This document shows, one piece after another, positions 1-64,000 of a stretch of DNA of 64,000 nucleotides. The number at the start of each line of letters is the position of its first letter. Position 1 is the stretch's first letter. The stretch spans positions 62,001 through 126,000 of the forward strand of contig CALZIK010000146.1 of assembly GCA_945787635.1 (NCBI GenBank), given 5' to 3'. A program made the position numbers and the translations under genes. This stretch comes from Thermoanaerobaculia bacterium (GTDB lineage: Bacteria; Acidobacteriota; Thermoanaerobaculia; Multivoradales; JAHEKO01). The notes beneath the pieces are model-generated. The model worked only from the letters and a program-made list of their open reading frames with translations. It was not told the DNA's origin and searched no databases.

Positions 1-918
1 GTGGATCCGTCCGTCGGCCTGAGCGTTGCCGCTCACAACTCGCTTTGCACCAACCATATCCTCAAGTTCGGCTCGGAGGATCAGCGACAACGCTGGCTTC
101 CGGACCTGGCCACGGGCCGCAAGCTCGGCGCGTGGAGCCTCACCGAGCCCAACGCGGGCTCGGATGCGGCCGGCACTCGAACCCGTGCGGTGCGCTCCGG
201 TGACGGTTGGATTCTCAACGGCTCCAAGACCTTCACCACTCATGGATCGGTAGGCGATGTCTGCGTGGTCCTGGCGGTGACCGACCCCGAGGGTGCGAAG
301 CACCACAACATCTCGGCATTCGTTCTCGAGCGCGGGATGGACGGGTTCCGGCCCGGCAAGAAGGAAAACAAGCTCGGCACGCGGGCCTCGGACACCGCCG
401 AGGTCGTCATGGAAGACTGCCTCGTGCCCGATGCGAATCGCCTGGGCGAGGAGGGCGAGGGGTTCATTCAGGCTCTCAGAATTCTTGACGGGGGCAGGAT
501 CTCGATCGCGGCGCTCGGTATCGGTACCGCCATCGGCGCCCTCAAAACCGCGACCCGGTACGCCAAATTGCGCGAGCAGTTCGGTAAGCCGATCGCGAGG
601 TTCCAGGCGATTCAGTTTCACCTGGCCGAGATGGCGACGAAGTGCGCGGCCGCCGAGATTCTGACCCTGGCCGCCGCGGCCGCGATGGACGGCGGCCGGC
701 CGGTGACCCGGATCGCCGCCGAAGCCAAGCTGTTGGCCGGAGAGGTCGCGGTGTTCTGTGCCGAACGCGGCGTACAGATTCACGGTGGTTATGGCTTCAT
801 CAAGGACTACCGCGCCGAGAAGTACTATCGCGATTGCAAGATCTGCACAATCGGCGAAGGTACGAGCGAGATCCAACGACTCGTGATCGCACGGCAGCTG
901 TTCAAAGAAAACAGATGA
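1..918 (+). CDS. Acyl-CoA dehydrogenase, 5' end outside window
   Basis: This is an FAD-dependent acyl-CoA dehydrogenase, which introduces the alpha-beta double bond into acyl-CoA thioesters in fatty- or branched-chain acid breakdown. 305 residues are visible of the usual ~380, and the missing N-terminal part lies upstream of base 1. The FAD/substrate motif LTEPNAGSD lies near residue 47. The C-terminal helical domain carries the YRDCKI segment followed by GEGTSEIQ near residue 287, whose first Glu occupies the catalytic-base position of the MCAD/SCAD family. The stop codon overlaps the meaB start (ATGA), so the two are translationally coupled. With meaB and epimerase next, a role in the branched-chain amino acid or propionyl-CoA route is likely, but the exact acyl substrate cannot be read from sequence. 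Confidence 0.93.
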
Positions 919-1910
919 GCCGGCCCACGGGGCGACCCGATGTGGCCGCCCTGGCCACCGGCGTGCGAGAGCGAAAAACGCGGAGGTTGGCACAGGCGAT
1001 CACTCTGGTCGAGGGTCGCGGACCGCGGCGGCGGCAGCTTATCGCCGAGCTCTACGGCTCGGTCGGTCGGGCCAGGGTGATCGGCGTGACCGGCCCGCCG
1101 GGTGCGGGCAAAAGCACGTTGGTGGATCGGATGGCGGGAGCGCTGCGTTCAGCGGGAGACACCGTCGGGATTCTCGCGATCGATCCGACCAGCCCGTATT
1201 CAGGAGGTGCGATCCTCGGCGATCGGATCCGGATGCAGTCTCACTACACCGACCAGGGCGTCTTCATCCGCTCGATGGCAACCCGAGGTGCGATGGGAGG
1301 GCTGGCACCGGCTACCCACGACGCGATCGACGTACTGGATGCGGCGGGCTTCGACTGGATCCTGGTGGAAACGGTGGGTGTGGGGCAGGACGAGGTCGAT
1401 ATCGTGCGCAGCGTCGACACCGTGGTGGTGGTCACTTTGCCCGGCCTTGGCGACGAGATTCAAGCGATCAAGGCCGGGCTCATGGAGATCGCCGACGTGT
1501 TCGTCATCAACAAGGCAGACCGCGAGGGCGTCGATCGGAGCCGGCGGGATCTCGAGTTGATGATTTCCATGGCGGAGAAGCCTCGATGGAGGCCGCCGAT
1601 CACGACCACCGTGGCGAGTCGCGGAGAAGGAGTCGAAAAGGTGCTGGAGGAGATACGCAGGCACCGTGATTGGCTGGTCGAAACCGGAGAGATCCGGCAG
1701 CGTCGCAAGACTCATCTCCGGCTGCGGGTCGAGAATCTGCTCAAGGAAAGGGTGATCGAAGCGGCCAACGAGGCGATCGGACTGGATGGCGAAGTCGAGC
1801 GAGGGCTGGCCGATCACACCGACCCGTATGTTCTAGCCGATCACCTGTTTGCCGGTGTCGTCGAGGCCGAAGCCGCCAAAGGAGAGGCCGCCAAAGGAGA
1901 GGCAGGTTGA
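915..1910 (+). CDS. meaB: MeaB/ArgK-type GTPase, chaperone of methylmalonyl-CoA mutase
   Basis: This 331-residue G3E-family P-loop GTPase protects and reloads adenosylcobalamin on methylmalonyl-CoA mutase. The Walker A motif GPPGAGKS is at residues 60-67. [18 protein letters not shown] follows, then the switch region with ETVGVGQ and the guanine-specificity motif NKAD near residue 197. The length is normal for the family. The ATG at 915 overlaps the dehydrogenase stop by four bases. The C-terminus ends in a duplicated EAAKG motif encoded by a 15-bp tandem repeat that also duplicates the ribosome binding site of the next gene. Its client mutase subunit lies about 20 kb away on the other strand (21588-23180). 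Family assignment is firm; the client is inferred from family knowledge and gene content. Confidence 0.95.
1872..1901 (+). repeat. 15-bp tandem repeat that duplicates a ribosome binding site
   Basis: The unit GCCGCCAAAGGAGAG occurs twice, back to back, at the very end of meaB (1872-1886 and 1887-1901). Each copy holds an AAAGGAG Shine-Dalgarno core. The second copy sits at the right distance before the TTG start of the epimerase at 1907. The duplication keeps the meaB frame and adds a second EAAKG pentapeptide. Confidence 0.9.
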
Positions 1911-2329
1911 GCAAGTCGATCGATCACATCGGGATCGCGGTCGAGTCGATCGACAAGGCGAGGCGCTTCTACGAGGCGCTGGGACTCGAGGTCACCGCGA
2001 TTGAAGAAGTGCCTCAGGAAGGCGTGCGGGTTGCCCTGATCCCCGCGGGCGCCAGCCGAATCGAACTACTCGAGGCGACCAGCGCGGATTCACCGATCGC
2101 CAAGTTCTTGCAGCGCCGCGGTGAGGGACTGCATCATCTGTGTTTTGCTACCGACGATCTCGGGTCGGACGATCGGACCCTGAGGAGAGAGGGAGCGGTG
2201 TTGCTTCGCGAGCAGCCGACCCGTGGCGCCGAGGGCTGCTGGGTGCAGTTCGTTCACCCCAAGAGTGCCGCCGGCGTTTTGATCGAGCTTTCAGAACGCC
2301 CCAGAGAACCAACCGGTGAGCCAACCTAA
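1907..2329 (+). CDS. mce: Methylmalonyl-CoA epimerase
   Basis: This 140-residue glyoxalase/VOC-fold enzyme interconverts (2S)- and (2R)-methylmalonyl-CoA between propionyl-CoA carboxylase and the mutase. The N-terminal IDHIGIAV holds the first metal ligand. RIELLEA near residue 50, GLHHLCF near residue 75 and the C-terminal HPKSAAGVLIEL complete the paired beta-alpha-beta modules and metal site typical of the family. The start is TTG at 1907, overlapping the meaB stop (TTGA) and preceded by AAAGGAGAGGCAGG; no better start fits the family N-terminus. Coupling to meaB supports the assignment. Confidence 0.94.
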   Translation: MSKSIDHIGIAVESIDKARRFYEALGLEVTAIEEVPQEGVRVALIPAGASRIELLEATSADSPIAKFLQRRGEGLHHLCFATDDLGSDDRTLRREGAVLLREQPTRGAEGCWVQFVHPKSAAGVLIELSERPREPTGEPT

Positions 2330-2335
2330 GAGGCC

Positions 2336-2671
2336 GTGTACATGCTCAGTCAAGGATCCATCGTGATCGTTCATCTGGTCAATCCGACCGAGAAGTTCTG
2401 GGGTGTACTCGAGGCGCTCGAGGCGACCGGCGTCGTGCTGCGCGGTATCAGTCTCTCGAGCTTCGACGATTGGATGCTCCAGGCGAGGCGCGAGGGGCCT
2501 CCCTCCCTCGGGTTGTCAACCACCTTCGTGCCGCTGTTTCGGGTCGAGAGGATCTTTCTCGACGAACAGGTCGGCGAAGTCGAGAGCTATCGGCAGCGCT
2601 TCGAGCGCAACGTCGGGCTTACGGTCGAGGAGTTTCTGGGCCTCGAGCGGGCTTCCGAGGTCCCGTCTTGA
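2336..2671 (+). CDS. Conserved-looking protein of unknown function, 111 aa
   Basis: I do not recognise this protein. It starts at GTG 2336 (ATG two codons later is an alternative), seven bases after the epimerase stop, so it probably belongs to the same transcript. The N-terminal half is beta-rich (IVIVHLVNP, then VVLRGISL), followed by FVPLFRVERIFLDE and an acidic C-terminal helix. The order of short strands recalls small Sm-like or PilZ-like barrels, but no motif confirms this. There is no signal peptide or membrane segment, so it is probably cytoplasmic. The codon pattern matches its neighbours, which makes it a real gene rather than a chance frame. Confidence 0.7.
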   Translation: MYMLSQGSIVIVHLVNPTEKFWGVLEALEATGVVLRGISLSSFDDWMLQARREGPPSLGLSTTFVPLFRVERIFLDEQVGEVESYRQRFERNVGLTVEEFLGLERASEVPS

Positions 2672-2682
2672 GTCGAGTTCGG

Positions 2683-3456
2683 CTAGAACTGGACCCGTGC
2701 GATGAAGTACGTAGGAATCTCGAGCTGGCCGCTCGAAATCGCGTTGGCGTCGTCCGTTGTCATCAAGAACTGTCCGGCGCGTGACCTATTCGAGGTCGCG
2801 AGAACCAACTCGAAGGCCTCGATCTCGGCCGAGATGTTCGAGCGAATGTGGGCAAGCGCTCCTGCGGCGACCTTGAGACTGCGAAAAACGGCGGCCTCGG
2901 AATTGGTCTCGACCTCGATTAGTAGACGATCGGCGGTGGTGCCCTGGTAGACCTTGGCGCGCTCCACTCCCTGGCTGCGGAACGCGCCTTGAATCGCCTC
3001 GAGCACGGGCAGATTCCGGTAGGGAGTGCGCGGGAAGGTCGCCAGGTCGTCGGCCGGCCCCGCTGAGCTGCGGGTGCCGAGTCCGCGCGAAACCGGCGCC
3101 CGGTTGGTGGCGGTGGTCTGGCGCCGGCCTCGAGCCAGATCGGTGAGGCTCTTCTCACGGGCCGGCTCCGGCTCGACGACCGCCGTCTTGGTGAACTCGC
3201 CGTCCTGGAGGACCATAGCCGATCCGAGCGCGTGCTGATTGGCTTCGCGGGTGCGCTCGAAATCGATCTCGGAGGCGGCGATGGCGGTAGCGGTGCCGCT
3301 TTGGAGGATGATGATGGCTTTGTCGCCTTCGATCGTGGGGGCCTTTTGAGCGATCAGCTGCGAGCCGTCTTTGAGCAGGACGGTGTAGGCGTGGCCGGGC
3401 GTCGAAAAAGCCGCGATCACGAGCAGGGCAACCAACATACTGCGGGTGTTTCTCAT
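2683..3456 (-). CDS. Secreted protein of unknown function
   Basis: This 257-residue protein has a clear Sec signal peptide (MRNTRSMLVALLVIAAFSTP, then a GHA-type cleavage region). The mature N-terminus has the pattern VLLKDGSQLIA ... IILQSGTATAI ... EIDFERT, a repeated beta-strand motif often seen in secreted proteins of acidobacterial-type genomes. A low-complexity linker rich in Arg, Ala and Thr follows, then a C-terminal domain of about 110 residues. The start is the ATG at 3456, six bases after AGGA; a GTG at 3459 is in frame. It converges with the unknown gene at 2336-2671 and diverges from the DAHP synthase gene. It is probably periplasmic; no enzyme motif is visible. Confidence 0.75.
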   Translation of the reverse strand: MRNTRSMLVALLVIAAFSTPGHAYTVLLKDGSQLIAQKAPTIEGDKAIIILQSGTATAIAASEIDFERTREANQHALGSAMVLQDGEFTKTAVVEPEPAREKSLTDLARGRRQTTATNRAPVSRGLGTRSSAGPADDLATFPRTPYRNLPVLEAIQGAFRSQGVERAKVYQGTTADRLLIEVETNSEAAVFRSLKVAAGALAHIRSNISAEIEAFELVLATSNRSRAGQFLMTTDDANAISSGQLEIPTYFIARVQF

Positions 3457-3493
3457 CACATTTCCTCGGCGAAGTCGTGTTCGTTCAGACTGG

Positions 3494-3500
3494 TATCATA
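3494..3500. promoter_or_regulatory. Shared divergent -10 region between secreted protein and DAHP synthase
   Basis: The near-palindrome GGTATCATACC gives TATCAT on the plus strand (3494-3499) and TATGAT on the minus strand (3500-3495). Both are good -10 hexamers. It lies 38 nt before the minus-strand start at 3456 and 55 nt before the plus-strand start at 3555. No convincing -35 box is visible for either direction. Confidence 0.45.
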
Positions 3501-3554
3501 CCGCGGCTCGCCAGCCGTGCCGGATTCAGGCTCGCGAGGGAGGCCAAAGAGAAG

Positions 3555-4586
3555 ATGCTGATCGTCATGAAAATGGATGCCGACGCCAAGCAGGTCGAGG
3601 CGGTGGTCGAGGTGGTCGAAGAGCGGGGGCTCAAGGCCCACCCCATCGCCGGCGCGCAACGCACCGCGATCGGCATCACCGGAAACATCGGCATCGTCGA
3701 GCCCGCCCTCTTCCAGGACATGCCGGGGGTTCTCGAAGTCATTCAGGTCAGTCATCCCTATAAGCTCGTTTCCCGCGAGTTTCACCAAGAAGACTCGGTT
3801 TTTGAAGTGGCGGGGGTCAAGATCGGGGGCACCGATCTCGTGATCATGGCCGGTCCGTGCTCGGTCGAGTCCTACGAACAGACCCTGGAGATCGCCAAAA
3901 TCATCAAGGCCAACGGAGCACACATTTTGCGCGGCGGCGCGTTCAAGCCGCGCACCAGCCCTTACAGCTTCCAAGGCCTGGGGCGTGAAGGCTTGGAGAT
4001 TCTGGCGCGGGTGCGCCAGGAGGTCGGGTTGCCGGTGATCACCGAGGCGCTCGATATCGACGTCCTCGACGAGGTCGCCGAATTCACCGATATCGTCCAG
4101 ATCGGCGCTCGCAACATGCAGAACTTCACGCTGCTCAAGCGGGCCGGCCGTTGCGGGCGGCCGGTGCTGCTCAAGCGTGGCATGAGCGCCACGGTGACCG
4201 AGCTTCTGCTGGCGGCCGAGTACGTAATGGACCAGGGTAACGAGCAGGTCGTCTTGTGCGAGCGGGGCATCCGGACTTTCGCGGACCACACCCGCAATAC
4301 GCTCGATGTCGCGGCCATACCGGCCGTTCACCGGATCAGCCATCTGCCGATCATTGCCGACCCCAGCCATGCCGCGGGCTACCGTGACAAGGTTGTCCCG
4401 TTGTCGTTGGCGGCGCTCGCCGGCGGCTCGGACGGCCTCCTGGTCGAAGTGCACGACCATCCGGACAGGGCCCTTTCCGACGGCGGACAGGCTCTCCTGC
4501 CCGCAGGTTTCAAAGAGCTGATGGACGAGATTCGCGGCCTTGCGCCGGTACTCAACCGCCGGCTGCCCGAGTACGCTACTTCCTGA
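3555..4586 (+). CDS. aroF: 3-deoxy-7-phosphoheptulonate synthase (DAHP synthase)
   Basis: This is the first enzyme of the shikimate pathway, condensing phosphoenolpyruvate and erythrose 4-phosphate. The 343-residue protein has the N-terminal ferredoxin-like domain (residues 1-70) of the type I-beta, AroA(G)-like branch, then a TIM barrel beginning at GPCSVES (residues 100-106). KPRTSPYSFQG binds phosphoenolpyruvate, and RGIRTF and DPSHAAG carry further active-site residues. The ATG at 3555 is chosen because GGAGG lies ahead of it and the family N-terminus begins MLIVMK; an in-frame upstream extension to 3477 lacks similarity. Short N-terminal domains in this branch serve allosteric control. 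The EPSP synthase gene of the same pathway lies at 42334-43623. Confidence 0.95.
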   Translation: MLIVMKMDADAKQVEAVVEVVEERGLKAHPIAGAQRTAIGITGNIGIVEPALFQDMPGVLEVIQVSHPYKLVSREFHQEDSVFEVAGVKIGGTDLVIMAGPCSVESYEQTLEIAKIIKANGAHILRGGAFKPRTSPYSFQGLGREGLEILARVRQEVGLPVITEALDIDVLDEVAEFTDIVQIGARNMQNFTLLKRAGRCGRPVLLKRGMSATVTELLLAAEYVMDQGNEQVVLCERGIRTFADHTRNTLDVAAIPAVHRISHLPIIADPSHAAGYRDKVVPLSLAALAGGSDGLLVEVHDHPDRALSDGGQALLPAGFKELMDEIRGLAPVLNRRLPEYATS

Positions 4587-4616
4587 GGCCTTCTCGACGC
4601 TTCCGAGGACTGCGAC

Positions 4617-5759
4617 TTGAACCTGCGATCGCCGGACGCCATCTTCGTGTTGGAGGACGGCTCGGTCTTTGAAGCGCACGCGGTCTCTCCAGGCACCCGT
4701 TTCGGAGAGGTCGTTTTCAACACCGCGATGACGGGATACCAGGAGATTCTCACCGATCCCTCGTATCGCGGACAGATCGTGGTCATGACCCTGCCGCATA
4801 TCGGCAACTACGGCGTGGCTCGCGCGGTCGCCGAATCGAGCCGGCCGTGGGTGGAGGGGTTCGTCGCCAGGCGCTTTACCGGCACCGCATCGAGCCATGC
4901 CAGCGAGGAAGAGCTGGTTTCCTACTTGAGGAGGAATCGCATTCCTGCGATCGACCGCCTCGACACCCGGGCGGTGGTTCGTCGGATCCGGCGGCACGGC
5001 GCTTTGCGGGGTGTTATCACCACGGAGAGAACCGATCTGGCGGCGTTGACCGAAGAGGTGCGTGCGTATCCGACCATGGCCGGTAGAGCTCTGGTCCATG
5101 AGGTCACCTGCCCGGCGCCGTATGAGGTCGAGCCGTCGGCCGGAATCGCGCCGCGCTTTCATCTGGCGGTTTTCGACTTCGGGGTCAAGGCCAACATTCT
5201 GCGGTCACTCGCCGACCGCGGGGCTCGCCTGACCGTGTTTCCGGCGGCGACGAGTGCGGACGAGGTCATGGCCGCGGGCGTTGACGGGGTCGTGCTATCG
5301 AACGGTCCCGGTGACCCCGAGCCGCTCACCGGGATCATCGCCGAGATTCGGCGGCTGAGCGAGCGGCGGGTACCGATCTTCGGCATCTGCCTCGGGCACC
5401 AGCTTCTCGGTCTGGCCCTCGGCGGCATGACCTTCAAGCTCAAGTTCGGTCACCACGGCGCCAACCAGTCGGTCAAGGACCACGACACGGGGCGGGTGCT
5501 CATCACCAGTCAGAATCACGGCTTTGCCATCGACCCCGACTCGTTGCCGGCCAACTGCCGAGTCAATCAGACCAATCTCAACGACGGTACTGTCGAAGCG
5601 TTTGTCGTGGAGGATCGCCCGATCCTCTCGGCTCAATATCACCCCGAGGCCGCTCCGGGACCCCACGACGCCTCCGACCTGTTCGATCGTTTCCTGGCCG
5701 GCCTGAGCTCGCCGAGCGGCGCGAGCGCTTCCGTCATTAGCTCGAACGGTCCGGGATGA
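4617..5759 (+). CDS. carA: Carbamoyl-phosphate synthase small (glutaminase) subunit
   Basis: This 380-residue subunit hydrolyses glutamine and channels ammonia to the large subunit, for pyrimidine and arginine synthesis. The N-terminal CPSase domain (VLEDGSVFEA, GEVVFNTAMTGYQE) is followed by a class I amidotransferase domain. The catalytic triad is Cys258 in FGICLGHQ, His342 and Glu344 in YHPEA. The start is TTG 4617, seven bases after GAGGA; there is no ATG or GTG near. Its partner carB is not adjacent. A LolC/E-like permease starts inside the carA stop codon (ATGA), and a Cys-rich mini-protein also lies between them. Confidence 0.96.
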   Translation: MNLRSPDAIFVLEDGSVFEAHAVSPGTRFGEVVFNTAMTGYQEILTDPSYRGQIVVMTLPHIGNYGVARAVAESSRPWVEGFVARRFTGTASSHASEEELVSYLRRNRIPAIDRLDTRAVVRRIRRHGALRGVITTERTDLAALTEEVRAYPTMAGRALVHEVTCPAPYEVEPSAGIAPRFHLAVFDFGVKANILRSLADRGARLTVFPAATSADEVMAAGVDGVVLSNGPGDPEPLTGIIAEIRRLSERRVPIFGICLGHQLLGLALGGMTFKLKFGHHGANQSVKDHDTGRVLITSQNHGFAIDPDSLPANCRVNQTNLNDGTVEAFVVEDRPILSAQYHPEAAPGPHDASDLFDRFLAGLSSPSGASASVISSNGPG

Positions 5760-6997
5760 CAGCTCGGCGCCTTTCGCTGCTGACCCTGATCGCGGTTCGA
5801 TTCCTGCGCGGCGGTCGCAGTCGTCTGATGGACGGCACCGCCCGCTCGGCGCTTCTGGGGACAACGATCGGAGTTGCCGCGATGGTCGTGGCGATGGCCT
5901 TGATGACCGGCTACAAGGAGGATCTTCAGCAGAAGCTCACCCAGGGCAACGCAGCTGTCCTGGTGTATCCGCTCAGCGAGGCTCGGCTCGGAAACAGCTC
6001 CGAGGCCGTTGACAAGCTCGCCGAGATCAATCTGGTCGACGAGGTCCGCCGGGTGACCTACGGGCAGGGATCGTTGTCCAGTCGGAACCACCCCGAGTCG
6101 GTCGACATCAGCCTGCGCGGAGTCGATCCCGGGCGCCGGCTTCAGGGGCTGGGGGAGATCCGGCTCGAGCCGAGTCTCGAAGGGCAGCCGCCTCTGGAGG
6201 GCGTGACCGACGTCATCCTGGGCCTGGACCTGGCTGAGCGGCTCGATCCGGAGCCAGGCGAGGTGTTGCGGTTGATGGTTCTAGGTGTTCGCGGTGGCCG
6301 GCCCCGTTTCGCCTATGAGAGCGTCCGCCAGGTGGGCACTTTCCGGTCCGGGTTCTCGGAATTCGATCGCAAGTTGGTGGTCACGGACCGCAGTCGGGTC
6401 GAGGCGCTCGCCGGGGCCGGCGTCGGCGAGAGCGTCTACGAAATCATTGTGGCCGATCTTTCACGCACGGCCGAGGTCGCGGCTCGGGCGGACGAGGCCC
6501 TCGGCCCCGACCACCTGGTCGTGGACTGGCGAGAGCTCAATCGGGAGCTTTTCACCGCCCTGCGCATTCAGCAGATTGCTCTGTTTCTGGTGATGGGCCT
6601 GATCGTGCTGGTCTCGACGTTCAACGTCGCCTCCAACTTGGTGGTGTTGGTGCGCGAGCGGATGCGGGACGTGGGAGTGTTGGCGGCGCTGGGGCTCGGT
6701 CCGAACTCGTTGCGAAGTCTCTTCCTGCTCTACGGCGGCGGGTTGACCCTGCTCGGGCTGAGTGCCGGTGTCGCTTTGGGCTGGGCGGTCTCGTGGGCTT
6801 TGACCCGGTTCGAGCTGATCAAGTTCGAGCAGGATCTGGCGGCCATCTACTTCATCAGCTCGATCCCGTTCAGAGTGCGCCTTGGAGATGTCCTGGCCGT
6901 GGTCGCCTTTACCGCAGCAGTCACCGCCCTCGCTTGCTGGTTCCCGGCACGTCGAGGCTCTCGCGTTCGCCCGGCGCTGGCCCTGCGCTGTGAGTGA
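5756..6997 (+). CDS. LolC/LolE-family ABC transporter permease
   Basis: This 413-residue inner-membrane protein has the MacB/LolCE architecture. One TM segment lies near residues 32-50 (after LLGTTIGV), a periplasmic domain spans about residues 55-265, and three C-terminal TM segments fall at ~270-295, ~320-345 and ~375-400 in an FtsX-type fold. LolC/E pairs with the ATPase LolD extract lipoproteins from the inner membrane for outer-membrane delivery, but no LolD or second permease lies nearby, so a Lol role is inference. It overlaps the carA stop by four bases, which is unusual for a carAB locus. A GC-rich hairpin follows about 20 bases after the stop. Confidence 0.85.
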   Translation: MTARRLSLLTLIAVRFLRGGRSRLMDGTARSALLGTTIGVAAMVVAMALMTGYKEDLQQKLTQGNAAVLVYPLSEARLGNSSEAVDKLAEINLVDEVRRVTYGQGSLSSRNHPESVDISLRGVDPGRRLQGLGEIRLEPSLEGQPPLEGVTDVILGLDLAERLDPEPGEVLRLMVLGVRGGRPRFAYESVRQVGTFRSGFSEFDRKLVVTDRSRVEALAGAGVGESVYEIIVADLSRTAEVAARADEALGPDHLVVDWRELNRELFTALRIQQIALFLVMGLIVLVSTFNVASNLVVLVRERMRDVGVLAALGLGPNSLRSLFLLYGGGLTLLGLSAGVALGWAVSWALTRFELIKFEQDLAAIYFISSIPFRVRLGDVLAVVAFTAAVTALACWFPARRGSRVRPALALRCE

Positions 6998-7018
6998 ACC
7001 GAGTACCGAAAGACGAGG

Positions 7019-7214
7019 GGGGGCCGGATGATCGGCCCCCTGTCAGTTGGCTGGCGATGCCGCTCGAGGCGGCGGTGGGGTTCAGATGGTGGGTCGCCAC
7101 TCGGGAGAGTGGCCCCCGGGAGCGTCGCGAACTGGCGAATGCCAGCCGTTTCGGCTCCGGCGGGCGGCCGCCGAAGCGGCCTCGGTCATCACTTCATACG
7201 CGCGAAAGGCGTAT
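7019..7214 (+). other. Cluster of five short hairpins in the spacer before the Cys-rich ORF
   Basis: The spacer 6998-7254 shows no tRNA or known RNA family. It contains five perfect short inverted repeats: GGGGGCCG/CGGCCCCC (7019-7026/7033-7040), GCCACTC/GAGTGGC (7096-7102/7107-7113), CTGGC/GCCAG (7132-7136/7141-7145), AGCCG/CGGCT (7144-7148/7152-7156) and ATACGC/GCGTAT (7196-7201/7209-7214). The first lies just after the permease stop and could weaken transcription, but no T-tract follows it. The third and fourth overlap and are mutually exclusive. Confidence 0.4.
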
Positions 7215-7254
7215 TTGGTTTAGCCAATGCCGCAGAGCGGCGTGAGGGTGGGCC

Positions 7255-7491
7255 GTGAGTGCCCTCTGCGGGTCGGTCGGGCGGAAGCTGCCGGTGGAGG
7301 CCGGACTCTGCCGGCGCTGCCGCCATTGCGAGCTCCTGACCGGCGCTCGGAGCACTTTTCTGCGGTGCGGGCTCGCCGACGCCGATCCTCGATTCCCTCG
7401 CTACCCCTCGCTGCCGGTCTTGAAGTGCTCCGGGTTCGAAGGCCGCGACCCTCAGCCGGAGCCTGACCGGGCGCCGGCGAGGGGCGCCTGA
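7255..7491 (+). CDS. Small Cys-rich, putative metal-binding protein
   Basis: This 78-residue protein starts at GTG 7255, behind GAGGG. Its core has LCRRCRH, then [10 protein letters not shown], then [14 protein letters not shown]. The spacing C-x2-C ... C ... C, with an invariant-looking FP-x-YP-x-LPV-x-x-C block, resembles a small family of bacterial zinc-ribbon-like proteins of unknown function, recalled from general knowledge and not searched. The tail is Pro/Arg/Ala-rich. It lies between the LolC-like permease and carB, 22 bases before the carB start. No catalytic motif is present. The exact start is uncertain; the conserved part begins about residue 17. Confidence 0.6.
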
Positions 7492-7513
7492 CGAGATAAG
7501 CTCTATTCTCGAA

Positions 7514-10744
<3,231 letters not shown>

Positions 10745-10848
10745 GACTTGTTACTCTTGAGCGAGAATAGAGGGAAAGGCACGCCCCTTCGGCCTCTTTT
10801 CTCTCGTCAACCGACGCCTTCGACCGTGAAGGAAGGAGCGAAGCAACC

Positions 10849-12252
10849 ATGTCCGAGAAGCGACTCGAGAAGGACAGTCTGGGCGACATCGAGGTACCGG
10901 CGGACGCCTACTACGGCGCCCAGACCGAGAGGGCGAGGCGCAACTTTCCAATCAGCGGACTGGTCTTTCCCCGCCGCTTCATCGAGGCCCTCGGCCTGAT
11001 CAAGGGAGAGGCCGCCACCGTCAACGAGGAGATGGGGCATCTGGATGCGACGCTTGCCGGAGCCATCCGGCAGGCGGCCCAGGAAGTCTCGGACGGAGAT
11101 CTGGATCGCCACTTTCCACTGGACATCTTTCAGACCGGGTCGGGCACTTCGACCAACATGAATGTCAACGAGGTGATCTCTAACCGGGCGATCGAGATCT
11201 TGGGGGGCGAGGTCGGCAGCAAGAAACCCGTTCATCCGAACGATCACGTCAACCGGGGCCAGTCCTCGAACGATGTGATCCCCACGGCCATCCATGTTTC
11301 CGCCTATGCCGCCATCGCCGTAGACCTGGAGCCGGCGTTGCTGGAGTTGGCCGAGGGGCTCGAGACGAAGGCCACCGAGTTCGACGACGTGGTCAAGATT
11401 GGGCGAACGCATCTGCAAGACGCCGTTCCGGTGCGGCTAGGCCAGGAGTTCTCGGGCTACGCTCAGCAGATTCGCAACGGCCTCGAACGCCTCGCGGCGG
11501 CCAAGCCGAGGCTGGCGGAGCTGGCGCTGGGCGGCACCGCGGTGGGCACGGGCTTGAACGCGCCGGAGGGCTTCGCGGATGGGGTCATCGCGGGACTGGC
11601 CGAGCGCACCGGTCATCCGTTCGTCCCGGCGCCCAATCGATTCGAGGCTCTGGCCGCGAAAGACGCTGCGGTGGAGGCGTCGGGAGCGGTGAAGGTGGTC
11701 GCGGTCTCGCTGACCAAGATCGCCAACGACCTGCGCTGGCTGGCTTCCGGGCCGCGCTGCGGAATCGGCGAGATCCGCCTGCCGAGCCTGCAACCCGGAA
11801 GCTCGATTATGCCGGGCAAGGTCAATCCGGTGATCCCGGAATCCGTGCTCATGGCCGCCGCTCAGGTCGTTGGCAACGACACCACGATCACGATGGGGGG
11901 CATGTCCGGAGTGTTCGAGCTCAACGTGATGATGCCGGTCATTGCCTACAACCTTCTCCAGTCCATCTCGATCACGGCCAATGTCAGCTCGAACCTGGCC
12001 CGCCGTTGCGTTGCCGGCATCGAAGCGGATCGCCAGCGAGCCCGCGACATGGTCGAGAAGTCGCTCGCCATGGTGACCGCCCTGGCTCCCAAGATCGGCT
12101 ACGATCGCGCCGCGGAGATCGCCAAGGAAGCCTACAAGACCGGACGGACCGTGCGCGAGCTGGCGATCGCGAAGGCGGTGCTCCCCGAAGAGGAGCTCGA
12201 GCAGGTCCTTGATGCGCGAGCGCAGACCGAAGGTGGCGTCCGCGGCGATTGA
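10849..12252 (+). CDS. fumC: Class II fumarate hydratase
   Basis: This 467-residue TCA-cycle enzyme interconverts fumarate and malate and belongs to the iron-independent fumarase/aspartase superfamily. It starts ERLEKDSLGDIEVP, with YYGAQTERA typical of FumC. GSGTSTNMNVNEVI and the signature GSSIMPGKVNP (residues 317-327) carry the catalytic flexible loop, and THLQDAVPVRLGQE the second conserved region. The ATG at 10849 has AAGGAAGGAG upstream. Aspartate ammonia-lyase is the main alternative, but the TERARRNFPISG segment fits fumarase. The 3' end overlaps the dinB start by about 41 bases. Confidence 0.95.
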   Translation: MSEKRLEKDSLGDIEVPADAYYGAQTERARRNFPISGLVFPRRFIEALGLIKGEAATVNEEMGHLDATLAGAIRQAAQEVSDGDLDRHFPLDIFQTGSGTSTNMNVNEVISNRAIEILGGEVGSKKPVHPNDHVNRGQSSNDVIPTAIHVSAYAAIAVDLEPALLELAEGLETKATEFDDVVKIGRTHLQDAVPVRLGQEFSGYAQQIRNGLERLAAAKPRLAELALGGTAVGTGLNAPEGFADGVIAGLAERTGHPFVPAPNRFEALAAKDAAVEASGAVKVVAVSLTKIANDLRWLASGPRCGIGEIRLPSLQPGSSIMPGKVNPVIPESVLMAAAQVVGNDTTITMGGMSGVFELNVMMPVIAYNLLQSISITANVSSNLARRCVAGIEADRQRARDMVEKSLAMVTALAPKIGYDRAAEIAKEAYKTGRTVRELAIAKAVLPEEELEQVLDARAQTEGGVRGD

Positions 12253-13366
12253 AGAAGCCCCCGAGCCGGCCTCGGAGAACGGGCTCGCCGCCGCGCGGGA
12301 TCGCCGGATCCTGCACTGTGACATGGACTGCTTTTACGCAGCGGTTCATATGCGCGACGACCCCGCGCTAAGGGGCAAGCCGGTGGTGATCGGCGGCACT
12401 CCGGAGGGAAGAGGCGTGGTGGCGGCGGCGAGCTACGAAGTTCGGGCCTTCGGAGTGCGCTCCGCGATGCCGGCCGCTCGTGCCAAGCGCTTGTGTCCCG
12501 ATGCGGTGTTCTTGCGGCCGGATTTCGGCCGCTACCGGAGCGAATCCGCTCAGATCTTCGAGATCTTCAGGCAGTTTTCCGACCTCGTTCAGCCGGTCTC
12601 GATCGACGAAGCCTATCTCGACGTCTCGGGTGTCTGGCGTGACTACGGCAGCGCGACGGAACTGGCCAAGCGGCTGCGCGCGCGTATTCTAGAGGAGCGA
12701 GGGCTCACCGTGAGTGTCGGTGTCGGCCCGAACCGGTTAGTGGCGAAGATCGCATCGGATCACGACAAACCGGACGGCCTCACTGTCGTGTCGCCGCGCA
12801 GAGTGGGTCGATTCCTCGCTCCGCTTCCGGCGCGCAAGCTCCCCGGTGTGGGTCCGGTCACCGCTCGCAAGCTCTCCTCCCTCGGTTTCGAGACCATTGG
12901 GGACCTGCGCAAGGAGACCCGTGAGCGACTCGAGCAGCTGCTGGGTGGCTACGGCGGTGTTCTGTATCGGTACGCTCGCGGCATCGACGAACGCCCGGTC
13001 AGGATCGATCGGGTACGCAAGAGCCTGAGTTCGGAGACCACCTACGCTCGCGATCTGGCGACCGAGGCCGAGGTGCGTGCCGAGGTCGCTCGCCTCGCCG
13101 ACGGCGTGGCCGCGTCCCTCGAAAAGCGCGAGCTTTCGGCGGGAACCGTGACGGTGAAGGTGAGGTACTCCGATTTCGAGACCGTGACCCGTTCGCTGAC
13201 GCTTTCGGCCCCGACTTCCGAAGCCTCCGTGCTGCGTTCGACTGCTCTGGTGCTCTTGGCGCGTACCGACGGCGGCCGGCGACCCGTGCGGCTTCTCGGC
13301 GTCGGGTGCTCGAATTTCATGCATGGCTCGATCGAGCAACTGCGTCTGTTCTCGTCGGGAACCTGA
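12212..13366 (+). CDS. dinB: DNA polymerase IV (Y-family translesion polymerase)
   Basis: This 384-residue error-prone polymerase extends past DNA lesions. The palm motif HCDMDCFYAAV near residue 35 holds the first catalytic Asp. YEVRAFGVRSAMP is the family signature, and SIDEAYLDVSG near residue 130 supplies the second catalytic Asp-Glu pair. A helix-hairpin-helix thumb (LPGVGPVTARKL) and a little-finger domain follow. Start choice is uncertain: ATG 12212 (with TTG 12209 directly before) lies inside fumC, while GTG 12233 is also in frame. All candidates precede the conserved part by 25-35 residues. No LexA-like operator was seen; coupling to fumC is the visible context. Confidence 0.94.
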   Translation: MRERRPKVASAAIEEAPEPASENGLAAARDRRILHCDMDCFYAAVHMRDDPALRGKPVVIGGTPEGRGVVAAASYEVRAFGVRSAMPAARAKRLCPDAVFLRPDFGRYRSESAQIFEIFRQFSDLVQPVSIDEAYLDVSGVWRDYGSATELAKRLRARILEERGLTVSVGVGPNRLVAKIASDHDKPDGLTVVSPRRVGRFLAPLPARKLPGVGPVTARKLSSLGFETIGDLRKETRERLEQLLGGYGGVLYRYARGIDERPVRIDRVRKSLSSETTYARDLATEAEVRAEVARLADGVAASLEKRELSAGTVTVKVRYSDFETVTRSLTLSAPTSEASVLRSTALVLLARTDGGRRPVRLLGVGCSNFMHGSIEQLRLFSSGT

Positions 13367-13408
13367 GCTCGGGAACCGGAGCTCGAGGGTTCTCACCCTG
13401 CTGCCGGT

Positions 13409-13437
13409 TTGCGCGCCACCACTCGAGCGGGTAGGTT
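13409..13437 (+). promoter_or_regulatory. Promoter of the FKBP gene, leaderless geometry
   Basis: TTGCGC (13409-13414), a 17-bp spacer and TAGGTT (13432-13437) form a sigma-70-type promoter. The ATG at 13445 follows after 7 nt, so transcription would begin at or just before the start codon. No Shine-Dalgarno is present. Confidence 0.55.
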
Positions 13438-13444
13438 ACGCGCC

Positions 13445-14254
13445 ATGAAGACCTCGAACTCACACCGAATGCTCGCAGTACTTCTCGTCTTGGCTCCGTC
13501 CGCTTTGGCGGCCGCAATTCCACCTCCCGCGGACGTTGCCGCTCCGCCGGCCGACGCACGGCGAACCGCATCGGGCCTCGTGACGAAGGTACTGGTGGCC
13601 GGCACAGGCACCGAGCACCCGCGGGCGACCGACATCGTCAAGGTGCACTACACCGGTTGGAGCACCGATGGCTCGATGTTCGACAGCTCGGTCGAACGGG
13701 GCCAGCCAGCCGGCTTGCCGCTGGATCGAGTGATCCCCGGATGGACGGAGGGCATCCAACTCATGGTGGTCGGAGAGAAACGTAGACTGTGGATCCCCGA
13801 GCATTTGGCCTACGGCGGTGAGGAGGGCAGACCGGTGGGAATGCTGGTCTTCGACGTCGAGCTTCTGGGTTTCAGCAGTCCGCCGCAGCCGCCGCCGGTG
13901 CCCGAAGACGTGGCTGCGCCTCCGGCCGGCGCCCAGTTCACCGGTTCGGGGCTCGCCAGCAAAGTACTCGAGCCCGGTTCGGGCACCGAGCATCCGAAGA
14001 AAGCCAGCAGGGTGACGGTGCATTACTCGGGCTGGACCACCGACGGAAAGATGTTCGACAGCTCGATCACGCGCGGCAAGGCCGCTGCGTTCCCGTTGAA
14101 TCAGGTCATCAAGGGTTGGACCGAGGGTGTGCAGCTGATGGTTGTCGGGGAGACCCGGAGATTCTGGATTCCGGAGAATCTCGCCTACCAGGGCAGAAAG
14201 GGCTTTCCCGCGGGCACGCTGGTCTTCGACGTCCAGCTACTCAGCTTCCAGTAG
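13445..14254 (+). CDS. Secreted tandem FKBP-type peptidyl-prolyl isomerase
   Basis: This 269-residue protein has a signal peptide (residues 1-24, MLAVLLVLAP core) and two FKBP domains, at about residues 45-142 and 168-269. Each starts with a GL-x-x-KVL-x-x-G-x-GTEHP segment and contains VHYTGW or VHYSGW, DGSMFDSS or DGKMFDSS, VIPGWTEG or VIKGWTEG, LMVVGE and WIPE-x-LAY. Both keep the hydrophobic pocket residues (Tyr, Phe-Asp, Val-Ile, Trp). A Pro-rich linker PPQPPPVPED joins them. It probably acts in the periplasm in protein folding. A duplication within one reading frame is clear from the near-identical motif order. Confidence 0.93.
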   Translation: MKTSNSHRMLAVLLVLAPSALAAAIPPPADVAAPPADARRTASGLVTKVLVAGTGTEHPRATDIVKVHYTGWSTDGSMFDSSVERGQPAGLPLDRVIPGWTEGIQLMVVGEKRRLWIPEHLAYGGEEGRPVGMLVFDVELLGFSSPPQPPPVPEDVAAPPAGAQFTGSGLASKVLEPGSGTEHPKKASRVTVHYSGWTTDGKMFDSSITRGKAAAFPLNQVIKGWTEGVQLMVVGETRRFWIPENLAYQGRKGFPAGTLVFDVQLLSFQ

Positions 14255-14266
14255 CGCTGCCCAAGC

Positions 14267-14650
14267 CTAGCGTTCCCGCAGTCGATCGAGCCGGCGCCGG
14301 TCGCGCTTCGTCGGGCGGCCCTGTCCCGGCTCTCGCTCCGGGAGGCCCGACGCCCGGGCAGGTCGCCGGGTTGTGGTGTTCGGGCGGAGAAGTTCCGGAG
14401 GCGTCAGGTCCTCGAACACCCGCATGGCTTGGTCTTTGGGCAGAGGCCGATCACGCAGCTCGCGCACCTCGAGGAGGCGGCCGTGCTCGCGAAACGAGAC
14501 CTCTATCCGGTCACCTAGAGCCAGCGCTCGATGCGCCTTGGCGATCAGGTCGTTGACCCGAACTCTCCCGGCGTTGCAGGCCTTGGTCGCCTGACTGCGG
14601 GTCTTGAAGACCCTGGCGATCTGGAGCCACTTGTCAAGGCGGACCGACAT
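14267..14650 (-). CDS. hslR: S4-domain RNA-binding protein, HslR (Hsp15)-like
   Basis: The 127-residue protein begins with an S4 RNA-binding domain (RLDKWLQIARVFKTRSQA, with ACNAGRVRVND, residues 4-32). This is the pattern of Hsp15/YrfH, which rescues 50S subunits carrying a nascent chain. The C-terminal third is Arg/Pro-rich (ending RPTKRDRRRLDRLRER) and basic, suitable for rRNA contact. The start is ATG 14650; TAGGCT lies 7 nt upstream and no Shine-Dalgarno is seen. It converges with the FKBP gene and diverges from the potassium channel gene. Other S4 proteins (RsuA, RluB) are larger and have a catalytic domain that is absent here. Confidence 0.88.
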   Translation of the reverse strand: MSVRLDKWLQIARVFKTRSQATKACNAGRVRVNDLIAKAHRALALGDRIEVSFREHGRLLEVRELRDRPLPKDQAMRVFEDLTPPELLRPNTTTRRPARASGLPEREPGQGRPTKRDRRRLDRLRER

Positions 14651-14657
14651 CGCACAA

Positions 14658-14663
14658 AGCCTA
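14658..14663 (-). promoter_or_regulatory. -10 box of hslR-like gene, leaderless geometry
   Basis: Reading the minus strand, TAGGCT is followed by 7 nt and then the ATG at 14650. No Shine-Dalgarno is present. The -35 region has no clear match. Confidence 0.5.
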
Positions 14664-14717
14664 CCAGCGGAGCCACCCGTCGATTCGAGGCCGGGGACGG
14701 CGGCTTCTGGCCTACAC

Positions 14718-14723
14718 TAGAAT
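14718..14723 (+). promoter_or_regulatory. -10 box of the potassium channel gene, leaderless geometry
   Basis: TAGAAT is followed by exactly six bases and then the GTG start at 14730, which has no Shine-Dalgarno. It faces away from the hslR-like promoter, 55 bp away. Confidence 0.55.
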
Positions 14724-14729
14724 CGAGCA

Positions 14730-16397
14730 GTGCTCGGACCCAGACAACGTTTCGGACTGCTTCTTCTCGGTTTGCCCGTCGTCATCGTGTTCGTGGCCGT
14801 GGTCTACATGCTCGCCATGGGCGCTCTCGAGGATCAGTCTCGGAGTTTCTGGCAGGCGCTGGGGTGGTCCGCCGAGACGCTTTCGACCACGGGCTACGGA
14901 TCCGACACCAGTTGGAACCATCCGGTGATGGTGATCTTCGTGGTCATCGCGCAGTTTCTCGGCGTCTTCATCGTCTTTCTGATTGTGCCGATCTACCTGA
15001 TTCCGGTTCTCGAAGAGCGTTTCGAGTCGAAGCTTCCCAAGGGAGCGCCGAACGCCCGAGACCACATTCTCGTCTACCAGTACGGAGCGCCGGTGGCGAC
15101 CCTGCTCGACGAGATGCGTCGCGCCGATCTCGCGACGGTGGTGATCGAGGACGACGAGGGGGTCGCGCGCAGGATTCTGGAGCGGGGCTACAGGGTAATC
15201 CTCGGGAATCTGGACAGCGGAGCCTTGGAAAGCAGCAATCTCGCCGAAGCCAGGGCCCTGGTCGCCAACGGCACCGACGACGAGAACGCCGCGGTGATTC
15301 TGGCGGCCCGGCAGGCGGGATTTCAGGGCGACATCCTGGCGTTGGTCGAGGAGCCCTACCACCGCAAGCCGATGATGCTGGCCGGCGCCACCGCGGTGTT
15401 CACTCCGCGGCACATTCTCGGTGCGGCTCTGGCGGCTCGAGCCAGCGAACGGATCAGCCCGCGGGTCGAAGGCGTCCAGGTTCTGGGCAGGCTGGTGGTG
15501 AGCGAGGTGCGGATCGGGCCGCAGAGCGAGCTGATCGGCAAGACTCTTCGCGAGGCCGACTTGAGCGGCCGGGCCGGTATCACGGTGATCGGGCAGTGGG
15601 TCGAAGGCACCCTCAAGGTACCACCCACCGCCGACATGAAGCTGGTCGCCGGTGGAATCCTGATCGTCGCCGGCAGCGGCGAGGCGATTCACCGGCTCGG
15701 GGAGGTCTGCGCCGGGACCACGACGTTGCGACGCAGCGGTCCCTTCGTTCTCGCCGGCTACGGCGAAGTCGGTCAGAAAGTGGCTCAGCTGCTTCGCGAC
15801 GCCGGCGAGCGCGTGGAGGTCATCGACCGGGAGCCGGCGGAGGGCGTCGATCGGGTCGGAGACATTCTCGATCACCACGTGCTCGCGATGGCCGAGCTCA
15901 GCCAGGCGCAGGCAGTGATCCTGGCGGTGGACAGCGATGCCGCGACGCTGTTTGCGACCGTGATCCTGAAGGACTTCGCCCCGAGCGTGCCGGTCATCGC
16001 GCGGGTCAACCAGGCCCAGAACGTGGATCGGATCCATCGCGCCGGAGCCGACTTCGCGCTGTCGATCAGCCAGGTCTCGGGTCAGATTCTCGCCGGCCGA
16101 CTCTTGGGCAGGCAGACCATCTCGCTCGGGCCCCGGGTGCAGGTTCTCAAAGTGTCCTCCTCGGGGCTCGAGGGCCGGCATCCGGCCGAGCTCGGGATTC
16201 GCGAGCGCACGGGAGTCTCGGTGGTGGCCGTCGAGCGGGGCGAGGAGTTACTTCTCGAGTTCGGGCCGGACTTCAAATTCCTCGAGGAGGACGAGGTCTA
16301 CGTGTGCGGGAACTTGGAAGCCACGCAGTCGTTCGTCGAAACCTTCCCGCAGAAGGCTCGAACCGCCGAATCGAGCGCAACCGGCTCGGCGGCCTAG
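14730..16397 (+). CDS. Two-TM potassium channel with double RCK (TrkA-N/TrkA-C) domains
   Basis: This 555-residue inner-membrane protein has TM1 (residues ~8-30), a pore loop with selectivity-filter sequence TTGYGSD near residue 55, and TM2 (residues ~68-92). Two cytosolic RCK modules follow: TrkA-N near 110-230 and 335-450, each with a TrkA-C-like segment. The second Rossmann motif is VLAGYGEVGQKV, while the first (VYQYGAPV) has lost the Gly-rich pattern and probably does not bind nucleotide. The filter differs from canonical TVGYGD by Thr for Val and by Ser between Gly and Asp. It probably forms a K+ channel gated by cytosolic ligand. The first RCK domain may have only a structural role. 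Confidence 0.87.
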   Translation: MLGPRQRFGLLLLGLPVVIVFVAVVYMLAMGALEDQSRSFWQALGWSAETLSTTGYGSDTSWNHPVMVIFVVIAQFLGVFIVFLIVPIYLIPVLEERFESKLPKGAPNARDHILVYQYGAPVATLLDEMRRADLATVVIEDDEGVARRILERGYRVILGNLDSGALESSNLAEARALVANGTDDENAAVILAARQAGFQGDILALVEEPYHRKPMMLAGATAVFTPRHILGAALAARASERISPRVEGVQVLGRLVVSEVRIGPQSELIGKTLREADLSGRAGITVIGQWVEGTLKVPPTADMKLVAGGILIVAGSGEAIHRLGEVCAGTTTLRRSGPFVLAGYGEVGQKVAQLLRDAGERVEVIDREPAEGVDRVGDILDHHVLAMAELSQAQAVILAVDSDAATLFATVILKDFAPSVPVIARVNQAQNVDRIHRAGADFALSISQVSGQILAGRLLGRQTISLGPRVQVLKVSSSGLEGRHPAELGIRERTGVSVVAVERGEELLLEFGPDFKFLEEDEVYVCGNLEATQSFVETFPQKARTAESSATGSAA

Positions 16398-16687
16398 GAG
16401 GCTCGGAGCTTGCGGACCGACCGTTCGAGCCGTTCTTCGATTCGCAGCCGTTCGCGAAGGTAGTTGTCGCGCTCCTCCTGCCGTGCCGCGGGATCGGCAA
16501 GCCGCGCGAGGCGGTCGCGATGGAGGATCTCGAGCTGGGCCAGGTCAGCCCGCGCCTTCTGTCTGGCTTCGGCTACGCGAGCTCGGGTCTCGTCGGTCAG
16601 GGCTCCCTTGCTGGGCTTTTCGATGCCCTGGCTCTCGAGTCGCTCGAGAGCGACCTCGTACGCCGACTTCATCCCGGATTTGGTCAC
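16394..16687 (-). CDS. Small charged helical protein of unknown function
   Basis: This 97-residue protein, rich in Arg, Glu, Ala and Leu, is predicted from its heptad-like pattern to be almost wholly helical or coiled coil (SAYEVALERLESQGI near the start; RERLRIEERLERSVRKL near the end). Short proteins with a KSAYE-x-A-x-ERL opening recur in bacteria without assigned function; that is recollection, not a search. The GTG at 16687 is chosen because a TACTGT -10 box lies exactly six bases upstream; an internal ATG at 16672 is the alternative. Its stop overlaps the potassium channel stop in the opposite direction. It is likely cytoplasmic. Confidence 0.7.
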   Translation of the reverse strand: MTKSGMKSAYEVALERLESQGIEKPSKGALTDETRARVAEARQKARADLAQLEILHRDRLARLADPAARQEERDNYLRERLRIEERLERSVRKLRAS

Positions 16688-16693
16688 CGAGGC

Positions 16694-16699
16694 ACAGTA
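16694..16699 (-). promoter_or_regulatory. -10 box of the small helical protein, leaderless geometry
   Basis: On the minus strand TACTGT is followed by six bases and then the GTG at 16687. No Shine-Dalgarno is present. The rest of 16700-16908 holds only one short hairpin, GGGGA/TCCCC at 16826-16840. Confidence 0.4.
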
Positions 16700-16923
16700 T
16701 CATCGGAGATGGCGGGTCGCAGCCGGCAGAGACGCGCCGCGGGGTGCCAACTTGGCGCAATCGGCGTCGGACACGGACCTCCGCCATGAATCGACAGGCG
16801 TACTTTCGCGGGGGCCGAACGAACCGGGGACCGTCTCCCCGTCGGGCATCGGATTTGCTGCGAGGCCCAAGGACACAAACCGAGGCCGGACCCCTACGGT
16901 CGGCAACACGAGGAGGAGCGGAA

Positions 16924-17913
16924 ATGATCGAAGCACGGGATCTGACGCGTCGGTACGGTGAGTTCACGGCCGTCGATGGTCTGTCCTTTTCGATCGAGGA
17001 AGGCGAGATCGTGGGCATTCTGGGACCCAACGGCGCCGGCAAGACCAGCACGATCAGAATGATCACCGGCTTTTTGCCGCCCACACAAGGGCGAGTGACC
17101 GTGGCCGGCAAGGATCTTTCGAGAGACTCGGTCGCCGCTCGAGGCGCGCTCGGCTATCTGCCCGAGAATGTCGCCCTCTACACCGACATGAGAGTGAGCG
17201 AATACCTGGCCTATCGGGCAATGCTGGAAGGCATGGGCAGGCACGAGTCGCGGGGGCGCATCGGGGAGGTTCTGGCGCGTTGCCTTCTGGAGGATGTTCG
17301 CGAGCAGATCATCGGCACTCTGTCGAGGGGCTACCGGCAGCGGGTCGGACTCGCCACGGCGATTCTGCATCGGCCCAAGGCGCTGGTCCTCGACGAACCG
17401 ACCATCGGCCTCGACCCCAAGCAAATCGTGGCGATCCGCAAACTCATCCGCGAGTTGGGGCGGGAGAGCACACTGGTGCTTTCGACACACATTCTGCCCG
17501 AGGTCGAGCTCTTGTGCGATCGCGTGATGATCATCGATCGCGGCAAGTTGGTGGCGGAAGGCTCTCCGGAGAGCCTGCGCGCGACTTCGACCGCGGCCGC
17601 AAGGATCCGGGTCGTGCTCAAGCAGGACCAGCCGGAGGCCGCCGGTGTATTGGGCAGCTTGCCGGGAGTCTCGTCGGTCCGCGACGTCGGCGAGGGGGGG
17701 TTCGAGATCGAATGCCTAGCGGACGATGACCCGCGGGAGATGATCTTCCGGGCGGCGGTCGAGCGGCACTGGGTCCTGCTCGAGCTGGTCCGAACCCAGG
17801 CCTCGCTCGAGGACGTCTTCGTGCGCCTGACGACCCAGGAGGTGGAGTCACCGCTCGACGTCGACTCCGGCCGGGCCGAGCTCTCCGATGGAACCGAGGA
17901 GGTGGCGTCATGA
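16924..17913 (+). CDS. ABC transporter ATP-binding protein, GldA/NatA-like
   Basis: This 329-residue ATPase has Walker A GPNGAGKTS near residues 38-46, a Q-loop region, ABC signature LSRGYRQRV near residue 138, Walker B LVLDEP near 156 and the switch His in STHI. An extra C-terminal domain of about 100 residues is typical of the GldA/YadG/CcmA group. The ATG at 16924 follows GAGGAGGAG. It overlaps the permease gene by four bases (ATGA) and is followed by GldG-like and DUF4340 proteins. This order is known from gliding-type (GldA-GldF-GldG) and related export systems. The substrate is unknown. With MglA and PilT elsewhere in the window, a role in surface motility or envelope export is possible but unproven. 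Confidence 0.92.
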   Translation: MIEARDLTRRYGEFTAVDGLSFSIEEGEIVGILGPNGAGKTSTIRMITGFLPPTQGRVTVAGKDLSRDSVAARGALGYLPENVALYTDMRVSEYLAYRAMLEGMGRHESRGRIGEVLARCLLEDVREQIIGTLSRGYRQRVGLATAILHRPKALVLDEPTIGLDPKQIVAIRKLIRELGRESTLVLSTHILPEVELLCDRVMIIDRGKLVAEGSPESLRATSTAAARIRVVLKQDQPEAAGVLGSLPGVSSVRDVGEGGFEIECLADDDPREMIFRAAVERHWVLLELVRTQASLEDVFVRLTTQEVESPLDVDSGRAELSDGTEEVAS

Positions 17914-18650
17914 GCGCGTTTCTGGCGACCCTCAACCGGGAGCTGAGGGCATATTTCTTTTCGCCTTTGGCGTACATCGTGATGGCCGCGTTGCTGCTGA
18001 TCAACGGCTTCGTGTTCTGGCTGATCGTGAGCTTTCTGAGCGATCCGCGGGCCGCTGTCGGCGCGCCGCTCGAGCTGTTCTTCGGCCAGACGTTCTTTTT
18101 CTGGCTGGTGCTGCTGTTCATGACGCCGGTCTTGACGATGCGTCTCCTGAGCGAGGAGCGAAGGAGCGGAACGATCGAGGTCTTGATGACCGCGCCGGTG
18201 ACCGAGACGCAGATCGTTCTGGGCAAGTTCTTCGCAGCCCTGGCGTTCTACATCGTGCTCTGGCTCCCGACGCTGGTCTACGCTGGAGTGATCGCCCGGT
18301 ACAGCTCCGTCGATTGGGGACCAGTGGCCTCCGGGTACCTGGGCATCGTCGGGGTGGGCTCGGTGTTCCTCGCCGCGGGAGTCTTCGCGTCGGCGTTGAC
18401 GCGGAGTCAGCTGGTCGCGGCACTCGTGACGTTCATGATCCTGGTCCCGATGTTCACCTTTGGCCTGCTCGAGAATCTGTTCAACGCCGAGCCTGCCAAG
18501 CAGGCCTTCGGATACTTGAATCTCTGGCAGCACATGGATGATTTTTCGCGCGGAATCGTAGACACCCGGCGGCTGGTCTACTACCTATCGGCGACCGCCC
18601 TGTTTCTTTTCCTCGCGGCGCGGACCCTGGCGGTCAGGAAGTGGAGGTGA
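17910..18650 (+). CDS. ABC-2 type permease, GldF-like
   Basis: This 246-residue membrane protein has six predicted TM segments. The N-terminal NRELRAYFFSPLAYIV opens the ABC-2 fold, and RLLSEERRSGTIEVLMTAPV is the conserved cytoplasmic loop of this subfamily that contacts the ATPase. The start overlaps the ATPase stop (ATGA). It forms the membrane channel with the ATPase at 16924-17913. Length and motif order match GldF. Confidence 0.92.
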   Translation: MSAFLATLNRELRAYFFSPLAYIVMAALLLINGFVFWLIVSFLSDPRAAVGAPLELFFGQTFFFWLVLLFMTPVLTMRLLSEERRSGTIEVLMTAPVTETQIVLGKFFAALAFYIVLWLPTLVYAGVIARYSSVDWGPVASGYLGIVGVGSVFLAAGVFASALTRSQLVAALVTFMILVPMFTFGLLENLFNAEPAKQAFGYLNLWQHMDDFSRGIVDTRRLVYYLSATALFLFLAARTLAVRKWR

Positions 18651-18654
18651 CCGC

Positions 18655-20172
18655 GTGACGGAGCCGAGACAACGTTGGATCGAGTCCTCGACCTTAAGCG
18701 TCGGCGTTCTGCTGGTGCTGGCGCTGGTGGCGATGGTCAACTACTTCTCGTGGAAGTATTACCAGAGGTTCGATTGGACCGCCGAAGACCTGTACACGCT
18801 TTCCGACAAAAGCAGAAAAGTGGTGGCGGCGCTGGATGCGCCGATCGAGGCGGTGGTGTTTCTGAGTCCCGGCGAGCCACTGTTCGATCCGGTGCGCGAG
18901 CTTCTCAGCGGCTACGCCGCCGCATCGTCGAACTTCACCGTGCGAGTGGTCGATCCGGAAAAGAACCTGGCCGAAGCTCAGGCGCTGGTCTCCAAGTTCG
19001 GCCTCAGCCACCTCGACGTCATCGTCTTCGATCGCGGCGACGATCGGCGGGTGATCGAGGGCGCGGATCTCGCGGAGTACGATTACTCCGGGTTGCAAGC
19101 GGGCAGAGGGCCGGAGATGACCGGGTTCAAGGGCGAGCAGGTCTTCACCGGCACCCTCATCGACTTGGCTGAAGACCACAAGCCCAAGGTGGTGTTCACG
19201 ACCGGGCACGGCGAACTCGGTCTCGACGACACGTCGGCGCGGGGCCTGAGCGAGCTGGAGGCGCTTTTGGGGCGTGACAATTTCGACCTCGAGGAGTGGG
19301 CGCCTCTGGGCGAGCCGCGGGTGCCCGATGGGGCGGATGCCGTTGTCATTGCCGGTCCCTCGGCTGGCTTCGCCGAGCCCGAAGTGCAGGCCGTGGAGCG
19401 ATTCGTCGAGGCAGGCGGGCGGCTTCTGGTGCTGCTCGATCCGATCTTCGACACCGTGGGCGCGGTGACGCCCAGCGGCCTCGAGGGATTCCTGTCGCGT
19501 CTGGGCGTCGAAGTCGGCTCGGACATCGTCATCGATCCCGAGGGTCCGATACCGTTTTTCGGAGCGGAGACCTTCTTTGTCGACTCGTTCGGCGAGCATC
19601 CGGTGAGCAGCCCACTTCGCCAGGCCGGAATCCCCGTTATCGTGCCGCTGGCCCAGTCGGTCGAGGTGTCCAGGGATCAAGCGGGCGTCACCGTCCTGCT
19701 TGAAACCAGCTCAGCCGGCTGGGGTGAGCGCGACCTCAAGAATCTCGGCGACGTTTCCCGCGGCGAAGGTGATCTGAGCGGTCCGGTGCCGATTGCCGTG
19801 GCGATCGAAAGTGCCGACGAGGCACAGCCGGACATGACGGGAGACGGCTCGGTCGCTGATCCGGCCGGGGCCGTGACTTCCCTCGATCCAGCGGGCTCGC
19901 GGGCCCGATCGCGGCTGGCTATCTTTGGGGACGCGGACTTTCTCACCAATAGCCAGCTGCGCAACGTCGGCAATGCCGAGCTTGCGGTCAACACCATCAA
20001 CTGGTTGGTGGAGCGCGAGAACCTGATCGCGATTCCCGCCAAGAAACCCGAACAGGTACGTCTCAGTCTGTCCGCTAAGCAGCTGCGCTCGATCGGCCTG
20101 TTGGTTTTCCTGGTGCTTCCCGGGCTCGCGGTAGTCGCGGGTGCCGCGGTGTTTTCGCGGCGCCGGAGATAG
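18655..20172 (+). CDS. GldG-family ABC-type transport auxiliary protein
   Basis: This 505-residue protein has an N-terminal TM anchor (residues 14-30, VGVLLVLALVAMVNYFSWKYY), a long extracytoplasmic part and a C-terminal TM followed by FSRRRR at the end. The conserved opening DWTAEDLYTLSDKS and the GldG-like region (VVFTTGHGE, GGRLLVLLDP, FGDADFLTN) mark the GldG/IFT52-like family, which partners GldF. The start is GTG 18655, four bases after the permease stop. The large exposed domain is inferred to be periplasmic and to couple transport to an envelope partner; no enzyme activity is known for the family. Confidence 0.88.
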   Translation: MTEPRQRWIESSTLSVGVLLVLALVAMVNYFSWKYYQRFDWTAEDLYTLSDKSRKVVAALDAPIEAVVFLSPGEPLFDPVRELLSGYAAASSNFTVRVVDPEKNLAEAQALVSKFGLSHLDVIVFDRGDDRRVIEGADLAEYDYSGLQAGRGPEMTGFKGEQVFTGTLIDLAEDHKPKVVFTTGHGELGLDDTSARGLSELEALLGRDNFDLEEWAPLGEPRVPDGADAVVIAGPSAGFAEPEVQAVERFVEAGGRLLVLLDPIFDTVGAVTPSGLEGFLSRLGVEVGSDIVIDPEGPIPFFGAETFFVDSFGEHPVSSPLRQAGIPVIVPLAQSVEVSRDQAGVTVLLETSSAGWGERDLKNLGDVSRGEGDLSGPVPIAVAIESADEAQPDMTGDGSVADPAGAVTSLDPAGSRARSRLAIFGDADFLTNSQLRNVGNAELAVNTINWLVERENLIAIPAKKPEQVRLSLSAKQLRSIGLLVFLVLPGLAVVAGAAVFSRRRR

Positions 20173-20175
20173 CGA

Positions 20176-21570
20176 ATGCGTCCGCGCACGCTGCTCGTCC
20201 TGTTTCTGGTGGTCGCGGGACTCGGCGCGTTTATATGGGTGTTCGAGCGGGACCTACCCTCTGCCGATGAGATGCGCGACCGCGATCGGAGGGTTCTGGT
20301 GATGGAGGTCGACGAGGTCGAAGAACTCACGCTGAGCGCGGCCGGCCGGGTTGTCCGTCTCGAGAGAGCCTCGAAGGCCGAAGGATCGGCGGCCGGGGCG
20401 GGACGCGAGTGGACGCTTACGGAGCCTGCCCTGGGGCCCGCCGATTCCGACGAGGTCGAAACGTTTCTGGAGCAGATCGCCGGCTTGGTCAAGGAGCGCA
20501 CTCTCGAGGACGGATCGCGAGAGGACCTGGGATTGACCTCGCCCCGCGCGGAGATCGCAATCGGCCTGCCCACCGGCGAGGTGGCCCTCAAGCTCGGGTC
20601 GCCGGTTCCGGCGTCGGACAACGCTATCGTCGAGCTCGGCTCGGGGCCACCCTTCTACGTGGTTCGCGACTCGCTCTACGAGGACGTTTCGCGTGATCCC
20701 GACGCATGGCGCGGCCGGGACGCGATTCCCGTGGAGCGCGCTCGGATCCAGCGAATCGAGGTCGTCGAGCCTCCCACCGGAGTGTCGCTCGAGCGCGCGG
20801 GCGATGTTTTTCGCCTGGTGACACCCCTCGACGACGAAGCGGACGACGCCGAAGTGTCGAGCCTGCTGACGAGCCTGGTCGACATGGAGATCGATGAGTT
20901 TCTCGACGAGCCCGGTCAAGCGCCCGAGCTCGAGCGGCCGTTGGCTTCGGTTCGGCTTAGCGTCGAGGGCCGTGCCGATCCGATCCTGGTTTCGATCGCT
21001 GGGGGCGGGACCGACGTCGAGGAGAGTTCGGACAGCTCCAGGTTCGCGGTGCGCGTAGACGGCCGGACGTTTCTGGCGGAAACGGATCTGGCCTTGCAAC
21101 TCGCGCGGCCCGCCTCCGACTGGCAGTCGCCCAGATGGTCCGCCCGGCGAAGCTTCGAGATCGATCGGGTCCGCGTAGGCAAGGATGGAGAAGAGTTGGC
21201 TCTCGAGCGCCGGGACGGAAACTGGTTTCGCGACGGAGAGGAGGTCGGCTACTCGGCGGTCGATGGTTTCCTGCGCGCGGTCACCGAAGCCACGGGATCT
21301 CCAAGCAACGGTACTCGAGACAGCGTCGACCAGCCTTTCGAAGCGGAGTCGGGAGCGCCGGCGCTCGAGGTGACTCTCGAATTCGGGGAGGACCGGGAGC
21401 GCCTCCGTCTGTTTGCCGCGGGCGGCGGATACCTGGCCGAGAGAAGTGGGCGCCCCGTTGGGCTCACGATGACCGACGGTGCGGTGGACGACGTGCTCGC
21501 CAGACTGGAGGAGTTAAAGGCGGCGCCGGCGCTCGCCCCTGCCGAGTCGGCTGACGCATCCCCGGACTGA
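20176..21570 (+). CDS. DUF4340 domain protein
   Basis: This 464-residue protein has a single N-terminal TM (LLVLFLVVAGLGAFIWVF) and the DUF4340 pattern: RRVLVMEVDEVEELTL, then EWTLTEPA, then repeated beta-rich modules such as FYVVRDSLYEDV and FLAETDLALQL. DUF4340 proteins usually follow GldG-type genes, as here with a three-base gap, and are thought to be accessory extracytoplasmic parts of that ABC system. The C-terminus is Ala/Glu-rich. Function is unknown. It ends the four-gene operon and converges with the methylmalonyl-CoA mutase gene. Confidence 0.85.
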   Translation: MRPRTLLVLFLVVAGLGAFIWVFERDLPSADEMRDRDRRVLVMEVDEVEELTLSAAGRVVRLERASKAEGSAAGAGREWTLTEPALGPADSDEVETFLEQIAGLVKERTLEDGSREDLGLTSPRAEIAIGLPTGEVALKLGSPVPASDNAIVELGSGPPFYVVRDSLYEDVSRDPDAWRGRDAIPVERARIQRIEVVEPPTGVSLERAGDVFRLVTPLDDEADDAEVSSLLTSLVDMEIDEFLDEPGQAPELERPLASVRLSVEGRADPILVSIAGGGTDVEESSDSSRFAVRVDGRTFLAETDLALQLARPASDWQSPRWSARRSFEIDRVRVGKDGEELALERRDGNWFRDGEEVGYSAVDGFLRAVTEATGSPSNGTRDSVDQPFEAESGAPALEVTLEFGEDRERLRLFAAGGGYLAERSGRPVGLTMTDGAVDDVLARLEELKAAPALAPAESADASPD

Positions 21571-21587
21571 CCGAGCGGGTCCGCCGG

Positions 21588-23180
21588 CTAATCGAAAGCC
21601 GCCTCTTGGTGCTCGCCGTAGACGCTCCGAAGAGCGTCGGTGATCTCGCCGACCGTGAGCTGGGCACGTACGCCGTCGAGGATGGGCGGCATCAAATTGC
21701 GGCCCTCCTTTGCCGCCTGGATCAAAGCGGCCCTGGCGGATTCGGCCGCAGCCGGCTCGCGACGCGCCCGTACCTCTCGGACACGCTCCACCTGCGCCCG
21801 CTCCGACGCCGGATCCACGCTCAAGACGTCGATGACCGATGAATCTTCATTCTGATGGGCGTTGATTCCGACAACGCGGTCGTCGCCGTGCTCCAGCGCC
21901 AGCTGGGCGCGGTAGGCGGAGTCCGCGATCTCATGCTGTTGATAACCACGTTCGAGGGCGGGGACCGGTCCGCCAAGTCGCTCGACCTCCGCGATGTACT
22001 CCCGCGCCCGGGCGATGATCTCGTCGGTAAGGCTCTCGAGCGCCCAGGCTCCTCCCAGCGGATCGGCGACGTCAGCGATCCCCGATTCGAGCGCGAGAAT
22101 CTGCTGGGTGCGCAGGGCGAGCTGCGCCGCCTCCTCGGTCGGCAGGCCGAGAGCCTCGTCCCGGGAGTTGGTGTGGAGGGATTGCGCGCCGCCGCAAACA
22201 GCCGCCAGCGCCTGAAGAGCGACCCTGACCACGTTGTTGTCGGGCTGCTGAGCGGTGAGCGTCGATCCGGCGGTCTGGGCGTGAAAGCGTAACCAGCACG
22301 AGCGTGGGTTCTTCGGAGAGAATCTCTCGCGCACCAGTTGAGCCCAGAGCTGGCGCGCCGCCCGAAACTTGGCAACTTCTTCGAGAAAATGATTGTGTGC
22401 GTTGAAGAAGAACGAGATTCGGGGCGCGAACTCGTCGATGTCGAGACCGCGCGCCAGGGCTTGTTCGACATACGCGAGGCCGTTGGCGAGCGTGAACGCG
22501 ACTTCCTGTACGGCGGTGCTTCCAGCTTCGCGCATGTGATAGCCCGAGATCGACACGGGATTCCACCGGGGCACGCTCTCGGCGCAGAATTCGATGACAT
22601 CGGTAACCAGGGACATGGACGGGCCGGGCGGAAACACGTAGGTTCCGCGCGCGGCGTACTCCTTGAGGATGTCGTTCTGGACCGTCCCGCCGACCCGCTC
22701 CCACGGGACGTCCTGGTCCTCGGCGACCACCAGGTAAAGGGCCAGGAGGATCGCGGCTGTCGAGTTGATGGTCATCGAGGTGGTGACCCGGTCAAGTGGA
22801 ATCCGGTCGAACAGTCGCCTCATGTCTTCGATCGAATCGATCGCGACGCCGACCTTTCCAACCTCGCCCCGAGAGAGGGGATGGTCCGAGTCGTAGCCGA
22901 TCTGGGTCGGCAGATCGAAGGCGACCGAAAGTCCGGTGGTCCCGCTAGCGAGCAGGAAGTGATAGCGCCGGTTCGACTCCTCGGCGTCGGCGTAGCCGGC
23001 GTACTGACGCATCGTCCACAGCCGCCTTCGATACATCTGCGAATACAAACCGCGTGTGAACGGGTATTCACCGGGTTCACTTCGCCTTGAACCCTCCGGA
23101 CGTGGTCCATAGAAAGGCGCGAGCTTGACTCCGGAAGATGTTCGTCGAATCTCGTCGTCGCGATCGGCATCGTCGGGCAT
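21588..23180 (-). CDS. Methylmalonyl-CoA mutase, catalytic (large, N-terminal type) subunit
   Basis: This 530-residue TIM-barrel subunit of the B12-dependent mutase interconverts methylmalonyl-CoA and succinyl-CoA. Conserved stretches include [28 protein letters not shown] (active-site Tyr region), [37 protein letters not shown] and [10 protein letters not shown]. The B12-binding C-terminal domain with DxHxxG is absent, so this is the split type, and the small B12 subunit must lie outside the window. The ATG at 23180 is chosen because a perfect TATAAT lies six bases upstream. meaB and epimerase are at 915-2329. Isobutyryl-CoA or ethylmalonyl-CoA mutase are alternatives. Confidence 0.93.
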
Positions 23181-23186
23181 CGATCG

Positions 23187-23192
23187 ATTATA
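23187..23192 (-). promoter_or_regulatory. Consensus -10 box of the mutase gene, leaderless geometry
   Basis: On the minus strand a perfect TATAAT is followed by CGATCG and then the ATG at 23180. Transcription starting 7 nt after the hexamer would begin exactly at the A of the start codon. No Shine-Dalgarno exists. The -35 region is weak. Confidence 0.65.
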
Positions 23193-23272
23193 AGGTCGCC
23201 GCGAGGGTCGAGAACGGGTTTTTGGAAGCTGTCGGTCGCAAGGCGACGACCACAAGATGTTGTGGTTTACCC

Positions 23273-23300
23273 TTGACAAAGGCGCTACATATCGTTCATT
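23273..23300 (+). promoter_or_regulatory. Candidate promoter upstream of short ORF and H1-like gene
   Basis: A perfect TTGACA (23273-23278) is followed at 16 bp by TTCATT (23295-23300), a weak -10. The surrounding AT-richer stretch (23260-23340) stands out from the GC-rich background. The spacer 23193-23423 otherwise shows nothing. Confidence 0.4.
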
Positions 23301-23423
23301 CTTGCTTTGTTCAGGTCAAGTTGATCACCGGGGATATTCGTTTGGTCTTTGCCACAGCCGGAGAGCCATTTGAGAGTCGAGCGTTTCTTGGAGCATGCGT
23401 CGAAACTTCGTGGAGCGGTTCAG

Positions 23424-23657
23424 ATGTCTGAAGGTGAGTGGGCGACTTCCGTGCAAACGGAACAGCACGGAACGACGACGGTCTTCAGTGACTACCTAAC
23501 CGAGCTCGATCAAGCGTTGAAATCGGCGAGCATGAGCCCTCGCGACACGAGCCTGCAACGAGAGAGACTGTCGGTGCGATTTGCCCGCAGAGTGCGAGCG
23601 AGCGGCACCGACCCATTGGGAAGAAAAGCAGGAAAGCAATACCGCTATCCTGCATAG
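23424..23657 (+). CDS. Possible small protein, 77 aa
   Basis: This short frame starts at ATG 23424 and reads MSEGEWATSV ... SDYLTELDQALKSASMSP ... RVRASGTDPLGRKAGKQY. It is hydrophilic, basic at the C-terminus and without a recognised motif. It lies downstream of a TTGACA promoter candidate and 52 bases before the H1-like gene. Codon bias is only moderately convincing, and no clear Shine-Dalgarno precedes the ATG. It may be a real small gene or part of a long 5' leader of the H1-like gene. Confidence 0.3.
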   Translation: MSEGEWATSVQTEQHGTTTVFSDYLTELDQALKSASMSPRDTSLQRERLSVRFARRVRASGTDPLGRKAGKQYRYPA

Positions 23658-23661
23658 ACTT

Positions 23662-23677
23662 GGACCACGTACGGTCC
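23662..23677. promoter_or_regulatory. Inverted repeat before H1-like gene
   Basis: GGACC (23662-23666) and GGTCC (23673-23677) flank a six-base centre containing GTAC, 33 bp before the start codon. It could be an operator or a leader hairpin. The Shine-Dalgarno of the next gene is AGGAGG at 23697-23702. Confidence 0.25.
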
Positions 23678-23709
23678 TTTAGACCCTAGGGAACACAGGA
23701 GGAAGAACC

Positions 23710-24051
23710 ATGGCAGCAAAGAAGAGAGCGACCAAGAAGCGCGCTACCAAGCGCAAGGCGGCAAAGCGCGCTCCGAAGCGCAGCACGAAGAAGAAGGCGA
23801 CCAAGAAGCGGGCCACCAAGAAGCGGGCCACCAAGAAACGGGCTACTAAGAAGAAGGCCAAGAAGAAGCCCGCGAAAAAGCGGGCCACCAAGAAGCGGGC
23901 CACCAAGAAGCGGGCTACTAAGAAGAAGGCCAAGAAGAAGCCCGCGAGAAAGCGGGCCACCAAGAAGCGGGCTACAAAGAAGAAGGCCGCGAAAAAGCGC
24001 GCTACCAAGAAGCGGGCCACCAAGAAGAAGGCTCCGCGGAAGAGAAAGTAG
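23710..24051 (+). CDS. Histone H1-like, Lys/Arg/Ala/Thr-repeat DNA-binding protein
   Basis: This 113-residue protein consists almost wholly of KKRAT, KKKA and KKPA repeats. It resembles the C-terminal tails of eukaryotic H1 and bacterial H1-like nucleoid proteins (AlgP, Hc1 and the HU tails of some phyla). There is no globular domain, signal peptide or acidic residue. A 72-bp (24-residue) DNA repeat is visible: GGCTACTAAG recurs at 23841 and 23913 in the same context. A strong Shine-Dalgarno (AGGAGG, 7-base spacing) and a strong terminator suggest high expression as a single gene. The likely role is chromosome compaction; binding to RNA or polyphosphate is possible. Confidence 0.88.
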   Translation: MAAKKRATKKRATKRKAAKRAPKRSTKKKATKKRATKKRATKKRATKKKAKKKPAKKRATKKRATKKRATKKKAKKKPARKRATKKRATKKKAAKKRATKKRATKKKAPRKRK

Positions 24052-24077
24052 ATCTCCGAAGGAGTTGTCGGAGGTTT

Positions 24078-24113
24078 GGCCGCGAGCCCTTCGGGGCTCG
24101 CGGCCTTTCGTTT
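24078..24113 (+). terminator. Strong intrinsic terminator after H1-like gene
   Basis: A perfect 12-bp GC-rich stem (24078-24089 with 24094-24105) is closed by a TTCG tetraloop and followed by TTTCGTTT. It lies 27 bases after the H1-like stop codon and is the clearest intrinsic terminator in the window. Confidence 0.92.
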
Positions 24114-24225
24114 GCGCGCAGTGTCTAGGCAGGATCGCGTGAGACCGTCCAGCTAGGGTCTGGCGGTGTTTTGACATATGCTTGCGGCCGGCGAAGGGAG
24201 CCCACCTCCTTCGTTTCCCCGTTAC

Positions 24226-24759
24226 ATGGACACGATCTCGCGCTTTGTTCTCGTCCTGTTCGTGCTTCTTGCCGGCGCCTGCCGGCAGGGCGAGCCGGAA
24301 GTCGCCCTGGCTCAGCCCGTAGGCTCCGCCAGTGTCATGCAGTTCGAGTTGGCCTCGCTGGAGGGCGGGACTCTTCGGTCGGTCGAGATGGCTCAAGAGC
24401 TGGTGCTCATCGACTTTTGGGCGACCTGGTGTGGACCCTGCCATCTGCAGGCGGACATTCTGGCCAAGATCTACCCCGAGTTGAAGCAGAAGGGCGTGGA
24501 GTTTCTGGCGGTCAGCCTGGGAGAGCCCGAGGCGGTGGTGAGGGAGTTCGTATCGAAGCGGCCCTTCCAGTATCCAGTACTGGTCGATCCGGAGGACCGC
24601 GTCGCCACGGAGTACGGGATCTTCGTCTTGCCAACCGTGGTGCTGCTGGATCGAGAGGGTACGGTCATGTACCAGCACGAAGGCATTTCGACCGCTGAGC
24701 GGCTTAGATCGGCGGTGAACGAGATTCTCGAGGGGCGTAGGCCCGCAGGCCGGCTCTAG
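24226..24759 (+). CDS. TlpA/ResA-like thioredoxin-fold lipoprotein
   Basis: This 177-residue thiol-disulfide oxidoreductase begins with a lipoprotein signal peptide (hydrophobic core FVLVLFVLLAGAC, lipobox LAGAC with Cys at residue 20). The active site is WCGPC (Cys69, Cys72) in a thioredoxin fold, with the cis-Pro segment FVLPTVVLLD. It is probably anchored to a membrane facing the periplasm, acting in disulfide reduction or cytochrome maturation. ATG 24226 is preferred because it starts directly at the signal peptide; an in-frame ATG at 24178 would add 16 unlikely residues. 24114-24225 holds no other feature. Confidence 0.88.
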   Translation: MDTISRFVLVLFVLLAGACRQGEPEVALAQPVGSASVMQFELASLEGGTLRSVEMAQELVLIDFWATWCGPCHLQADILAKIYPELKQKGVEFLAVSLGEPEAVVREFVSKRPFQYPVLVDPEDRVATEYGIFVLPTVVLLDREGTVMYQHEGISTAERLRSAVNEILEGRRPAGRL

Positions 24760-24797
24760 CCTTTAGCCGCCGGCGGCCCGGGCCAGGGGAACGTGAC

Positions 24798-25046
24798 ATG
24801 GTCAACATTCGAGAGTTTTCCGTCAAATGCGGCAACTGCCAGACGTATCAGACCTTGAGCGCCTATACCCGAGTCGGCGAGTACAATGTCTACAGCTACG
24901 AGTGCGAGAACGACATCTGCGACGTCGAGGTTACGAGGACTCTGGTCGAAGTGCTGCATGAGATCGATGACTTCGCCAACCGGGATCCGAACTGGCGAGG
25001 CGGCGGCAAACACGGAGCCCATGGCGACGAAACGTCACAGGAATAG
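24798..25046 (+). CDS. Small zinc-ribbon-like protein upstream of type II GAPDH-like gene
   Basis: This 82-residue protein has Cys at positions 11, 14, 36 and 41 (CGNC and CENDIC), a plausible four-Cys metal site. Between them is a short beta-rich segment (YTRVGEYNVYSYE), then an acidic helix and a hydrophilic tail GGGKHGAHGDE. The ATG at 24798 follows GGGGAA. It ends six bases before the GAPDH-like gene and should be cotranscribed, so it may be a partner or regulator of that enzyme. No function is known to me. Confidence 0.65.
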   Translation: MVNIREFSVKCGNCQTYQTLSAYTRVGEYNVYSYECENDICDVEVTRTLVEVLHEIDDFANRDPNWRGGGKHGAHGDETSQE

Positions 25047-25052
25047 GAGAGC

Positions 25053-26114
25053 ATGACCACAACAGTACACATCGTAGGCACCGGCACGATTGGCGAACCC
25101 CTTATCGGTCTATTCGCTGACTTTGGGAACAAGATGGGCGTAGACGAAGTGACGTTCCACAAGCGAACGCCGCTCGAGGCCGACCGTCCCCGAATTCAGC
25201 ACCTGATCAAGCGAGGCGCGAAGCTCGCCGTGGATTCCGAGAACCGCTCAGACTTCAGCTCACTTGGTTACGAGGTCAGCTACGAGGCGAGCGACGCGAT
25301 CGAGCGGGCTACCGTAGTCATCGATTGCACACCTGCCGGCAACGAGAACAAGGAGCGCTACTACCAGAACATTTCCGGCCCCAAGGGCTACCTGGCCCAA
25401 GGAAGCGAGTTCGGCTTTGGTAAGCCCTACGCGCGGGGCGTCAACGATGAGGCACTGGTGCCAGGCGAAAACCGCTTCGTGCAGATTGTGTCCTGCAACA
25501 CGCACAACATCACGACGTTGATCAAAACGCTCTGCGATGACGGGGATTCCTACTGCCTCGAGCAGGGCAATTTCGTCTGCATGCGAAGGGCCAACGACGT
25601 CACCCAGAGCGGCGGCTTCATACCCGCGCCGTCACTCGGAGCGCACAGCGACTCGGTTTTCGGAACCCACCACGCCCGCGATGCGCACTATGTCTTTGAG
25701 ACCCTCAACCAGGACTTCGATCTGTTCTCGAGCGCCGTCAAGCTGAATACGCAGTACATGCACTCGATCTGGTTCCGCCTCGCCTACGGCCGTGACACGT
25801 CGGTGGAAGAGGCCGTCCAGCGACTTCGCGCCAACCCGCGAGTCGCGGTAACTGAGAAACAGCAAACCAACGTGGTGTTCAGCTTCGGTCGGGACCACGG
25901 CTACTACGGCCGGATCCTCTCCCAGACCGTGGTCTCGCTGCCGACTCTGGCAGTGCGTCGCGGCCGGGAGCTCTATGGTTTTTGTTTTACACCCCAGGAC
26001 GGCAACTCTCTTCTGTCGTCGGTGGCGGCGGCACTGTGGCTGATCGACCCGGATCGAGCCTCGGTGTCGACGCGCCTCGAGCCGCTGCGACAGTGGTTGT
26101 ACCAGGAGGTTTGA
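25053..26114 (+). CDS. Type II (archaeal-type) glyceraldehyde-3-phosphate dehydrogenase-like protein
   Basis: This 353-residue Rossmann oxidoreductase starts with VHIVGTGTIGEPL, a GxGxxG nucleotide-binding motif. The pattern then follows archaeal GAPDH: VVIDCTPAG near residue 90, catalytic Cys148 in VSCNTHN (archaeal enzymes have SCNTTGL), CMRRANDV (archaeal RRGADP), HHARDA (archaeal HHGPDV) and LRANPRV. The length is close to the archaeal 335-345. The Thr-Gly after SCNT is replaced by His-Asn, so substrate or cofactor use may differ. Shine-Dalgarno AGGAG precedes the ATG. The zinc-ribbon gene lies directly upstream. The family assignment is from motif alignment in mind, and the physiological reaction is not proven. 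Confidence 0.75.
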   Translation: MTTTVHIVGTGTIGEPLIGLFADFGNKMGVDEVTFHKRTPLEADRPRIQHLIKRGAKLAVDSENRSDFSSLGYEVSYEASDAIERATVVIDCTPAGNENKERYYQNISGPKGYLAQGSEFGFGKPYARGVNDEALVPGENRFVQIVSCNTHNITTLIKTLCDDGDSYCLEQGNFVCMRRANDVTQSGGFIPAPSLGAHSDSVFGTHHARDAHYVFETLNQDFDLFSSAVKLNTQYMHSIWFRLAYGRDTSVEEAVQRLRANPRVAVTEKQQTNVVFSFGRDHGYYGRILSQTVVSLPTLAVRRGRELYGFCFTPQDGNSLLSSVAAALWLIDPDRASVSTRLEPLRQWLYQEV

Positions 26115-26160
26115 GCACGGGCCGTCCCTGCTTCGCCGCGCGCGGATCTCGAGTACAGGA

Positions 26161-26994
26161 ATGCGCGGCGTTGCGCTGACATTTGACGGTCTCGCGATTC
26201 GAGGAGCCTCTCGCGCCGGGGACCAGAGCTGGTACCGGGTCGATCCCCCCGGGCTGGCGCTCGACGTCGGACGAGGCGCGGAGCCACTGGTCGGGACGCC
26301 CTGGATCTTTCTATCCCACGGCCACCTGGACCACGCACTGGGAATTCCGTGGGTGCTCAGCCAGAGGAGGCTCCAGGGGCTGGCCGCCGCGACGGTCTTT
26401 TGCCCTCGGCCGATCGTGGCCGATCTCGAGCGTTTCATCAGCGTCGCCGGGCGCCTCGACGACGCTGACCTGGACGCTGAAGTGGTCGGTTTGGAGCCGG
26501 GCGAGAGCCGTGAGCTCGGCAAGGACCTCCGACTCGAGGCCTTCGCCTTGCATCACACAGTGCCGTCCATGGGGTGCCATCTGATCCGCACGCAACGAGG
26601 TCTCAAGGACGAGCTCGCCGGTGCGACGACCGAGGAGGTTGCGGCTCTCAAGCGCGCCGGAGCCGAGGTCGTGAGCGAGCGCGAGAGTATCTGGCTCACG
26701 TACTGCGGTGATACCGGACCGAAGGTGTTTTCGAGCGAGCCGCGGCTATTCGGTGCCAAGATCCTCCTCATCGAGTGCACTTTCATCGACCACTCGACTC
26801 GCCGGCACGGCGCTCGATTTGGCCACCTCCACCTCAACGACTTCGTCGAGCATGCTGCCCATTTCGCAAACGACGCGATCGTTCTCACCCACCTCAGCAG
26901 GAGATACCGACAGCACGAGTTCGAGCACGAGGTGGCGAGCCGGCTGCCGGCTCTGGAAGGCAAGTTTCACTTCATCGGCGATGGGGAGACCTGA
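26161..26994 (+). CDS. Metallo-beta-lactamase-fold hydrolase, RNase Z-like
   Basis: This 277-residue protein has the HxHxDH motif at LSHGHLDHALG (His53, His55, Asp57, His58), plus later metal ligands HHTVPSMG near 135, CGDTG near 180 and a terminal LTHLSRRY. LIECTF before the GHLHLND region resembles tRNase Z proteins. The exosite arm of true RNase Z is not clearly seen, so tRNA 3' processing is likely but not certain; other phosphodiesterases share the fold. The ATG at 26161 has only a weak AGGA. Its stop lies one base before the RlmD-like GTG, suggesting cotranscription. Confidence 0.8.
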   Translation: MRGVALTFDGLAIRGASRAGDQSWYRVDPPGLALDVGRGAEPLVGTPWIFLSHGHLDHALGIPWVLSQRRLQGLAAATVFCPRPIVADLERFISVAGRLDDADLDAEVVGLEPGESRELGKDLRLEAFALHHTVPSMGCHLIRTQRGLKDELAGATTEEVAALKRAGAEVVSERESIWLTYCGDTGPKVFSSEPRLFGAKILLIECTFIDHSTRRHGARFGHLHLNDFVEHAAHFANDAIVLTHLSRRYRQHEFEHEVASRLPALEGKFHFIGDGET

Positions 26995-26995
26995 G

Positions 26996-28195
26996 GTGCC
27001 GGAAGCGGTGGATCCCAGCCGGCTGGTCGAGCTTACTGAGCTCGATGAGATCGAGGTCGAGATCGAGAAGCTGGTCGCCGGCGGCGACGGGCTAGGCCGG
27101 TACAAGGGCGTGGCGATTTTTGTCGCGCGGTCCGCTCCCGGGGACCGGCTCCGGGTCCGCATCGTCGAACGGCAGCCGCAGTACGCGCGGGCCGAGATCC
27201 TCGAGGTGCTCCAGCCGGGAGCGGATCGCCGGCCGCCACCTTGCGCGCACTTTGCCGACTGCGGCGGATGCAGCCTCCAGCATCTCGAGGATCAGGCGCA
27301 GGTCGAGTGGAAGGTCAGAGCCGCGCGTGAGGCACTGGATCGACTGAGCGGCCTCGAGATCGACGTTCCGGAGCGGGTCGTACGTGGCGATGCCTGGCAC
27401 TACCGCTTGCGGGCACAACTCCAGATGGACGGCGATCCCGGCGCCGCGCGAGTGGGGTATTTCGGTCGCCGCAGTCACGATCTGGTGCCGATTCGGGAGT
27501 GTCCGGTGCTGGCCGAGCCGCTCGAGGCCTTCGTGACCGAGCTTCCCAAGCTCCTACAAGAGCGCGTGCCGCGGCGCTTGGACGTGACACTGGGCGGCGA
27601 GGGAGAGCTCAGCTGTGGTCCGGCCTTACCAGGTCTGCCAACAGGAGGTGTCACTCGAAGAGTCGGCGATCTGGCCTATGAGTACGACGCACGCACTTTT
27701 TTTCAGGCTCACCGTGGCCTTCTCGAGGAGCTGACCGAAGCGGTGATAGGTACCGAACGGGGCGAGTGGGCCTTCGATCTCTACGCGGGCGTGGGCCTGT
27801 TCTCTCTGCCTCTCGCCAAGCTCTACAGCCAGGTGACCGCCGTCGAGAGTGATCGAATCGCGGTTCGCTATTTGCGCAAGAACGCGCGCCGCGCGCACTT
27901 GACCAACGTCGAAGTGGTGGATTCGGCCGTGGAAACTTGGATTGACCGGATGCCAAAGCACGCCGATCGCGTCATCGTCGATCCACCGAGGCCGGGCCTA
28001 GCGCTGCACGTCAGAGGGGCCTTGCGCCGACTTCGCCCATCGCGGATCACCTACATTTCATGTCATCCCGCGGCTCTGGCCAGGGACCTGGGCTCGCTGG
28101 ACCCGGATTTTGCCCTCGAGGGCCTGGTCTACCTGGATCTGTTCCCGCAGACGGGGCACCTCGAGATCGTCGCGCAGCTTCGCGCACGCGACTGA
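26996..28195 (+). CDS. 23S rRNA m5U methyltransferase, RlmD/TrmA family
   Basis: This 399-residue SAM-dependent RNA (uracil-5)-methyltransferase has an N-terminal TRAM domain (residues 16-72). An iron-sulfur motif follows with Cys83, Cys89 and Cys92 (C-x5-C-x2-C) and a fourth Cys in RECPVL. Then comes the Rossmann methyltransferase domain with DLYAGVGLFSLPLA and DPPRPGL, and the catalytic ISCHPAALARDL near residue 350. Most relatives read SCNP; His replaces Asn here. GTG 26996 is preferred because GGGGAG lies 8 bases upstream. RlmD, RlmC and TrmA cannot be separated by eye; the TRAM and Fe-S motif favour RlmD. Confidence 0.9.
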   Translation: MPEAVDPSRLVELTELDEIEVEIEKLVAGGDGLGRYKGVAIFVARSAPGDRLRVRIVERQPQYARAEILEVLQPGADRRPPPCAHFADCGGCSLQHLEDQAQVEWKVRAAREALDRLSGLEIDVPERVVRGDAWHYRLRAQLQMDGDPGAARVGYFGRRSHDLVPIRECPVLAEPLEAFVTELPKLLQERVPRRLDVTLGGEGELSCGPALPGLPTGGVTRRVGDLAYEYDARTFFQAHRGLLEELTEAVIGTERGEWAFDLYAGVGLFSLPLAKLYSQVTAVESDRIAVRYLRKNARRAHLTNVEVVDSAVETWIDRMPKHADRVIVDPPRPGLALHVRGALRRLRPSRITYISCHPAALARDLGSLDPDFALEGLVYLDLFPQTGHLEIVAQLRARD

Positions 28196-28199
28196 CTTT

Positions 28200-28433
28200 T
28201 CAGGCCGGAAGGCTGGCTGCCAAGGCGGTTTCGACCTCGCCGGGCTCCGGGAATCTCCCGGTGCTCTTTTTCGAATAGATGAGCCCGCCGTCCAGCTCGA
28301 CCTCAAAGACGCCGTCCCGCCCCTTGATCAGCTCGGGCTTCTCTCCGAATTTGCTTTCTATCTCGTCCGCCAAACTGGCGGCACGGGGGTAGTAGTTTCA
28401 GACGACGCAGTATTGAATGCTGATTCTGGCCAT
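28200..28433 (-). CDS. SelW/Rdx-family selenoprotein, Sec encoded by in-frame TGA
   Basis: Read from ATG 28433 the frame gives MARISIQYCVV, then TGA at 28400-28398, then NYYPRAASLADEIESKF, IKGRDGVFEVELDGGLIYSK and GRFPEPGEV, ending at TGA 28202-28200: 77 residues if the first TGA is read through. This matches the SelW/SelT/SelH-like Rdx family over its full length. TGA takes the place of the second Cys in the CxxC redox motif, giving CxxU with U12. A hairpin fitting a bacterial SECIS starts 12 nt after the TGA. The start has GGAGGA upstream and a TATACT -10 (28454-28449). SelW-type proteins are small thiol oxidoreductases. Decoding needs SelA, SelB, SelD and tRNA-Sec, none of which lie in this window. 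Confidence 0.85.
28364..28400 (-). promoter_or_regulatory. Sec codon and candidate bacterial SECIS hairpin
   Basis: On the minus strand the UGA (28400-28398) is followed by 12 nt. The hairpin CGU-g-CCGCC / GGCGG-ACG follows (28385-28377 with 28371-28364), with a single bulged G and apical loop AGUUU. An upper stem with one bulged base, a GU in the loop and about 11 nt of spacing from UGA are the features SelB recognises in E. coli formate dehydrogenase mRNA. Confidence 0.7.
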
Positions 28434-28514
28434 GATTCCTCCGTGCGGAGTATATCCGGAGGGCTACAACTCGGTATGCGGTATTCTGTCGAATCTCAAA
28501 GCAGAGTGGAGCCA

Positions 28515-29129
28515 ATGATGTCGAGTCGAAAGTCAGTTGATAGCGCGCATCTCGCAACGCTCGTGGGCGAAGACGAAAGGGTAGGCCGGATCGCCAAGCA
28601 CGTTCGCGGGCTGATCGAAGAGCTTGGGCTCGATCCGGAAGACCACAATCTCCGACGCACCGACGTCCGCGTGGCCAAGATGTATCTCGAGATGTTTCGG
28701 GGCCTCGAGGACGCGGCAGAGCCCGCGGTGACGACGTTCCCCAACGAAGAGAACTACTCGCACATGGTGATGGAGAAGGACATCCCCTTCTACTCCATGT
28801 GCGCCCATCACTTCGTGCCGTTCTATGGCAAGGCGCACATCGCCTATATTCCCGAAAGCCGGATCATCGGGTTGTCGAAGTTCGCCCGTATTCTGGACTT
28901 CTACGCGCGCCGGCCCCAGCTCCAGGAGCGGCTTACCGAGCAGGTCGTGTCCTACTTCGAGCGCGAGCTCAAGCCTCGGGGAGCTATGGTGGTCATCGAG
29001 GCCCGCCATCTCTGCGTCGAAATGAGAGGCGTCAAGAAGCCGGGCGTTATGACCGTCACTTCAGCGATCCGGGGTGGGTTTCACGAAAAAGCCGTTAGGG
29101 AGGAGTTTCTTGACCTGTTGCGAAGGTAG
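28515..29129 (+). CDS. folE: GTP cyclohydrolase I
   Basis: This 204-residue enzyme converts GTP to 7,8-dihydroneopterin triphosphate for folate (or other pterin) synthesis. YSMCAHHFVPFYGKAHIAYIP holds the zinc-binding Cys and the active-site His pair, and EARHLCVEMRGVKKPG holds the second zinc Cys and catalytic residues. The N-terminal helical part is also typical. Start: ATG 28515 or the adjacent ATG 28518, both close after AGTGGAG. A TATTCT -10 candidate is at 28482-28487. It diverges from the selenoprotein gene, 81 bp away, and is followed after one base by the GWxTD gene. Confidence 0.95.
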   Translation: MMSSRKSVDSAHLATLVGEDERVGRIAKHVRGLIEELGLDPEDHNLRRTDVRVAKMYLEMFRGLEDAAEPAVTTFPNEENYSHMVMEKDIPFYSMCAHHFVPFYGKAHIAYIPESRIIGLSKFARILDFYARRPQLQERLTEQVVSYFERELKPRGAMVVIEARHLCVEMRGVKKPGVMTVTSAIRGGFHEKAVREEFLDLLRR

Positions 29130-29130
29130 C

Positions 29131-29787
29131 GTGCTCGGAGCTCGGAGCCGAAAGTCGTCGATCGAGGATTCGTCCTCTCGAGTGCCAGTCTGGCTGGCGA
29201 GGGCGACCGGTTGGGTTGCCTGGTTGGCGATTCTGGCTCTGCTTGCGATTCCCGCTCATGCCGGCAGAGAGCGCGAGGTCTCGGATGAGAACCTGATCAA
29301 CGTGCTGCTGAGCCCGGGACTGGCGCAGTGGCTGGTCGGTCCAATCTCCAGGATCGCGACCCCCGATGAGGTCCAGGGGTTTCTTCGGCTCAGCGACGAC
29401 CAGGCGGCGAATAACTTCATCGACTCGTTCTGGCGCAAGCGCGTCGACCCCGAGACTTCGTGGCCGGGAAAGCAACTGCGAGATATCTTCGAGGAGAGAG
29501 CCGAGGAGGCGGATCGTCTGTTCACGGAAGGCACCCGGGTCGGTAGGAGAACCGATCGCGGAGTGACCTACGTCGTCTTCGGGGCACCCGAGAAGCGAAG
29601 CTATGTTCAAAATGCTGGGCCCCGCAAGAGCACGGTCGAGGTCTGGACGTACTCGCGCAAGTCCGAACCCGGGCTCGACGGCTCGCGGCCGAGCTCGGTG
29701 TACTACTTCGCCAAGAGGAACGGCGTGACCGTTTTCACTCAGCGGCCCCGCAAACTCGAGTCGATTCCAGAGCGTCGCGTGCCCTGA
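29131..29787 (+). CDS. GWxTD-domain secreted protein
   Basis: This 218-residue protein has a signal-like hydrophobic segment (VAWLAILALLAIPAHAG) ending near residue 47, and then a GWxTD-type domain: DEVQGFLRLSDDQAANNFIDSFWRKRVDP, RADRLF-like helix EEADRLFTEG, and GVTYVVFGAPEKRSY followed by EVWTYSR and YYFAKR. In this copy the GWxTD pentad itself is not conserved, but the FW-x-x-RDP-like and YxxFGxP elements are. Such domains are frequent in Acidobacteriota and of unknown role. GTG 29131 is the natural start, one base after the folE stop. Confidence 0.75.
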   Translation: MLGARSRKSSIEDSSSRVPVWLARATGWVAWLAILALLAIPAHAGREREVSDENLINVLLSPGLAQWLVGPISRIATPDEVQGFLRLSDDQAANNFIDSFWRKRVDPETSWPGKQLRDIFEERAEEADRLFTEGTRVGRRTDRGVTYVVFGAPEKRSYVQNAGPRKSTVEVWTYSRKSEPGLDGSRPSSVYYFAKRNGVTVFTQRPRKLESIPERRVP

Positions 29788-29808
29788 ACGCGAACGGAAC
29801 GCAACGCG

Positions 29809-30885
29809 ATGGCACAGGGAGAGGTTCGCGCGGTTCTCAAGGGATGCGGCATCGCCATTCCGGAAGTCGAGGTCGACAACCACATGCTGGCTCGGGTGCT
29901 CGAGACCAGCGACGAGTGGATTCGGGCCCGTAGCGGTGTGGTGACTCGCTACTACGTCGAGCCCGGGGTCGGCTCGTCCGAGCTGGGAGCGCAGGCCGCA
30001 CGGAGCGCGTTGGCCGACGCCGGTCTCGAGGCGGCGGAGGTCGACTACATCGTTTGCGCCACCATGACGCCGGACCACTACTTTCCCGGCTCGGCGACTC
30101 TCATCCAGCAGCGCCTCGGTATCGAGCCGAAGCCCGCGATCGACCTGCGCCAGCAGTGCGCGGGCTTCGCGTATGGACTTCAAATGGTGGATGCCCTGAT
30201 TCGTAGCGGCCAGGCCGAGACCGTGCTCCTGGTGGGCTGCGACGTCCATTCGTCTTTGATTCCCTTCCCGCCGCGCTCCTGGCAGGTTCTTCTGGGCCGG
30301 CAACCTCCTCCGGCGCCCCCGGAAGAGTTCGAATGGAACTCCAGGTTCAGACACCTGGTGGTCCTGTTCGGCGACGGTGGCGGCGCGATGGTCTTTCGGG
30401 CGGAGGCCGGAGGCGAGCGCGGCATCATCGGCAGCCGTCTCCTGGGAGACGGCAACGAGAAGGACATCCTCTATGTGCCGGGAGGCGGCTCAGCTTCGCG
30501 GCCCTTCGTCGACGCCGAGATGATCGCCGCCGGGCGTACGGTGCCGGTGATGGACGGGCGAAAGGTCTTCAAGCTGGCGGTGACCAAAATGCCCGAGGTG
30601 ACGAGGGAGCTTCTCGCCGAGCAGAACATGTCGCTGGATGACGTCGATCTCCTGGTCATGCACCAGGCGAATCTCAGAATCAATGAGGCGGCGCAAAAGG
30701 CGCTGGCTCTTCCGGATGAGAGGGTACACAATAATATTCAGCGCTACGGCAACACGACGTCGGCGACTTTGCCGATCTGCTTTCACGAAGCTCGGGAAGA
30801 GGGCAAGGCTCCGGAAGGAGCCGTGGTGGCGTTTGTCGCTCTCGGCGCGGGGCTGCACTGGGGTGCCGTGCTGCTGCGGGTTTGA
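29809..30885 (+). CDS. 3-oxoacyl-ACP synthase III (KAS III/FabH-like)
   Basis: This 358-residue thiolase-fold enzyme carries the KAS III triad: Cys117 in LRQQCAGF, His285 in MHQANLRI and Asn315 in RYGNTTSA. KAS III starts fatty-acid or related chains by condensing acyl-CoA with malonyl-ACP. ETSDEWIRARSGV near residue 35 and FGDGGGAMV near 190 are family motifs. A Pro-rich insertion (SLIPFPPRSW to PPPAPPEEFEW, residues ~145-175) is not found in typical FabH and enlarges the region near the active site. No other fab gene is adjacent, so a specialised initiator for unusual acyl groups is possible. Confidence 0.88.
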   Translation: MAQGEVRAVLKGCGIAIPEVEVDNHMLARVLETSDEWIRARSGVVTRYYVEPGVGSSELGAQAARSALADAGLEAAEVDYIVCATMTPDHYFPGSATLIQQRLGIEPKPAIDLRQQCAGFAYGLQMVDALIRSGQAETVLLVGCDVHSSLIPFPPRSWQVLLGRQPPPAPPEEFEWNSRFRHLVVLFGDGGGAMVFRAEAGGERGIIGSRLLGDGNEKDILYVPGGGSASRPFVDAEMIAAGRTVPVMDGRKVFKLAVTKMPEVTRELLAEQNMSLDDVDLLVMHQANLRINEAAQKALALPDERVHNNIQRYGNTTSATLPICFHEAREEGKAPEGAVVAFVALGAGLHWGAVLLRV

Positions 30886-30894
30886 TCGAAGCTC

Positions 30895-31917
30895 CTAGGG
30901 ATCGGAAGGTCGCCGGCTGCGAGTGTGGAGCTGGACGGTGACGCTACGCAGGAGCTCGGTGGTGAGCTTCTGCCACGCGGCCGCGCTGAAGGCGCCCGGA
31001 GGCGCGCTCAGCTCGAGCCAAGTGCCGCCGGAGTCATTGCTAGCCACCTTGATCCGCAGATCGCTCCACACCAGGGCCCAACGGTCCGTGACCTCGACCT
31101 GGGGTTCGAACGACCGACCCTGAAGCTGCAGGCTACTGATCACCGCGTCGAGAACCAGGCTTCGTCTGCCGAGGTAGGGCACCTCATAGTCCTGCGTGGT
31201 CACCTTGGATCCTGGGCGGTGCCGGAACCCGTCCGTGTTCAAGAGTCGCTGATAGGTGGCCGATCGCTCGAGAGGCGCGAAGTTCGGGTCGGTGCGGGCG
31301 TTTCGTCGCATCTTCTCGTCGAGGGCTATGGCCCGTGAGAGATTCGCCACCGCGGCATCCGCGAAGCCCCTCATCGCGTAGTTGGACGCGACCAGATAGC
31401 GGGCCTTCGGATCGCCGGGGTTGCGCGAGAGGTACTCTCGAAAGCGGGCTCCGGCTTCTTCGAATCGATCGAGCAAGAGCAGGACCGCGCCGATGTTGAG
31501 CGCGTTGTCTGCGGCGTCCGGGTCGAGAGTCTCGGCCTGGCGAAATGACTCGAGCGCCCGGGTGTAGTCTTCTTCGGCCAGCTCGAGTGCCGCCTGATTC
31601 AGCCAGGCCCGCCGGTTTCCGGAGTCGAGCTCGATCGACCGCGCCAAGTCCTGCCTTCCCTTCTCGAAGTCGCCGAGCATGAACCGGGCTGTACTGGCCA
31701 GCAGCAACGCATTCGCGTCAGCGGGGTGCTTTTTGAGCCACGGGGTCAGCAGCTCCAGCGCTTGCCCCGGGTCACCGCTATCGATCAAAGCCGACGCGCT
31801 GGCGATCGGATCGGCCTTTGGTTTGGCGGCGACAGCCGTCGCCGAGAGCAGCCAGACGACGGCGAGAATCGAGGATCCGAGTCGGACCGCAAATCGTCGC
31901 GAAGAAGTCTTCTTCAT
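30895..31917 (-). CDS. Secreted TPR-repeat protein
   Basis: This 340-residue protein has a signal peptide (SSILAVVWLLSATAVAA) and then five or so tetratricopeptide repeats over residues 36-190 (ALLLASTARFMLGDFEKG, RAWLNQAALELAEEDYTRAL, NALNIGAVLLLLDRFEEA). A C-terminal domain of about 130 residues without recognised motif follows. It is likely periplasmic and a protein-protein adaptor. Its ATG overlaps the stop of the VTT-domain gene (ATGA), so the two are coupled. It converges with the KAS III gene. Confidence 0.8.
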   Translation of the reverse strand: MKKTSSRRFAVRLGSSILAVVWLLSATAVAAKPKADPIASASALIDSGDPGQALELLTPWLKKHPADANALLLASTARFMLGDFEKGRQDLARSIELDSGNRRAWLNQAALELAEEDYTRALESFRQAETLDPDAADNALNIGAVLLLLDRFEEAGARFREYLSRNPGDPKARYLVASNYAMRGFADAAVANLSRAIALDEKMRRNARTDPNFAPLERSATYQRLLNTDGFRHRPGSKVTTQDYEVPYLGRRSLVLDAVISSLQLQGRSFEPQVEVTDRWALVWSDLRIKVASNDSGGTWLELSAPPGAFSAAAWQKLTTELLRSVTVQLHTRSRRPSDP

Positions 31918-32633
31918 TCAGCCGGTGTTTGAGTCTTGTCCTTGTTTCGGCGGATCAGCGTCGGCAGGAAGGATATTGCGAGCAGCCCGGCCAGCGCGAT
32001 GACGCCTTTCACAATGACGCCTCCGCGTTCTCCCGAAGCGGCCTCGAACAGAGTATGAAACAAGTAGTTCCAGACGCCCACCGAAATGAACAAACCCAGG
32101 GTCGAGCCGAACAAGTAGGTACCGAACGGAATGCCGGCGAGGGCGGCGCCGTAGTTGATGAAGGGGAACGGTATTGGCAGGAAGCGTAGACGGAAGATCG
32201 TCCAGAAGCCGTGCCGGTCCCAGATCCGGGTCATTGCTTCGATTCGCTTCGGACCCACCAGGCGGCGAATCAGGTTTCGTCCCAGCCAGTGTCCGGCGCC
32301 GAAGCTCGCCGCCGCGCCGAGAACGCAGCCGATCAAGTTGTAGAACCAGCCGCCAATCGGACCCAGAAGCGCCGCTCCCGCGAACAACACCGGGCTGACC
32401 GGAAGCCCAACGACCGCGAACCCGACCAGCAGTCCGACCAGCGCAAGCGGAACCCAGGTGCTCTCCCGGTACGCGAGCAGTCGATCGACCAGCAGGTCGT
32501 CCTGCAACCAATCGGCCAAGGGAGTCCAGCGCGCGGCGGCGAAGGCCGAGAACAGAATCACCGCGAGGAGCGCAGCGCGTAGTACCGCCGATTTGGCTGA
32601 TACTTGCTGCGACGCGCTCGAGCTCACTGGCAT
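31914..32633 (-). CDS. TVP38/DedA (VTT-domain) membrane protein
   Basis: This 239-residue membrane protein has a VTT/SNARE-associated domain: GFAVVGLPVSPVLFAGAALLG, LGAAASFGAGHWLGRNL, FRLRFLPIPFPFINYGAALAGIPFGTY, and a C-terminal TM with Arg/Lys tail. DedA/TVP38 proteins affect lipid carrier recycling and membrane homeostasis. The start is uncertain. ATG 32633 begins just before the first TM and has a TAGAAT -10 candidate ahead; an in-frame GTG at 32762 would add 43 polar residues. Confidence 0.85.
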   Translation of the reverse strand: MPVSSSASQQVSAKSAVLRAALLAVILFSAFAAARWTPLADWLQDDLLVDRLLAYRESTWVPLALVGLLVGFAVVGLPVSPVLFAGAALLGPIGGWFYNLIGCVLGAAASFGAGHWLGRNLIRRLVGPKRIEAMTRIWDRHGFWTIFRLRFLPIPFPFINYGAALAGIPFGTYLFGSTLGLFISVGVWNYLFHTLFEAASGERGGVIVKGVIALAGLLAISFLPTLIRRNKDKTQTPAE

Positions 32634-32768
32634 TTTCGTGTCCACTCCCGGGGATTCTAGCGAGTCGCGGCGCATCTCCTGGGCCCTTGGTCTCGCGTGC
32701 TTCGGCGCTGTTAGCGTCTGACTCGATTCTTCACGGGAAGTGGTCGCCTCGAGGTCCGCCACGAACGT

Positions 32769-33026
32769 CTACGGCGACTGAGCGGCGGGACCGTCGAGGA
32801 GCAGGAACTCACGCATGTGGCGCTGCAACGTCTCGAGAGATTTCGGGTCCATGAAATTCAGACGCAGCTCGTTGATGACCATGACCTCGGCCTGGGTCCA
32901 CTCCTGCCAGCAGTTCGCGCAGATCTTGTCGGCGATCTCGCGCCCGCCCGGTCCCGGGATGGGTGGCGCCTCGAGTCGTGGCTCGCTTTTGCCGCAGCGG
33001 CAGCACAGAAAGTCGACGTCGGTCAT
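32769..33026 (-). CDS. Fe(2+)-trafficking protein, YggX family-like
   Basis: This 85-residue cytoplasmic protein has the YggX pattern with C-terminal EWTQAEVMVINELRLNFMDPKSLETLQRHMREFLL. The family motif of a helix with MLINE-x-RLN-x-x-NP is kept with Asp-Pro in place of Asn-Pro. Four Cys are present: CCRCGK near the N-terminus and CANC, so a metal ribbon is added to the usual fold. YggX protects Fe-S clusters from oxidation. ATG 33026 is used; in-frame extension to 33125 lacks similarity. It follows a small ORF at 33031 with a 4-base gap. Confidence 0.8.
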   Translation of the reverse strand: MTDVDFLCCRCGKSEPRLEAPPIPGPGGREIADKICANCWQEWTQAEVMVINELRLNFMDPKSLETLQRHMREFLLLDGPAAQSP

Positions 33027-33030
33027 GGTT

Positions 33031-33297
33031 CTAGCCGATCTCGTTGGGAAGGACGATCCTGCTGTCCGCCCGGGCCTCGACTTCTCGCGGCACGCTGACC
33101 AGAAGGACCATTTCTTCGGGCTCACCGGAGCCTCGAAGCGCCTTGACCAGGTCGTCGGGAACCGCGAGTTTCAAGTAGGCGGGCCGCTTGGCGTTCTGCC
33201 GGGCGCTGTCCATGATCAGACGCTCGACAGGGACTGCCGAGACCCTTTCCGGATATTTTTCGAGAGCGAACTTGAGAACGTCCGTTTCGGTCGTCAT
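33031..33297 (-). CDS. Small protein of unknown function, 88 aa
   Basis: This 88-residue hydrophilic protein (MTTETDVLKFALEKYPE start; YLKLAVPDDLVKALRG and MVLLVSVPREV in the middle) has no motif I can name. The layout is helix, then beta-rich. There is no signal peptide. It lies four bases before the YggX-like gene and seven after the UDP-xylose synthase-like gene, in the same direction, suggesting a common transcript. Confidence 0.6.
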   Translation of the reverse strand: MTTETDVLKFALEKYPERVSAVPVERLIMDSARQNAKRPAYLKLAVPDDLVKALRGSGEPEEMVLLVSVPREVEARADSRIVLPNEIG

Positions 33298-33304
33298 CGT
33301 CTGC

Positions 33305-34255
33305 CTACTTTCTTTCGGAAGGGAGAAACAGCTCGCGAAAGTACTCGATCGTTTTGGTCAGGCCTTCCTCTAGCGAGACAATCGGTTCCCACTCGAGCTG
33401 ACGGCGGGCGTTGCTGATGTCGGGCTGCCGAGTCTTGGGATCGTCGATGGGTAGCGGTTTGAAGACCACTTCGCTATCCGAGTCGATGAGCTCGGTGATC
33501 TTCTCCGCGAACTCGAGAACGGTCATTTCGTGGGGATTGCCGATGTTGACCGGGTCGGTGACCTCGCTAATCAAGAGCCGAAAAATGCCTTCGACCAGAT
33601 CGTCGACGAAGCAGAAGGAGCGGGTCTGGAGGCCATCTCCGAAGACCGTGAGCGGCTCGCCGCGCAAGGCCTGATCGATGAAAGCGGGCACTACCCGTCC
33701 GTCGTGCGGGCGCATGCGCGGCCCGTAGGTGTTGAAAATTCGGACGATCCGCGTGTCCACCGCGTGCACCCGGTGGTACGCCATCACCATAGCCTCGGCA
33801 AACCTCTTGGCTTCGTCGTAGACGCCTCGCGGTCCGACCGGGTTGACGTTACCCCAGTAGCTTTCTGGCTGAGGGTGCACCAAAGGATCGCCGTAGACCT
33901 CGGAAGTCGAGGCCAGCAGATATCGCGCTCGCTTCGCCATGGCCAGGCCGAGCGTGTTGTGAGTGCCCAGCGACCCGACCTTGAGAGTCTGAATCGGCAG
34001 TTCGAGATAGTCGATGGGGCTGGCGGGTGACGCAAAGTGAAGCACGTTGTCCAGAGGTCCGTCGATCTCGAACGGCCTGGTCACGTCATGCTCGAGGAAC
34101 GTGAAATCGTCACGGTCAAAGAGGTGAGCAATGTTGTTCTTGTTGCCGGTGAGCAGATTGTCCACGCAGACTACCCGGTGCGACTCCTTGAGCAGGCGGT
34201 CGCAAAGGTGAGATCCGAGGAATCCGGCGCCTCCGGTTACCAGTGAAGTAATCAT
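33305..34255 (-). CDS. UDP-glucuronate decarboxylase (UDP-xylose synthase)-like SDR
   Basis: This 316-residue extended-SDR enzyme has GGAGFLGSH (NAD binding), catalytic STSEVYGDP and the YDEAKRFAE Tyr-x3-Lys pair, and [19 protein letters not shown], the typical arginine-rich substrate motif of UDP-glucuronate decarboxylases. It would convert UDP-glucuronate to UDP-xylose. The neighbour at 34257 (UDP-glucose dehydrogenase) makes its substrate. The start is one base after the stop of that gene, so the pair is coupled. Confidence 0.9.
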
Positions 34256-34256
34256 C

Positions 34257-35585
34257 TTAGTTGGCTCTGCTCCCGCCCACCGGCGATCTGCCGACGGAGA
34301 TGTAACGAAAGCCGGCGGCGCTCATCTTCGCAGGCTCGTAGATGTTTCGTAGATCGACGATGACCGGCTCATCGAGAAGCTCCATGAGCTTATCGAGTTC
34401 CAACGCTCTGAACTGGTTCCACTCGGTCACGATGACCAGCGCGTCAGCGCCGTTCGCGGCGTCGTAGGCATCGCTGCAGAAGGCGACCTCGGGCCAGAGA
34501 TCGCGGCAGGCGTCCATCGCCACCGGGTCATAGGCACGTACGCTGGCGCCGCGAGACAAGAGGCCGTCGATCACCTCGATGGCGGGCGATTCGCGTACGT
34601 CGTCCGTCTCCGGCTTGAACGACAGTCCGAGCACAGCGACGGTCTTGTCATCGAGGCTTCCACCCACGGCCCCCTCGATCTTCGAGACCATCCTGGTCTT
34701 GGTGGCTCGGTTCACTTCGAGCACCGCTTCCATGATCCGGAAAGTCTGCCCCTGATTGTTGGCGATCTGGACGATTGCACGACTGTCCTTGGGAAAGCAC
34801 GAACCGCCAAAGCCCGGGCCGGGATGCAGAAACTTGGGCCCGATCCGATGGTCAAGCCCCATGCCGCGGGCGACGACCTCGACATCGGCGCCGAGATCTT
34901 CGCACAGGCGGGCGACCTCATTGATGAAGGAGATCTTGACGGCCAGAAAAGAGTTCGATGCGTATTTGATCAACTCGGCGCTCTCGACCGAAGTGATGAC
35001 GAACGGAACATCCGCGACTCTCAGCGGAGAGTAAATGTCGAGCATGATGTCGATCGCTCTTTTGTCCGAGCTACCGATGACCACGCGGTCCGGCTGGAGG
35101 AAGTCCTCGATCGCCGAGCCCTCGCGTAGGAACTCGGGGTTGCTGACGACGGCAAAGGCCTGGTCATCCGGACGGGCTTCCTTGACCACGTCTTCGATCA
35201 TTCTGCCGGTGCCGACCGGGACGGTGCTCTTGGTGACGATAACCTTGTAGCCGTCGAGGTTTTGACCGATGGTGCGTGCGACCTGACGCACGTAGACCAG
35301 GTCGGCGGATCCGTCGGCTCTCGACGGCGTGCCCACGGCGATAAAGATGGCCGAAGCATCCTGAATCGCGGGACCGAGATCGGTCGAGAACTCGAGCCGC
35401 CCGGCCGTCGCGTTCTTGCGCACCATGGCGTTGAGACCGGGTTCGTAGATCGGAATGTCACACCGGCGCAGAGCGGCGATCTTGGCCTCGTCCTTGTCGA
35501 TGCAGACGACGTGCATTCCGAAATCGGCGAGGCAGGTGCCCGTGACCAGCCCTACGTAGCCGCTGCCCGCTATGCAGATTCTCAT
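34257..35585 (-). CDS. ugd: UDP-glucose 6-dehydrogenase
   Basis: This 442-residue NAD-dependent enzyme oxidises UDP-glucose to UDP-glucuronate. The N-terminal Rossmann motif is [17 protein letters not shown]. Further motifs are KSTVPVGTG near 118, [10 protein letters not shown] near 150, the catalytic [10 protein letters not shown] near 255 and the UDP-binding [17 protein letters not shown] near 316. ATG 35585 is the family start; an in-frame extension to 35654 is not conserved. It sits between the UDP-glucuronate epimerase and UDP-xylose synthase genes, all minus strand, giving UDP-glucuronate, UDP-galacturonate and UDP-xylose for polysaccharides. Confidence 0.95.
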
Positions 35586-35629
35586 CGGTTTCGGGAATTC
35601 GGGACTGGCTGTGGAAGGGGAGAGCGGAC

Positions 35630-36586
35630 CTAGGAGGTTTCTTGCTGGTACCACTCGACGAATCGGCGAAGGCCGTCGCGTATAGGCACCTTAGGTCTGT
35701 AGCCGAGAAGCTTCGAGGCCTTGTGAACGTCGGCGTACGTGACCGGCACATCCCCAGGCTGATCGGGAAGATACTGGATGCCGGGTTCGATCGCAAGCTC
35801 TTCGGCGATCCAGCGAACCAGGTCGGAGAGCTTGGTGGTCTCGGCTCCGCCGAGGTTGAGGATCTCGAAACCGGGCGCCAGGTCGAGGGACGCCTCGATC
35901 CCGTCCACGATGTCGTCTATGAAGGTGTAGTCCCTGCGGCTCGCGCCGGATCCGAACATCTGTATCTGCTCGCCGCGCGCGAGCAGGTCGGTGAACTTGT
36001 GGATCGCCATCTCGGGCCGCTGCCGGGGGCCGTAGACGGTGAAAAACCGCAGGCATGCGGTTTTGAGGCCGTACAGGTGATGATAGTTGTAACAGAGCAG
36101 CTCTCCCGTGCGCTTGGTGGTGGCGTAGGGGCTGATCGGCTGGTTGATTTCGTCGTCCTCGGCAAATGGAACCTTTTTGTTGATGCCGTAGACCGAGGAT
36201 GACGAGCCGAAGATGAAGACCTCAGGTCCGTGATTCCGAGCCGCCTCGAGCAGGTTGAGCGTTCCGATGCAGTTGACCTCTTCGTAAAGGATCGGCTCCG
36301 CGAGACTGGGTCGCACACCGGCGCGCGCGGCCAGGTGAATAACCGCGTCGAAAGCCCCCTTCTCGAACAGCTCCTCGACAAGGGCTCGGTCGCGGATGTC
36401 GCCTTCCACGAGGTCGAAGTCCCCGGAGGAGCGGACCTCGACGAGGTTCGCTCGCTTGCGAGCGGGATCGTAGAAATCGTTGAAGTCGTCCAGGATCGTG
36501 ATCCGGTCGCCTCGCTCGAGCAGCCGCTGGGCGACATGTGAGCCGATAAAGCCGGCGCCGCCGGTGATGAGAACGTGTGAACCCAT
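35630..36586 (-). CDS. NAD-dependent UDP-glucuronate/UDP-glucose epimerase-like SDR
   Basis: This 318-residue extended SDR has GGAGFIGSH, HLAARAGVRPSL, SSSSVYG and the YATTKRTGE Tyr-x3-Lys pair. FTVYGPRQRPEMAIH follows, a signature of UDP-glucuronate 4-epimerases. With the dehydrogenase next door (34257-35585) it would make UDP-galacturonate. UDP-glucose 4-epimerase is the alternative. ATG 36586 is supported by a TACACT -10 box six bases upstream. Confidence 0.88.
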   Translation of the reverse strand: MGSHVLITGGAGFIGSHVAQRLLERGDRITILDDFNDFYDPARKRANLVEVRSSGDFDLVEGDIRDRALVEELFEKGAFDAVIHLAARAGVRPSLAEPILYEEVNCIGTLNLLEAARNHGPEVFIFGSSSSVYGINKKVPFAEDDEINQPISPYATTKRTGELLCYNYHHLYGLKTACLRFFTVYGPRQRPEMAIHKFTDLLARGEQIQMFGSGASRRDYTFIDDIVDGIEASLDLAPGFEILNLGGAETTKLSDLVRWIAEELAIEPGIQYLPDQPGDVPVTYADVHKASKLLGYRPKVPIRDGLRRFVEWYQQETS

Positions 36587-36592
36587 GGGCCG

Positions 36593-36639
36593 AGTGTATC
36601 CAGTATGCGAGTCTAGTCGGTGTCCCTTTTTGGATGCAA
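36593..36639 (-). promoter_or_regulatory. Promoters of the nucleotide-sugar cluster
   Basis: On the minus strand two -10 boxes are present. TACACT (36598-36593) is followed by six bases and the ATG at 36586. TAGACT (36615-36610) has TTGCAT (36639-36634) at an 18-bp spacing as -35. The first would give a leaderless mRNA, the second a 17-18 nt leader. Both lie between the MlaD-type stop and the epimerase start. Confidence 0.5.
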
Positions 36640-36665
36640 ACCGCGAGCGCGAGAGGGGGCGGGCG

Positions 36666-37811
36666 TCAGGGCCTGGAGTCGATCGGTGCGACCGACAGAT
36701 CGCCATCTACGTCGTCAAAACGCTTCTTGATGCCGGTCTTCTGGCGGTTGCGGATCAACCATCGCAGGAGCTTGGACTCGTTGATTCCGACCACGATGTC
36801 GTCCATCGCCTGATAGAGGTGGGGATCGTTGAGAATCTGGCCGAGGCTGCCTTCCCCTTGCTCGAGTTTCGAAGACACCAGATTGAGATTCCGCACGAGC
36901 TGCTTCAGATCTTCGCTCACCTCCTCGGCGAAGGCCTCATCGGTGAGAAAGCGCTGCAGCAGTCCCTCATTGTCGTGAAACTCGGTAACGATGCGTTCAG
37001 TGCCCTCGGCCGCCGAGCGCAGGCTCCCGAGGGTTTGAACGACCTCGCTTTTGAGCTCAGGATCGCTCAGCAGCGCACCCAGGGTGCCCTCGCCGGACTC
37101 GACTTGAGCCAGTAGCGTGTCGAGCCGAGAGAGCGAGCCCTCCAGGCGAGCCGCCAGCCGGTCATCGGTGAGCAGGGTCCCGATGGTTCCTTCGCCCCGT
37201 GAGAGCCGGCCGGTGACGGATTCGAGGTTGGTCACGGTTTGAACCACGGACTTTTTGACCCGCTCACCGGACTCGCTGGCCATCAGCAGTTCACCGAGCA
37301 GCCCCTGTCCGGCGTTGACTCGGTCCAGGATGCTCCGGAGCGAGTAGGAGATCGCGACCACGTTGTCGACGGCGTCCTCGCCGGACGTCAGCAGTCGATC
37401 GACATCGGTCGGGGGCGCCGCCGAGATCTCGCCTTCCACTATGACAATGCCCGACTCGGGTGAGCCTGAGGAGATCTCGATGTACTTGTCGCCGAGCAGA
37501 CCGAGAGTCTTGATGCGCGCCACCGAGTCCTCTCGCACTCGATCTGCGTAGTTGCGATCCAGGGATATCCACACCGTCAGCAACTCGACGTCGACCGCCT
37601 CTGGAAGGACAACGCTCTCGACTTTGCCGACCGTGACGCCGTTGAGCTTGACCGGGTTGCCGGTGACCAGGCCTCCGACGTTCTCGAAGTGGATGAAGTA
37701 ACGGTTCTTTCGTACGAAGATGTTGTTTTGCTCGCCGACCAGGAACACACCCGCCGCCAGGACCGCCAGGGCCACGACCACGAGCGCCCCGACTTTTGCT
37801 TCACGAGTCAT
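36666..37811 (-). CDS. mlaD: MlaD-type Mce-domain substrate-binding protein
   Basis: This 381-residue protein has one N-terminal TM (VGALVVVALAVLAAGVFLVG) and an Mce/MlaD domain (residues ~35-125, FENVGGLVTGNPVKLNGVTVGKV and LLGDKYIEI). A long helical tail with repeated GxG-T-LL segments follows (GEGTIGTLL, GEGTLGALL, GEGSLGQIL), typical of long MlaD-like proteins that form periplasmic lipid tunnels. ATG 37811 is chosen: AGGAGG lies six bases upstream, whereas ATG 37817 would directly abut it. It overlaps the MlaF-like ATPase gene by 11 bases. It probably binds phospholipid between the two membranes. Confidence 0.9.
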   Translation of the reverse strand: MTREAKVGALVVVALAVLAAGVFLVGEQNNIFVRKNRYFIHFENVGGLVTGNPVKLNGVTVGKVESVVLPEAVDVELLTVWISLDRNYADRVREDSVARIKTLGLLGDKYIEISSGSPESGIVIVEGEISAAPPTDVDRLLTSGEDAVDNVVAISYSLRSILDRVNAGQGLLGELLMASESGERVKKSVVQTVTNLESVTGRLSRGEGTIGTLLTDDRLAARLEGSLSRLDTLLAQVESGEGTLGALLSDPELKSEVVQTLGSLRSAAEGTERIVTEFHDNEGLLQRFLTDEAFAEEVSEDLKQLVRNLNLVSSKLEQGEGSLGQILNDPHLYQAMDDIVVGINESKLLRWLIRNRQKTGIKKRFDDVDGDLSVAPIDSRP

Positions 37812-38559
37812 CTTCATCCTCCTCTTTTCCGGCCAGGAATCCGGCCAGAAGGGAATCCTCACTGTTCTCAGCATCTTCCCAGGAGCCGAGAAAGCGGAAC
37901 CTTCCGTTCTCTAAAAAGGCCAGCCGGTCCGCGATCCGGCGCACCAGGGCAAGATCGTGAGTCACCACGACCGAAGTGACGTCATGGCTTCTGCGTGCGG
38001 CTTGAATCAGGCCGGCGATGGTTGCCGACGTCATCGGATCCAAACCGGTCGTGGGCTCGTCGAAGAGGACGACCTCGGGATCGAGGGCCAGCGACCGAGC
38101 CAGCGCGACGCGTTTGCGCATGCCGCCCGACAGTGCCGACGGCAGCCGGTCCTCGATTCCCTTGAGTCGCACCGCGGCGAGTTTTTCGCTCACCCGCTCG
38201 GCGATTCTTTGCGACGACAGCCCGGAGTGCTCGCGCATGGGGAAGGCGACGTTGTCGAAGACGGTCATCGAGTCAAACAGCGCGCCGCTCTGAAACAGCA
38301 TCGCCACACGCTGCCGGATCGGGGTCAGCTCCACCTCCGACAAGCCGGCGATGTCGATGCCGTCGAAGATGACGCTTCCGGAGTCCGGCTTTTCGAGGCC
38401 GTTCAGCTGGCGAAGCGTGACGCTCTTGCCGCACCCCGACCGACCGATGATGACGAAGCACTCGCCACGCTCGATCTCGAATGACAGGTTCGCGAGCACC
38501 GGGCGGCCGCCATAGCTCTTGCTCAACGAGCGGATTTCGAAAAGGGGATTGACGGGCAA
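37801..38559 (-). CDS. mlaF: MlaF-type ABC ATPase of lipid transport
   Basis: This 252-residue ABC ATPase has Walker A GRSGCGKS near residue 38, signature LSGGMRKRVALARSL near 143, Walker B VLFDEPTTGLDP near 165 and the switch His in VVTHDL. The layout fits MlaF, which powers phospholipid transport with MlaE (next gene, 38569-39333) and MlaD (36666-37811). The overlap with mlaD and a 9-bp gap from mlaE show one operon. The substrate is inferred from the family. Confidence 0.93.
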   Translation of the reverse strand: MPVNPLFEIRSLSKSYGGRPVLANLSFEIERGECFVIIGRSGCGKSVTLRQLNGLEKPDSGSVIFDGIDIAGLSEVELTPIRQRVAMLFQSGALFDSMTVFDNVAFPMREHSGLSSQRIAERVSEKLAAVRLKGIEDRLPSALSGGMRKRVALARSLALDPEVVLFDEPTTGLDPMTSATIAGLIQAARRSHDVTSVVVTHDLALVRRIADRLAFLENGRFRFLGSWEDAENSEDSLLAGFLAGKEEDEDDS

Positions 38560-38568
38560 TTCCAGGCC

Positions 38569-39333
38569 TTAGAAGAAGAGGTAGAAGAACTTGGTTAGAA
38601 AAAAGTCGGACACCAGAACCATGATCGAGGCCATCACTACGGTGTTCGTGGTCGCCCGCCCGACCCCATCGGCGCCCCCCCCGGCGGTGAGTCCGTTGTG
38701 GCAGCCGATGACGGCAATGAAGTAGGCAAAGAAGATCGACTTGCCCACGCCGCTTGCGATGTCGTCGATGGTCAGTGAGTCGAGCACATCGTTGAGGTAA
38801 AAGCCCGGAGTCAGATCGAGTTGCAGGGTGGCTATGATCAGGCCGCCGATAATGCCAAGGCCGTTGCCGATGATGGTGAGTGCTGGAAGCATGATGAGCG
38901 TGGCCGCCAGCTTGGGCGCGACCAGTTTCTTGACCGGATCGGCGGCCATCGAGCGCATCGCGTCGATCTGTTCGGTCACTTTCATGGTGCCGATCTCGGC
39001 GGTCATCCCCGCGCCGATTCGCCCGCCCACGATGAGCGCGGTCAGCACCGGTCCGAGCTCGCGCACCACCGACTTCGAAACCACCGTTCCGATGTAGTAC
39101 TTCACGCCCAGTGAGGGCAGGCTGTAAGCGGTCTGCAACGCCAGGACCATGCCGGTGAAGATCGCGGTGATGCCGGCGACCCCGAGCGAGCGAACCCCGA
39201 TGTGCTCCATCTCTCTCACCCAGGCACCGAGTGCGTAGGGCCGGCGAACGAGAGCGACGAATCCACTGCGAGCCAACCCGCTCAGCCGGCCTACTTCGCC
39301 GAGCCATTCGCCGAACGCAGTGCCGGAGGTCAT
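38569..39333 (-). CDS. mlaE: MlaE-family ABC permease
   Basis: This 254-residue membrane protein has the MlaE fold with five or six TM segments. MEHIGVRSLGVAGITAIFTGMVLALQ, LGPVLTALIVGGRIGAGMTAEIGTM and the conserved AMRSMAADPVKKLVAPK loop are present, then LPALTIIGNGLGIIGG. The ATG at 39333 overlaps the stop of the upstream membrane protein gene (ATGA). It forms the permease of the MlaD/F system. Confidence 0.93.
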   Translation of the reverse strand: MTSGTAFGEWLGEVGRLSGLARSGFVALVRRPYALGAWVREMEHIGVRSLGVAGITAIFTGMVLALQTAYSLPSLGVKYYIGTVVSKSVVRELGPVLTALIVGGRIGAGMTAEIGTMKVTEQIDAMRSMAADPVKKLVAPKLAATLIMLPALTIIGNGLGIIGGLIIATLQLDLTPGFYLNDVLDSLTIDDIASGVGKSIFFAYFIAVIGCHNGLTAGGGADGVGRATTNTVVMASIMVLVSDFFLTKFFYLFF

Positions 39334-39737
39334 GAGCGGATCGACCACCAGGAGCCCGCGTGGGTGGCCGCGAAGGCCAGTTCCACGGCCGCAAGTACCC
39401 AGAGCCCTCTCGCCGGGGCGTGGCCGGCGGCGGCCAGGGCGAGCGTCAGGGCGACCGCGAATCGGCCGGCGATCGCCAGTGCGATCACTCCGCTGTAGCG
39501 GCGAACGTCGGAAGCCGCCAGCAGGTAGTAGCAGCCGAGCAACGCAGCGAGCGTGGCGAGCACCTGTAGGTAGAATGCCGGTACGGGTCCTGGGAGTCTC
39601 AGAATCCCCAGGGCGGCGTTGGGGGCCAGGCCAAGCAGGACTCCGAGCAGAAGGTTGAAGCCACCTCCGAGGGCGAGGCTTCCTTGGAGGACTCGCTGAA
39701 AGCGAAACCGTCGGGCGAAGTTCTGCCGATTGGCCAT
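39330..39737 (-). CDS. Small integral membrane protein upstream of mlaE
   Basis: This 135-residue protein has four predicted TM segments (SLALGGGFNLLLGVLLGLA; FYLQVLATLAALLGCYYLLA; VIALAIAGRFAVALTLALA; WVLAAVELAFAA). It has no recognised motif. Its stop overlaps the MlaE start by four bases, so it is the first gene of the mla-like operon and may be an accessory subunit. The start ATG 39737 has a TACAAT -10 box nine bases upstream and no Shine-Dalgarno. Confidence 0.65.
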   Translation of the reverse strand: MANRQNFARRFRFQRVLQGSLALGGGFNLLLGVLLGLAPNAALGILRLPGPVPAFYLQVLATLAALLGCYYLLAASDVRRYSGVIALAIAGRFAVALTLALAAAGHAPARGLWVLAAVELAFAATHAGSWWSIRS

Positions 39738-39742
39738 CTGGG

Positions 39743-39752
39743 TAGGATTGTA
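39743..39752. promoter_or_regulatory. Overlapping divergent -10 boxes between mla-like operon and plsC
   Basis: TACAAT on the minus strand (39752-39747) and TAGGAT on the plus strand (39743-39748) share two bases in a 34-bp intergenic gap. The two promoters could not be used at the same time, so the mla-like operon and the acyltransferase gene may be mutually exclusive in initiation. Confidence 0.45.
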
Positions 39753-39771
39753 GCAAGGTGACCATGCCGGC

Positions 39772-40527
39772 ATGAGCGAGCAAGCTACAGGATTCGGACC
39801 ACGGATGAGGGTGTTTTTCGGCACGATCTCGGGCAATGTCTACCTGGTCTTGGGCACGGTTTTCTGGGCGAGCCTGGCGCTTGCGTTCGGCTGGCTGGGG
39901 CCTCGTGGTCATTTCATTTTCTGGGTCGCCAGAACCTGGAGCCGGGGCGTTCTTTTCTTTGCCGGAGTCCGCGCGGAAGCCGCGTTCGAACGCGAGCTCG
40001 ATCCTCGCGCGCAGTACATTTTCATGGCCAACCATCGCAGCCTGTTCGACATTCCGGCGCTGCTCGCGACCTTGCCGGGGCAAACGCGGTTCCTGGCCAA
40101 GAAGAGCCTGTTTCAGATTCCCTTGTTCGGCTGGGCGATCAAGATGGGTGGTTTCGTGACTATTGATCGCCAGGACCTGAGTACGGCTAGAGACAGTTTC
40201 GCGGTGGCCGTGGCCCAGCTCGAAGAGCATGGAGTCTCGGTGCTGGTTTTTCCCGAGGGCACCCGCTCCGTCACCGGCGAGATGTTGCCCTTCAAGCGGG
40301 GAGGTTTTCTCCTGGCGCTCAAGAGCGGGCTGCCGATCGTTCCAGTGGGGATCACCGGGAGTGCCAGGGTCCAGCCTAAGAGATCCCTCAAGATCCGGCC
40401 CGGCAAGGTACGGGTACACTACGGCTCCCCGGTGTCGGTTCAGGCTTTCGGGGTTCGCAAGAAGACAGAGCTGATACACGAGGTCCGAGCGCAGGTTGAA
40501 AGACTCGTTGGTCCCGGACCGGTTTAG
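39772..40527 (+). CDS. plsC: 1-acyl-sn-glycerol-3-phosphate acyltransferase
   Basis: This 251-residue membrane enzyme acylates lysophosphatidic acid to phosphatidic acid. Its catalytic motif is NHRSLFD (HX4D) near residue 86 and the acceptor motif FPEGTRS near 160. An N-terminal TM is present. No Shine-Dalgarno is clear for ATG 39772. The neighbouring lipid-transport genes fit envelope lipid work. It is followed by a Mrp/ApbC gene after 11 bases. Confidence 0.92.
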   Translation: MSEQATGFGPRMRVFFGTISGNVYLVLGTVFWASLALAFGWLGPRGHFIFWVARTWSRGVLFFAGVRAEAAFERELDPRAQYIFMANHRSLFDIPALLATLPGQTRFLAKKSLFQIPLFGWAIKMGGFVTIDRQDLSTARDSFAVAVAQLEEHGVSVLVFPEGTRSVTGEMLPFKRGGFLLALKSGLPIVPVGITGSARVQPKRSLKIRPGKVRVHYGSPVSVQAFGVRKKTELIHEVRAQVERLVGPGPV

Positions 40528-40538
40528 GAGAGTTGTCA

Positions 40539-41618
40539 ATGCCAGAATCGTTGGAAAGAGCTGTATGGAACAAGCTCAAGGAAGTCCGCTTTCCCGGCAT
40601 GAGCCGCGACATCGTGTCGTTCGGGTTCGTCGACCGTGTTGCGGTCGATGAATCCGGGAAAGTCAGGGTCGAGCTCGAGATCGCGACTCATCGAGCCGAG
40701 CTCGCCGAAGACGTTCGGCGAGCGGTGGGCGAAGCCGTGAACGGTCTCGAAGAGGTTGGGGAGGTCGAAGTGGAGCTGCGCCTTCAGAGACCGCCGGCTC
40801 CGGCTCAGGAAGCCGTCTCTCGAGACGCCGGGCTCATCCCCGAGGTGGCCAATGTCGTCGCGGTGGCGAGCGGCAAAGGGGGCGTCGGCAAGTCGACCGT
40901 CGCCGTCAATCTGGCGGTGAGCCTGGCACAGGCGGGTCATCGCGTCGGACTGCTCGATGCAGACATCTACGGTCCGTCTCTACCCATGATGTTCGGCATC
41001 CGGGATCGACCGCAGGTCGACGGCGAGCGGATTCTTCCGTTCGAGCGCTACGGGGTGAAGCTCATGTCTCTGGGCTTCATCGTCGATACCGATACCGCCA
41101 TGATCTGGCGAGGCCCGATGGTGATGAAGGCCATCGAGCAACTGCTTGGTGACGTCGAGTGGGGAGCGCTCGACTACATGATCGTGGATCTCCCCCCTGG
41201 CACAGGCGACGCCCAGCTCACGATCAGCCAGAGGGTGCCCCTTTCGGGAGCGGTGGTAGTCACGACTCCTCAGGACATCGCCCTGATCGACGCCCGAAAA
41301 GGGCTGGCGATGTTTCGCAAGGTCAACGTCCCGATTGTCGGCATCATCGAGAACATGTCAGGGTTTGTTTGCTCCCACTGCGGTGAGACTACGGATATCT
41401 TCAAACGCGGCGGCGGAGAGACGACCGCCGAGTTGCTGGAGAGCACGTTCTTGGGACGCGTGCCGCTGGACCCGGCCATCATGGAAGGAGGCGACTCCGG
41501 TGTTCCGGTCGTCGTGGCCCAACCGGAGGGGCCGCATGCTGAGTCGTTTCGCCGGATTGCCGAGGCCGTGATCGCGGCCGCGGCGGCCAACGTGCCGCCT
41601 CGGCTGTCGATCTTCTAG
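40539..41618 (+). CDS. Mrp/ApbC family Fe-S cluster carrier ATPase
   Basis: This 359-residue P-loop ATPase of the Mrp/NBP35 family transfers Fe-S clusters to target enzymes. An N-terminal DUF59-like domain (residues 1-85) precedes the deviant Walker A GKGGVGKST near residue 111. DADIYGPS follows, then DLPPGTGDAQLT near 216, and the CxxC motif FVCSHCGE near residue 275 that binds the cluster. ATG 40539 has AGGAG 8 bases upstream and is preferred to the TTG at 40533, which is only 2 bases from it. Confidence 0.93.
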   Translation: MPESLERAVWNKLKEVRFPGMSRDIVSFGFVDRVAVDESGKVRVELEIATHRAELAEDVRRAVGEAVNGLEEVGEVEVELRLQRPPAPAQEAVSRDAGLIPEVANVVAVASGKGGVGKSTVAVNLAVSLAQAGHRVGLLDADIYGPSLPMMFGIRDRPQVDGERILPFERYGVKLMSLGFIVDTDTAMIWRGPMVMKAIEQLLGDVEWGALDYMIVDLPPGTGDAQLTISQRVPLSGAVVVTTPQDIALIDARKGLAMFRKVNVPIVGIIENMSGFVCSHCGETTDIFKRGGGETTAELLESTFLGRVPLDPAIMEGGDSGVPVVVAQPEGPHAESFRRIAEAVIAAAAANVPPRLSIF

Positions 41619-41641
41619 GGCGCGGCACGCGTTCACAGGGT

Positions 41642-42337
41642 ATGTCAGTTGCGGTCATAGCCGACGCGCACTTGGGCGGACCGGGTGGCTTGGCGGCCCC
41701 GCTGGCGAGCCAGCTCGACGCCATCGAGGCCGGCGAGTGCGAACGGCTGGTTGTTCTCGGAGACTTGTTTCAGGTCTGGGTCGGGAGCCGGCGATTTGAA
41801 ACCCCCGAGATCGCCCTGGTGATCGATTCAACGAAGCGGCTGCGTGACCGAGGCGTACCGGTGCATTACATCGAGGGCAACCGCGACTTCTTTCTGCGGG
41901 GCAGCGAGTACGACCGGCATTTCGATTCGATCGGAGCGGAGTTCTCGTTCGAGACCGGAGGCCGCAGGTATCTCGTGGTGCATGGCGATGGCTTGAATGC
42001 CCGCGACTATCTCTACCGTTTCTGGCGTCGTTTTTCGAAGAACCGCCTGAGCAGGCTGGGGATGCTTGGACTGCCAAGAGGGCTCGCCGACTCGTTCATC
42101 CACAGGGCCGAGCGCGGACTGTCGAAGACCAATTTCAAGCACAAGACCGCGATTCCGGAAGACGAGCTCATCGCCTACGGTCGCAAGCGACTTCGCGAGG
42201 GCTACGACGAGTTGCTCCTCGGGCATTTTCACGAACCGCGCCGGTGGCGTCTGCCCGAGGGCGAGATCCGAATCCTGGACGCCTGGTTCCGGACCCGAGC
42301 GGTCGAGTGGATCCCCGGTCGACCGGAAGGACCGTGA
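41642..42337 (+). CDS. UDP-2,3-diacylglucosamine diphosphatase (LpxH)-like phosphoesterase
   Basis: This 231-residue calcineurin-like metallophosphoesterase has ADAHLG (Asp8, His10), VLGDLFQVW, EGNRDFF, VVHGDG and GHFHEP, the five metal/active-site motifs in order. DLFQVW and GNRD with a helical insert fit LpxH, which acts in lipid A synthesis, but other UshA-like relatives are possible. Its GTGA-type overlap with the aroA start shows coupling. If LpxH, the organism makes lipid A-like outer membrane lipids. Confidence 0.8.
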   Translation: MSVAVIADAHLGGPGGLAAPLASQLDAIEAGECERLVVLGDLFQVWVGSRRFETPEIALVIDSTKRLRDRGVPVHYIEGNRDFFLRGSEYDRHFDSIGAEFSFETGGRRYLVVHGDGLNARDYLYRFWRRFSKNRLSRLGMLGLPRGLADSFIHRAERGLSKTNFKHKTAIPEDELIAYGRKRLREGYDELLLGHFHEPRRWRLPEGEIRILDAWFRTRAVEWIPGRPEGP

Positions 42338-43623
42338 AGGCAACCTCGAGCTCCCCACGGGCGATCGAGGCCGGACGCCGAGCGCGAGGCAGCGTTCGGG
42401 TGCCGCCGTCGAAGAGCGTAACCAACCGGGCGCTCAATCTCGCGCTTTTGGCGGACGGTCCATCCGAGATCGTCCGGCCGCTCGAGGCGGACGATACCGA
42501 AGCGATGGTCGGCGCGCTCGAGCGGGTCGGGTTCGTGGTCGAGGCCGGACTCGGAGTGCTCGCGATCGGATCTCGACGCCCGGTACCGAGTGCCGAGATC
42601 GACTGTCGGGCTTCGGGGACCATGCTCCGGTTTCTGGCGGCCTCGTTGGCGGCGATTCCAGGCGACTGGGTGCTCGACGGAACGGCACGTTTGCGCGAGC
42701 GGCCGATGGCCCCTCTGCTCGATGCGCTTCGCCGGCTCGGAGCAGGGATCGAGTGTCTCGAGATCGACGGATTCGCACCGATACGCATCCGGGGAGGCTC
42801 GCTTCACGGCGGACACGTTATCCTCGACGCCGGTTCATCCAGCCAGTTTCTGTCCGCGCTGCTGATGGCGTCGGTACGCGCTGTCGACCCCGTATCGGTC
42901 GAAGTCACCGGGCTCGCCTCGGCGCCCTATGTCGATCTGACCCTGCAGGCGATGGCGGACTTCGGGCTCCAAGTCGAGCGACGCGGCGACCTCTTCGTCG
43001 TCGAGCCCCGGACCGTGCCGGGGGCGCGATTCGAGGTCGAGGGGGACTTTTCGAGCGCGTGCTACTTCGGCGCCGCGGCGGCGCTGACCGGAGGATGTGT
43101 CCGGCTCGGCGGGCTGCGGGCCGACTCCCGGCAGGGCGATCGGCGTTTCTTCGAGGTTCTCGAGCGCATGGGCGCCGAGACTCGGTGGCTGGGAGACGAA
43201 CTCGAGGTTCGAGGGCCGGACAGCCTGACCGGGGTCGCCGAGAACCTCGGTGACTTGCCCGACCAGGCACCGACCCTCGCGGTGCTGGGCCCCTTCGCCA
43301 GCGGCGAGACGAGGATCACCGGAGTCGGCCATGTGCGGCTCAAGGAGAGCGACCGGCTTCGGGTCGTGGCTCGCGAGCTGGGCCGTACGGGGGTGTCGAA
43401 CGTGCGGGAGAAATCCGACTCCCTGGAGGTGCCGGGCGTGTGGTGCGACCAGCCGCCGCCGTCCGGGGCAGTCGCCGTTCATCCCGCCGACGACCATCGG
43501 ATAGCGATGGCGTTCGCGCTCCTCGGCCTGCGCCGCCCGGGAGTCTCGATCGCCGATCCCGAAGTCGTTGCCAAGTCCTATCCGGAGTTCTGGAACGACC
43601 TCGAGTCGATTTGCTCGGCCTAG
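42334..43623 (+). CDS. aroA: 3-phosphoshikimate 1-carboxyvinyltransferase (EPSP synthase)
   Basis: This 429-residue enzyme, the sixth step of the shikimate pathway, links shikimate 3-phosphate to phosphoenolpyruvate. Two inverse alpha/beta domains are seen. The N-terminal PPSKSVTNRALNLALLADGPS holds the substrate-binding Lys and Ser. SGTMLRFLAA corresponds to the usual GNAGTAMRPL region, DAGSSSQFLSALLMA follows, then KESDRLRVVARELGRTG near 345 and DDHRIAMAFALLGL near 390. GTG 42334 overlaps the LpxH-like stop and has GGAAGG ahead. The KESDR and DHR motifs are typical. Confidence 0.93.
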   Translation: MKATSSSPRAIEAGRRARGSVRVPPSKSVTNRALNLALLADGPSEIVRPLEADDTEAMVGALERVGFVVEAGLGVLAIGSRRPVPSAEIDCRASGTMLRFLAASLAAIPGDWVLDGTARLRERPMAPLLDALRRLGAGIECLEIDGFAPIRIRGGSLHGGHVILDAGSSSQFLSALLMASVRAVDPVSVEVTGLASAPYVDLTLQAMADFGLQVERRGDLFVVEPRTVPGARFEVEGDFSSACYFGAAAALTGGCVRLGGLRADSRQGDRRFFEVLERMGAETRWLGDELEVRGPDSLTGVAENLGDLPDQAPTLAVLGPFASGETRITGVGHVRLKESDRLRVVARELGRTGVSNVREKSDSLEVPGVWCDQPPPSGAVAVHPADDHRIAMAFALLGLRRPGVSIADPEVVAKSYPEFWNDLESICSA

Positions 43624-43629
43624 TCCCGC

Positions 43630-43766
43630 GCGGCAAGTTCCTTTACATTCGCGCGGCGCAGCATCCCGCTGGACGGCGTTGCTCCTTGGTCGCGCTATGT
43701 GCTCGTTCGTCGCGCCTTGCCCGGCGGGCGCCGCACCGCGCTCGGGTGTGACCACGAACTTGCCGC
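43630..43766. repeat. 11-bp inverted repeat 115 bp apart in the spacer after aroA
   Basis: GCGGCAAGTTC (43630-43640) and its exact reverse complement GAACTTGCCGC (43756-43766) flank GC-rich spacer sequence with no gene. No coding potential is convincing in 43624-43888. It may be a long stem, a dispersed repeat or chance. Confidence 0.4.
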
Positions 43767-43857
43767 ACGGGACACCAGGCGCGAATCGGTAGGTTCGGCC
43801 GGGCGTCGGGCCAGGGCGGTGTATGATGCGCGGGCGTTTCCGCGAAAATCAGGAGTA

Positions 43858-43886
43858 GGGCTTTCGAGCCCCCGCAACCGAGGGGG
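43858..43886 (+). promoter_or_regulatory. Mutually exclusive leader hairpins before the sigma-54 regulator
   Basis: GGGCT-TTCG-AGCCC (43858-43871) and CCCCC-GCAACCGA-GGGGG (43869-43886) share three bases, so only one can form at a time. A TATGAT -10 box (43822-43827, directly after TG) lies upstream. A 15-codon frame (ATG 43889 to TAG 43936) begins just after the second hairpin and overlaps the regulator start in another frame. It does not match a riboswitch class I know. Confidence 0.3.
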
Positions 43887-43925
43887 AGATGACGGCAGAG
43901 AACGGCAGGACCTCGGCGAAGGTCG

Positions 43926-46900
43926 ATGAACGGTAGGTCGCGGCCGCGCCTCGTCCATTCGGCGCTGTCGCCGGCGGCCGGTCAACCCCTGCTCGAAGCT
44001 CGGTTGACGGATCGACAGCGGATCGGAGTGCTGTTTCAGGCGGTGTGTGCGAGTGCGCATCTCGAGCGCCAGGGCCTAGCGATCATTGACTGGTCGCCCG
44101 CTCGGGTGAACGATGGCGGGCTCGTCACGGGCCTCGAGGCTTCGCCGGCTCCGTCGGACTGGCTGCCCCAGAAGCAACTCATCGAGCTGCTGCGACTGCT
44201 GTTTGGCACCGACGCCGCGCCGGCGGGCCGCGGCGAGGGCCGTCGTATTGCTCGCGAGCTGATCGACCGGTGGCGTCAGAGCATGGTACCCATATCGGTC
44301 GCGAACGGCGTCGAGGAGCTGCTCGCCGAAGCCGGTTTCTTGTGGCGTCGAGAATTCGCCGCCATGCGGGTCGCGCTCGGCGCCCAGGTCTCCGTCAACG
44401 GAGGGCGTGAGCTGCGGGTGCTTGGACCGCTGCATTTTCTGCGCGAGATGCTCTCGGGAGCCGATGAGCTCGCGGAGTTGGACCGACGCTTGACGAGCGA
44501 CGAAGCCGGCGCGCTCTGGATGTCGGTCGGAGACTTGGATCCACGCGCCCACGTACAAGCAGGCCGGTGGCGGGCCGCGGCTCGGGCCTGGCGGTTTGTC
44601 GCGCCGGAACGGCCGGAAGACCGGGTCGATTTTGCTCGCTGTCTCTACGCGGTCGGCCGTTTCGAAGACGCCACTGTCGCGCTCAAGAGCCTGCGCCGCG
44701 CCGATGCGCGGGTTCTGCGGCTCTGGTGCCTGTACCGGCTCGGTCGGCTCGGTCCCGCGGTCCGCGAGCTCGGCTCGGTGCAATCCGACCGGTTGACGCC
44801 ACGACAGAGAATCCAGGTCGTCGCGGTCGCTCTGCGGGTGTTCGAGAACCGCGGTGCCCGGGATGAGGCGGATCGATGGCTGGCCGAGGGTCTAGAGGAA
44901 GCCGACGCCGCGTCCCGCCGGCGAGCGGAGCTGCTCGCAGCGACTCACGCATGGGACCGAGGCGAGCTGGATCGGATGCGATCGCACCTCGGGCGGGTCG
45001 AGGAGTGGCTCGAGGCGGGTGCGCTCGATTCCGAGGAGCGATCCGCGCTCCTGTGGAGGTGGCACAAGGCTTCGGGACTCGAGTCCGAGGCTCGGGGAGA
45101 CGGCGCGGGCGCGGTGGAGCATTTCGCCGAGGCGCTCCGGGCTGCCCGTCGGCGCCTGACCCCCTTTGAAGCCGGACTCCTGTGGAACGAGTTGGCTCTC
45201 GGAAGGGCCTCAGAGGGAGACTTGCGTGGCGCCGAGAGGGCTCTGAAGCACACACGCTCGTTGCACCGGGAAGTCCAAGGCTCGCGTTCGATGACCGCGA
45301 CGCTGTTCAACCTGGCGGAGATCCGGATCCGGCTGGGCCGGCTGCTCGGAGTACGCGAGATCCTCGAGGAGGCGACGGTGAAGGACCGGCGAGCGCGCAA
45401 CTGGCGCAGCGTGGCTCACGATCTCGAGCTCTGGGTACGCTACGAGCTCGCCCGGGGAAGGCCGCACGCCGCTCTGCTGCGCGCTCGAGACGCGATGGAG
45501 GAGCTCGGTGCGCGCGGCATCCGCTGGCGGTCGGCGCAGCTTCACCAGCTGGCCGCGCGCGCGTTGGGGTGGCTCGGGCGTCCGGCCGCGGCTCGAGAGG
45601 AGCTCGAGTCCCGCGCCGCCCGGATAGTGAGCGACCTCGAGGCGGAGGAAGTTCCCGCGCTCTGGGCCCTTGCGGGCGATCGGGAAAGCGCTCTTGCCCA
45701 TGTGGGAGAGGGCCCTTTCGCGCGACTCTGGACCCTGATCTTGACCGGAAATGAGCCCGCGGCGAAGGACTGGCTCGCTCTCGAGACGATCGAACCCTAT
45801 CGAGCGGGACGCTTCGTCTTCGATTGCGAGCTGATCGTGCCGGGTACGGCGCCGCCGGCGGTCTTGCGGCGGGCCGTGGTTGCGCTTCGTGAGGCCGGCG
45901 CCGGACCGCTCGCCGAACGGCTCGACGACCGGGATAGCGGGACCTGGCGGGCCGTGAGCGGCTACCTGGCAGCCAGGCGGTCCGACCCGGTCGAGCTGGA
46001 CCGGCTATTCACCGGTGCCGGCTATCCGGATGCGAGGTTGCTGATTCGGCGCGGAGCCGGCGACCAGGTGGTGCGCGAGGCGCGGGGTGGCGAGCACGAG
46101 GTGAGCCTGCGGATCCCGGCCGGTGAGCTGGTGCTGCAGGCGCCTTTCATCGACGAGGTCCAGAGGGTGTTGTTGACCTTGATCGGGGATGTGTCCGAGC
46201 TTCGTGACGGCGACGCCGACGCAGGTATCGTCCGGCGCCCCGACTCCGGGATCATCGGCGAATCGCCGGCGCTGGTCGAAGTTCTCGAGCGAGCTTCGCG
46301 GCTGGCGCCGGCCGAAGTGCCGATCCTGATCCAGGGTGAGACCGGCACCGGCAAGGAGTTGCTGGCGCACGAGGTTCATGCCCTGGGAAGGCGGCCCGAC
46401 GGTCCTTTCGTGGTCGTGAATTGCGCCGGAATAGCCCAGGGGCTGCTCACCTCGTACCTCTTCGGTCACGTCAGGGGTTCGTTCACCGGAGCCATCCAGG
46501 ATCGTGCGGGGGTGTTCGAGACCGCCAGTCGCGGCATGGTCTTTCTGGACGAGATCGGAGACCTTCCCCTCGAGGCGCAGGGGTACCTGCTGCGTGTCCT
46601 CCAGGAAGGCGAGGTCGTGCGAGTGGGCGAGAACCTGGCCCGAAAGACCGACGTTCGAGTGGTTTCGGCGACCAACCGGAACCTGGATTCGATGGTCAAG
46701 AACGGTACGTTCCGGGCCGATCTCTTCTTCCGGCTCCGGGTGGGAGCGCTCACCTTGCCACCCCTGCGTGAGCGCGGCGAGGACATCCTACTCCTGGCGG
46801 AACACTTCCTCCGGGTGGCCTCGCCGGGAAGTCCGCTCCGGTTGAGCTCCGACGCACGGTCCCGTCTTGCCGCCTACGAATGGCCGGGCAACGTCAGAGA

Positions 46901-47153
46901 GCTTGCAAGCGTGCTCACGGTCGCGGCTGCCTACGCCGACGGTGAGGAGGTTCTGCCCGAGAATCTCGAGCTGCCGTACCCATCGGCGGCGCCCAGGATC
47001 GGCTACCAGGAGGCCATGCTGCGTCATGAAACCCGGCTGCTGCGAGAGGCCCTTGCGGCCTCGGGCGGCAACCGCGCCGAGGCTGCTCGCCGGTTGGGAC
47101 TCTCGCGACAGGCGGTGTCCCAGAAGGTGCGCAAGCTCGGTCTCGACTCCTGA
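43926..47153 (+). CDS. Large sigma-54-interacting transcriptional regulator with TPR-like sensor region
   Basis: This 1075-residue protein has an N-terminal region (residues 30-100) whose LERQGLAIIDWSPARVNDGG segment resembles a degraded protein-kinase catalytic loop. A long array of TPR-like helical repeats follows (residues ~190-640). An AAA+ sigma-54 domain comes next: Walker A GETGTGKE at 804-811, the GAFTGA loop reads GSFTGA (851-856), FLDEIGDLPL Walker B and RADLFFRL arginine region. A Fis-type HTH ends the protein (GNRAEAARRLGLSRQAVSQK). No receiver domain or sensor kinase is adjacent. The input is likely bound through the TPR region or peptide ligand; target genes are unknown. Ala-to-Ser in the loop is a change in the sigma-contact motif. 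Confidence 0.87.
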   Translation: MNGRSRPRLVHSALSPAAGQPLLEARLTDRQRIGVLFQAVCASAHLERQGLAIIDWSPARVNDGGLVTGLEASPAPSDWLPQKQLIELLRLLFGTDAAPAGRGEGRRIARELIDRWRQSMVPISVANGVEELLAEAGFLWRREFAAMRVALGAQVSVNGGRELRVLGPLHFLREMLSGADELAELDRRLTSDEAGALWMSVGDLDPRAHVQAGRWRAAARAWRFVAPERPEDRVDFARCLYAVGRFEDATVALKSLRRADARVLRLWCLYRLGRLGPAVRELGSVQSDRLTPRQRIQVVAVALRVFENRGARDEADRWLAEGLEEADAASRRRAELLAATHAWDRGELDRMRSHLGRVEEWLEAGALDSEERSALLWRWHKASGLESEARGDGAGAVEHFAEALRAARRRLTPFEAGLLWNELALGRASEGDLRGAERALKHTRSLHREVQGSRSMTATLFNLAEIRIRLGRLLGVREILEEATVKDRRARNWRSVAHDLELWVRYELARGRPHAALLRARDAMEELGARGIRWRSAQLHQLAARALGWLGRPAAAREELESRAARIVSDLEAEEVPALWALAGDRESALAHVGEGPFARLWTLILTGNEPAAKDWLALETIEPYRAGRFVFDCELIVPGTAPPAVLRRAVVALREAGAGPLAERLDDRDSGTWRAVSGYLAARRSDPVELDRLFTGAGYPDARLLIRRGAGDQVVREARGGEHEVSLRIPAGELVLQAPFIDEVQRVLLTLIGDVSELRDGDADAGIVRRPDSGIIGESPALVEVLERASRLAPAEVPILIQGETGTGKELLAHEVHALGRRPDGPFVVVNCAGIAQGLLTSYLFGHVRGSFTGAIQDRAGVFETASRGMVFLDEIGDLPLEAQGYLLRVLQEGEVVRVGENLARKTDVRVVSATNRNLDSMVKNGTFRADLFFRLRVGALTLPPLRERGEDILLLAEHFLRVASPGSPLRLSSDARSRLAAYEWPGNVRELASVLTVAAAYADGEEVLPENLELPYPSAAPRIGYQEAMLRHETRLLREALAASGGNRAEAARRLGLSRQAVSQKVRKLGLDS

Positions 47154-47197
47154 TCGCGGCTCCTCGGCCGGGACGCCCCGACGACCGGAGGGGTCTC

Positions 47198-47686
47198 TTA
47201 CAGCTGCCGTTGCAACAGCGCCGCGACCGCCTCGAGCCCGGTCCGATCGTCGTCGTCGAAGGCCGCCGGCGAGTGGGAATCGATGTCGAGAATCGCGAAG
47301 AGCTCACCGCTCTTGCGCAGCACCGGAACCACGATCTCGGAACGAGCCTCCGAGTCGCACGCGATGTGGCCCGGGAAAGCATGCACGTCGGGGACCACGA
47401 GAGCTTCGCGCCGGGCCGCGGCGGATCCACAGACCCCTTTGCCGAAGGGGATCTCGAGGCAGCCGAGAGGGCCCTGGTACGGGCCGATTCGAAGCAGATC
47501 CGGGCTCACGACTCGATAGAAGCCGGTCCAGCTGGCGTAGTCGATTGCCCGGTGAATGACGCAGGCCGCGCTCGCCATCAGGGCGACCTCGTCCTCGAGG
47601 CCGTCCAGGACCGCTTCGAGCTGCTTGAGCAGCGAACGGTAGTGCGAGGGCTTGTCGAAGCCTGGCTGTCGGGCGACCTCCTGCAT
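47198..47686 (-). CDS. Free methionine-R-sulfoxide reductase (GAF-domain, MsrC-like)
   Basis: This 162-residue protein is a lone GAF domain of the fRMsr/YebR family, which reduces free methionine-R-sulfoxide. The family pattern is kept: SWTGFYRV near 57, then Cys residues in LGCLEIPFGKGVCGSAA and HIACDSEARSEIVVPV, and a final IDSHSPAAFDDDD. ATG 47686 is chosen; a TAGACT -10 lies 11 bases upstream on the minus strand. It is followed on the same strand (downstream on the chromosome map, upstream in transcription) by thiL. Confidence 0.88.
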   Translation of the reverse strand: MQEVARQPGFDKPSHYRSLLKQLEAVLDGLEDEVALMASAACVIHRAIDYASWTGFYRVVSPDLLRIGPYQGPLGCLEIPFGKGVCGSAAARREALVVPDVHAFPGHIACDSEARSEIVVPVLRKSGELFAILDIDSHSPAAFDDDDRTGLEAVAALLQRQL

Positions 47687-47784
47687 CGGCGCACGAGAGT
47701 CTAGCAGGCGCCAAACGCGGCTGCCGCATTCGAGCGGCAATCGGCTGGACGGATTGGATCGGCACACGAAACGCCGCCGGCGGC

Positions 47785-48783
47785 TCAGCGACTGAGGTGG
47801 TCCCAACCCTCGAGCTTTTGGGCGGGCTCCTTGGCGCCGTCGATTTGAATTCGCGCTCGGCCGCCTTTGGGGACGATCCGCCCTACCGCCGTCGCGGCAA
47901 AGGCGCGCGGAGGCCGGATCCGCGGCGGCAACGCGAAGAGCAGCACGTAGTCTTCTCCTCCCGCGAGCGCCAGGCGCTCGGGCTTGAGGCCGACGAACGT
48001 GGCGAGCTCGGCAAAGGCGCGGCTCAAGGGCAACGCCGCCGCGTCGAGCACGCACCCGACAGCACTCGCTCGAACCAGCCGTTCGAGGTCGAGAACAACA
48101 CCGTCCGAGACATCGATCGCCGCCGCTCTCCTTCGCCGCCCGAGCCAGGCCCCGAGCTCGAGCTGTGGGACCGGCAGGAGATGCCGAGCGATCGCGCTGC
48201 GAGCGGAGGTGCGCAAGTCATTGGGGATGTTTCCGGGCAGGCGCACCGAAGCTCGGCCGACCGTGACGCCCCGTTCGAGCAGCGCTCTTCCCAGCGCGGA
48301 CTCGCCGACCGAGCCTCCCAGCCAGAGCACGTCACCCGGCTGCGCACGGTCCCGTCGGAGCCACTGCGCACCTCGCGGCCGCTGCCCGAAGACCGTGAGG
48401 GTGGTGGTCACTCGGGGAGTCGAGGCCAGGTCGCCGCCGATCAGGCTGAGTCCGAACTCCTCGCAGCTGTCGAGAAGCCCTCGAAAGAAGGCCTTGAAAT
48501 CGAAGTTCCGAGGCGCGGCTACCGTTGCGGTTGCGAACCTCGGCCGCGCCCCCGCCGCCGCCATGTCCGAGAGGTTGACCGCGGCGAGTCGCCTCCCCAG
48601 TCTCCAGGCGGGCAGCCGGGAGCCGAAGTGCGTGCCCTCGATCTGCTGGTCGGCGGAGACCGCCCACGCTCCTCCGAGGGTGAGCCACGCGACATCGTCG
48701 CCCAGGCGGTCGACGAGCCCGCGCCGGTTGAGCTCGGTTCGGAGCCAGCCGATCAGTCGGTCCTCGGCTGTGCGTTTGGTCAT
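47785..48783 (-). CDS. thiL: Thiamine-monophosphate kinase
   Basis: This 332-residue AIR-synthase-fold kinase phosphorylates thiamine monophosphate to the diphosphate. Motifs: LGDDVAW near residue 27 (metal-binding Asp pair), AVSADQQIEGTHF, AAVNLSDMAAAGARP near 70, GGDLASTP near 113, LGGSVGESALG near 155, IDVSDGVVLDLERL near 215 and GGEDYVLLFAL near 280. These match ThiL in order and spacing. ATG 48783; lon ends 22 bases away on the same strand. Confidence 0.92.
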   Translation of the reverse strand: MTKRTAEDRLIGWLRTELNRRGLVDRLGDDVAWLTLGGAWAVSADQQIEGTHFGSRLPAWRLGRRLAAVNLSDMAAAGARPRFATATVAAPRNFDFKAFFRGLLDSCEEFGLSLIGGDLASTPRVTTTLTVFGQRPRGAQWLRRDRAQPGDVLWLGGSVGESALGRALLERGVTVGRASVRLPGNIPNDLRTSARSAIARHLLPVPQLELGAWLGRRRRAAAIDVSDGVVLDLERLVRASAVGCVLDAAALPLSRAFAELATFVGLKPERLALAGGEDYVLLFALPPRIRPPRAFAATAVGRIVPKGGRARIQIDGAKEPAQKLEGWDHLSR

Positions 48784-48805
48784 CGGAGGCTCGCTGCGCC
48801 AGCCC

Positions 48806-51223
48806 TCAGGCGCCCCGGGCCGCTCGCGGTAGCCGGGCCTTCGTGGTCGAGGCGCGTTTTCGCGGAGGCTTCTGAACCAGCGCCAGCGCCACCGCCTGTT
48901 CGCAGTGATCGACCAGGTGCACGGTGAGGCCTTCTTTGAGGTCGCCGTCGATCTCGCTGAGGTCGCGCTCGTTCAGCTTGGGGATGACCACGGTTCGAAC
49001 GCCGGCGTTTCGGGCAGCCAGGAGCTTCTCCTTCAAGCCGCCGATCGGGAGCACGTCGCCTCGCAGAGTGATCTCGCCGGTCATCGCGACGCGGCGATCG
49101 ACGGGGCGTTGGGTGAGCAGCGAGACCACGGCCGCCGCGATCGTGATCCCCGCGGAGGGTCCGTCCTTGGGGATCGAACCCGCCGGAACGTGAATGTGGA
49201 TGTCGTGTTTCGCGAAGAAGTCCTCGGGCGCTCCGTGCAAGAGCTTCGAGCTGCGAGCGTAGGTGATAGCCGCCTGCGCCGACTCCTTCATCACGCTTCC
49301 GAGCTGACCGGTCAACATGAGCTTGCCCCGACCGGGGACCGCCGCGACCTCGACGAAGAGCAGATCGCCGCCCACCGGCGTCCAGGCGAGTCCCGTGGCA
49401 ACGCCGACGCGGTCGCGGTCGAGCAGCTCCTCGCTGAAGTGCTTGGCCGGCCCGAGAAAGTTCTCGATCGATCGAGCGGAGACCGAAACCTTCGAGCGAA
49501 GCCGCCCGCGAGCCGCCTTGACCGCTACCTTGCGGCAGATCTTGGCGATCTCGCGCTCGAGGTTTCTCAGGCCCGCCTCTTTGGTGTAGTGCCGGATGAT
49601 CTTGCGAATCCCGGCGGTGGTAAAGGTCATTTGCTTTCGAGTGAGTCCGTGTTCGGCGACCTGTTTTGGGATGAGGTGCCGGGTGGCGATCTCGGTCTTT
49701 TCCTCCTCGATGTAACCGGACAGGCGGATGGTCTCCATTCGGTCACGGAATGCCGGTTGAATCGGGTAGAGCTGGTTTGCGGTGGTGATGAACATGACCT
49801 TGCTGAGGTCGTAGGCGACTCCCAGGTAGTGATCGCGGAAGTTGAAGTTCTGCTCCGGATCCAGAACTTCGAGAAGAGCGGAGGAGGGATCGCCTCGGAA
49901 ATCCGTGCCGAGCTTGTCGATCTCGTCGAGCATGAAAACCGGGTTGCTGGTGCCGGCTTGCCTGAGGCTTTGCAGGATGCGTCCGGGCAAGGCGCCGACG
50001 TAGGTCCGGCGATGTCCCCGGATCTCGGCCTCGTCCCGGACCCCTCCCAGCGAGATCCGCAGGAACTTGCGATCCATGGCGCGAGCGATCGACCGGCCGA
50101 GTGAAGTCTTGCCGACGCCGGGCGGGCCGACGAAGCACAGGATCGGGCCCTTGACCTGCGGGTTGAGCTTGCGGACCGCCAGGTATTCGAGGATCCGATC
50201 CTTGACCTCGTCGAGATCGTAGTGATCCTCGTCGAGCACTTTACGGGCGCGGTCCAGGTTGAGGAGGTCCTTGCTAACGGTGGACCAGGGCAGGGCGGTC
50301 AGCCAATCGACGAAGTTACGGATGATCGCGGTCTCGGCGCTTTCCGGATGGCTGCGCTCGAGCTTCTTGAGCTGGCGCTCGAGCTCTTCGCCGGCCTCCT
50401 CGGGCAGGCCCTTGTCGGCGGCCAGCGACCGGTAGTTGTCCAGATCCTCGGCCAGATCCTCGCCCTCACCGAGCTCTTGCCGGATCGCCTTGAGCTGCTG
50501 GCGCAAGAAGTAGTCACGCTGGCTCTTGTCCATCTCGCCGCGAGCCTGTGTCGAGATCTCCTGCTGCATGGTCAGAACCTGGACCTCCCGAGCCAGCGAC
50601 GTGTTGACCAACTTGAGCCTGGCGATCGGGTTGAGCGTGCGTAGGATTTCCTGAGCCTCTTCGGGTTTCAGATCCATGTTGCTGGCAACCAGGTCGGCGA
50701 GTCGACCGGGCTCTTCCAGGTTGGCCGCGATCACGACGACCTCGGGAGAGATCGCCTTGCCGAGTTGGACGACCCGGTCGAGACCGTCTTTGACGCTTCG
50801 AACCAGGGCCTCGATCTCGAGCTTGGGCTCGTCGATCGGAGGATCGCCCAGTCGTTCGATCTTTGCTTGAAGGAACGGGTCGGTCTGGCTGAAATGTCGG
50901 ATTCGGGCTCGGGTGAGGCCTTGAACCAGGATCCGAATGCGGCCGTCGGGGAGTTTCAGCATGCGCATGATGACCGCGGCCGTGCCGAGGTGATAGATGT
51001 CGTCGGGTTGGGGTTCGTCGGCCTCGGGATCTTTTTGCGTCGCCAGCATGACGATCCGGTTGGCGGTCAGAGCCTCGTCAACCGCGAGAACACTCTTGTC
51101 GCGCCCAATCGAAAGGGGCACGATGATGAACGGGAAGACGACGGTGTCCTTGAGCGGCAGCACCGGCAGCAGATCGGGCAGGCTGATCAGCTCTTCTTCG
51201 TTTTCGGCGTTGGCGTTACTCAC
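48806..51223 (-). CDS. lon: ATP-dependent protease Lon
   Basis: This 805-residue hexameric cytosolic protease degrades damaged or regulatory proteins. The N-terminal LAN domain ([14 protein letters not shown]) comes first, then a coiled coil, then AAA+ Walker [10 protein letters not shown] near residue 370 with Walker [11 protein letters not shown]. The C-terminal protease has catalytic Ser in PKDGPSAGI and Lys in [13 protein letters not shown]. Length and motifs match Lon A. Its start overlaps the Hsp20 stop by eight bases, so it is coexpressed with hsp20, nrdR and mglA on the minus strand, next to the hrcA regulon. Confidence 0.96.
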
Positions 51224-51680
51224 GGTCTCCTCCCTCGGCTCTCTCCACTTGCAGTTGAAACGGCCGGTTGCGCTGGTCGGCCAGGACCGGGAACTCGATA
51301 CGCAGGACGCCGTGATCTAGAACCGCCCGCCCCTGGCGAGGATTGACGGTCGCGGCCAGCTCGACGCTTCTTTCGATTCTGCCCCACCGACGCTCGACGC
51401 AAAGGAAGCTGCCGGACTTGACGGCTCGATCGCTAGCGATCTTTTCTCCAGTGACGGTTACCCGACCGCCCGAAGCCGTAACGTCGAGGTCTTCGGGTGC
51501 AACGCCGGGCACTTCGACGAAGACACAGATCTTGGTTTCGGTCTGGACGACGTCCACGCGGGTCGGCGCCTTCGGACCCTCGGTGAGATCCTGGGCGAGC
51601 TCCGATTCGCTCTCCAACAGTCGGTCGAGCTCGGACTTGATCTGGCCGACGATCTGGATCGTAGTCAAGCGGGTCGCCAT
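51216..51680 (-). CDS. Hsp20/alpha-crystallin-family small heat-shock protein
   Basis: This 154-residue chaperone has an alpha-crystallin domain: VDVVQTETKICVFVEVPGV near the start, DLDVTASGGRVTVTGE in the middle and a final DHGVLRIEFPV, the usual GVL-x-I-x-x-P-like ending. The N-terminus is helical. It overlaps the lon start by eight bases, which suggests coordinated expression under heat stress. Start ATG 51680. Confidence 0.9.
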   Translation of the reverse strand: MATRLTTIQIVGQIKSELDRLLESESELAQDLTEGPKAPTRVDVVQTETKICVFVEVPGVAPEDLDVTASGGRVTVTGEKIASDRAVKSGSFLCVERRWGRIERSVELAATVNPRQGRAVLDHGVLRIEFPVLADQRNRPFQLQVERAEGGDRE

Positions 51681-51687
51681 CTCGCGT

Positions 51688-52143
51688 TCAGTCTCGATTG
51701 ACCAGTTTCTGAAGCTCTTCCATGAAGGCGTCCACGTCCTCGAACTTTCGGTACACCGAAGCGAAGCGCACGTAGGCGACCTGGTCGAGATCCTTGAGTC
51801 GCGCCATGATCAGGGCTCCGATCTGCCGGGTGGAGATTTCGCGATCCTCCTGCTCATGGAGTTCCTGCTCGACGGCTTCGACAATCTCCTGAAGCTCGGT
51901 GACCGTGATCGGCCGCTTTTGGCAAGCTCGATGGAGCCCGGCGAGGAGCTTCTTGCGGTCGAAATCTTCACGCGAGCCATCGTTCTTGACCACCATATAG
52001 GGGATGTCTTCGATTTCTTCATACGAGGTGAACCTGCGGCCGCAGCTCAGGCACTCGCGGCGCCGGCGCACCGCCAGCCCGTCCCGGCTTTCGCGGGAAT
52101 CGACGACGCGGTCCTTGAGTTCTCCGCAGAAAGGACACTTCAC
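51688..52143 (-). CDS. nrdR: Transcriptional repressor NrdR
   Basis: This 151-residue repressor of ribonucleotide reductase genes has an N-terminal zinc ribbon ([15 protein letters not shown] ... CLSCGRRF) and an ATP-cone ([18 protein letters not shown] to [18 protein letters not shown]). Both are typical and the length is as expected. The start is GTG 52143, 34 bases after the mglA stop, with a TTGACC box further upstream that could be a weak -35. No NrdR box pair was found inside the window. Confidence 0.95.
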
Positions 52144-52176
52144 AGATTCAAAGCTCCAAGCCGAGCACCCGGCTGG

Positions 52177-53175
52177 TCAACCTTCGGATCTCAAGGCGAG
52201 ATTGAGACTCAGCAGCAACTCGTCCGTGGAGGAGCGGTCGAGCTCGACGCGGACATCTCGGGTCACCCGGACGATCTCTCCATCCGCGTCCTCGAGCGTC
52301 AGCCGGACGGCGAGCCGCTGCGTTCGTTCGAAGTCGGATGCCGGAAGGCGCAGAAGAAGATCCCGACGCAAGGGCTTGGCAGGCTCGCTCGGCGCGAGCG
52401 TGGGTTGCGGTTCGGCGACTGCCGACGGGGTCGCCGCCCGCCGTCGTCTCCGGCCTGTGTCGGTGCTTTTGGGGCTCTCGGTGGAGGCCTTCGCGGGTGC
52501 GGGGAGTGGGGGCGTCGGCGCCTTGGGCGCGGCCGGCACCGCGATCTTCGCGCTCGGTCGCTCCGTCGGGGAACCTCCGGGCGTCATCTCCAGCTGGTCG
52601 CGGAGCGAAAGCAACGTCAGTCTCGAGATTCCGCGGAGGGTCTCGAACACTCCGTTCCCGGTCAGAGCCGATGCCTCGAAGCTCTCCCAGCCGTTGTTGT
52701 TGAGAGCGGCGTCCAGATCTTCGACGGTCAGAACATCGTCGAGGTCGCGCTTGTTGTACTGGAGCACCAGGGGAACGTTGGGGAGTTCAAGACCGAGCTC
52801 CTCCAGGTTCTCACCGAGATTGGCCAGGGCCTCGATATTCGACTGGGCCATCGGAACCTGCGAATCCGCGACGAACACAACGCCGTCCACCCCTTTGAGT
52901 ACCAGCTTGCGAGTGGTGTTGTAGAAGACCTGTCCAGGAACTGTGTAGAGCTGGATCTTGGTGCGAAAGCCGGCCACCGATCCGACGTCGAGCGGGAGAA
53001 GATCGAAAAAGAGGGTCCGGTCCGTCTGGGTCTCGAGAGAGACCATCTCGCCTCGGGAGTTGTTCTTGGTGTGGCCGTAGATGTACTGCAGGTTGGTGGT
53101 CTTTCCGCATAGACCAGGCCCGTAGTAGACGATCTTTGCCGTCATTTGCATCGTGGAGTAGTTGAAGAACGCCAT
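52177..53175 (-). CDS. mglA: MglA-type Ras-like GTPase with C-terminal extension
   Basis: The first ~200 residues of this 332-residue protein are an MglA GTPase: AKIVYYGPGLCGKTTNLQYIY (P-loop), DLLPLDVG, YTVPGQVFYN (the switch-II TVPG typical of MglA) and QYNKRDLDD (NKxD). MglA is the polarity switch for gliding and type IV pili in Myxococcus and is widespread in related phyla. About 130 further residues follow: a Pro/Ala-rich linker (APKAPTPPLPAPAK, then RRRRR), then a beta-rich end (LLLRLPASDF, LAVRLTLEDADGEIV). This extension is absent from classical 195-residue MglA. ATG 53175; a TAAGAT -10 is at 53241-53236. Confidence 0.9.
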   Translation of the reverse strand: MAFFNYSTMQMTAKIVYYGPGLCGKTTNLQYIYGHTKNNSRGEMVSLETQTDRTLFFDLLPLDVGSVAGFRTKIQLYTVPGQVFYNTTRKLVLKGVDGVVFVADSQVPMAQSNIEALANLGENLEELGLELPNVPLVLQYNKRDLDDVLTVEDLDAALNNNGWESFEASALTGNGVFETLRGISRLTLLSLRDQLEMTPGGSPTERPSAKIAVPAAPKAPTPPLPAPAKASTESPKSTDTGRRRRRAATPSAVAEPQPTLAPSEPAKPLRRDLLLRLPASDFERTQRLAVRLTLEDADGEIVRVTRDVRVELDRSSTDELLLSLNLALRSEG

Positions 53176-53235
53176 TTTGTGGAGCCCTGGTAGCAACCGG
53201 AAATCCGCGTGCTGCCACGCTGGAACGGCGGTGTG

Positions 53236-53325
53236 ATCTTAGCATCGGGGCCACCTCGCCCCGGTCGAAAACGGCCGCCGCCGCCGCTCGAGACCATCGA
53301 TCCTGGCCGCCGGCTAGGGTAGAAT
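53236..53325. promoter_or_regulatory. Divergent promoter region between mglA and hrcA
   Basis: The minus-strand -10 box TAAGAT (53241-53236) faces mglA; the plus-strand box TAGAAT (53320-53325), preceded by TAGGGT, faces hrcA. No CIRCE element (TTAGCACTC-N9-GAGTGCTAA) is visible. An imperfect repeat CAGTG-N7-CACTG at about 53344-53360 lies in the hrcA leader. Confidence 0.45.
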
Positions 53326-53402
53326 GATAGGTCAGACGCCGCACAGTGGTGCGTGCACTGGAACTGTATTCGCGCTTTTGACGCGCGTTGCCGAGACCCA
53401 AG

Positions 53403-54530
53403 ATGACCAGCAACGGAGCATCCTCGACCCGCCGGCCTTCCCCGGACGCACCGCCGACACCTCCGGCCGCGGAATCGGGTCTCAACTCTCGGGATCGCGA
53501 GATCCTCAAGGACATCGTTCGGGCTTTCATTCTCAACGGCGAGCCGGTGAGCTCCCGCTCGGTCGCCAAGGCCGGGCGCCACTCACTTTCGGCCGCCACG
53601 ATCCGAAACGTAATGGCTGATTTGGAGGACCTGGGTTATCTGAGCCAGCCTCACACCTCGGCCGGAAGGGTACCGACGCGCAGCGGGTATCACTTCTACA
53701 TCGACGCGTTGATGAGAAATCGCTCGGTGTCGGCCAAGGCGCGCCGGACGATCGACGAAACGCTGGCGGGACCCAGCGGAGTCGAAGAGATGATGACCTC
53801 CGCGAGTCAGCTGCTTTCGGACCTCACCCAGCAGATCGGCATCGTAGTGACGCCCACTGTCGCCCGTTCCACGCTGCGCGCAATCGACTTCGTCAACCTC
53901 TCCGGCTGCAAGGTCTTGTGCGTTCTGGTCAGCGCCGGGGGCTTCGTGGACAACAAGGTCATCGAAACACCGGAGCCCATCGCCCGCCGGGACCTGATCC
54001 GGATATCCAACTACCTCACCGACCACTTTGCGGGCAAGACCCTGCGCCAGATCCGCGACGAACTGATCGATCTCATGGCCGAGGACCGGTCCAAGGTGGA
54101 CCGGCTGCTGGGGCGCACGATCGAGCTCGCTCAGATGGCGTTTGCCGACAAGGGAACCCAGGCGGTGCTGGTCGAGGGCACCACGACCGTCCTGAATCAA
54201 CCGGAGCTCTCCGATCTCGACCGCATTCGGCGCCTCCTTGGAACGTTTGCCGACAAGGCGACGCTGGTCCGCGTGCTCAACCGGCTGATCGAGGGACCCG
54301 GAGTGCGCGTGGTGATCGGGAGGGACAGCGACCTGACGTCAGAACTCAATTTCAGCCTGGTTGCGACCTCCTACGACGTGGGCAATCGAAACGTCGGCAA
54401 GTTGGGTATCTTCGGGCCCTCCCGGATGGACTACCAGCGGGTCATTCCGATCGTCGAGTACTTCGGAGAGAGAATCGGCCAGGCCCTGGAACAGACGTTC
54501 TCCGACGGCGACGAGGGAACCGGGCGATGA
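53403..54530 (+). CDS. hrcA: Heat-inducible transcription repressor HrcA
   Basis: This 375-residue repressor controls class I heat-shock genes through CIRCE. The N-terminal winged helix (SRDREILKDIVRAFILNGEPVSSRSVAK, then SAATIRNVMADLEDLGYLSQPHTSAGRVPT) is highly typical, and the C-terminal GAF-like domain ends VGRDSDL-like RDSDLTSELNFSLVATSY and IVEYFGERIGQAL. ATG 53403 is taken; TTG 53388 is an alternative. About 25 Pro/Ala/Ser-rich residues precede the conserved part. It begins the grpE-dnaK-dnaJ operon, and its stop overlaps the grpE ATG. Confidence 0.95.
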   Translation: MTSNGASSTRRPSPDAPPTPPAAESGLNSRDREILKDIVRAFILNGEPVSSRSVAKAGRHSLSAATIRNVMADLEDLGYLSQPHTSAGRVPTRSGYHFYIDALMRNRSVSAKARRTIDETLAGPSGVEEMMTSASQLLSDLTQQIGIVVTPTVARSTLRAIDFVNLSGCKVLCVLVSAGGFVDNKVIETPEPIARRDLIRISNYLTDHFAGKTLRQIRDELIDLMAEDRSKVDRLLGRTIELAQMAFADKGTQAVLVEGTTTVLNQPELSDLDRIRRLLGTFADKATLVRVLNRLIEGPGVRVVIGRDSDLTSELNFSLVATSYDVGNRNVGKLGIFGPSRMDYQRVIPIVEYFGERIGQALEQTFSDGDEGTGR

Positions 54531-55180
54531 CCATAAACGATGAGCGGTTCAATCCGGAGGAGATCGAGACCGAAGAGCTGGACCTGGATAGCGGGGAAGA
54601 GGCGTCGATCGAGGACGCCATGGAAGAGGCTCTGAAAGCGGTCGAGAAGAGCCACACGGACGAATCGGACGACGCCCCGTTCGGTCCCTCGGAGTCGAGC
54701 GATCTCGACGTCCTCAGGCAAGAAGTCAAGGAGCTCCGCGATCGCTCAATGAGGACGTTGGCGGATTTCGACAACTTCCGCAAACGAGTCGAACGGGAAC
54801 GCGGCGAACAACGCAGGTATGCCGGCGCCGAAGTTCTCCGCGACGTTCTTGGGGTGATCGACAACCTGGAGCGCGCCCTCGAAGCCAGCGGCGGCGTCGA
54901 CGAGCTTCGCGAGGGAGTCGAGCTGATTCTCCGGCAGATGGCCGACCTTCTGAAGCAGCACGGCGTCGAGCGGGTGCCTTCCGACGGGCGTTTCGACCCC
55001 GCGGCCCAAGAGGCGGTGGTCAGGCACGAGAGCGAGGAGGTCGATGAACCGATGGTCGTCAAGCAGCTCCAGGCCGGGTATTGGCTCCGAGATCGGCTAC
55101 TACGACCTGCGCTCGTCGAGGTCGCGGTTCCCGCCGCACCGATGATCGCGAACGACACCGGCGACGATTCGGACGCCTGA
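54527..55180 (+). CDS. grpE: Nucleotide exchange factor GrpE
   Basis: This 217-residue DnaK cofactor has an acidic N-terminus (EEIETEELDLDSGEEASIEDA), a coiled coil and the conserved DFDNFRKRVERE, then VIDNLERAL, with a C-terminal beta domain (RVPSDGRFDPAAQEAV, QAGYWLRDRLLRPALV). The ATG at 54527 overlaps the hrcA stop (ATGA). Length and motif order are standard. Confidence 0.95.
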   Translation: MTINDERFNPEEIETEELDLDSGEEASIEDAMEEALKAVEKSHTDESDDAPFGPSESSDLDVLRQEVKELRDRSMRTLADFDNFRKRVERERGEQRRYAGAEVLRDVLGVIDNLERALEASGGVDELREGVELILRQMADLLKQHGVERVPSDGRFDPAAQEAVVRHESEEVDEPMVVKQLQAGYWLRDRLLRPALVEVAVPAAPMIANDTGDDSDA

Positions 55181-55181
55181 C

Positions 55182-57005
<1,824 letters not shown>

Positions 57006-57022
57006 ACCCGGGCGGGGGTCTG

Positions 57023-58147
57023 ATGCCGGCGGTACGCGACTACTACGAGATTCTGGCCATCGATCGCGAGGCCTCGCAGCGAGAGGTGAAAGCCGCCTAC
57101 CGCAAGCTCGCGGTGCGATTTCACCCGGACCGTAACCCGGGCGACAAGCAAGCGGAGGAGAAGTTCAAGGAGGCCGCAGAGGCCTATGCGGTGCTTTCGG
57201 ACACCGACAAGAGGGCGCGCTATGACCGCTTCGGTCACCGAGCCGTGGCCGGTGGCGGCTTCAGCGGCTTCGATCCGACGGTGTTCGGCGATTTCTCGGA
57301 CATCCTGGGTGACTTCTTCGGCTTCGGCTTCGGCGACATGTTCGGTCGCGGCCGGCGCGCGGGAACCGGTCAGCCGGGCGCCGATCTGCGCTACGAGCTT
57401 CACATCGAGCTCGAGAAGGCGGCCTTCGGCGCCGAAGAGACGCTTGAGATTCCTCGGCTCGAGACCTGCCCGGACTGTTCCGGGTCGGGAAGCGCCGCCG
57501 GCGCGAAGGCTGAGTCCTGCCAGGCGTGCGCCGGACAGGGACAGGTGCGATTTACCCAGGGCTTCTTCACCGTGGCCCGCACTTGCCCGCAATGTGGTGG
57601 TGAGGGGCGGGTGGTCACCAATCCCTGTGGTGGCTGTCGGGGCGAAGGCCGGGTGGAGCGGCGTCGCAAGATCCAGGTGAAGATTCCGGCCGGCGTCGAC
57701 AACGGGACTCGGTTGCGCCTCACGGGCGAGGGCGAGCACGGTCGCAGGGGCGGTCCGACCGGAGATCTGTACGTGGATATCGGCGTCGAGCCACACGAGG
57801 TCTTTCTGCGAGAGGGTCCCCATGTCCTCAGCGAGCTGGAGCTGGCGTTTCCCCAAGCCGTGCTCGGCGCCGAAGTCGAGGTCGAGACGCTTCATGGTTC
57901 CGAAAAACTGAGCGTTCCTCCAGGGACTCGTGACGGAACGCGGTTTCAGCTCAAAGGTAAGGGCATCGAGCAACTCAACGGTTTCGGCAAGGGCGATCAC
58001 GTTGTCGTGGCCCGGCTGTCGGTGCCCCATCCGAAGAACCTCACCGACGAGCAGCTCGATCTGCTGCGCGATCTGGCGGAGCTCGAGGGGGTCGAGGTCA
58101 AGGAAGGGCGTCGCGTTCTCGACCGGGTCAAGGATCTGTTCGGCTGA
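57023..58147 (+). CDS. dnaJ: Chaperone DnaJ (Hsp40)
   Basis: This 374-residue co-chaperone has an N-terminal J domain (DYYEILAIDREASQREVKAAYRK, HPD in RFHPDRNPGDK), a Gly/Phe-rich stretch and four CxxCxGxG zinc repeats (CPDCSGSG, CQACAGQG, CPQCGGEG, CGGCRGEG). C-terminal substrate domains follow, with IPAGVDNGTRLRLTGEGE. It stimulates DnaK ATPase. ATG 57023 follows a short gap after dnaK. Confidence 0.96.
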   Translation: MPAVRDYYEILAIDREASQREVKAAYRKLAVRFHPDRNPGDKQAEEKFKEAAEAYAVLSDTDKRARYDRFGHRAVAGGGFSGFDPTVFGDFSDILGDFFGFGFGDMFGRGRRAGTGQPGADLRYELHIELEKAAFGAEETLEIPRLETCPDCSGSGSAAGAKAESCQACAGQGQVRFTQGFFTVARTCPQCGGEGRVVTNPCGGCRGEGRVERRRKIQVKIPAGVDNGTRLRLTGEGEHGRRGGPTGDLYVDIGVEPHEVFLREGPHVLSELELAFPQAVLGAEVEVETLHGSEKLSVPPGTRDGTRFQLKGKGIEQLNGFGKGDHVVVARLSVPHPKNLTDEQLDLLRDLAELEGVEVKEGRRVLDRVKDLFG

Positions 58148-58190
58148 TCGAGCGGGCCAATTCCGCCAGCGGGCCGAGAGCGCGAGCTCG

Positions 58191-59057
58191 ATGAGCGGCT
58201 GCGTCGCCCTGACCCTTCGCGTGCCGACGGCGCATGCCGAGTTGGCCGCGGCCGAGCTGTGGGCTCGAGGAACGCTCGGCCTCGAGGTTCGCGACGAGCG
58301 CGCGAGCGTCGTTCTGGTCGCCTATTTTGAACCCGAGCGGTTCGAGGCTGAGGGCTGGGCGCCAGGCGGCCGAGCCTTGCAGGGCGGGCGTGCCGAGGTG
58401 CTGTCGCTCGAGCGATTGGAGGAGCGCGATTGGCTGGCCGATTACCGTCGAGGTGCGGTTCCGTTTGCGCTGGGTTCACGGTTCTGGGTCGATCCCGGGG
58501 AGCCGAGCGTGGACGACCGCGGGGAGGAGGCTCCGGATGGGCGGTGCCTGCTGCGCCTGCCGGCGCGGACAGCCTTCGGCACCGGTTCCCACGAGAGCAC
58601 GCGGCTGGCGGTCGATCTCGTCGAGACGCTTCCGCTGGCGGGCCGGAAAGTCCTGGATGTCGGGGCTGGGTCCGGGGTGCTGTCCTTCGTGGCGTACGAA
58701 CTGGGCGCGGCACTCGTGGTCGCTGTGGAGAGCGATCCGGCGGCCGCCTTGGTGGCGTGCCAAAACCAGGCGTTGAATCGCCGCACGTTCCCGCTCGCGG
58801 CGAGCCGAGTAGAGGCTCTGACGGAAGCGCCGCTTTTCGACCTGGCGCTGGTGAACGTGATCCCGGAGTTGATCGAACCTGATCTCCCGGTGATTGCGCG
58901 CCGGCTCGAGCCGGGCGCCGCGGCGGTCTTCTCGGGCTGTCTGCTGGAGCGCGGCCAGGCCTACCGGTCGACGCTCGCGCGCCACGGTTTCGGGCTTCTT
59001 CGCCAGCTGGATTGTGGCGAATGGACGGCCTTCCTGACCGTCTGGGAGCACCGTTGA
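58191..59057 (+). CDS. prmA: Ribosomal protein L11 methyltransferase-like
   Basis: This 288-residue SAM-dependent methyltransferase has RTAFGTGSHESTRLAV near residue 130, then VLDVGAGSGVLSFVA (motif I) near 160 and NVIPELIEP near 220, in the order of PrmA, which trimethylates L11. The N-terminal domain is divergent. ATG 58191 is the family start. In many bacteria prmA and rsmE follow dnaJ, as here; the stop overlaps the rsmE TTG (TTGA). Confidence 0.88.
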   Translation: MSGCVALTLRVPTAHAELAAAELWARGTLGLEVRDERASVVLVAYFEPERFEAEGWAPGGRALQGGRAEVLSLERLEERDWLADYRRGAVPFALGSRFWVDPGEPSVDDRGEEAPDGRCLLRLPARTAFGTGSHESTRLAVDLVETLPLAGRKVLDVGAGSGVLSFVAYELGAALVVAVESDPAAALVACQNQALNRRTFPLAASRVEALTEAPLFDLALVNVIPELIEPDLPVIARRLEPGAAAVFSGCLLERGQAYRSTLARHGFGLLRQLDCGEWTAFLTVWEHR

Positions 59058-59749
59058 CCACGGTCTTCGTGCCCGCCGGCGACTGGGAATCCGAGCGCCT
59101 CGAGCTTTGCGGGGCCGAGTATCACCACCTCTTTCGCGTCAGCCGGCTGGCAGCCGGGGCGAGGTTGAGAGTTGCCAACGGTCGGGGGCGCGCTCGCGAC
59201 GGAGTGATCGAGACGGTACATCGGGACCGGGCGGGGATTCGCTTGGGAGACGAAATCGCCGGCAACGAACCGGAAGCGGTGGTCGAGTTGTTGGTCGCCG
59301 CGCCCAGAAAACCGCGCGCCGAGTGGCTGGTAGAGAAGACCACCGAGCTGGGAGTGCGCGCGGTCCGATTCGTGCGCTGCGGCCGAGGGCCACGAACCTA
59401 CGGGCCGGGAACATTCGACCGGTTCCACCGCATCGCTCGCTCGGCTGCCGAACAGTGCGAACGTTCGTGGTTGCCCGAGATCACCGGCATGCACGAGTGG
59501 AGTGATATCTGGCGTCTCGTCGGGGCGGCGGGGCAGGGGTTGATCCTCGATCGCTCGGGTGGGCCCTGGGCCTCGATGTCTTCTTTTCGATCGGTCGCGG
59601 TTCTGGTCGGTCCGGAAGGGGGATGGTCCCCGGCCGAGCTGGCCGAAAGCGCGCGGCACGGGCTGCTGAGCGCCTCCCTGGGTCCGCGCACGCTTCGGGT
59701 CGAGACGGCTGCCGTGGTGGCGGTTTCGCGCTGCGTAAACGCGCATTGA
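59054..59749 (+). CDS. rsmE: 16S rRNA (uracil-1498-N3)-methyltransferase
   Basis: This 231-residue SPOUT-class enzyme methylates U1498 of 16S rRNA. The N-terminal PUA-like region (YHHLFRVSRLAAGARLRVANGRGR) is followed by the SPOUT knot with EWLVEKTTELGV near 96, RSAAEQCERSWLPEI near 140, VLVGPEGGWSPAEL near 190 and LGPRTLRVETA near 215. The start TTG 59054 overlaps the prmA stop; the next in-frame start is internal. Confidence 0.93.
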   Translation: MTTVFVPAGDWESERLELCGAEYHHLFRVSRLAAGARLRVANGRGRARDGVIETVHRDRAGIRLGDEIAGNEPEAVVELLVAAPRKPRAEWLVEKTTELGVRAVRFVRCGRGPRTYGPGTFDRFHRIARSAAEQCERSWLPEITGMHEWSDIWRLVGAAGQGLILDRSGGPWASMSSFRSVAVLVGPEGGWSPAELAESARHGLLSASLGPRTLRVETAAVVAVSRCVNAH

Positions 59750-59775
59750 CACCTCTTGAAGGCGGCCGATAGGCT
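59746..59775 (+). promoter_or_regulatory. Promoter for pilT-recX-alaS
   Basis: TTGACA (59746-59751), overlapping the rsmE stop, is followed at 18 bp by TAGGCT (59770-59775). It lies 70-80 bases ahead of the pilT ATG at 59849, so pilT, recX and alaS may be transcribed separately from the chaperone operon. The leader 59776-59848 shows nothing else. Confidence 0.55.
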
Positions 59776-59848
59776 CGCGAAGCAGTCCTAAGGCGCTCAA
59801 CCTGAAGTTTTTCAGGCGATTCCCGCCGATCCAGCCGGGAGCAAAACA

Positions 59849-61030
59849 ATGAATATCAACGATCTTCTCAAAATCGCGGTCGAGCGCCGGGCGTCGGATC
59901 TTCACTTGAAAGTCGGCAGCCATCCGGTGATCCGCGTCGATGGCGACTTGCAGCCCCTGATCGACGTCAAGCGGCTGATGCAGGAAGACACGGTGGCGAT
60001 GGCCTTCTCGATGATGAACTCGCGCCAGAAGCAGCGGTTCAAAGAGGAGTTGGAGCTCGACATTGCCTACTCGGTCCCCGGTCTCGGCCGCTTTCGCTGC
60101 AACGTGTTCCAGCAGCGGGGCTCCGCGGGTCTTGTGCTGCGCGTGATTCCCGCCGGTGTCTTGTCGATTCGCGAATTGATGCTGCCCAAAGTGCTCGAGA
60201 AGATCTGTAGCGAGCGGCGTGGGCTGGTCCTATGCACGGGCACCACCGGGTCGGGCAAGTCGACGACCCTGGCGTCGATGATCGACCACATCAACTCGCA
60301 CCGGACCGAGCACATCATGACGATCGAGGATCCGATCGAGTTCCTCCATCGCGACAAGAAGTCGATCGTCAATCAGAGAGAGGTGGATGTCGATACCAGC
60401 GGATTCGCGAGCGCGTTGCGTTCCGCCCTGCGCCAGGATCCCGATGTGATCCTGGTCGGCGAGATGCGCGACTACGAGACCATCGAGACCGCACTACTCG
60501 CGGCCGAAACCGGTCACCTGGTCTTTTCCACGCTTCACACCCTGGATGCGACCGAAACAGTCAACCGAGTGATTTCGGTGTTTCCGCCTCACCAGCAAAA
60601 GCAGATCCGAATTCAACTGGCTCAGGTCATGCGCTCGGTGATCTCGCTTCGCCTGGTCCCTCGGGCCGACGGAACCGGTCGGGTTCCCGCCGCCGAGGTG
60701 ATGATCGCGACCGGCTACATTCGAGAGTGCATCGAAAACAAGGAAAAGACCAAATACATTCGCGAGCAGATCGCCTTGGGTACCAGTCAGTACGGCATGC
60801 AGACCTTCGACCAGTCGCTCTATCAGCTCTACAAGGGCGGTCTTATCACGTTGGACGAAGCGCTCAAGCGGGCCTCGAATCCCGACGAGTTCAAGCTCAA
60901 GATCCAGGGAGTGCAGTTCACGGCCGACGTCTCTCGCGAGCAGATGGAGTCGACGCTCGAGCTGGCCGAAGACTCCGATCCGACCGCGGGGGATTCCCCT
61001 TTCGAGGTCGAGCGCTTTGGCGACGGGTAG
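59849..61030 (+). CDS. pilT: PilT-type twitching motility ATPase
   Basis: This 393-residue secretion-superfamily ATPase retracts type IV pili. MNINDLLKIAVERRASDLHL opens the family. Walker A GTTGSGKST lies near residue 132, the Asp box TIEDPIEF near 156, Walker B LVGEMRDYETIETAL near 200, and HTLDATETVNRVI with ISLRLVPRADGTGRVPA later. Compared with the usual ~345-370 residues it has a longer C-terminus (LELAEDSDPTAGDSPFEVE). The AIRNLIRE motif of classical PilT reads TKYIREQIALGT here. PilU is the main alternative. Confidence 0.92.
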   Translation: MNINDLLKIAVERRASDLHLKVGSHPVIRVDGDLQPLIDVKRLMQEDTVAMAFSMMNSRQKQRFKEELELDIAYSVPGLGRFRCNVFQQRGSAGLVLRVIPAGVLSIRELMLPKVLEKICSERRGLVLCTGTTGSGKSTTLASMIDHINSHRTEHIMTIEDPIEFLHRDKKSIVNQREVDVDTSGFASALRSALRQDPDVILVGEMRDYETIETALLAAETGHLVFSTLHTLDATETVNRVISVFPPHQQKQIRIQLAQVMRSVISLRLVPRADGTGRVPAAEVMIATGYIRECIENKEKTKYIREQIALGTSQYGMQTFDQSLYQLYKGGLITLDEALKRASNPDEFKLKIQGVQFTADVSREQMESTLELAEDSDPTAGDSPFEVERFGDG

Positions 61031-61517
61031 GAGCCGACAGCTCGGACCTCAGGCCTGCTTTGAAAAAGCGCTCGATCTGTTGAGTCGCAGGCCACACTTT
61101 CGCCGGGAGCTCGAGAGAAAGCTGTTGATGCGTGAATTTGACAGAGGCGACGTCGCCTCGGCGCTCGATCGCGCCGCCGAGAAGGGATTGCTTGATGACC
61201 TCGAGTGCGCGCGGGAACTGGCTCGCGTGCGAGTCGAGTACCGACACGAGGGGCCGGCCAAGCTGTATGCCACTCTGGCTCGGCGCGGCGCGGATTCCGA
61301 GACCGCCCGCCAAGTTGTCGATGAGCGGTTCTCCGGCGGCGAGTCGGAGCCCATGCGGGCCGCGGCGGGCAAGTGGCTACGCGGTCATTCCTGGGATCCA
61401 GATCGCCTAGCGAGGCACTTGAGCCGCAAGGGGTATTCCAAGAGCGCGATTCTGGCGAGCCTTGGAGAGTTGCAGCCCGAGAACAGCCGGTCTCATGGGA
61501 GCGAGCGGGGTCGATGA
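61017..61517 (+). CDS. recX: RecX family recombination regulator
   Basis: This 166-residue helical protein has three tandem three-helix RecX repeats: CFEKALDLLSRRPHFRRELERKL near residues 14-36, DRAAEKGLLDDLECARELARVRV near 51, and later AAGKWLRG and LARHLSRKGYSKSAIL. RecX modulates RecA filaments. The start TTG 61017 lies within the pilT end; the next in-frame ATG would remove the first repeat. The stop overlaps the alaS ATG. recA itself is not in the window. Confidence 0.88.
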   Translation: MATGRSRQLGPQACFEKALDLLSRRPHFRRELERKLLMREFDRGDVASALDRAAEKGLLDDLECARELARVRVEYRHEGPAKLYATLARRGADSETARQVVDERFSGGESEPMRAAAGKWLRGHSWDPDRLARHLSRKGYSKSAILASLGELQPENSRSHGSERGR

Positions 61518-64000
61518 AGAGCTCGGACGTACGGACGTCGTTTCTCGAATACTTCGGGGACCGCGGTCACCGGGTGGTGGCGAGCGCGCCCCTGGTGCCC
61601 CATGGTGATCGGACGCTCCTTTTCACCAATGCCGGCATGGTTCCCTTCAAGGACTTCTTTCTGGGAGCCGAGGATCCGCCTTCGCCGCGCGCCGTCAGCG
61701 TGCAGAAATGCATGCGCGTCTCGGGCAAGCATAACGATCTCGAGAACGTCGGTCCGAGTCACCGGCACCACACCTTTTTTGAGATGCTCGGCAACTTCTC
61801 GTTCGGCGACTACTTCAAGGAGGAGGCGATCCGGTTCGGCTGGGAGTTGGTCACCGAGGGCTGGGGTATTCCGGCCGACCGGCTTTTCGCGACGGTCTTC
61901 GAGGAGGACGACGAGGCCGTCGCACTGTGGGCGAAGTTGAGCAGCCTGCCGCCGGAGCGCATTCTGCGCTGCGGCGCCAAGGACAACTTCTGGGCGATGG
62001 GAGATACTGGTCCGTGCGGTCCGTGCAGCGAGATCTTCGTCGATCTCCACCCTTCGCGACCCGCGGTCGATTGGCATCAGGGCAGCGAGAGCGGACGGTA
62101 TCTCGAGATCTGGAACCTGGTCTTCATGCAGTTCGAACGCCAGGCCGACGGCGCGTTGAATCCGCTTCCGAACCCGTCGATCGACACGGGTGCCGGACTG
62201 GAGCGAGTCGCGGCCGTGTTGCAGGACGTCGAATCGAACTACGACTCTGATCTGTTTCACCCGGTGATCGCGGCGACCGCGAGCCTCGCCGGGGTCGGTT
62301 ACGGGGCGTTGCCGGAAAGAGACGTCGATATGAGGGTCATCGCGGATCATCTGCGCGCAGTGAGCTTTCTTCTGGCGGACGGTGTCATTCCGAGCAACGA
62401 GGGACGGGGCTACGTCTTGCGCAGGATCCTGCGCCGGGCCGTTCGCCACGGGATGAGCCTCGGTTTCGACGAGCCGTTTCTGGGTAGGCTACTGCCGGTC
62501 CTTTCCGAGGTGATGGCCGGCCCTTATCCGGAGCTCGGGAAGGCGCAGGCGGCCTCTGTGGAGACCCTATCGAGCGAGGAGAGGAAGTTTCTGGGGACCC
62601 TCGCGGCTGGCTCCCGGCAGGTGCAGGACGCGATCGACGGGCTGCGCTCTACCGGGAGTCGGGTTCTGGACGGGGAGAGCGTGTTTCGCCTCTATGACAC
62701 TTTCGGACTGCCTATCGAGATCATCCGCGAGATCGCGGAGGAAGAACAGATCGAGGTGGACGAGAGCGGTTTCGCTCGAGCCCTGGAAGGGCAGCGGAAG
62801 CGCTCGCGAGCGGCGGCGGATGGAGGTCATCGGCAGCTGGGTGAGGCCGGCAGCCGCCTGCTAGAGACGGTCAGCGGGGAAACGCCTTTTTTCGGCTACT
62901 CGGAACTGGTCCTGGAAGAAGCGTCGGTCCTGGCGCTGGCCCGCGACGGACAAGGCTCGGCCGAGCTGCCGGATCGGATTTCGGCGGGCGAGGAGGGCAT
63001 CGCGGTCTTGTCGGCAACGCCCTTCTATGCCGAAGCGGGTGGCCAGCTCGGGGATCGGGGCTGGCTGCGCTGGTCCGGAGGCGAGGCCGAGGTGGTAGAC
63101 GTCCAGAAAGAGAAGGGCCTGGTCTTCCACTTTGTCCGGGTCACCGACGGAGAGCTGGCCCGCGGAGCCCGCGTCGTCGCCGAGGTCGATTCGGCTTGGC
63201 GCAAGCCGACCCAGCGCAACCACACCGCCACGCACCTGTTGCACGCCGCTCTCCGGCACGTTCTCGGAGAAGGAGTGCGGCAGGCGGGCTCGCTGGTGGC
63301 GCCGGATCGCCTGCGCTTCGACTTCACATTCGGCCGGCCGCTCGAAGCCGAAGAGCTGACCACGATCGAGGACATCGTGAACGCGTGGGTGCTCGAAGCC
63401 CGCGCGACCGAGATCACCGCCGACCGTGACTTCGATGAAGCCGTCGCCGCCGGAGCCATGGCGCTCTTCGGCGAGAAGTATGGCGACCGGGTTCGAACCG
63501 TCGGAGTGCCGTTCCTGTCGATCGCCCGCTCGCGAAGCGGCGAGCCGCAGCAGGTGCGGAGTCTAGAGCTATGCGGCGGCTGCCATGTCGCGAACACCGG
63601 TGAGGTCGGACTGTTCACGATCACCTCCGAGCGCGGAGTCGCTTCGGGAGTTCGACGGATCGAGGCGCTAACCGGTGTCGGCGCTCGCGACCTTGCCAGG
63701 GAGAGGGCCGGGCTGGTTCATTCACTCGCCTCGACTCTCTCGGTAACCGAGGATCGATTGCCGCTCGAGGTCGTCGCGCTGGCCGAGCGTGGGCGTGAGC
63801 TCGAGCGGGAGGTTTCCCGGTTGCGCATGAAGATGGTCTCAGGCAGCGACGCTTCCGGCGAGGAAGTCGATGTTGATGGCGTCAAGGTGCTGGTGCGCGA
63901 GGTGCCGGCGGCGCCGGTCGGAGAGATCCGCAGCATGGCCGACGTTCTCAAGGCCCGAATCGGATCCGGAGTCGTGGTTCTGGGTAGCCGGGACCGCGGC
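61514..64000 (+). CDS. alaS: Alanyl-tRNA synthetase, 3' end outside window
   Basis: 829 residues are visible from ATG 61514, of a usual ~870-890. The class II catalytic domain has SFLEYFGDRGHRVV, LFTNAGMVPFKD, GKHNDLENVGPS and HHTFFEMLGNFSFGDYFKEEAI. The tRNA-recognition region has LRRILRRAVRHG. The editing domain holds the zinc ligands HTATHLLHAALR and the CGGCHVANTGE motif near residue 695. The C-terminal oligomerisation part runs to the right edge. The ATG overlaps the recX stop (ATGA), so the three genes pilT-recX-alaS are one unit. Confidence 0.96.
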   Translation, partial: MKSSDVRTSFLEYFGDRGHRVVASAPLVPHGDRTLLFTNAGMVPFKDFFLGAEDPPSPRAVSVQKCMRVSGKHNDLENVGPSHRHHTFFEMLGNFSFGDYFKEEAIRFGWELVTEGWGIPADRLFATVFEEDDEAVALWAKLSSLPPERILRCGAKDNFWAMGDTGPCGPCSEIFVDLHPSRPAVDWHQGSESGRYLEIWNLVFMQFERQADGALNPLPNPSIDTGAGLERVAAVLQDVESNYDSDLFHPVIAATASLAGVGYGALPERDVDMRVIADHLRAVSFLLADGVIPSNEGRGYVLRRILRRAVRHGMSLGFDEPFLGRLLPVLSEVMAGPYPELGKAQAASVETLSSEERKFLGTLAAGSRQVQDAIDGLRSTGSRVLDGESVFRLYDTFGLPIEIIREIAEEEQIEVDESGFARALEGQRKRSRAAADGGHRQLGEAGSRLLETVSGETPFFGYSELVLEEASVLALARDGQGSAELPDRISAGEEGIAVLSATPFYAEAGGQLGDRGWLRWSGGEAEVVDVQKEKGLVFHFVRVTDGELARGARVVAEVDSAWRKPTQRNHTATHLLHAALRHVLGEGVRQAGSLVAPDRLRFDFTFGRPLEAEELTTIEDIVNAWVLEARATEITADRDFDEAVAAGAMALFGEKYGDRVRTVGVPFLSIARSRSGEPQQVRSLELCGGCHVANTGEVGLFTITSERGVASGVRRIEALTGVGARDLARERAGLVHSLASTLSVTEDRLPLEVVALAERGRELEREVSRLRMKMVSGSDASGEEVDVDGVKVLVREVPAAPVGEIRSMADVLKARIGSGVVVLGSRDRG

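Follow-up and report, generated by a model that had tools for sequence, protein, structure and literature searches.

The selW-like gene and its product

The window (the whole 64,000-nucleotide stretch that we analysed) carries on its minus strand, at 28203..28433, a coding sequence with one in-frame TGA (28398..28400). Read from 28433, the strand gives MARISIQYCVV-TGA-NYYPRAASLADEIESKFGEKPELIKGRDGVFEVELDGGLIYSKKSTGRFPEPGEVETALAASLPA-TGA. If the first TGA is translated as selenocysteine (Sec, U), then 28433-28200 encodes a SelW/Rdx protein of 77 residues, which begins with MARISIQYCVVU and ends with ALAASLPA just before the second TGA. Sec would be residue 12, in the motif CVVU. The first residue of this CxxU motif is the putative resolving cysteine, Cys9 (codon TGC at 28409-28407, in the region 28405..28409), which is invariant in our alignment A2. 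The second TGA (28200..28202) is the true stop, because the genes of relatives terminate at about the same position, with any of the codons TGA, TAG and TAA. A Shine-Dalgarno-like GGAGGA (28437..28442, minus strand) ends 3 nucleotides before the ATG, which is rather close spacing; most relatives have purine-rich sites before the start. Standard gene calling would shorten this gene to 11 residues, and it is a clean example of that problem.

The gene lies between two plus-strand genes. The divergent neighbour is folE, encoding GTP cyclohydrolase I (PF01227, 1.6e-66; stretch searched, 28437..29129), and the convergent neighbour, within 27038..28195, encodes an RlmD/RumA-like uracil-5 methyltransferase (PF05958 plus TRAM). 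Both neighbours are conserved: in the close family, the selW-like gene is flanked by a divergent folE and a convergent rlmD-like gene.

Profile searches, for which Sec was written as Cys, placed the protein over the cut-offs of three SelW/Rdx family models: Pfam Rdx PF10262 (3.5e-21; 75.6 bits against a curated cut-off of 22.6), TIGR02174 (1.5e-17; 63.7 bits against 34.2), and NCBIfam NF041051, "SelT/SelW/SelH family (seleno)protein" (2.1e-27; 95.2 bits against an equivalog cut-off of 88). NF041051 is matched by all 34 of the aligned orthologues, and the query differs from this family by sequence divergence alone. An earlier note, written from the sequence, had proposed a SelW-like protein starting at 28433 with the TGA at 28400-28398 read as Sec, and had suggested a profile check. 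The translation and the three models bear this out, and the start, the GGAGGA and all the conserved blocks that it named are present where it put them.

An AlphaFold model built from the 34 orthologues (mean pLDDT 86) has the thioredoxin-like fold of SelW. The CxxU motif follows the first strand (residues 4-9), and C9 and U12 (written as C12) are invariant in the alignment. The model matches the crystal structures of the bacterial SelW-related proteins 2p0g, 2obk, 2ojl and 2fa8 along almost its entire length (Z 14.2-14.3, rmsd 1.1-1.4), although their identity to the query is just 31-36%. Mouse SelW (2npb) is more distant (Z 9.3, rmsd 2.2). Among the solved structures, 2fa8 is the best match by sequence, and it has Cys at the position of Sec in the query. 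So the TGA stands at the place of the second redox Cys, as the earlier note had stated. Thioredoxins share the general fold and a redox pair, spaced by two residues, after the first strand. But with Z of about 7 and 6-17% identity, the query does not belong to the thioredoxin family.

We also scanned the window heuristically for other redox genes that are interrupted by TGA. Besides the selW locus there were three candidates, which we judged by eye, and only the selW locus was convincing. We noticed three other plus-strand genes in the window. Positions 24178-24756, a few kilobases from selW, encode a TlpA/AhpC-TSA-like protein with a thioredoxin fold and WCGPC. Positions 23710-24051 encode a lysine-rich repetitive protein whose AAKKRATKK-type repeats resemble histone H1 tails. 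And 25053-26111 encodes a 353-residue protein with a Rossmann-like start and the motif SCNTHN; it had no Pfam match at 0.001, and by eye it resembles type II (archaeal-type) glyceraldehyde-3-phosphate dehydrogenase.

A hairpin within the coding sequence

Downstream of the TGA, the minus strand can form a hairpin with the core CCGCC-AGUUU-GGCGG (28367..28381), which minimum free energy folding extends to about 28385-28364. The hairpin lies within the codons for A-A-S-L-A-D, in a coding block, PRAA(S/G)LA, that is conserved. In the model for bacterial SECIS elements (bSECIS), as given in PMC13188914, the loop has 3-9 nucleotides with G in one of its first two positions, the upper stem has 4-16 base pairs, the distance from the UGA is 16-37 nucleotides, and the minimum free energy is at most -7.5 kcal/mol. 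The hairpin agrees with this model throughout: it has the loop AGUUU, a core stem of 5 base pairs, an apical loop that begins 21 nucleotides after the UGA, and an energy of -13.3 kcal/mol (for a stretch that was chosen after we had seen the fold).

The pairing is also conserved. Across 38 diverse sequences, 96.8% of the cells are paired, and in four of the five pairs both partners have changed. In 500 shuffles, the observed covariation score was never reached, with the proviso that shuffling ignores the relatedness of the sequences. As a control, we slid the partner by 1-3 columns, and pairing fell to 20-58%. RNAalifold found the same hairpin unaided. The double changes come from loci that are labelled as Acidobacteriota, Deltaproteobacteria, Marinimicrobia and Calditrichaceae, and the alignment offers a clear picture of covariation in a bacterial SECIS inside a coding sequence.

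Could the selenoprotein be real and this hairpin be kept merely because it encodes A-A-S/G-L-A, while Sec insertion depends on some other or more extensive element? Four inner pairs are partly kept in the Cys homologues (described below), which would fit with this idea. Tests of energy were also weak: the 45-nucleotide stretch exceeds synonymous codon shuffles in stability by no more than a modest margin (mean z of -0.8), and the 81-nucleotide fold is unremarkable (z of -0.5). The support for the hairpin comes from covariation, not from energy. But the outer pair is absent from all eight Cys homologues, and the spacing, the loop G and the stem agree with the published model. Furthermore, since the stem is coding, we ran a test of wobble positions only, with the amino acids held fixed. 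With positions counted from the T of the TGA, offsets 20 and 32 are paired in 57 of 58 sequences, and offsets 23 and 29 in all 52; in both cases there are several types of pairs with identical amino acids. None of 20,000 permutations scored as high, although the sequences are related and so these are not true probabilities. Because synonymous third positions covary, a constraint on the protein does not explain the pairing, and we consider it quite unlikely that the hairpin is there just for its amino acids.

In one group of sequences, Ala-Ser-Leu-Ala is replaced by Val-Ser-Leu-Thr, and these two amino acid changes keep a U-A pair. This may have been a single event. The paired Ala-to-Val and Ala-to-Thr changes, with the stem still paired, are found in the hairpin-coding blocks of L093, L094, L096, L097 and L103. 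Here, residues of the protein would be coupled via the structure of the RNA.

Selenocysteine machinery and conservation of the TGA

The earlier note's reading depended on the genome having the machinery for Sec, and all of it is there: tRNA-Sec, selA, selB and selD. The source genome is 4.36 Mb in 203 contigs and is 97.7% complete, and we presume that its machinery genes come from the same cell. The tRNA-Sec scores 73 bits (gathering score 47), and ARAGORN assigns it the anticodon TCA (UCA). (A second match over the threshold, with 51 bits on contig C68, is a tRNA-Ser(TGA).) SelB scores 342 bits against a cut-off of 242, with nearly the whole model covered, and SelA scores 426 bits against 268.

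There are two SelD-like genes. The better one (357 bits; L016:1480-2529, on contig C151) has one in-frame TGA of its own, at SCAGU near the N-terminus, and when this is read through, the protein scores 362.9 bits against TIGR00476. SCAGU is presumably the active-site position, as judged from what is generally known about SelD proteins. Judging from its sequence, this selD appears to be a selenoprotein gene as well, so that at least one further gene in this genome would use TGA for Sec. The other SelD-like domain (L017, on contig C195) has no TGA and lies in an open frame of 864 amino acids. The SelD part alone matches TIGR04369 with 8.9e-59, which is under that model's cut-off. It is possibly an oxidoreductase-SelD fusion.

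We considered whether the UGA might be read as another amino acid, such as Trp, by near-cognate readthrough or by an altered code. Codes in which UGA is Trp exist in other bacteria, and reading through the UGA does give an intact protein. However, TGA is the normal stop codon of the selW-like gene itself and of many relatives, the solved Cys-type homologues have their redox Cys at the in-frame codon, the genome has the complete Sec machinery, and the hairpin fits the bSECIS model. We therefore view another amino acid as very unlikely.

The in-frame TGA is conserved among relatives. (The named close relatives are Acidobacteriota, and several are labelled as Thermoanaerobaculia or Holophagae.) Among 59 genomes (the source genome and its relatives up to the level of order), 56 encode the protein, and each main match has exactly one in-frame TGA; SelA is found in 54. 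Two well-covered genomes (G003 and G005) have selA but no SelW match; in these, SelW was either lost or lies in an assembly gap. We also read the codon directly in the fetched loci, and it is TGA in all 68 of the distinct Sec-type sequences. In L080, the DNA reads TGC CCG ACC TGA AGC, that is, CPTU with one residue inserted. (L081 could not be placed in this codon reading.) Across the phylum, 116 of 396 genomes have an Rdx match. With four short fragments set aside, all but eight matches have a TGA. The eight exceptions (L082-L089) carry Cys instead and belong to another subfamily, CTQCRWLLRAAW.

These data bear on whether a Cys-type SelW gene is decaying here as a pseudogene, with the TGA as a real nonsense mutation. 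Such Cys-type homologues do exist, both elsewhere in the phylum (L082-L089) and among the solved structures. But the same codon is TGA across orders and phyla, and the remaining frame is intact; decay would not strike one codon everywhere and leave a covarying hairpin behind. So a pseudogene is extremely unlikely, and the earlier note was right to argue against random decay. It had also named reads with TGC or TGT at this codon as a refutation, and neither occurs there in any close relative that we read. Although the Cys codons are just one base away, the chance that the TGA is a sequencing or assembly error is negligible, as independent assemblies of other species have the same TGA.

Proposed role and relation to known SelW-like proteins

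The in-frame TGA most likely encodes Sec, and the locus is almost certainly a genuine gene for a SelW-like (Rdx) selenoprotein in Acidobacteriota. The gene, the conservation of the TGA, the covariation of the SECIS, the full Sec machinery and the match to the fold were all computed. From these, we infer that Sec is inserted by the SelB/SECIS pathway. We propose that when the ribosome arrives at the UGA (codon 12), SelB with Sec-tRNA(Sec) would bind the hairpin 21 nucleotides downstream and insert Sec, which would yield a 77-residue protein with a thioredoxin fold and a CVVU site. This site most likely supports a thiol/selenol redox cycle. A peroxide, disulfide or sulfenate would be the oxidised substrate that the Sec selenolate attacks. 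Cys9 would then resolve the intermediate via a selenenylsulfide, and the protein would be regenerated by thiols of the cell, either glutathione-like ones or thioredoxin.

Published reports of bacterial SelW-like proteins that contain Sec go back to at least 2005 (PMC1088965). Such proteins also appear in PMC1794560, which counts selenoproteins of Acidobacteria too, and a SELENOW-like family is listed as PF10262 with CxxU (PMC13188914). Our protein is of the same family as these, with Sec as the second redox residue of CxxU and an in-frame UGA followed by a bSECIS, and it is not known to differ from them in function. The function of SelW-like proteins is described as unclear in PMC1088965, where the CXXU motif is taken to suggest a redox function and the protein is said to interact with glutathione.

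Our finding is thus a well-supported but ordinary addition to a bacterial selenoprotein family that has already been described and for which an NCBI family model exists. What is understood about SelW and about Sec decoding stays the same. The acidobacterial lineage is not discussed for this family in the passages of PMC1088965, PMC1794560 and PMC13188914 that we consulted, and as far as these sources go, the selenoproteins of this phylum are little described. Two further points are that the Sec form prevails in Acidobacteriota and that constraints on RNA and protein are overlaid. We tentatively suggest, with some doubt, that because the SECIS of acidobacterial SelW lies inside the conserved PRAA(S/G)LA block, the recoding RNA might have shaped the protein (as when Ala19 and Ala22 together became Val and Thr with the stem still paired), and that the Sec form predominates in this phylum while Cys forms are few.

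In the Sargasso Sea set, too, there are more Sec forms than Cys forms (48 to 7; PMC1088965).

The eight Cys proteins are not the only members of their subfamily, which is marked by the motif RAAWMAxELL. L090, L091 and L092 are Sec forms (CDDU) of it, while its other acidobacterial members (L082-L089) have Cys. This subfamily is a possible place for studying the exchange of Sec and Cys.
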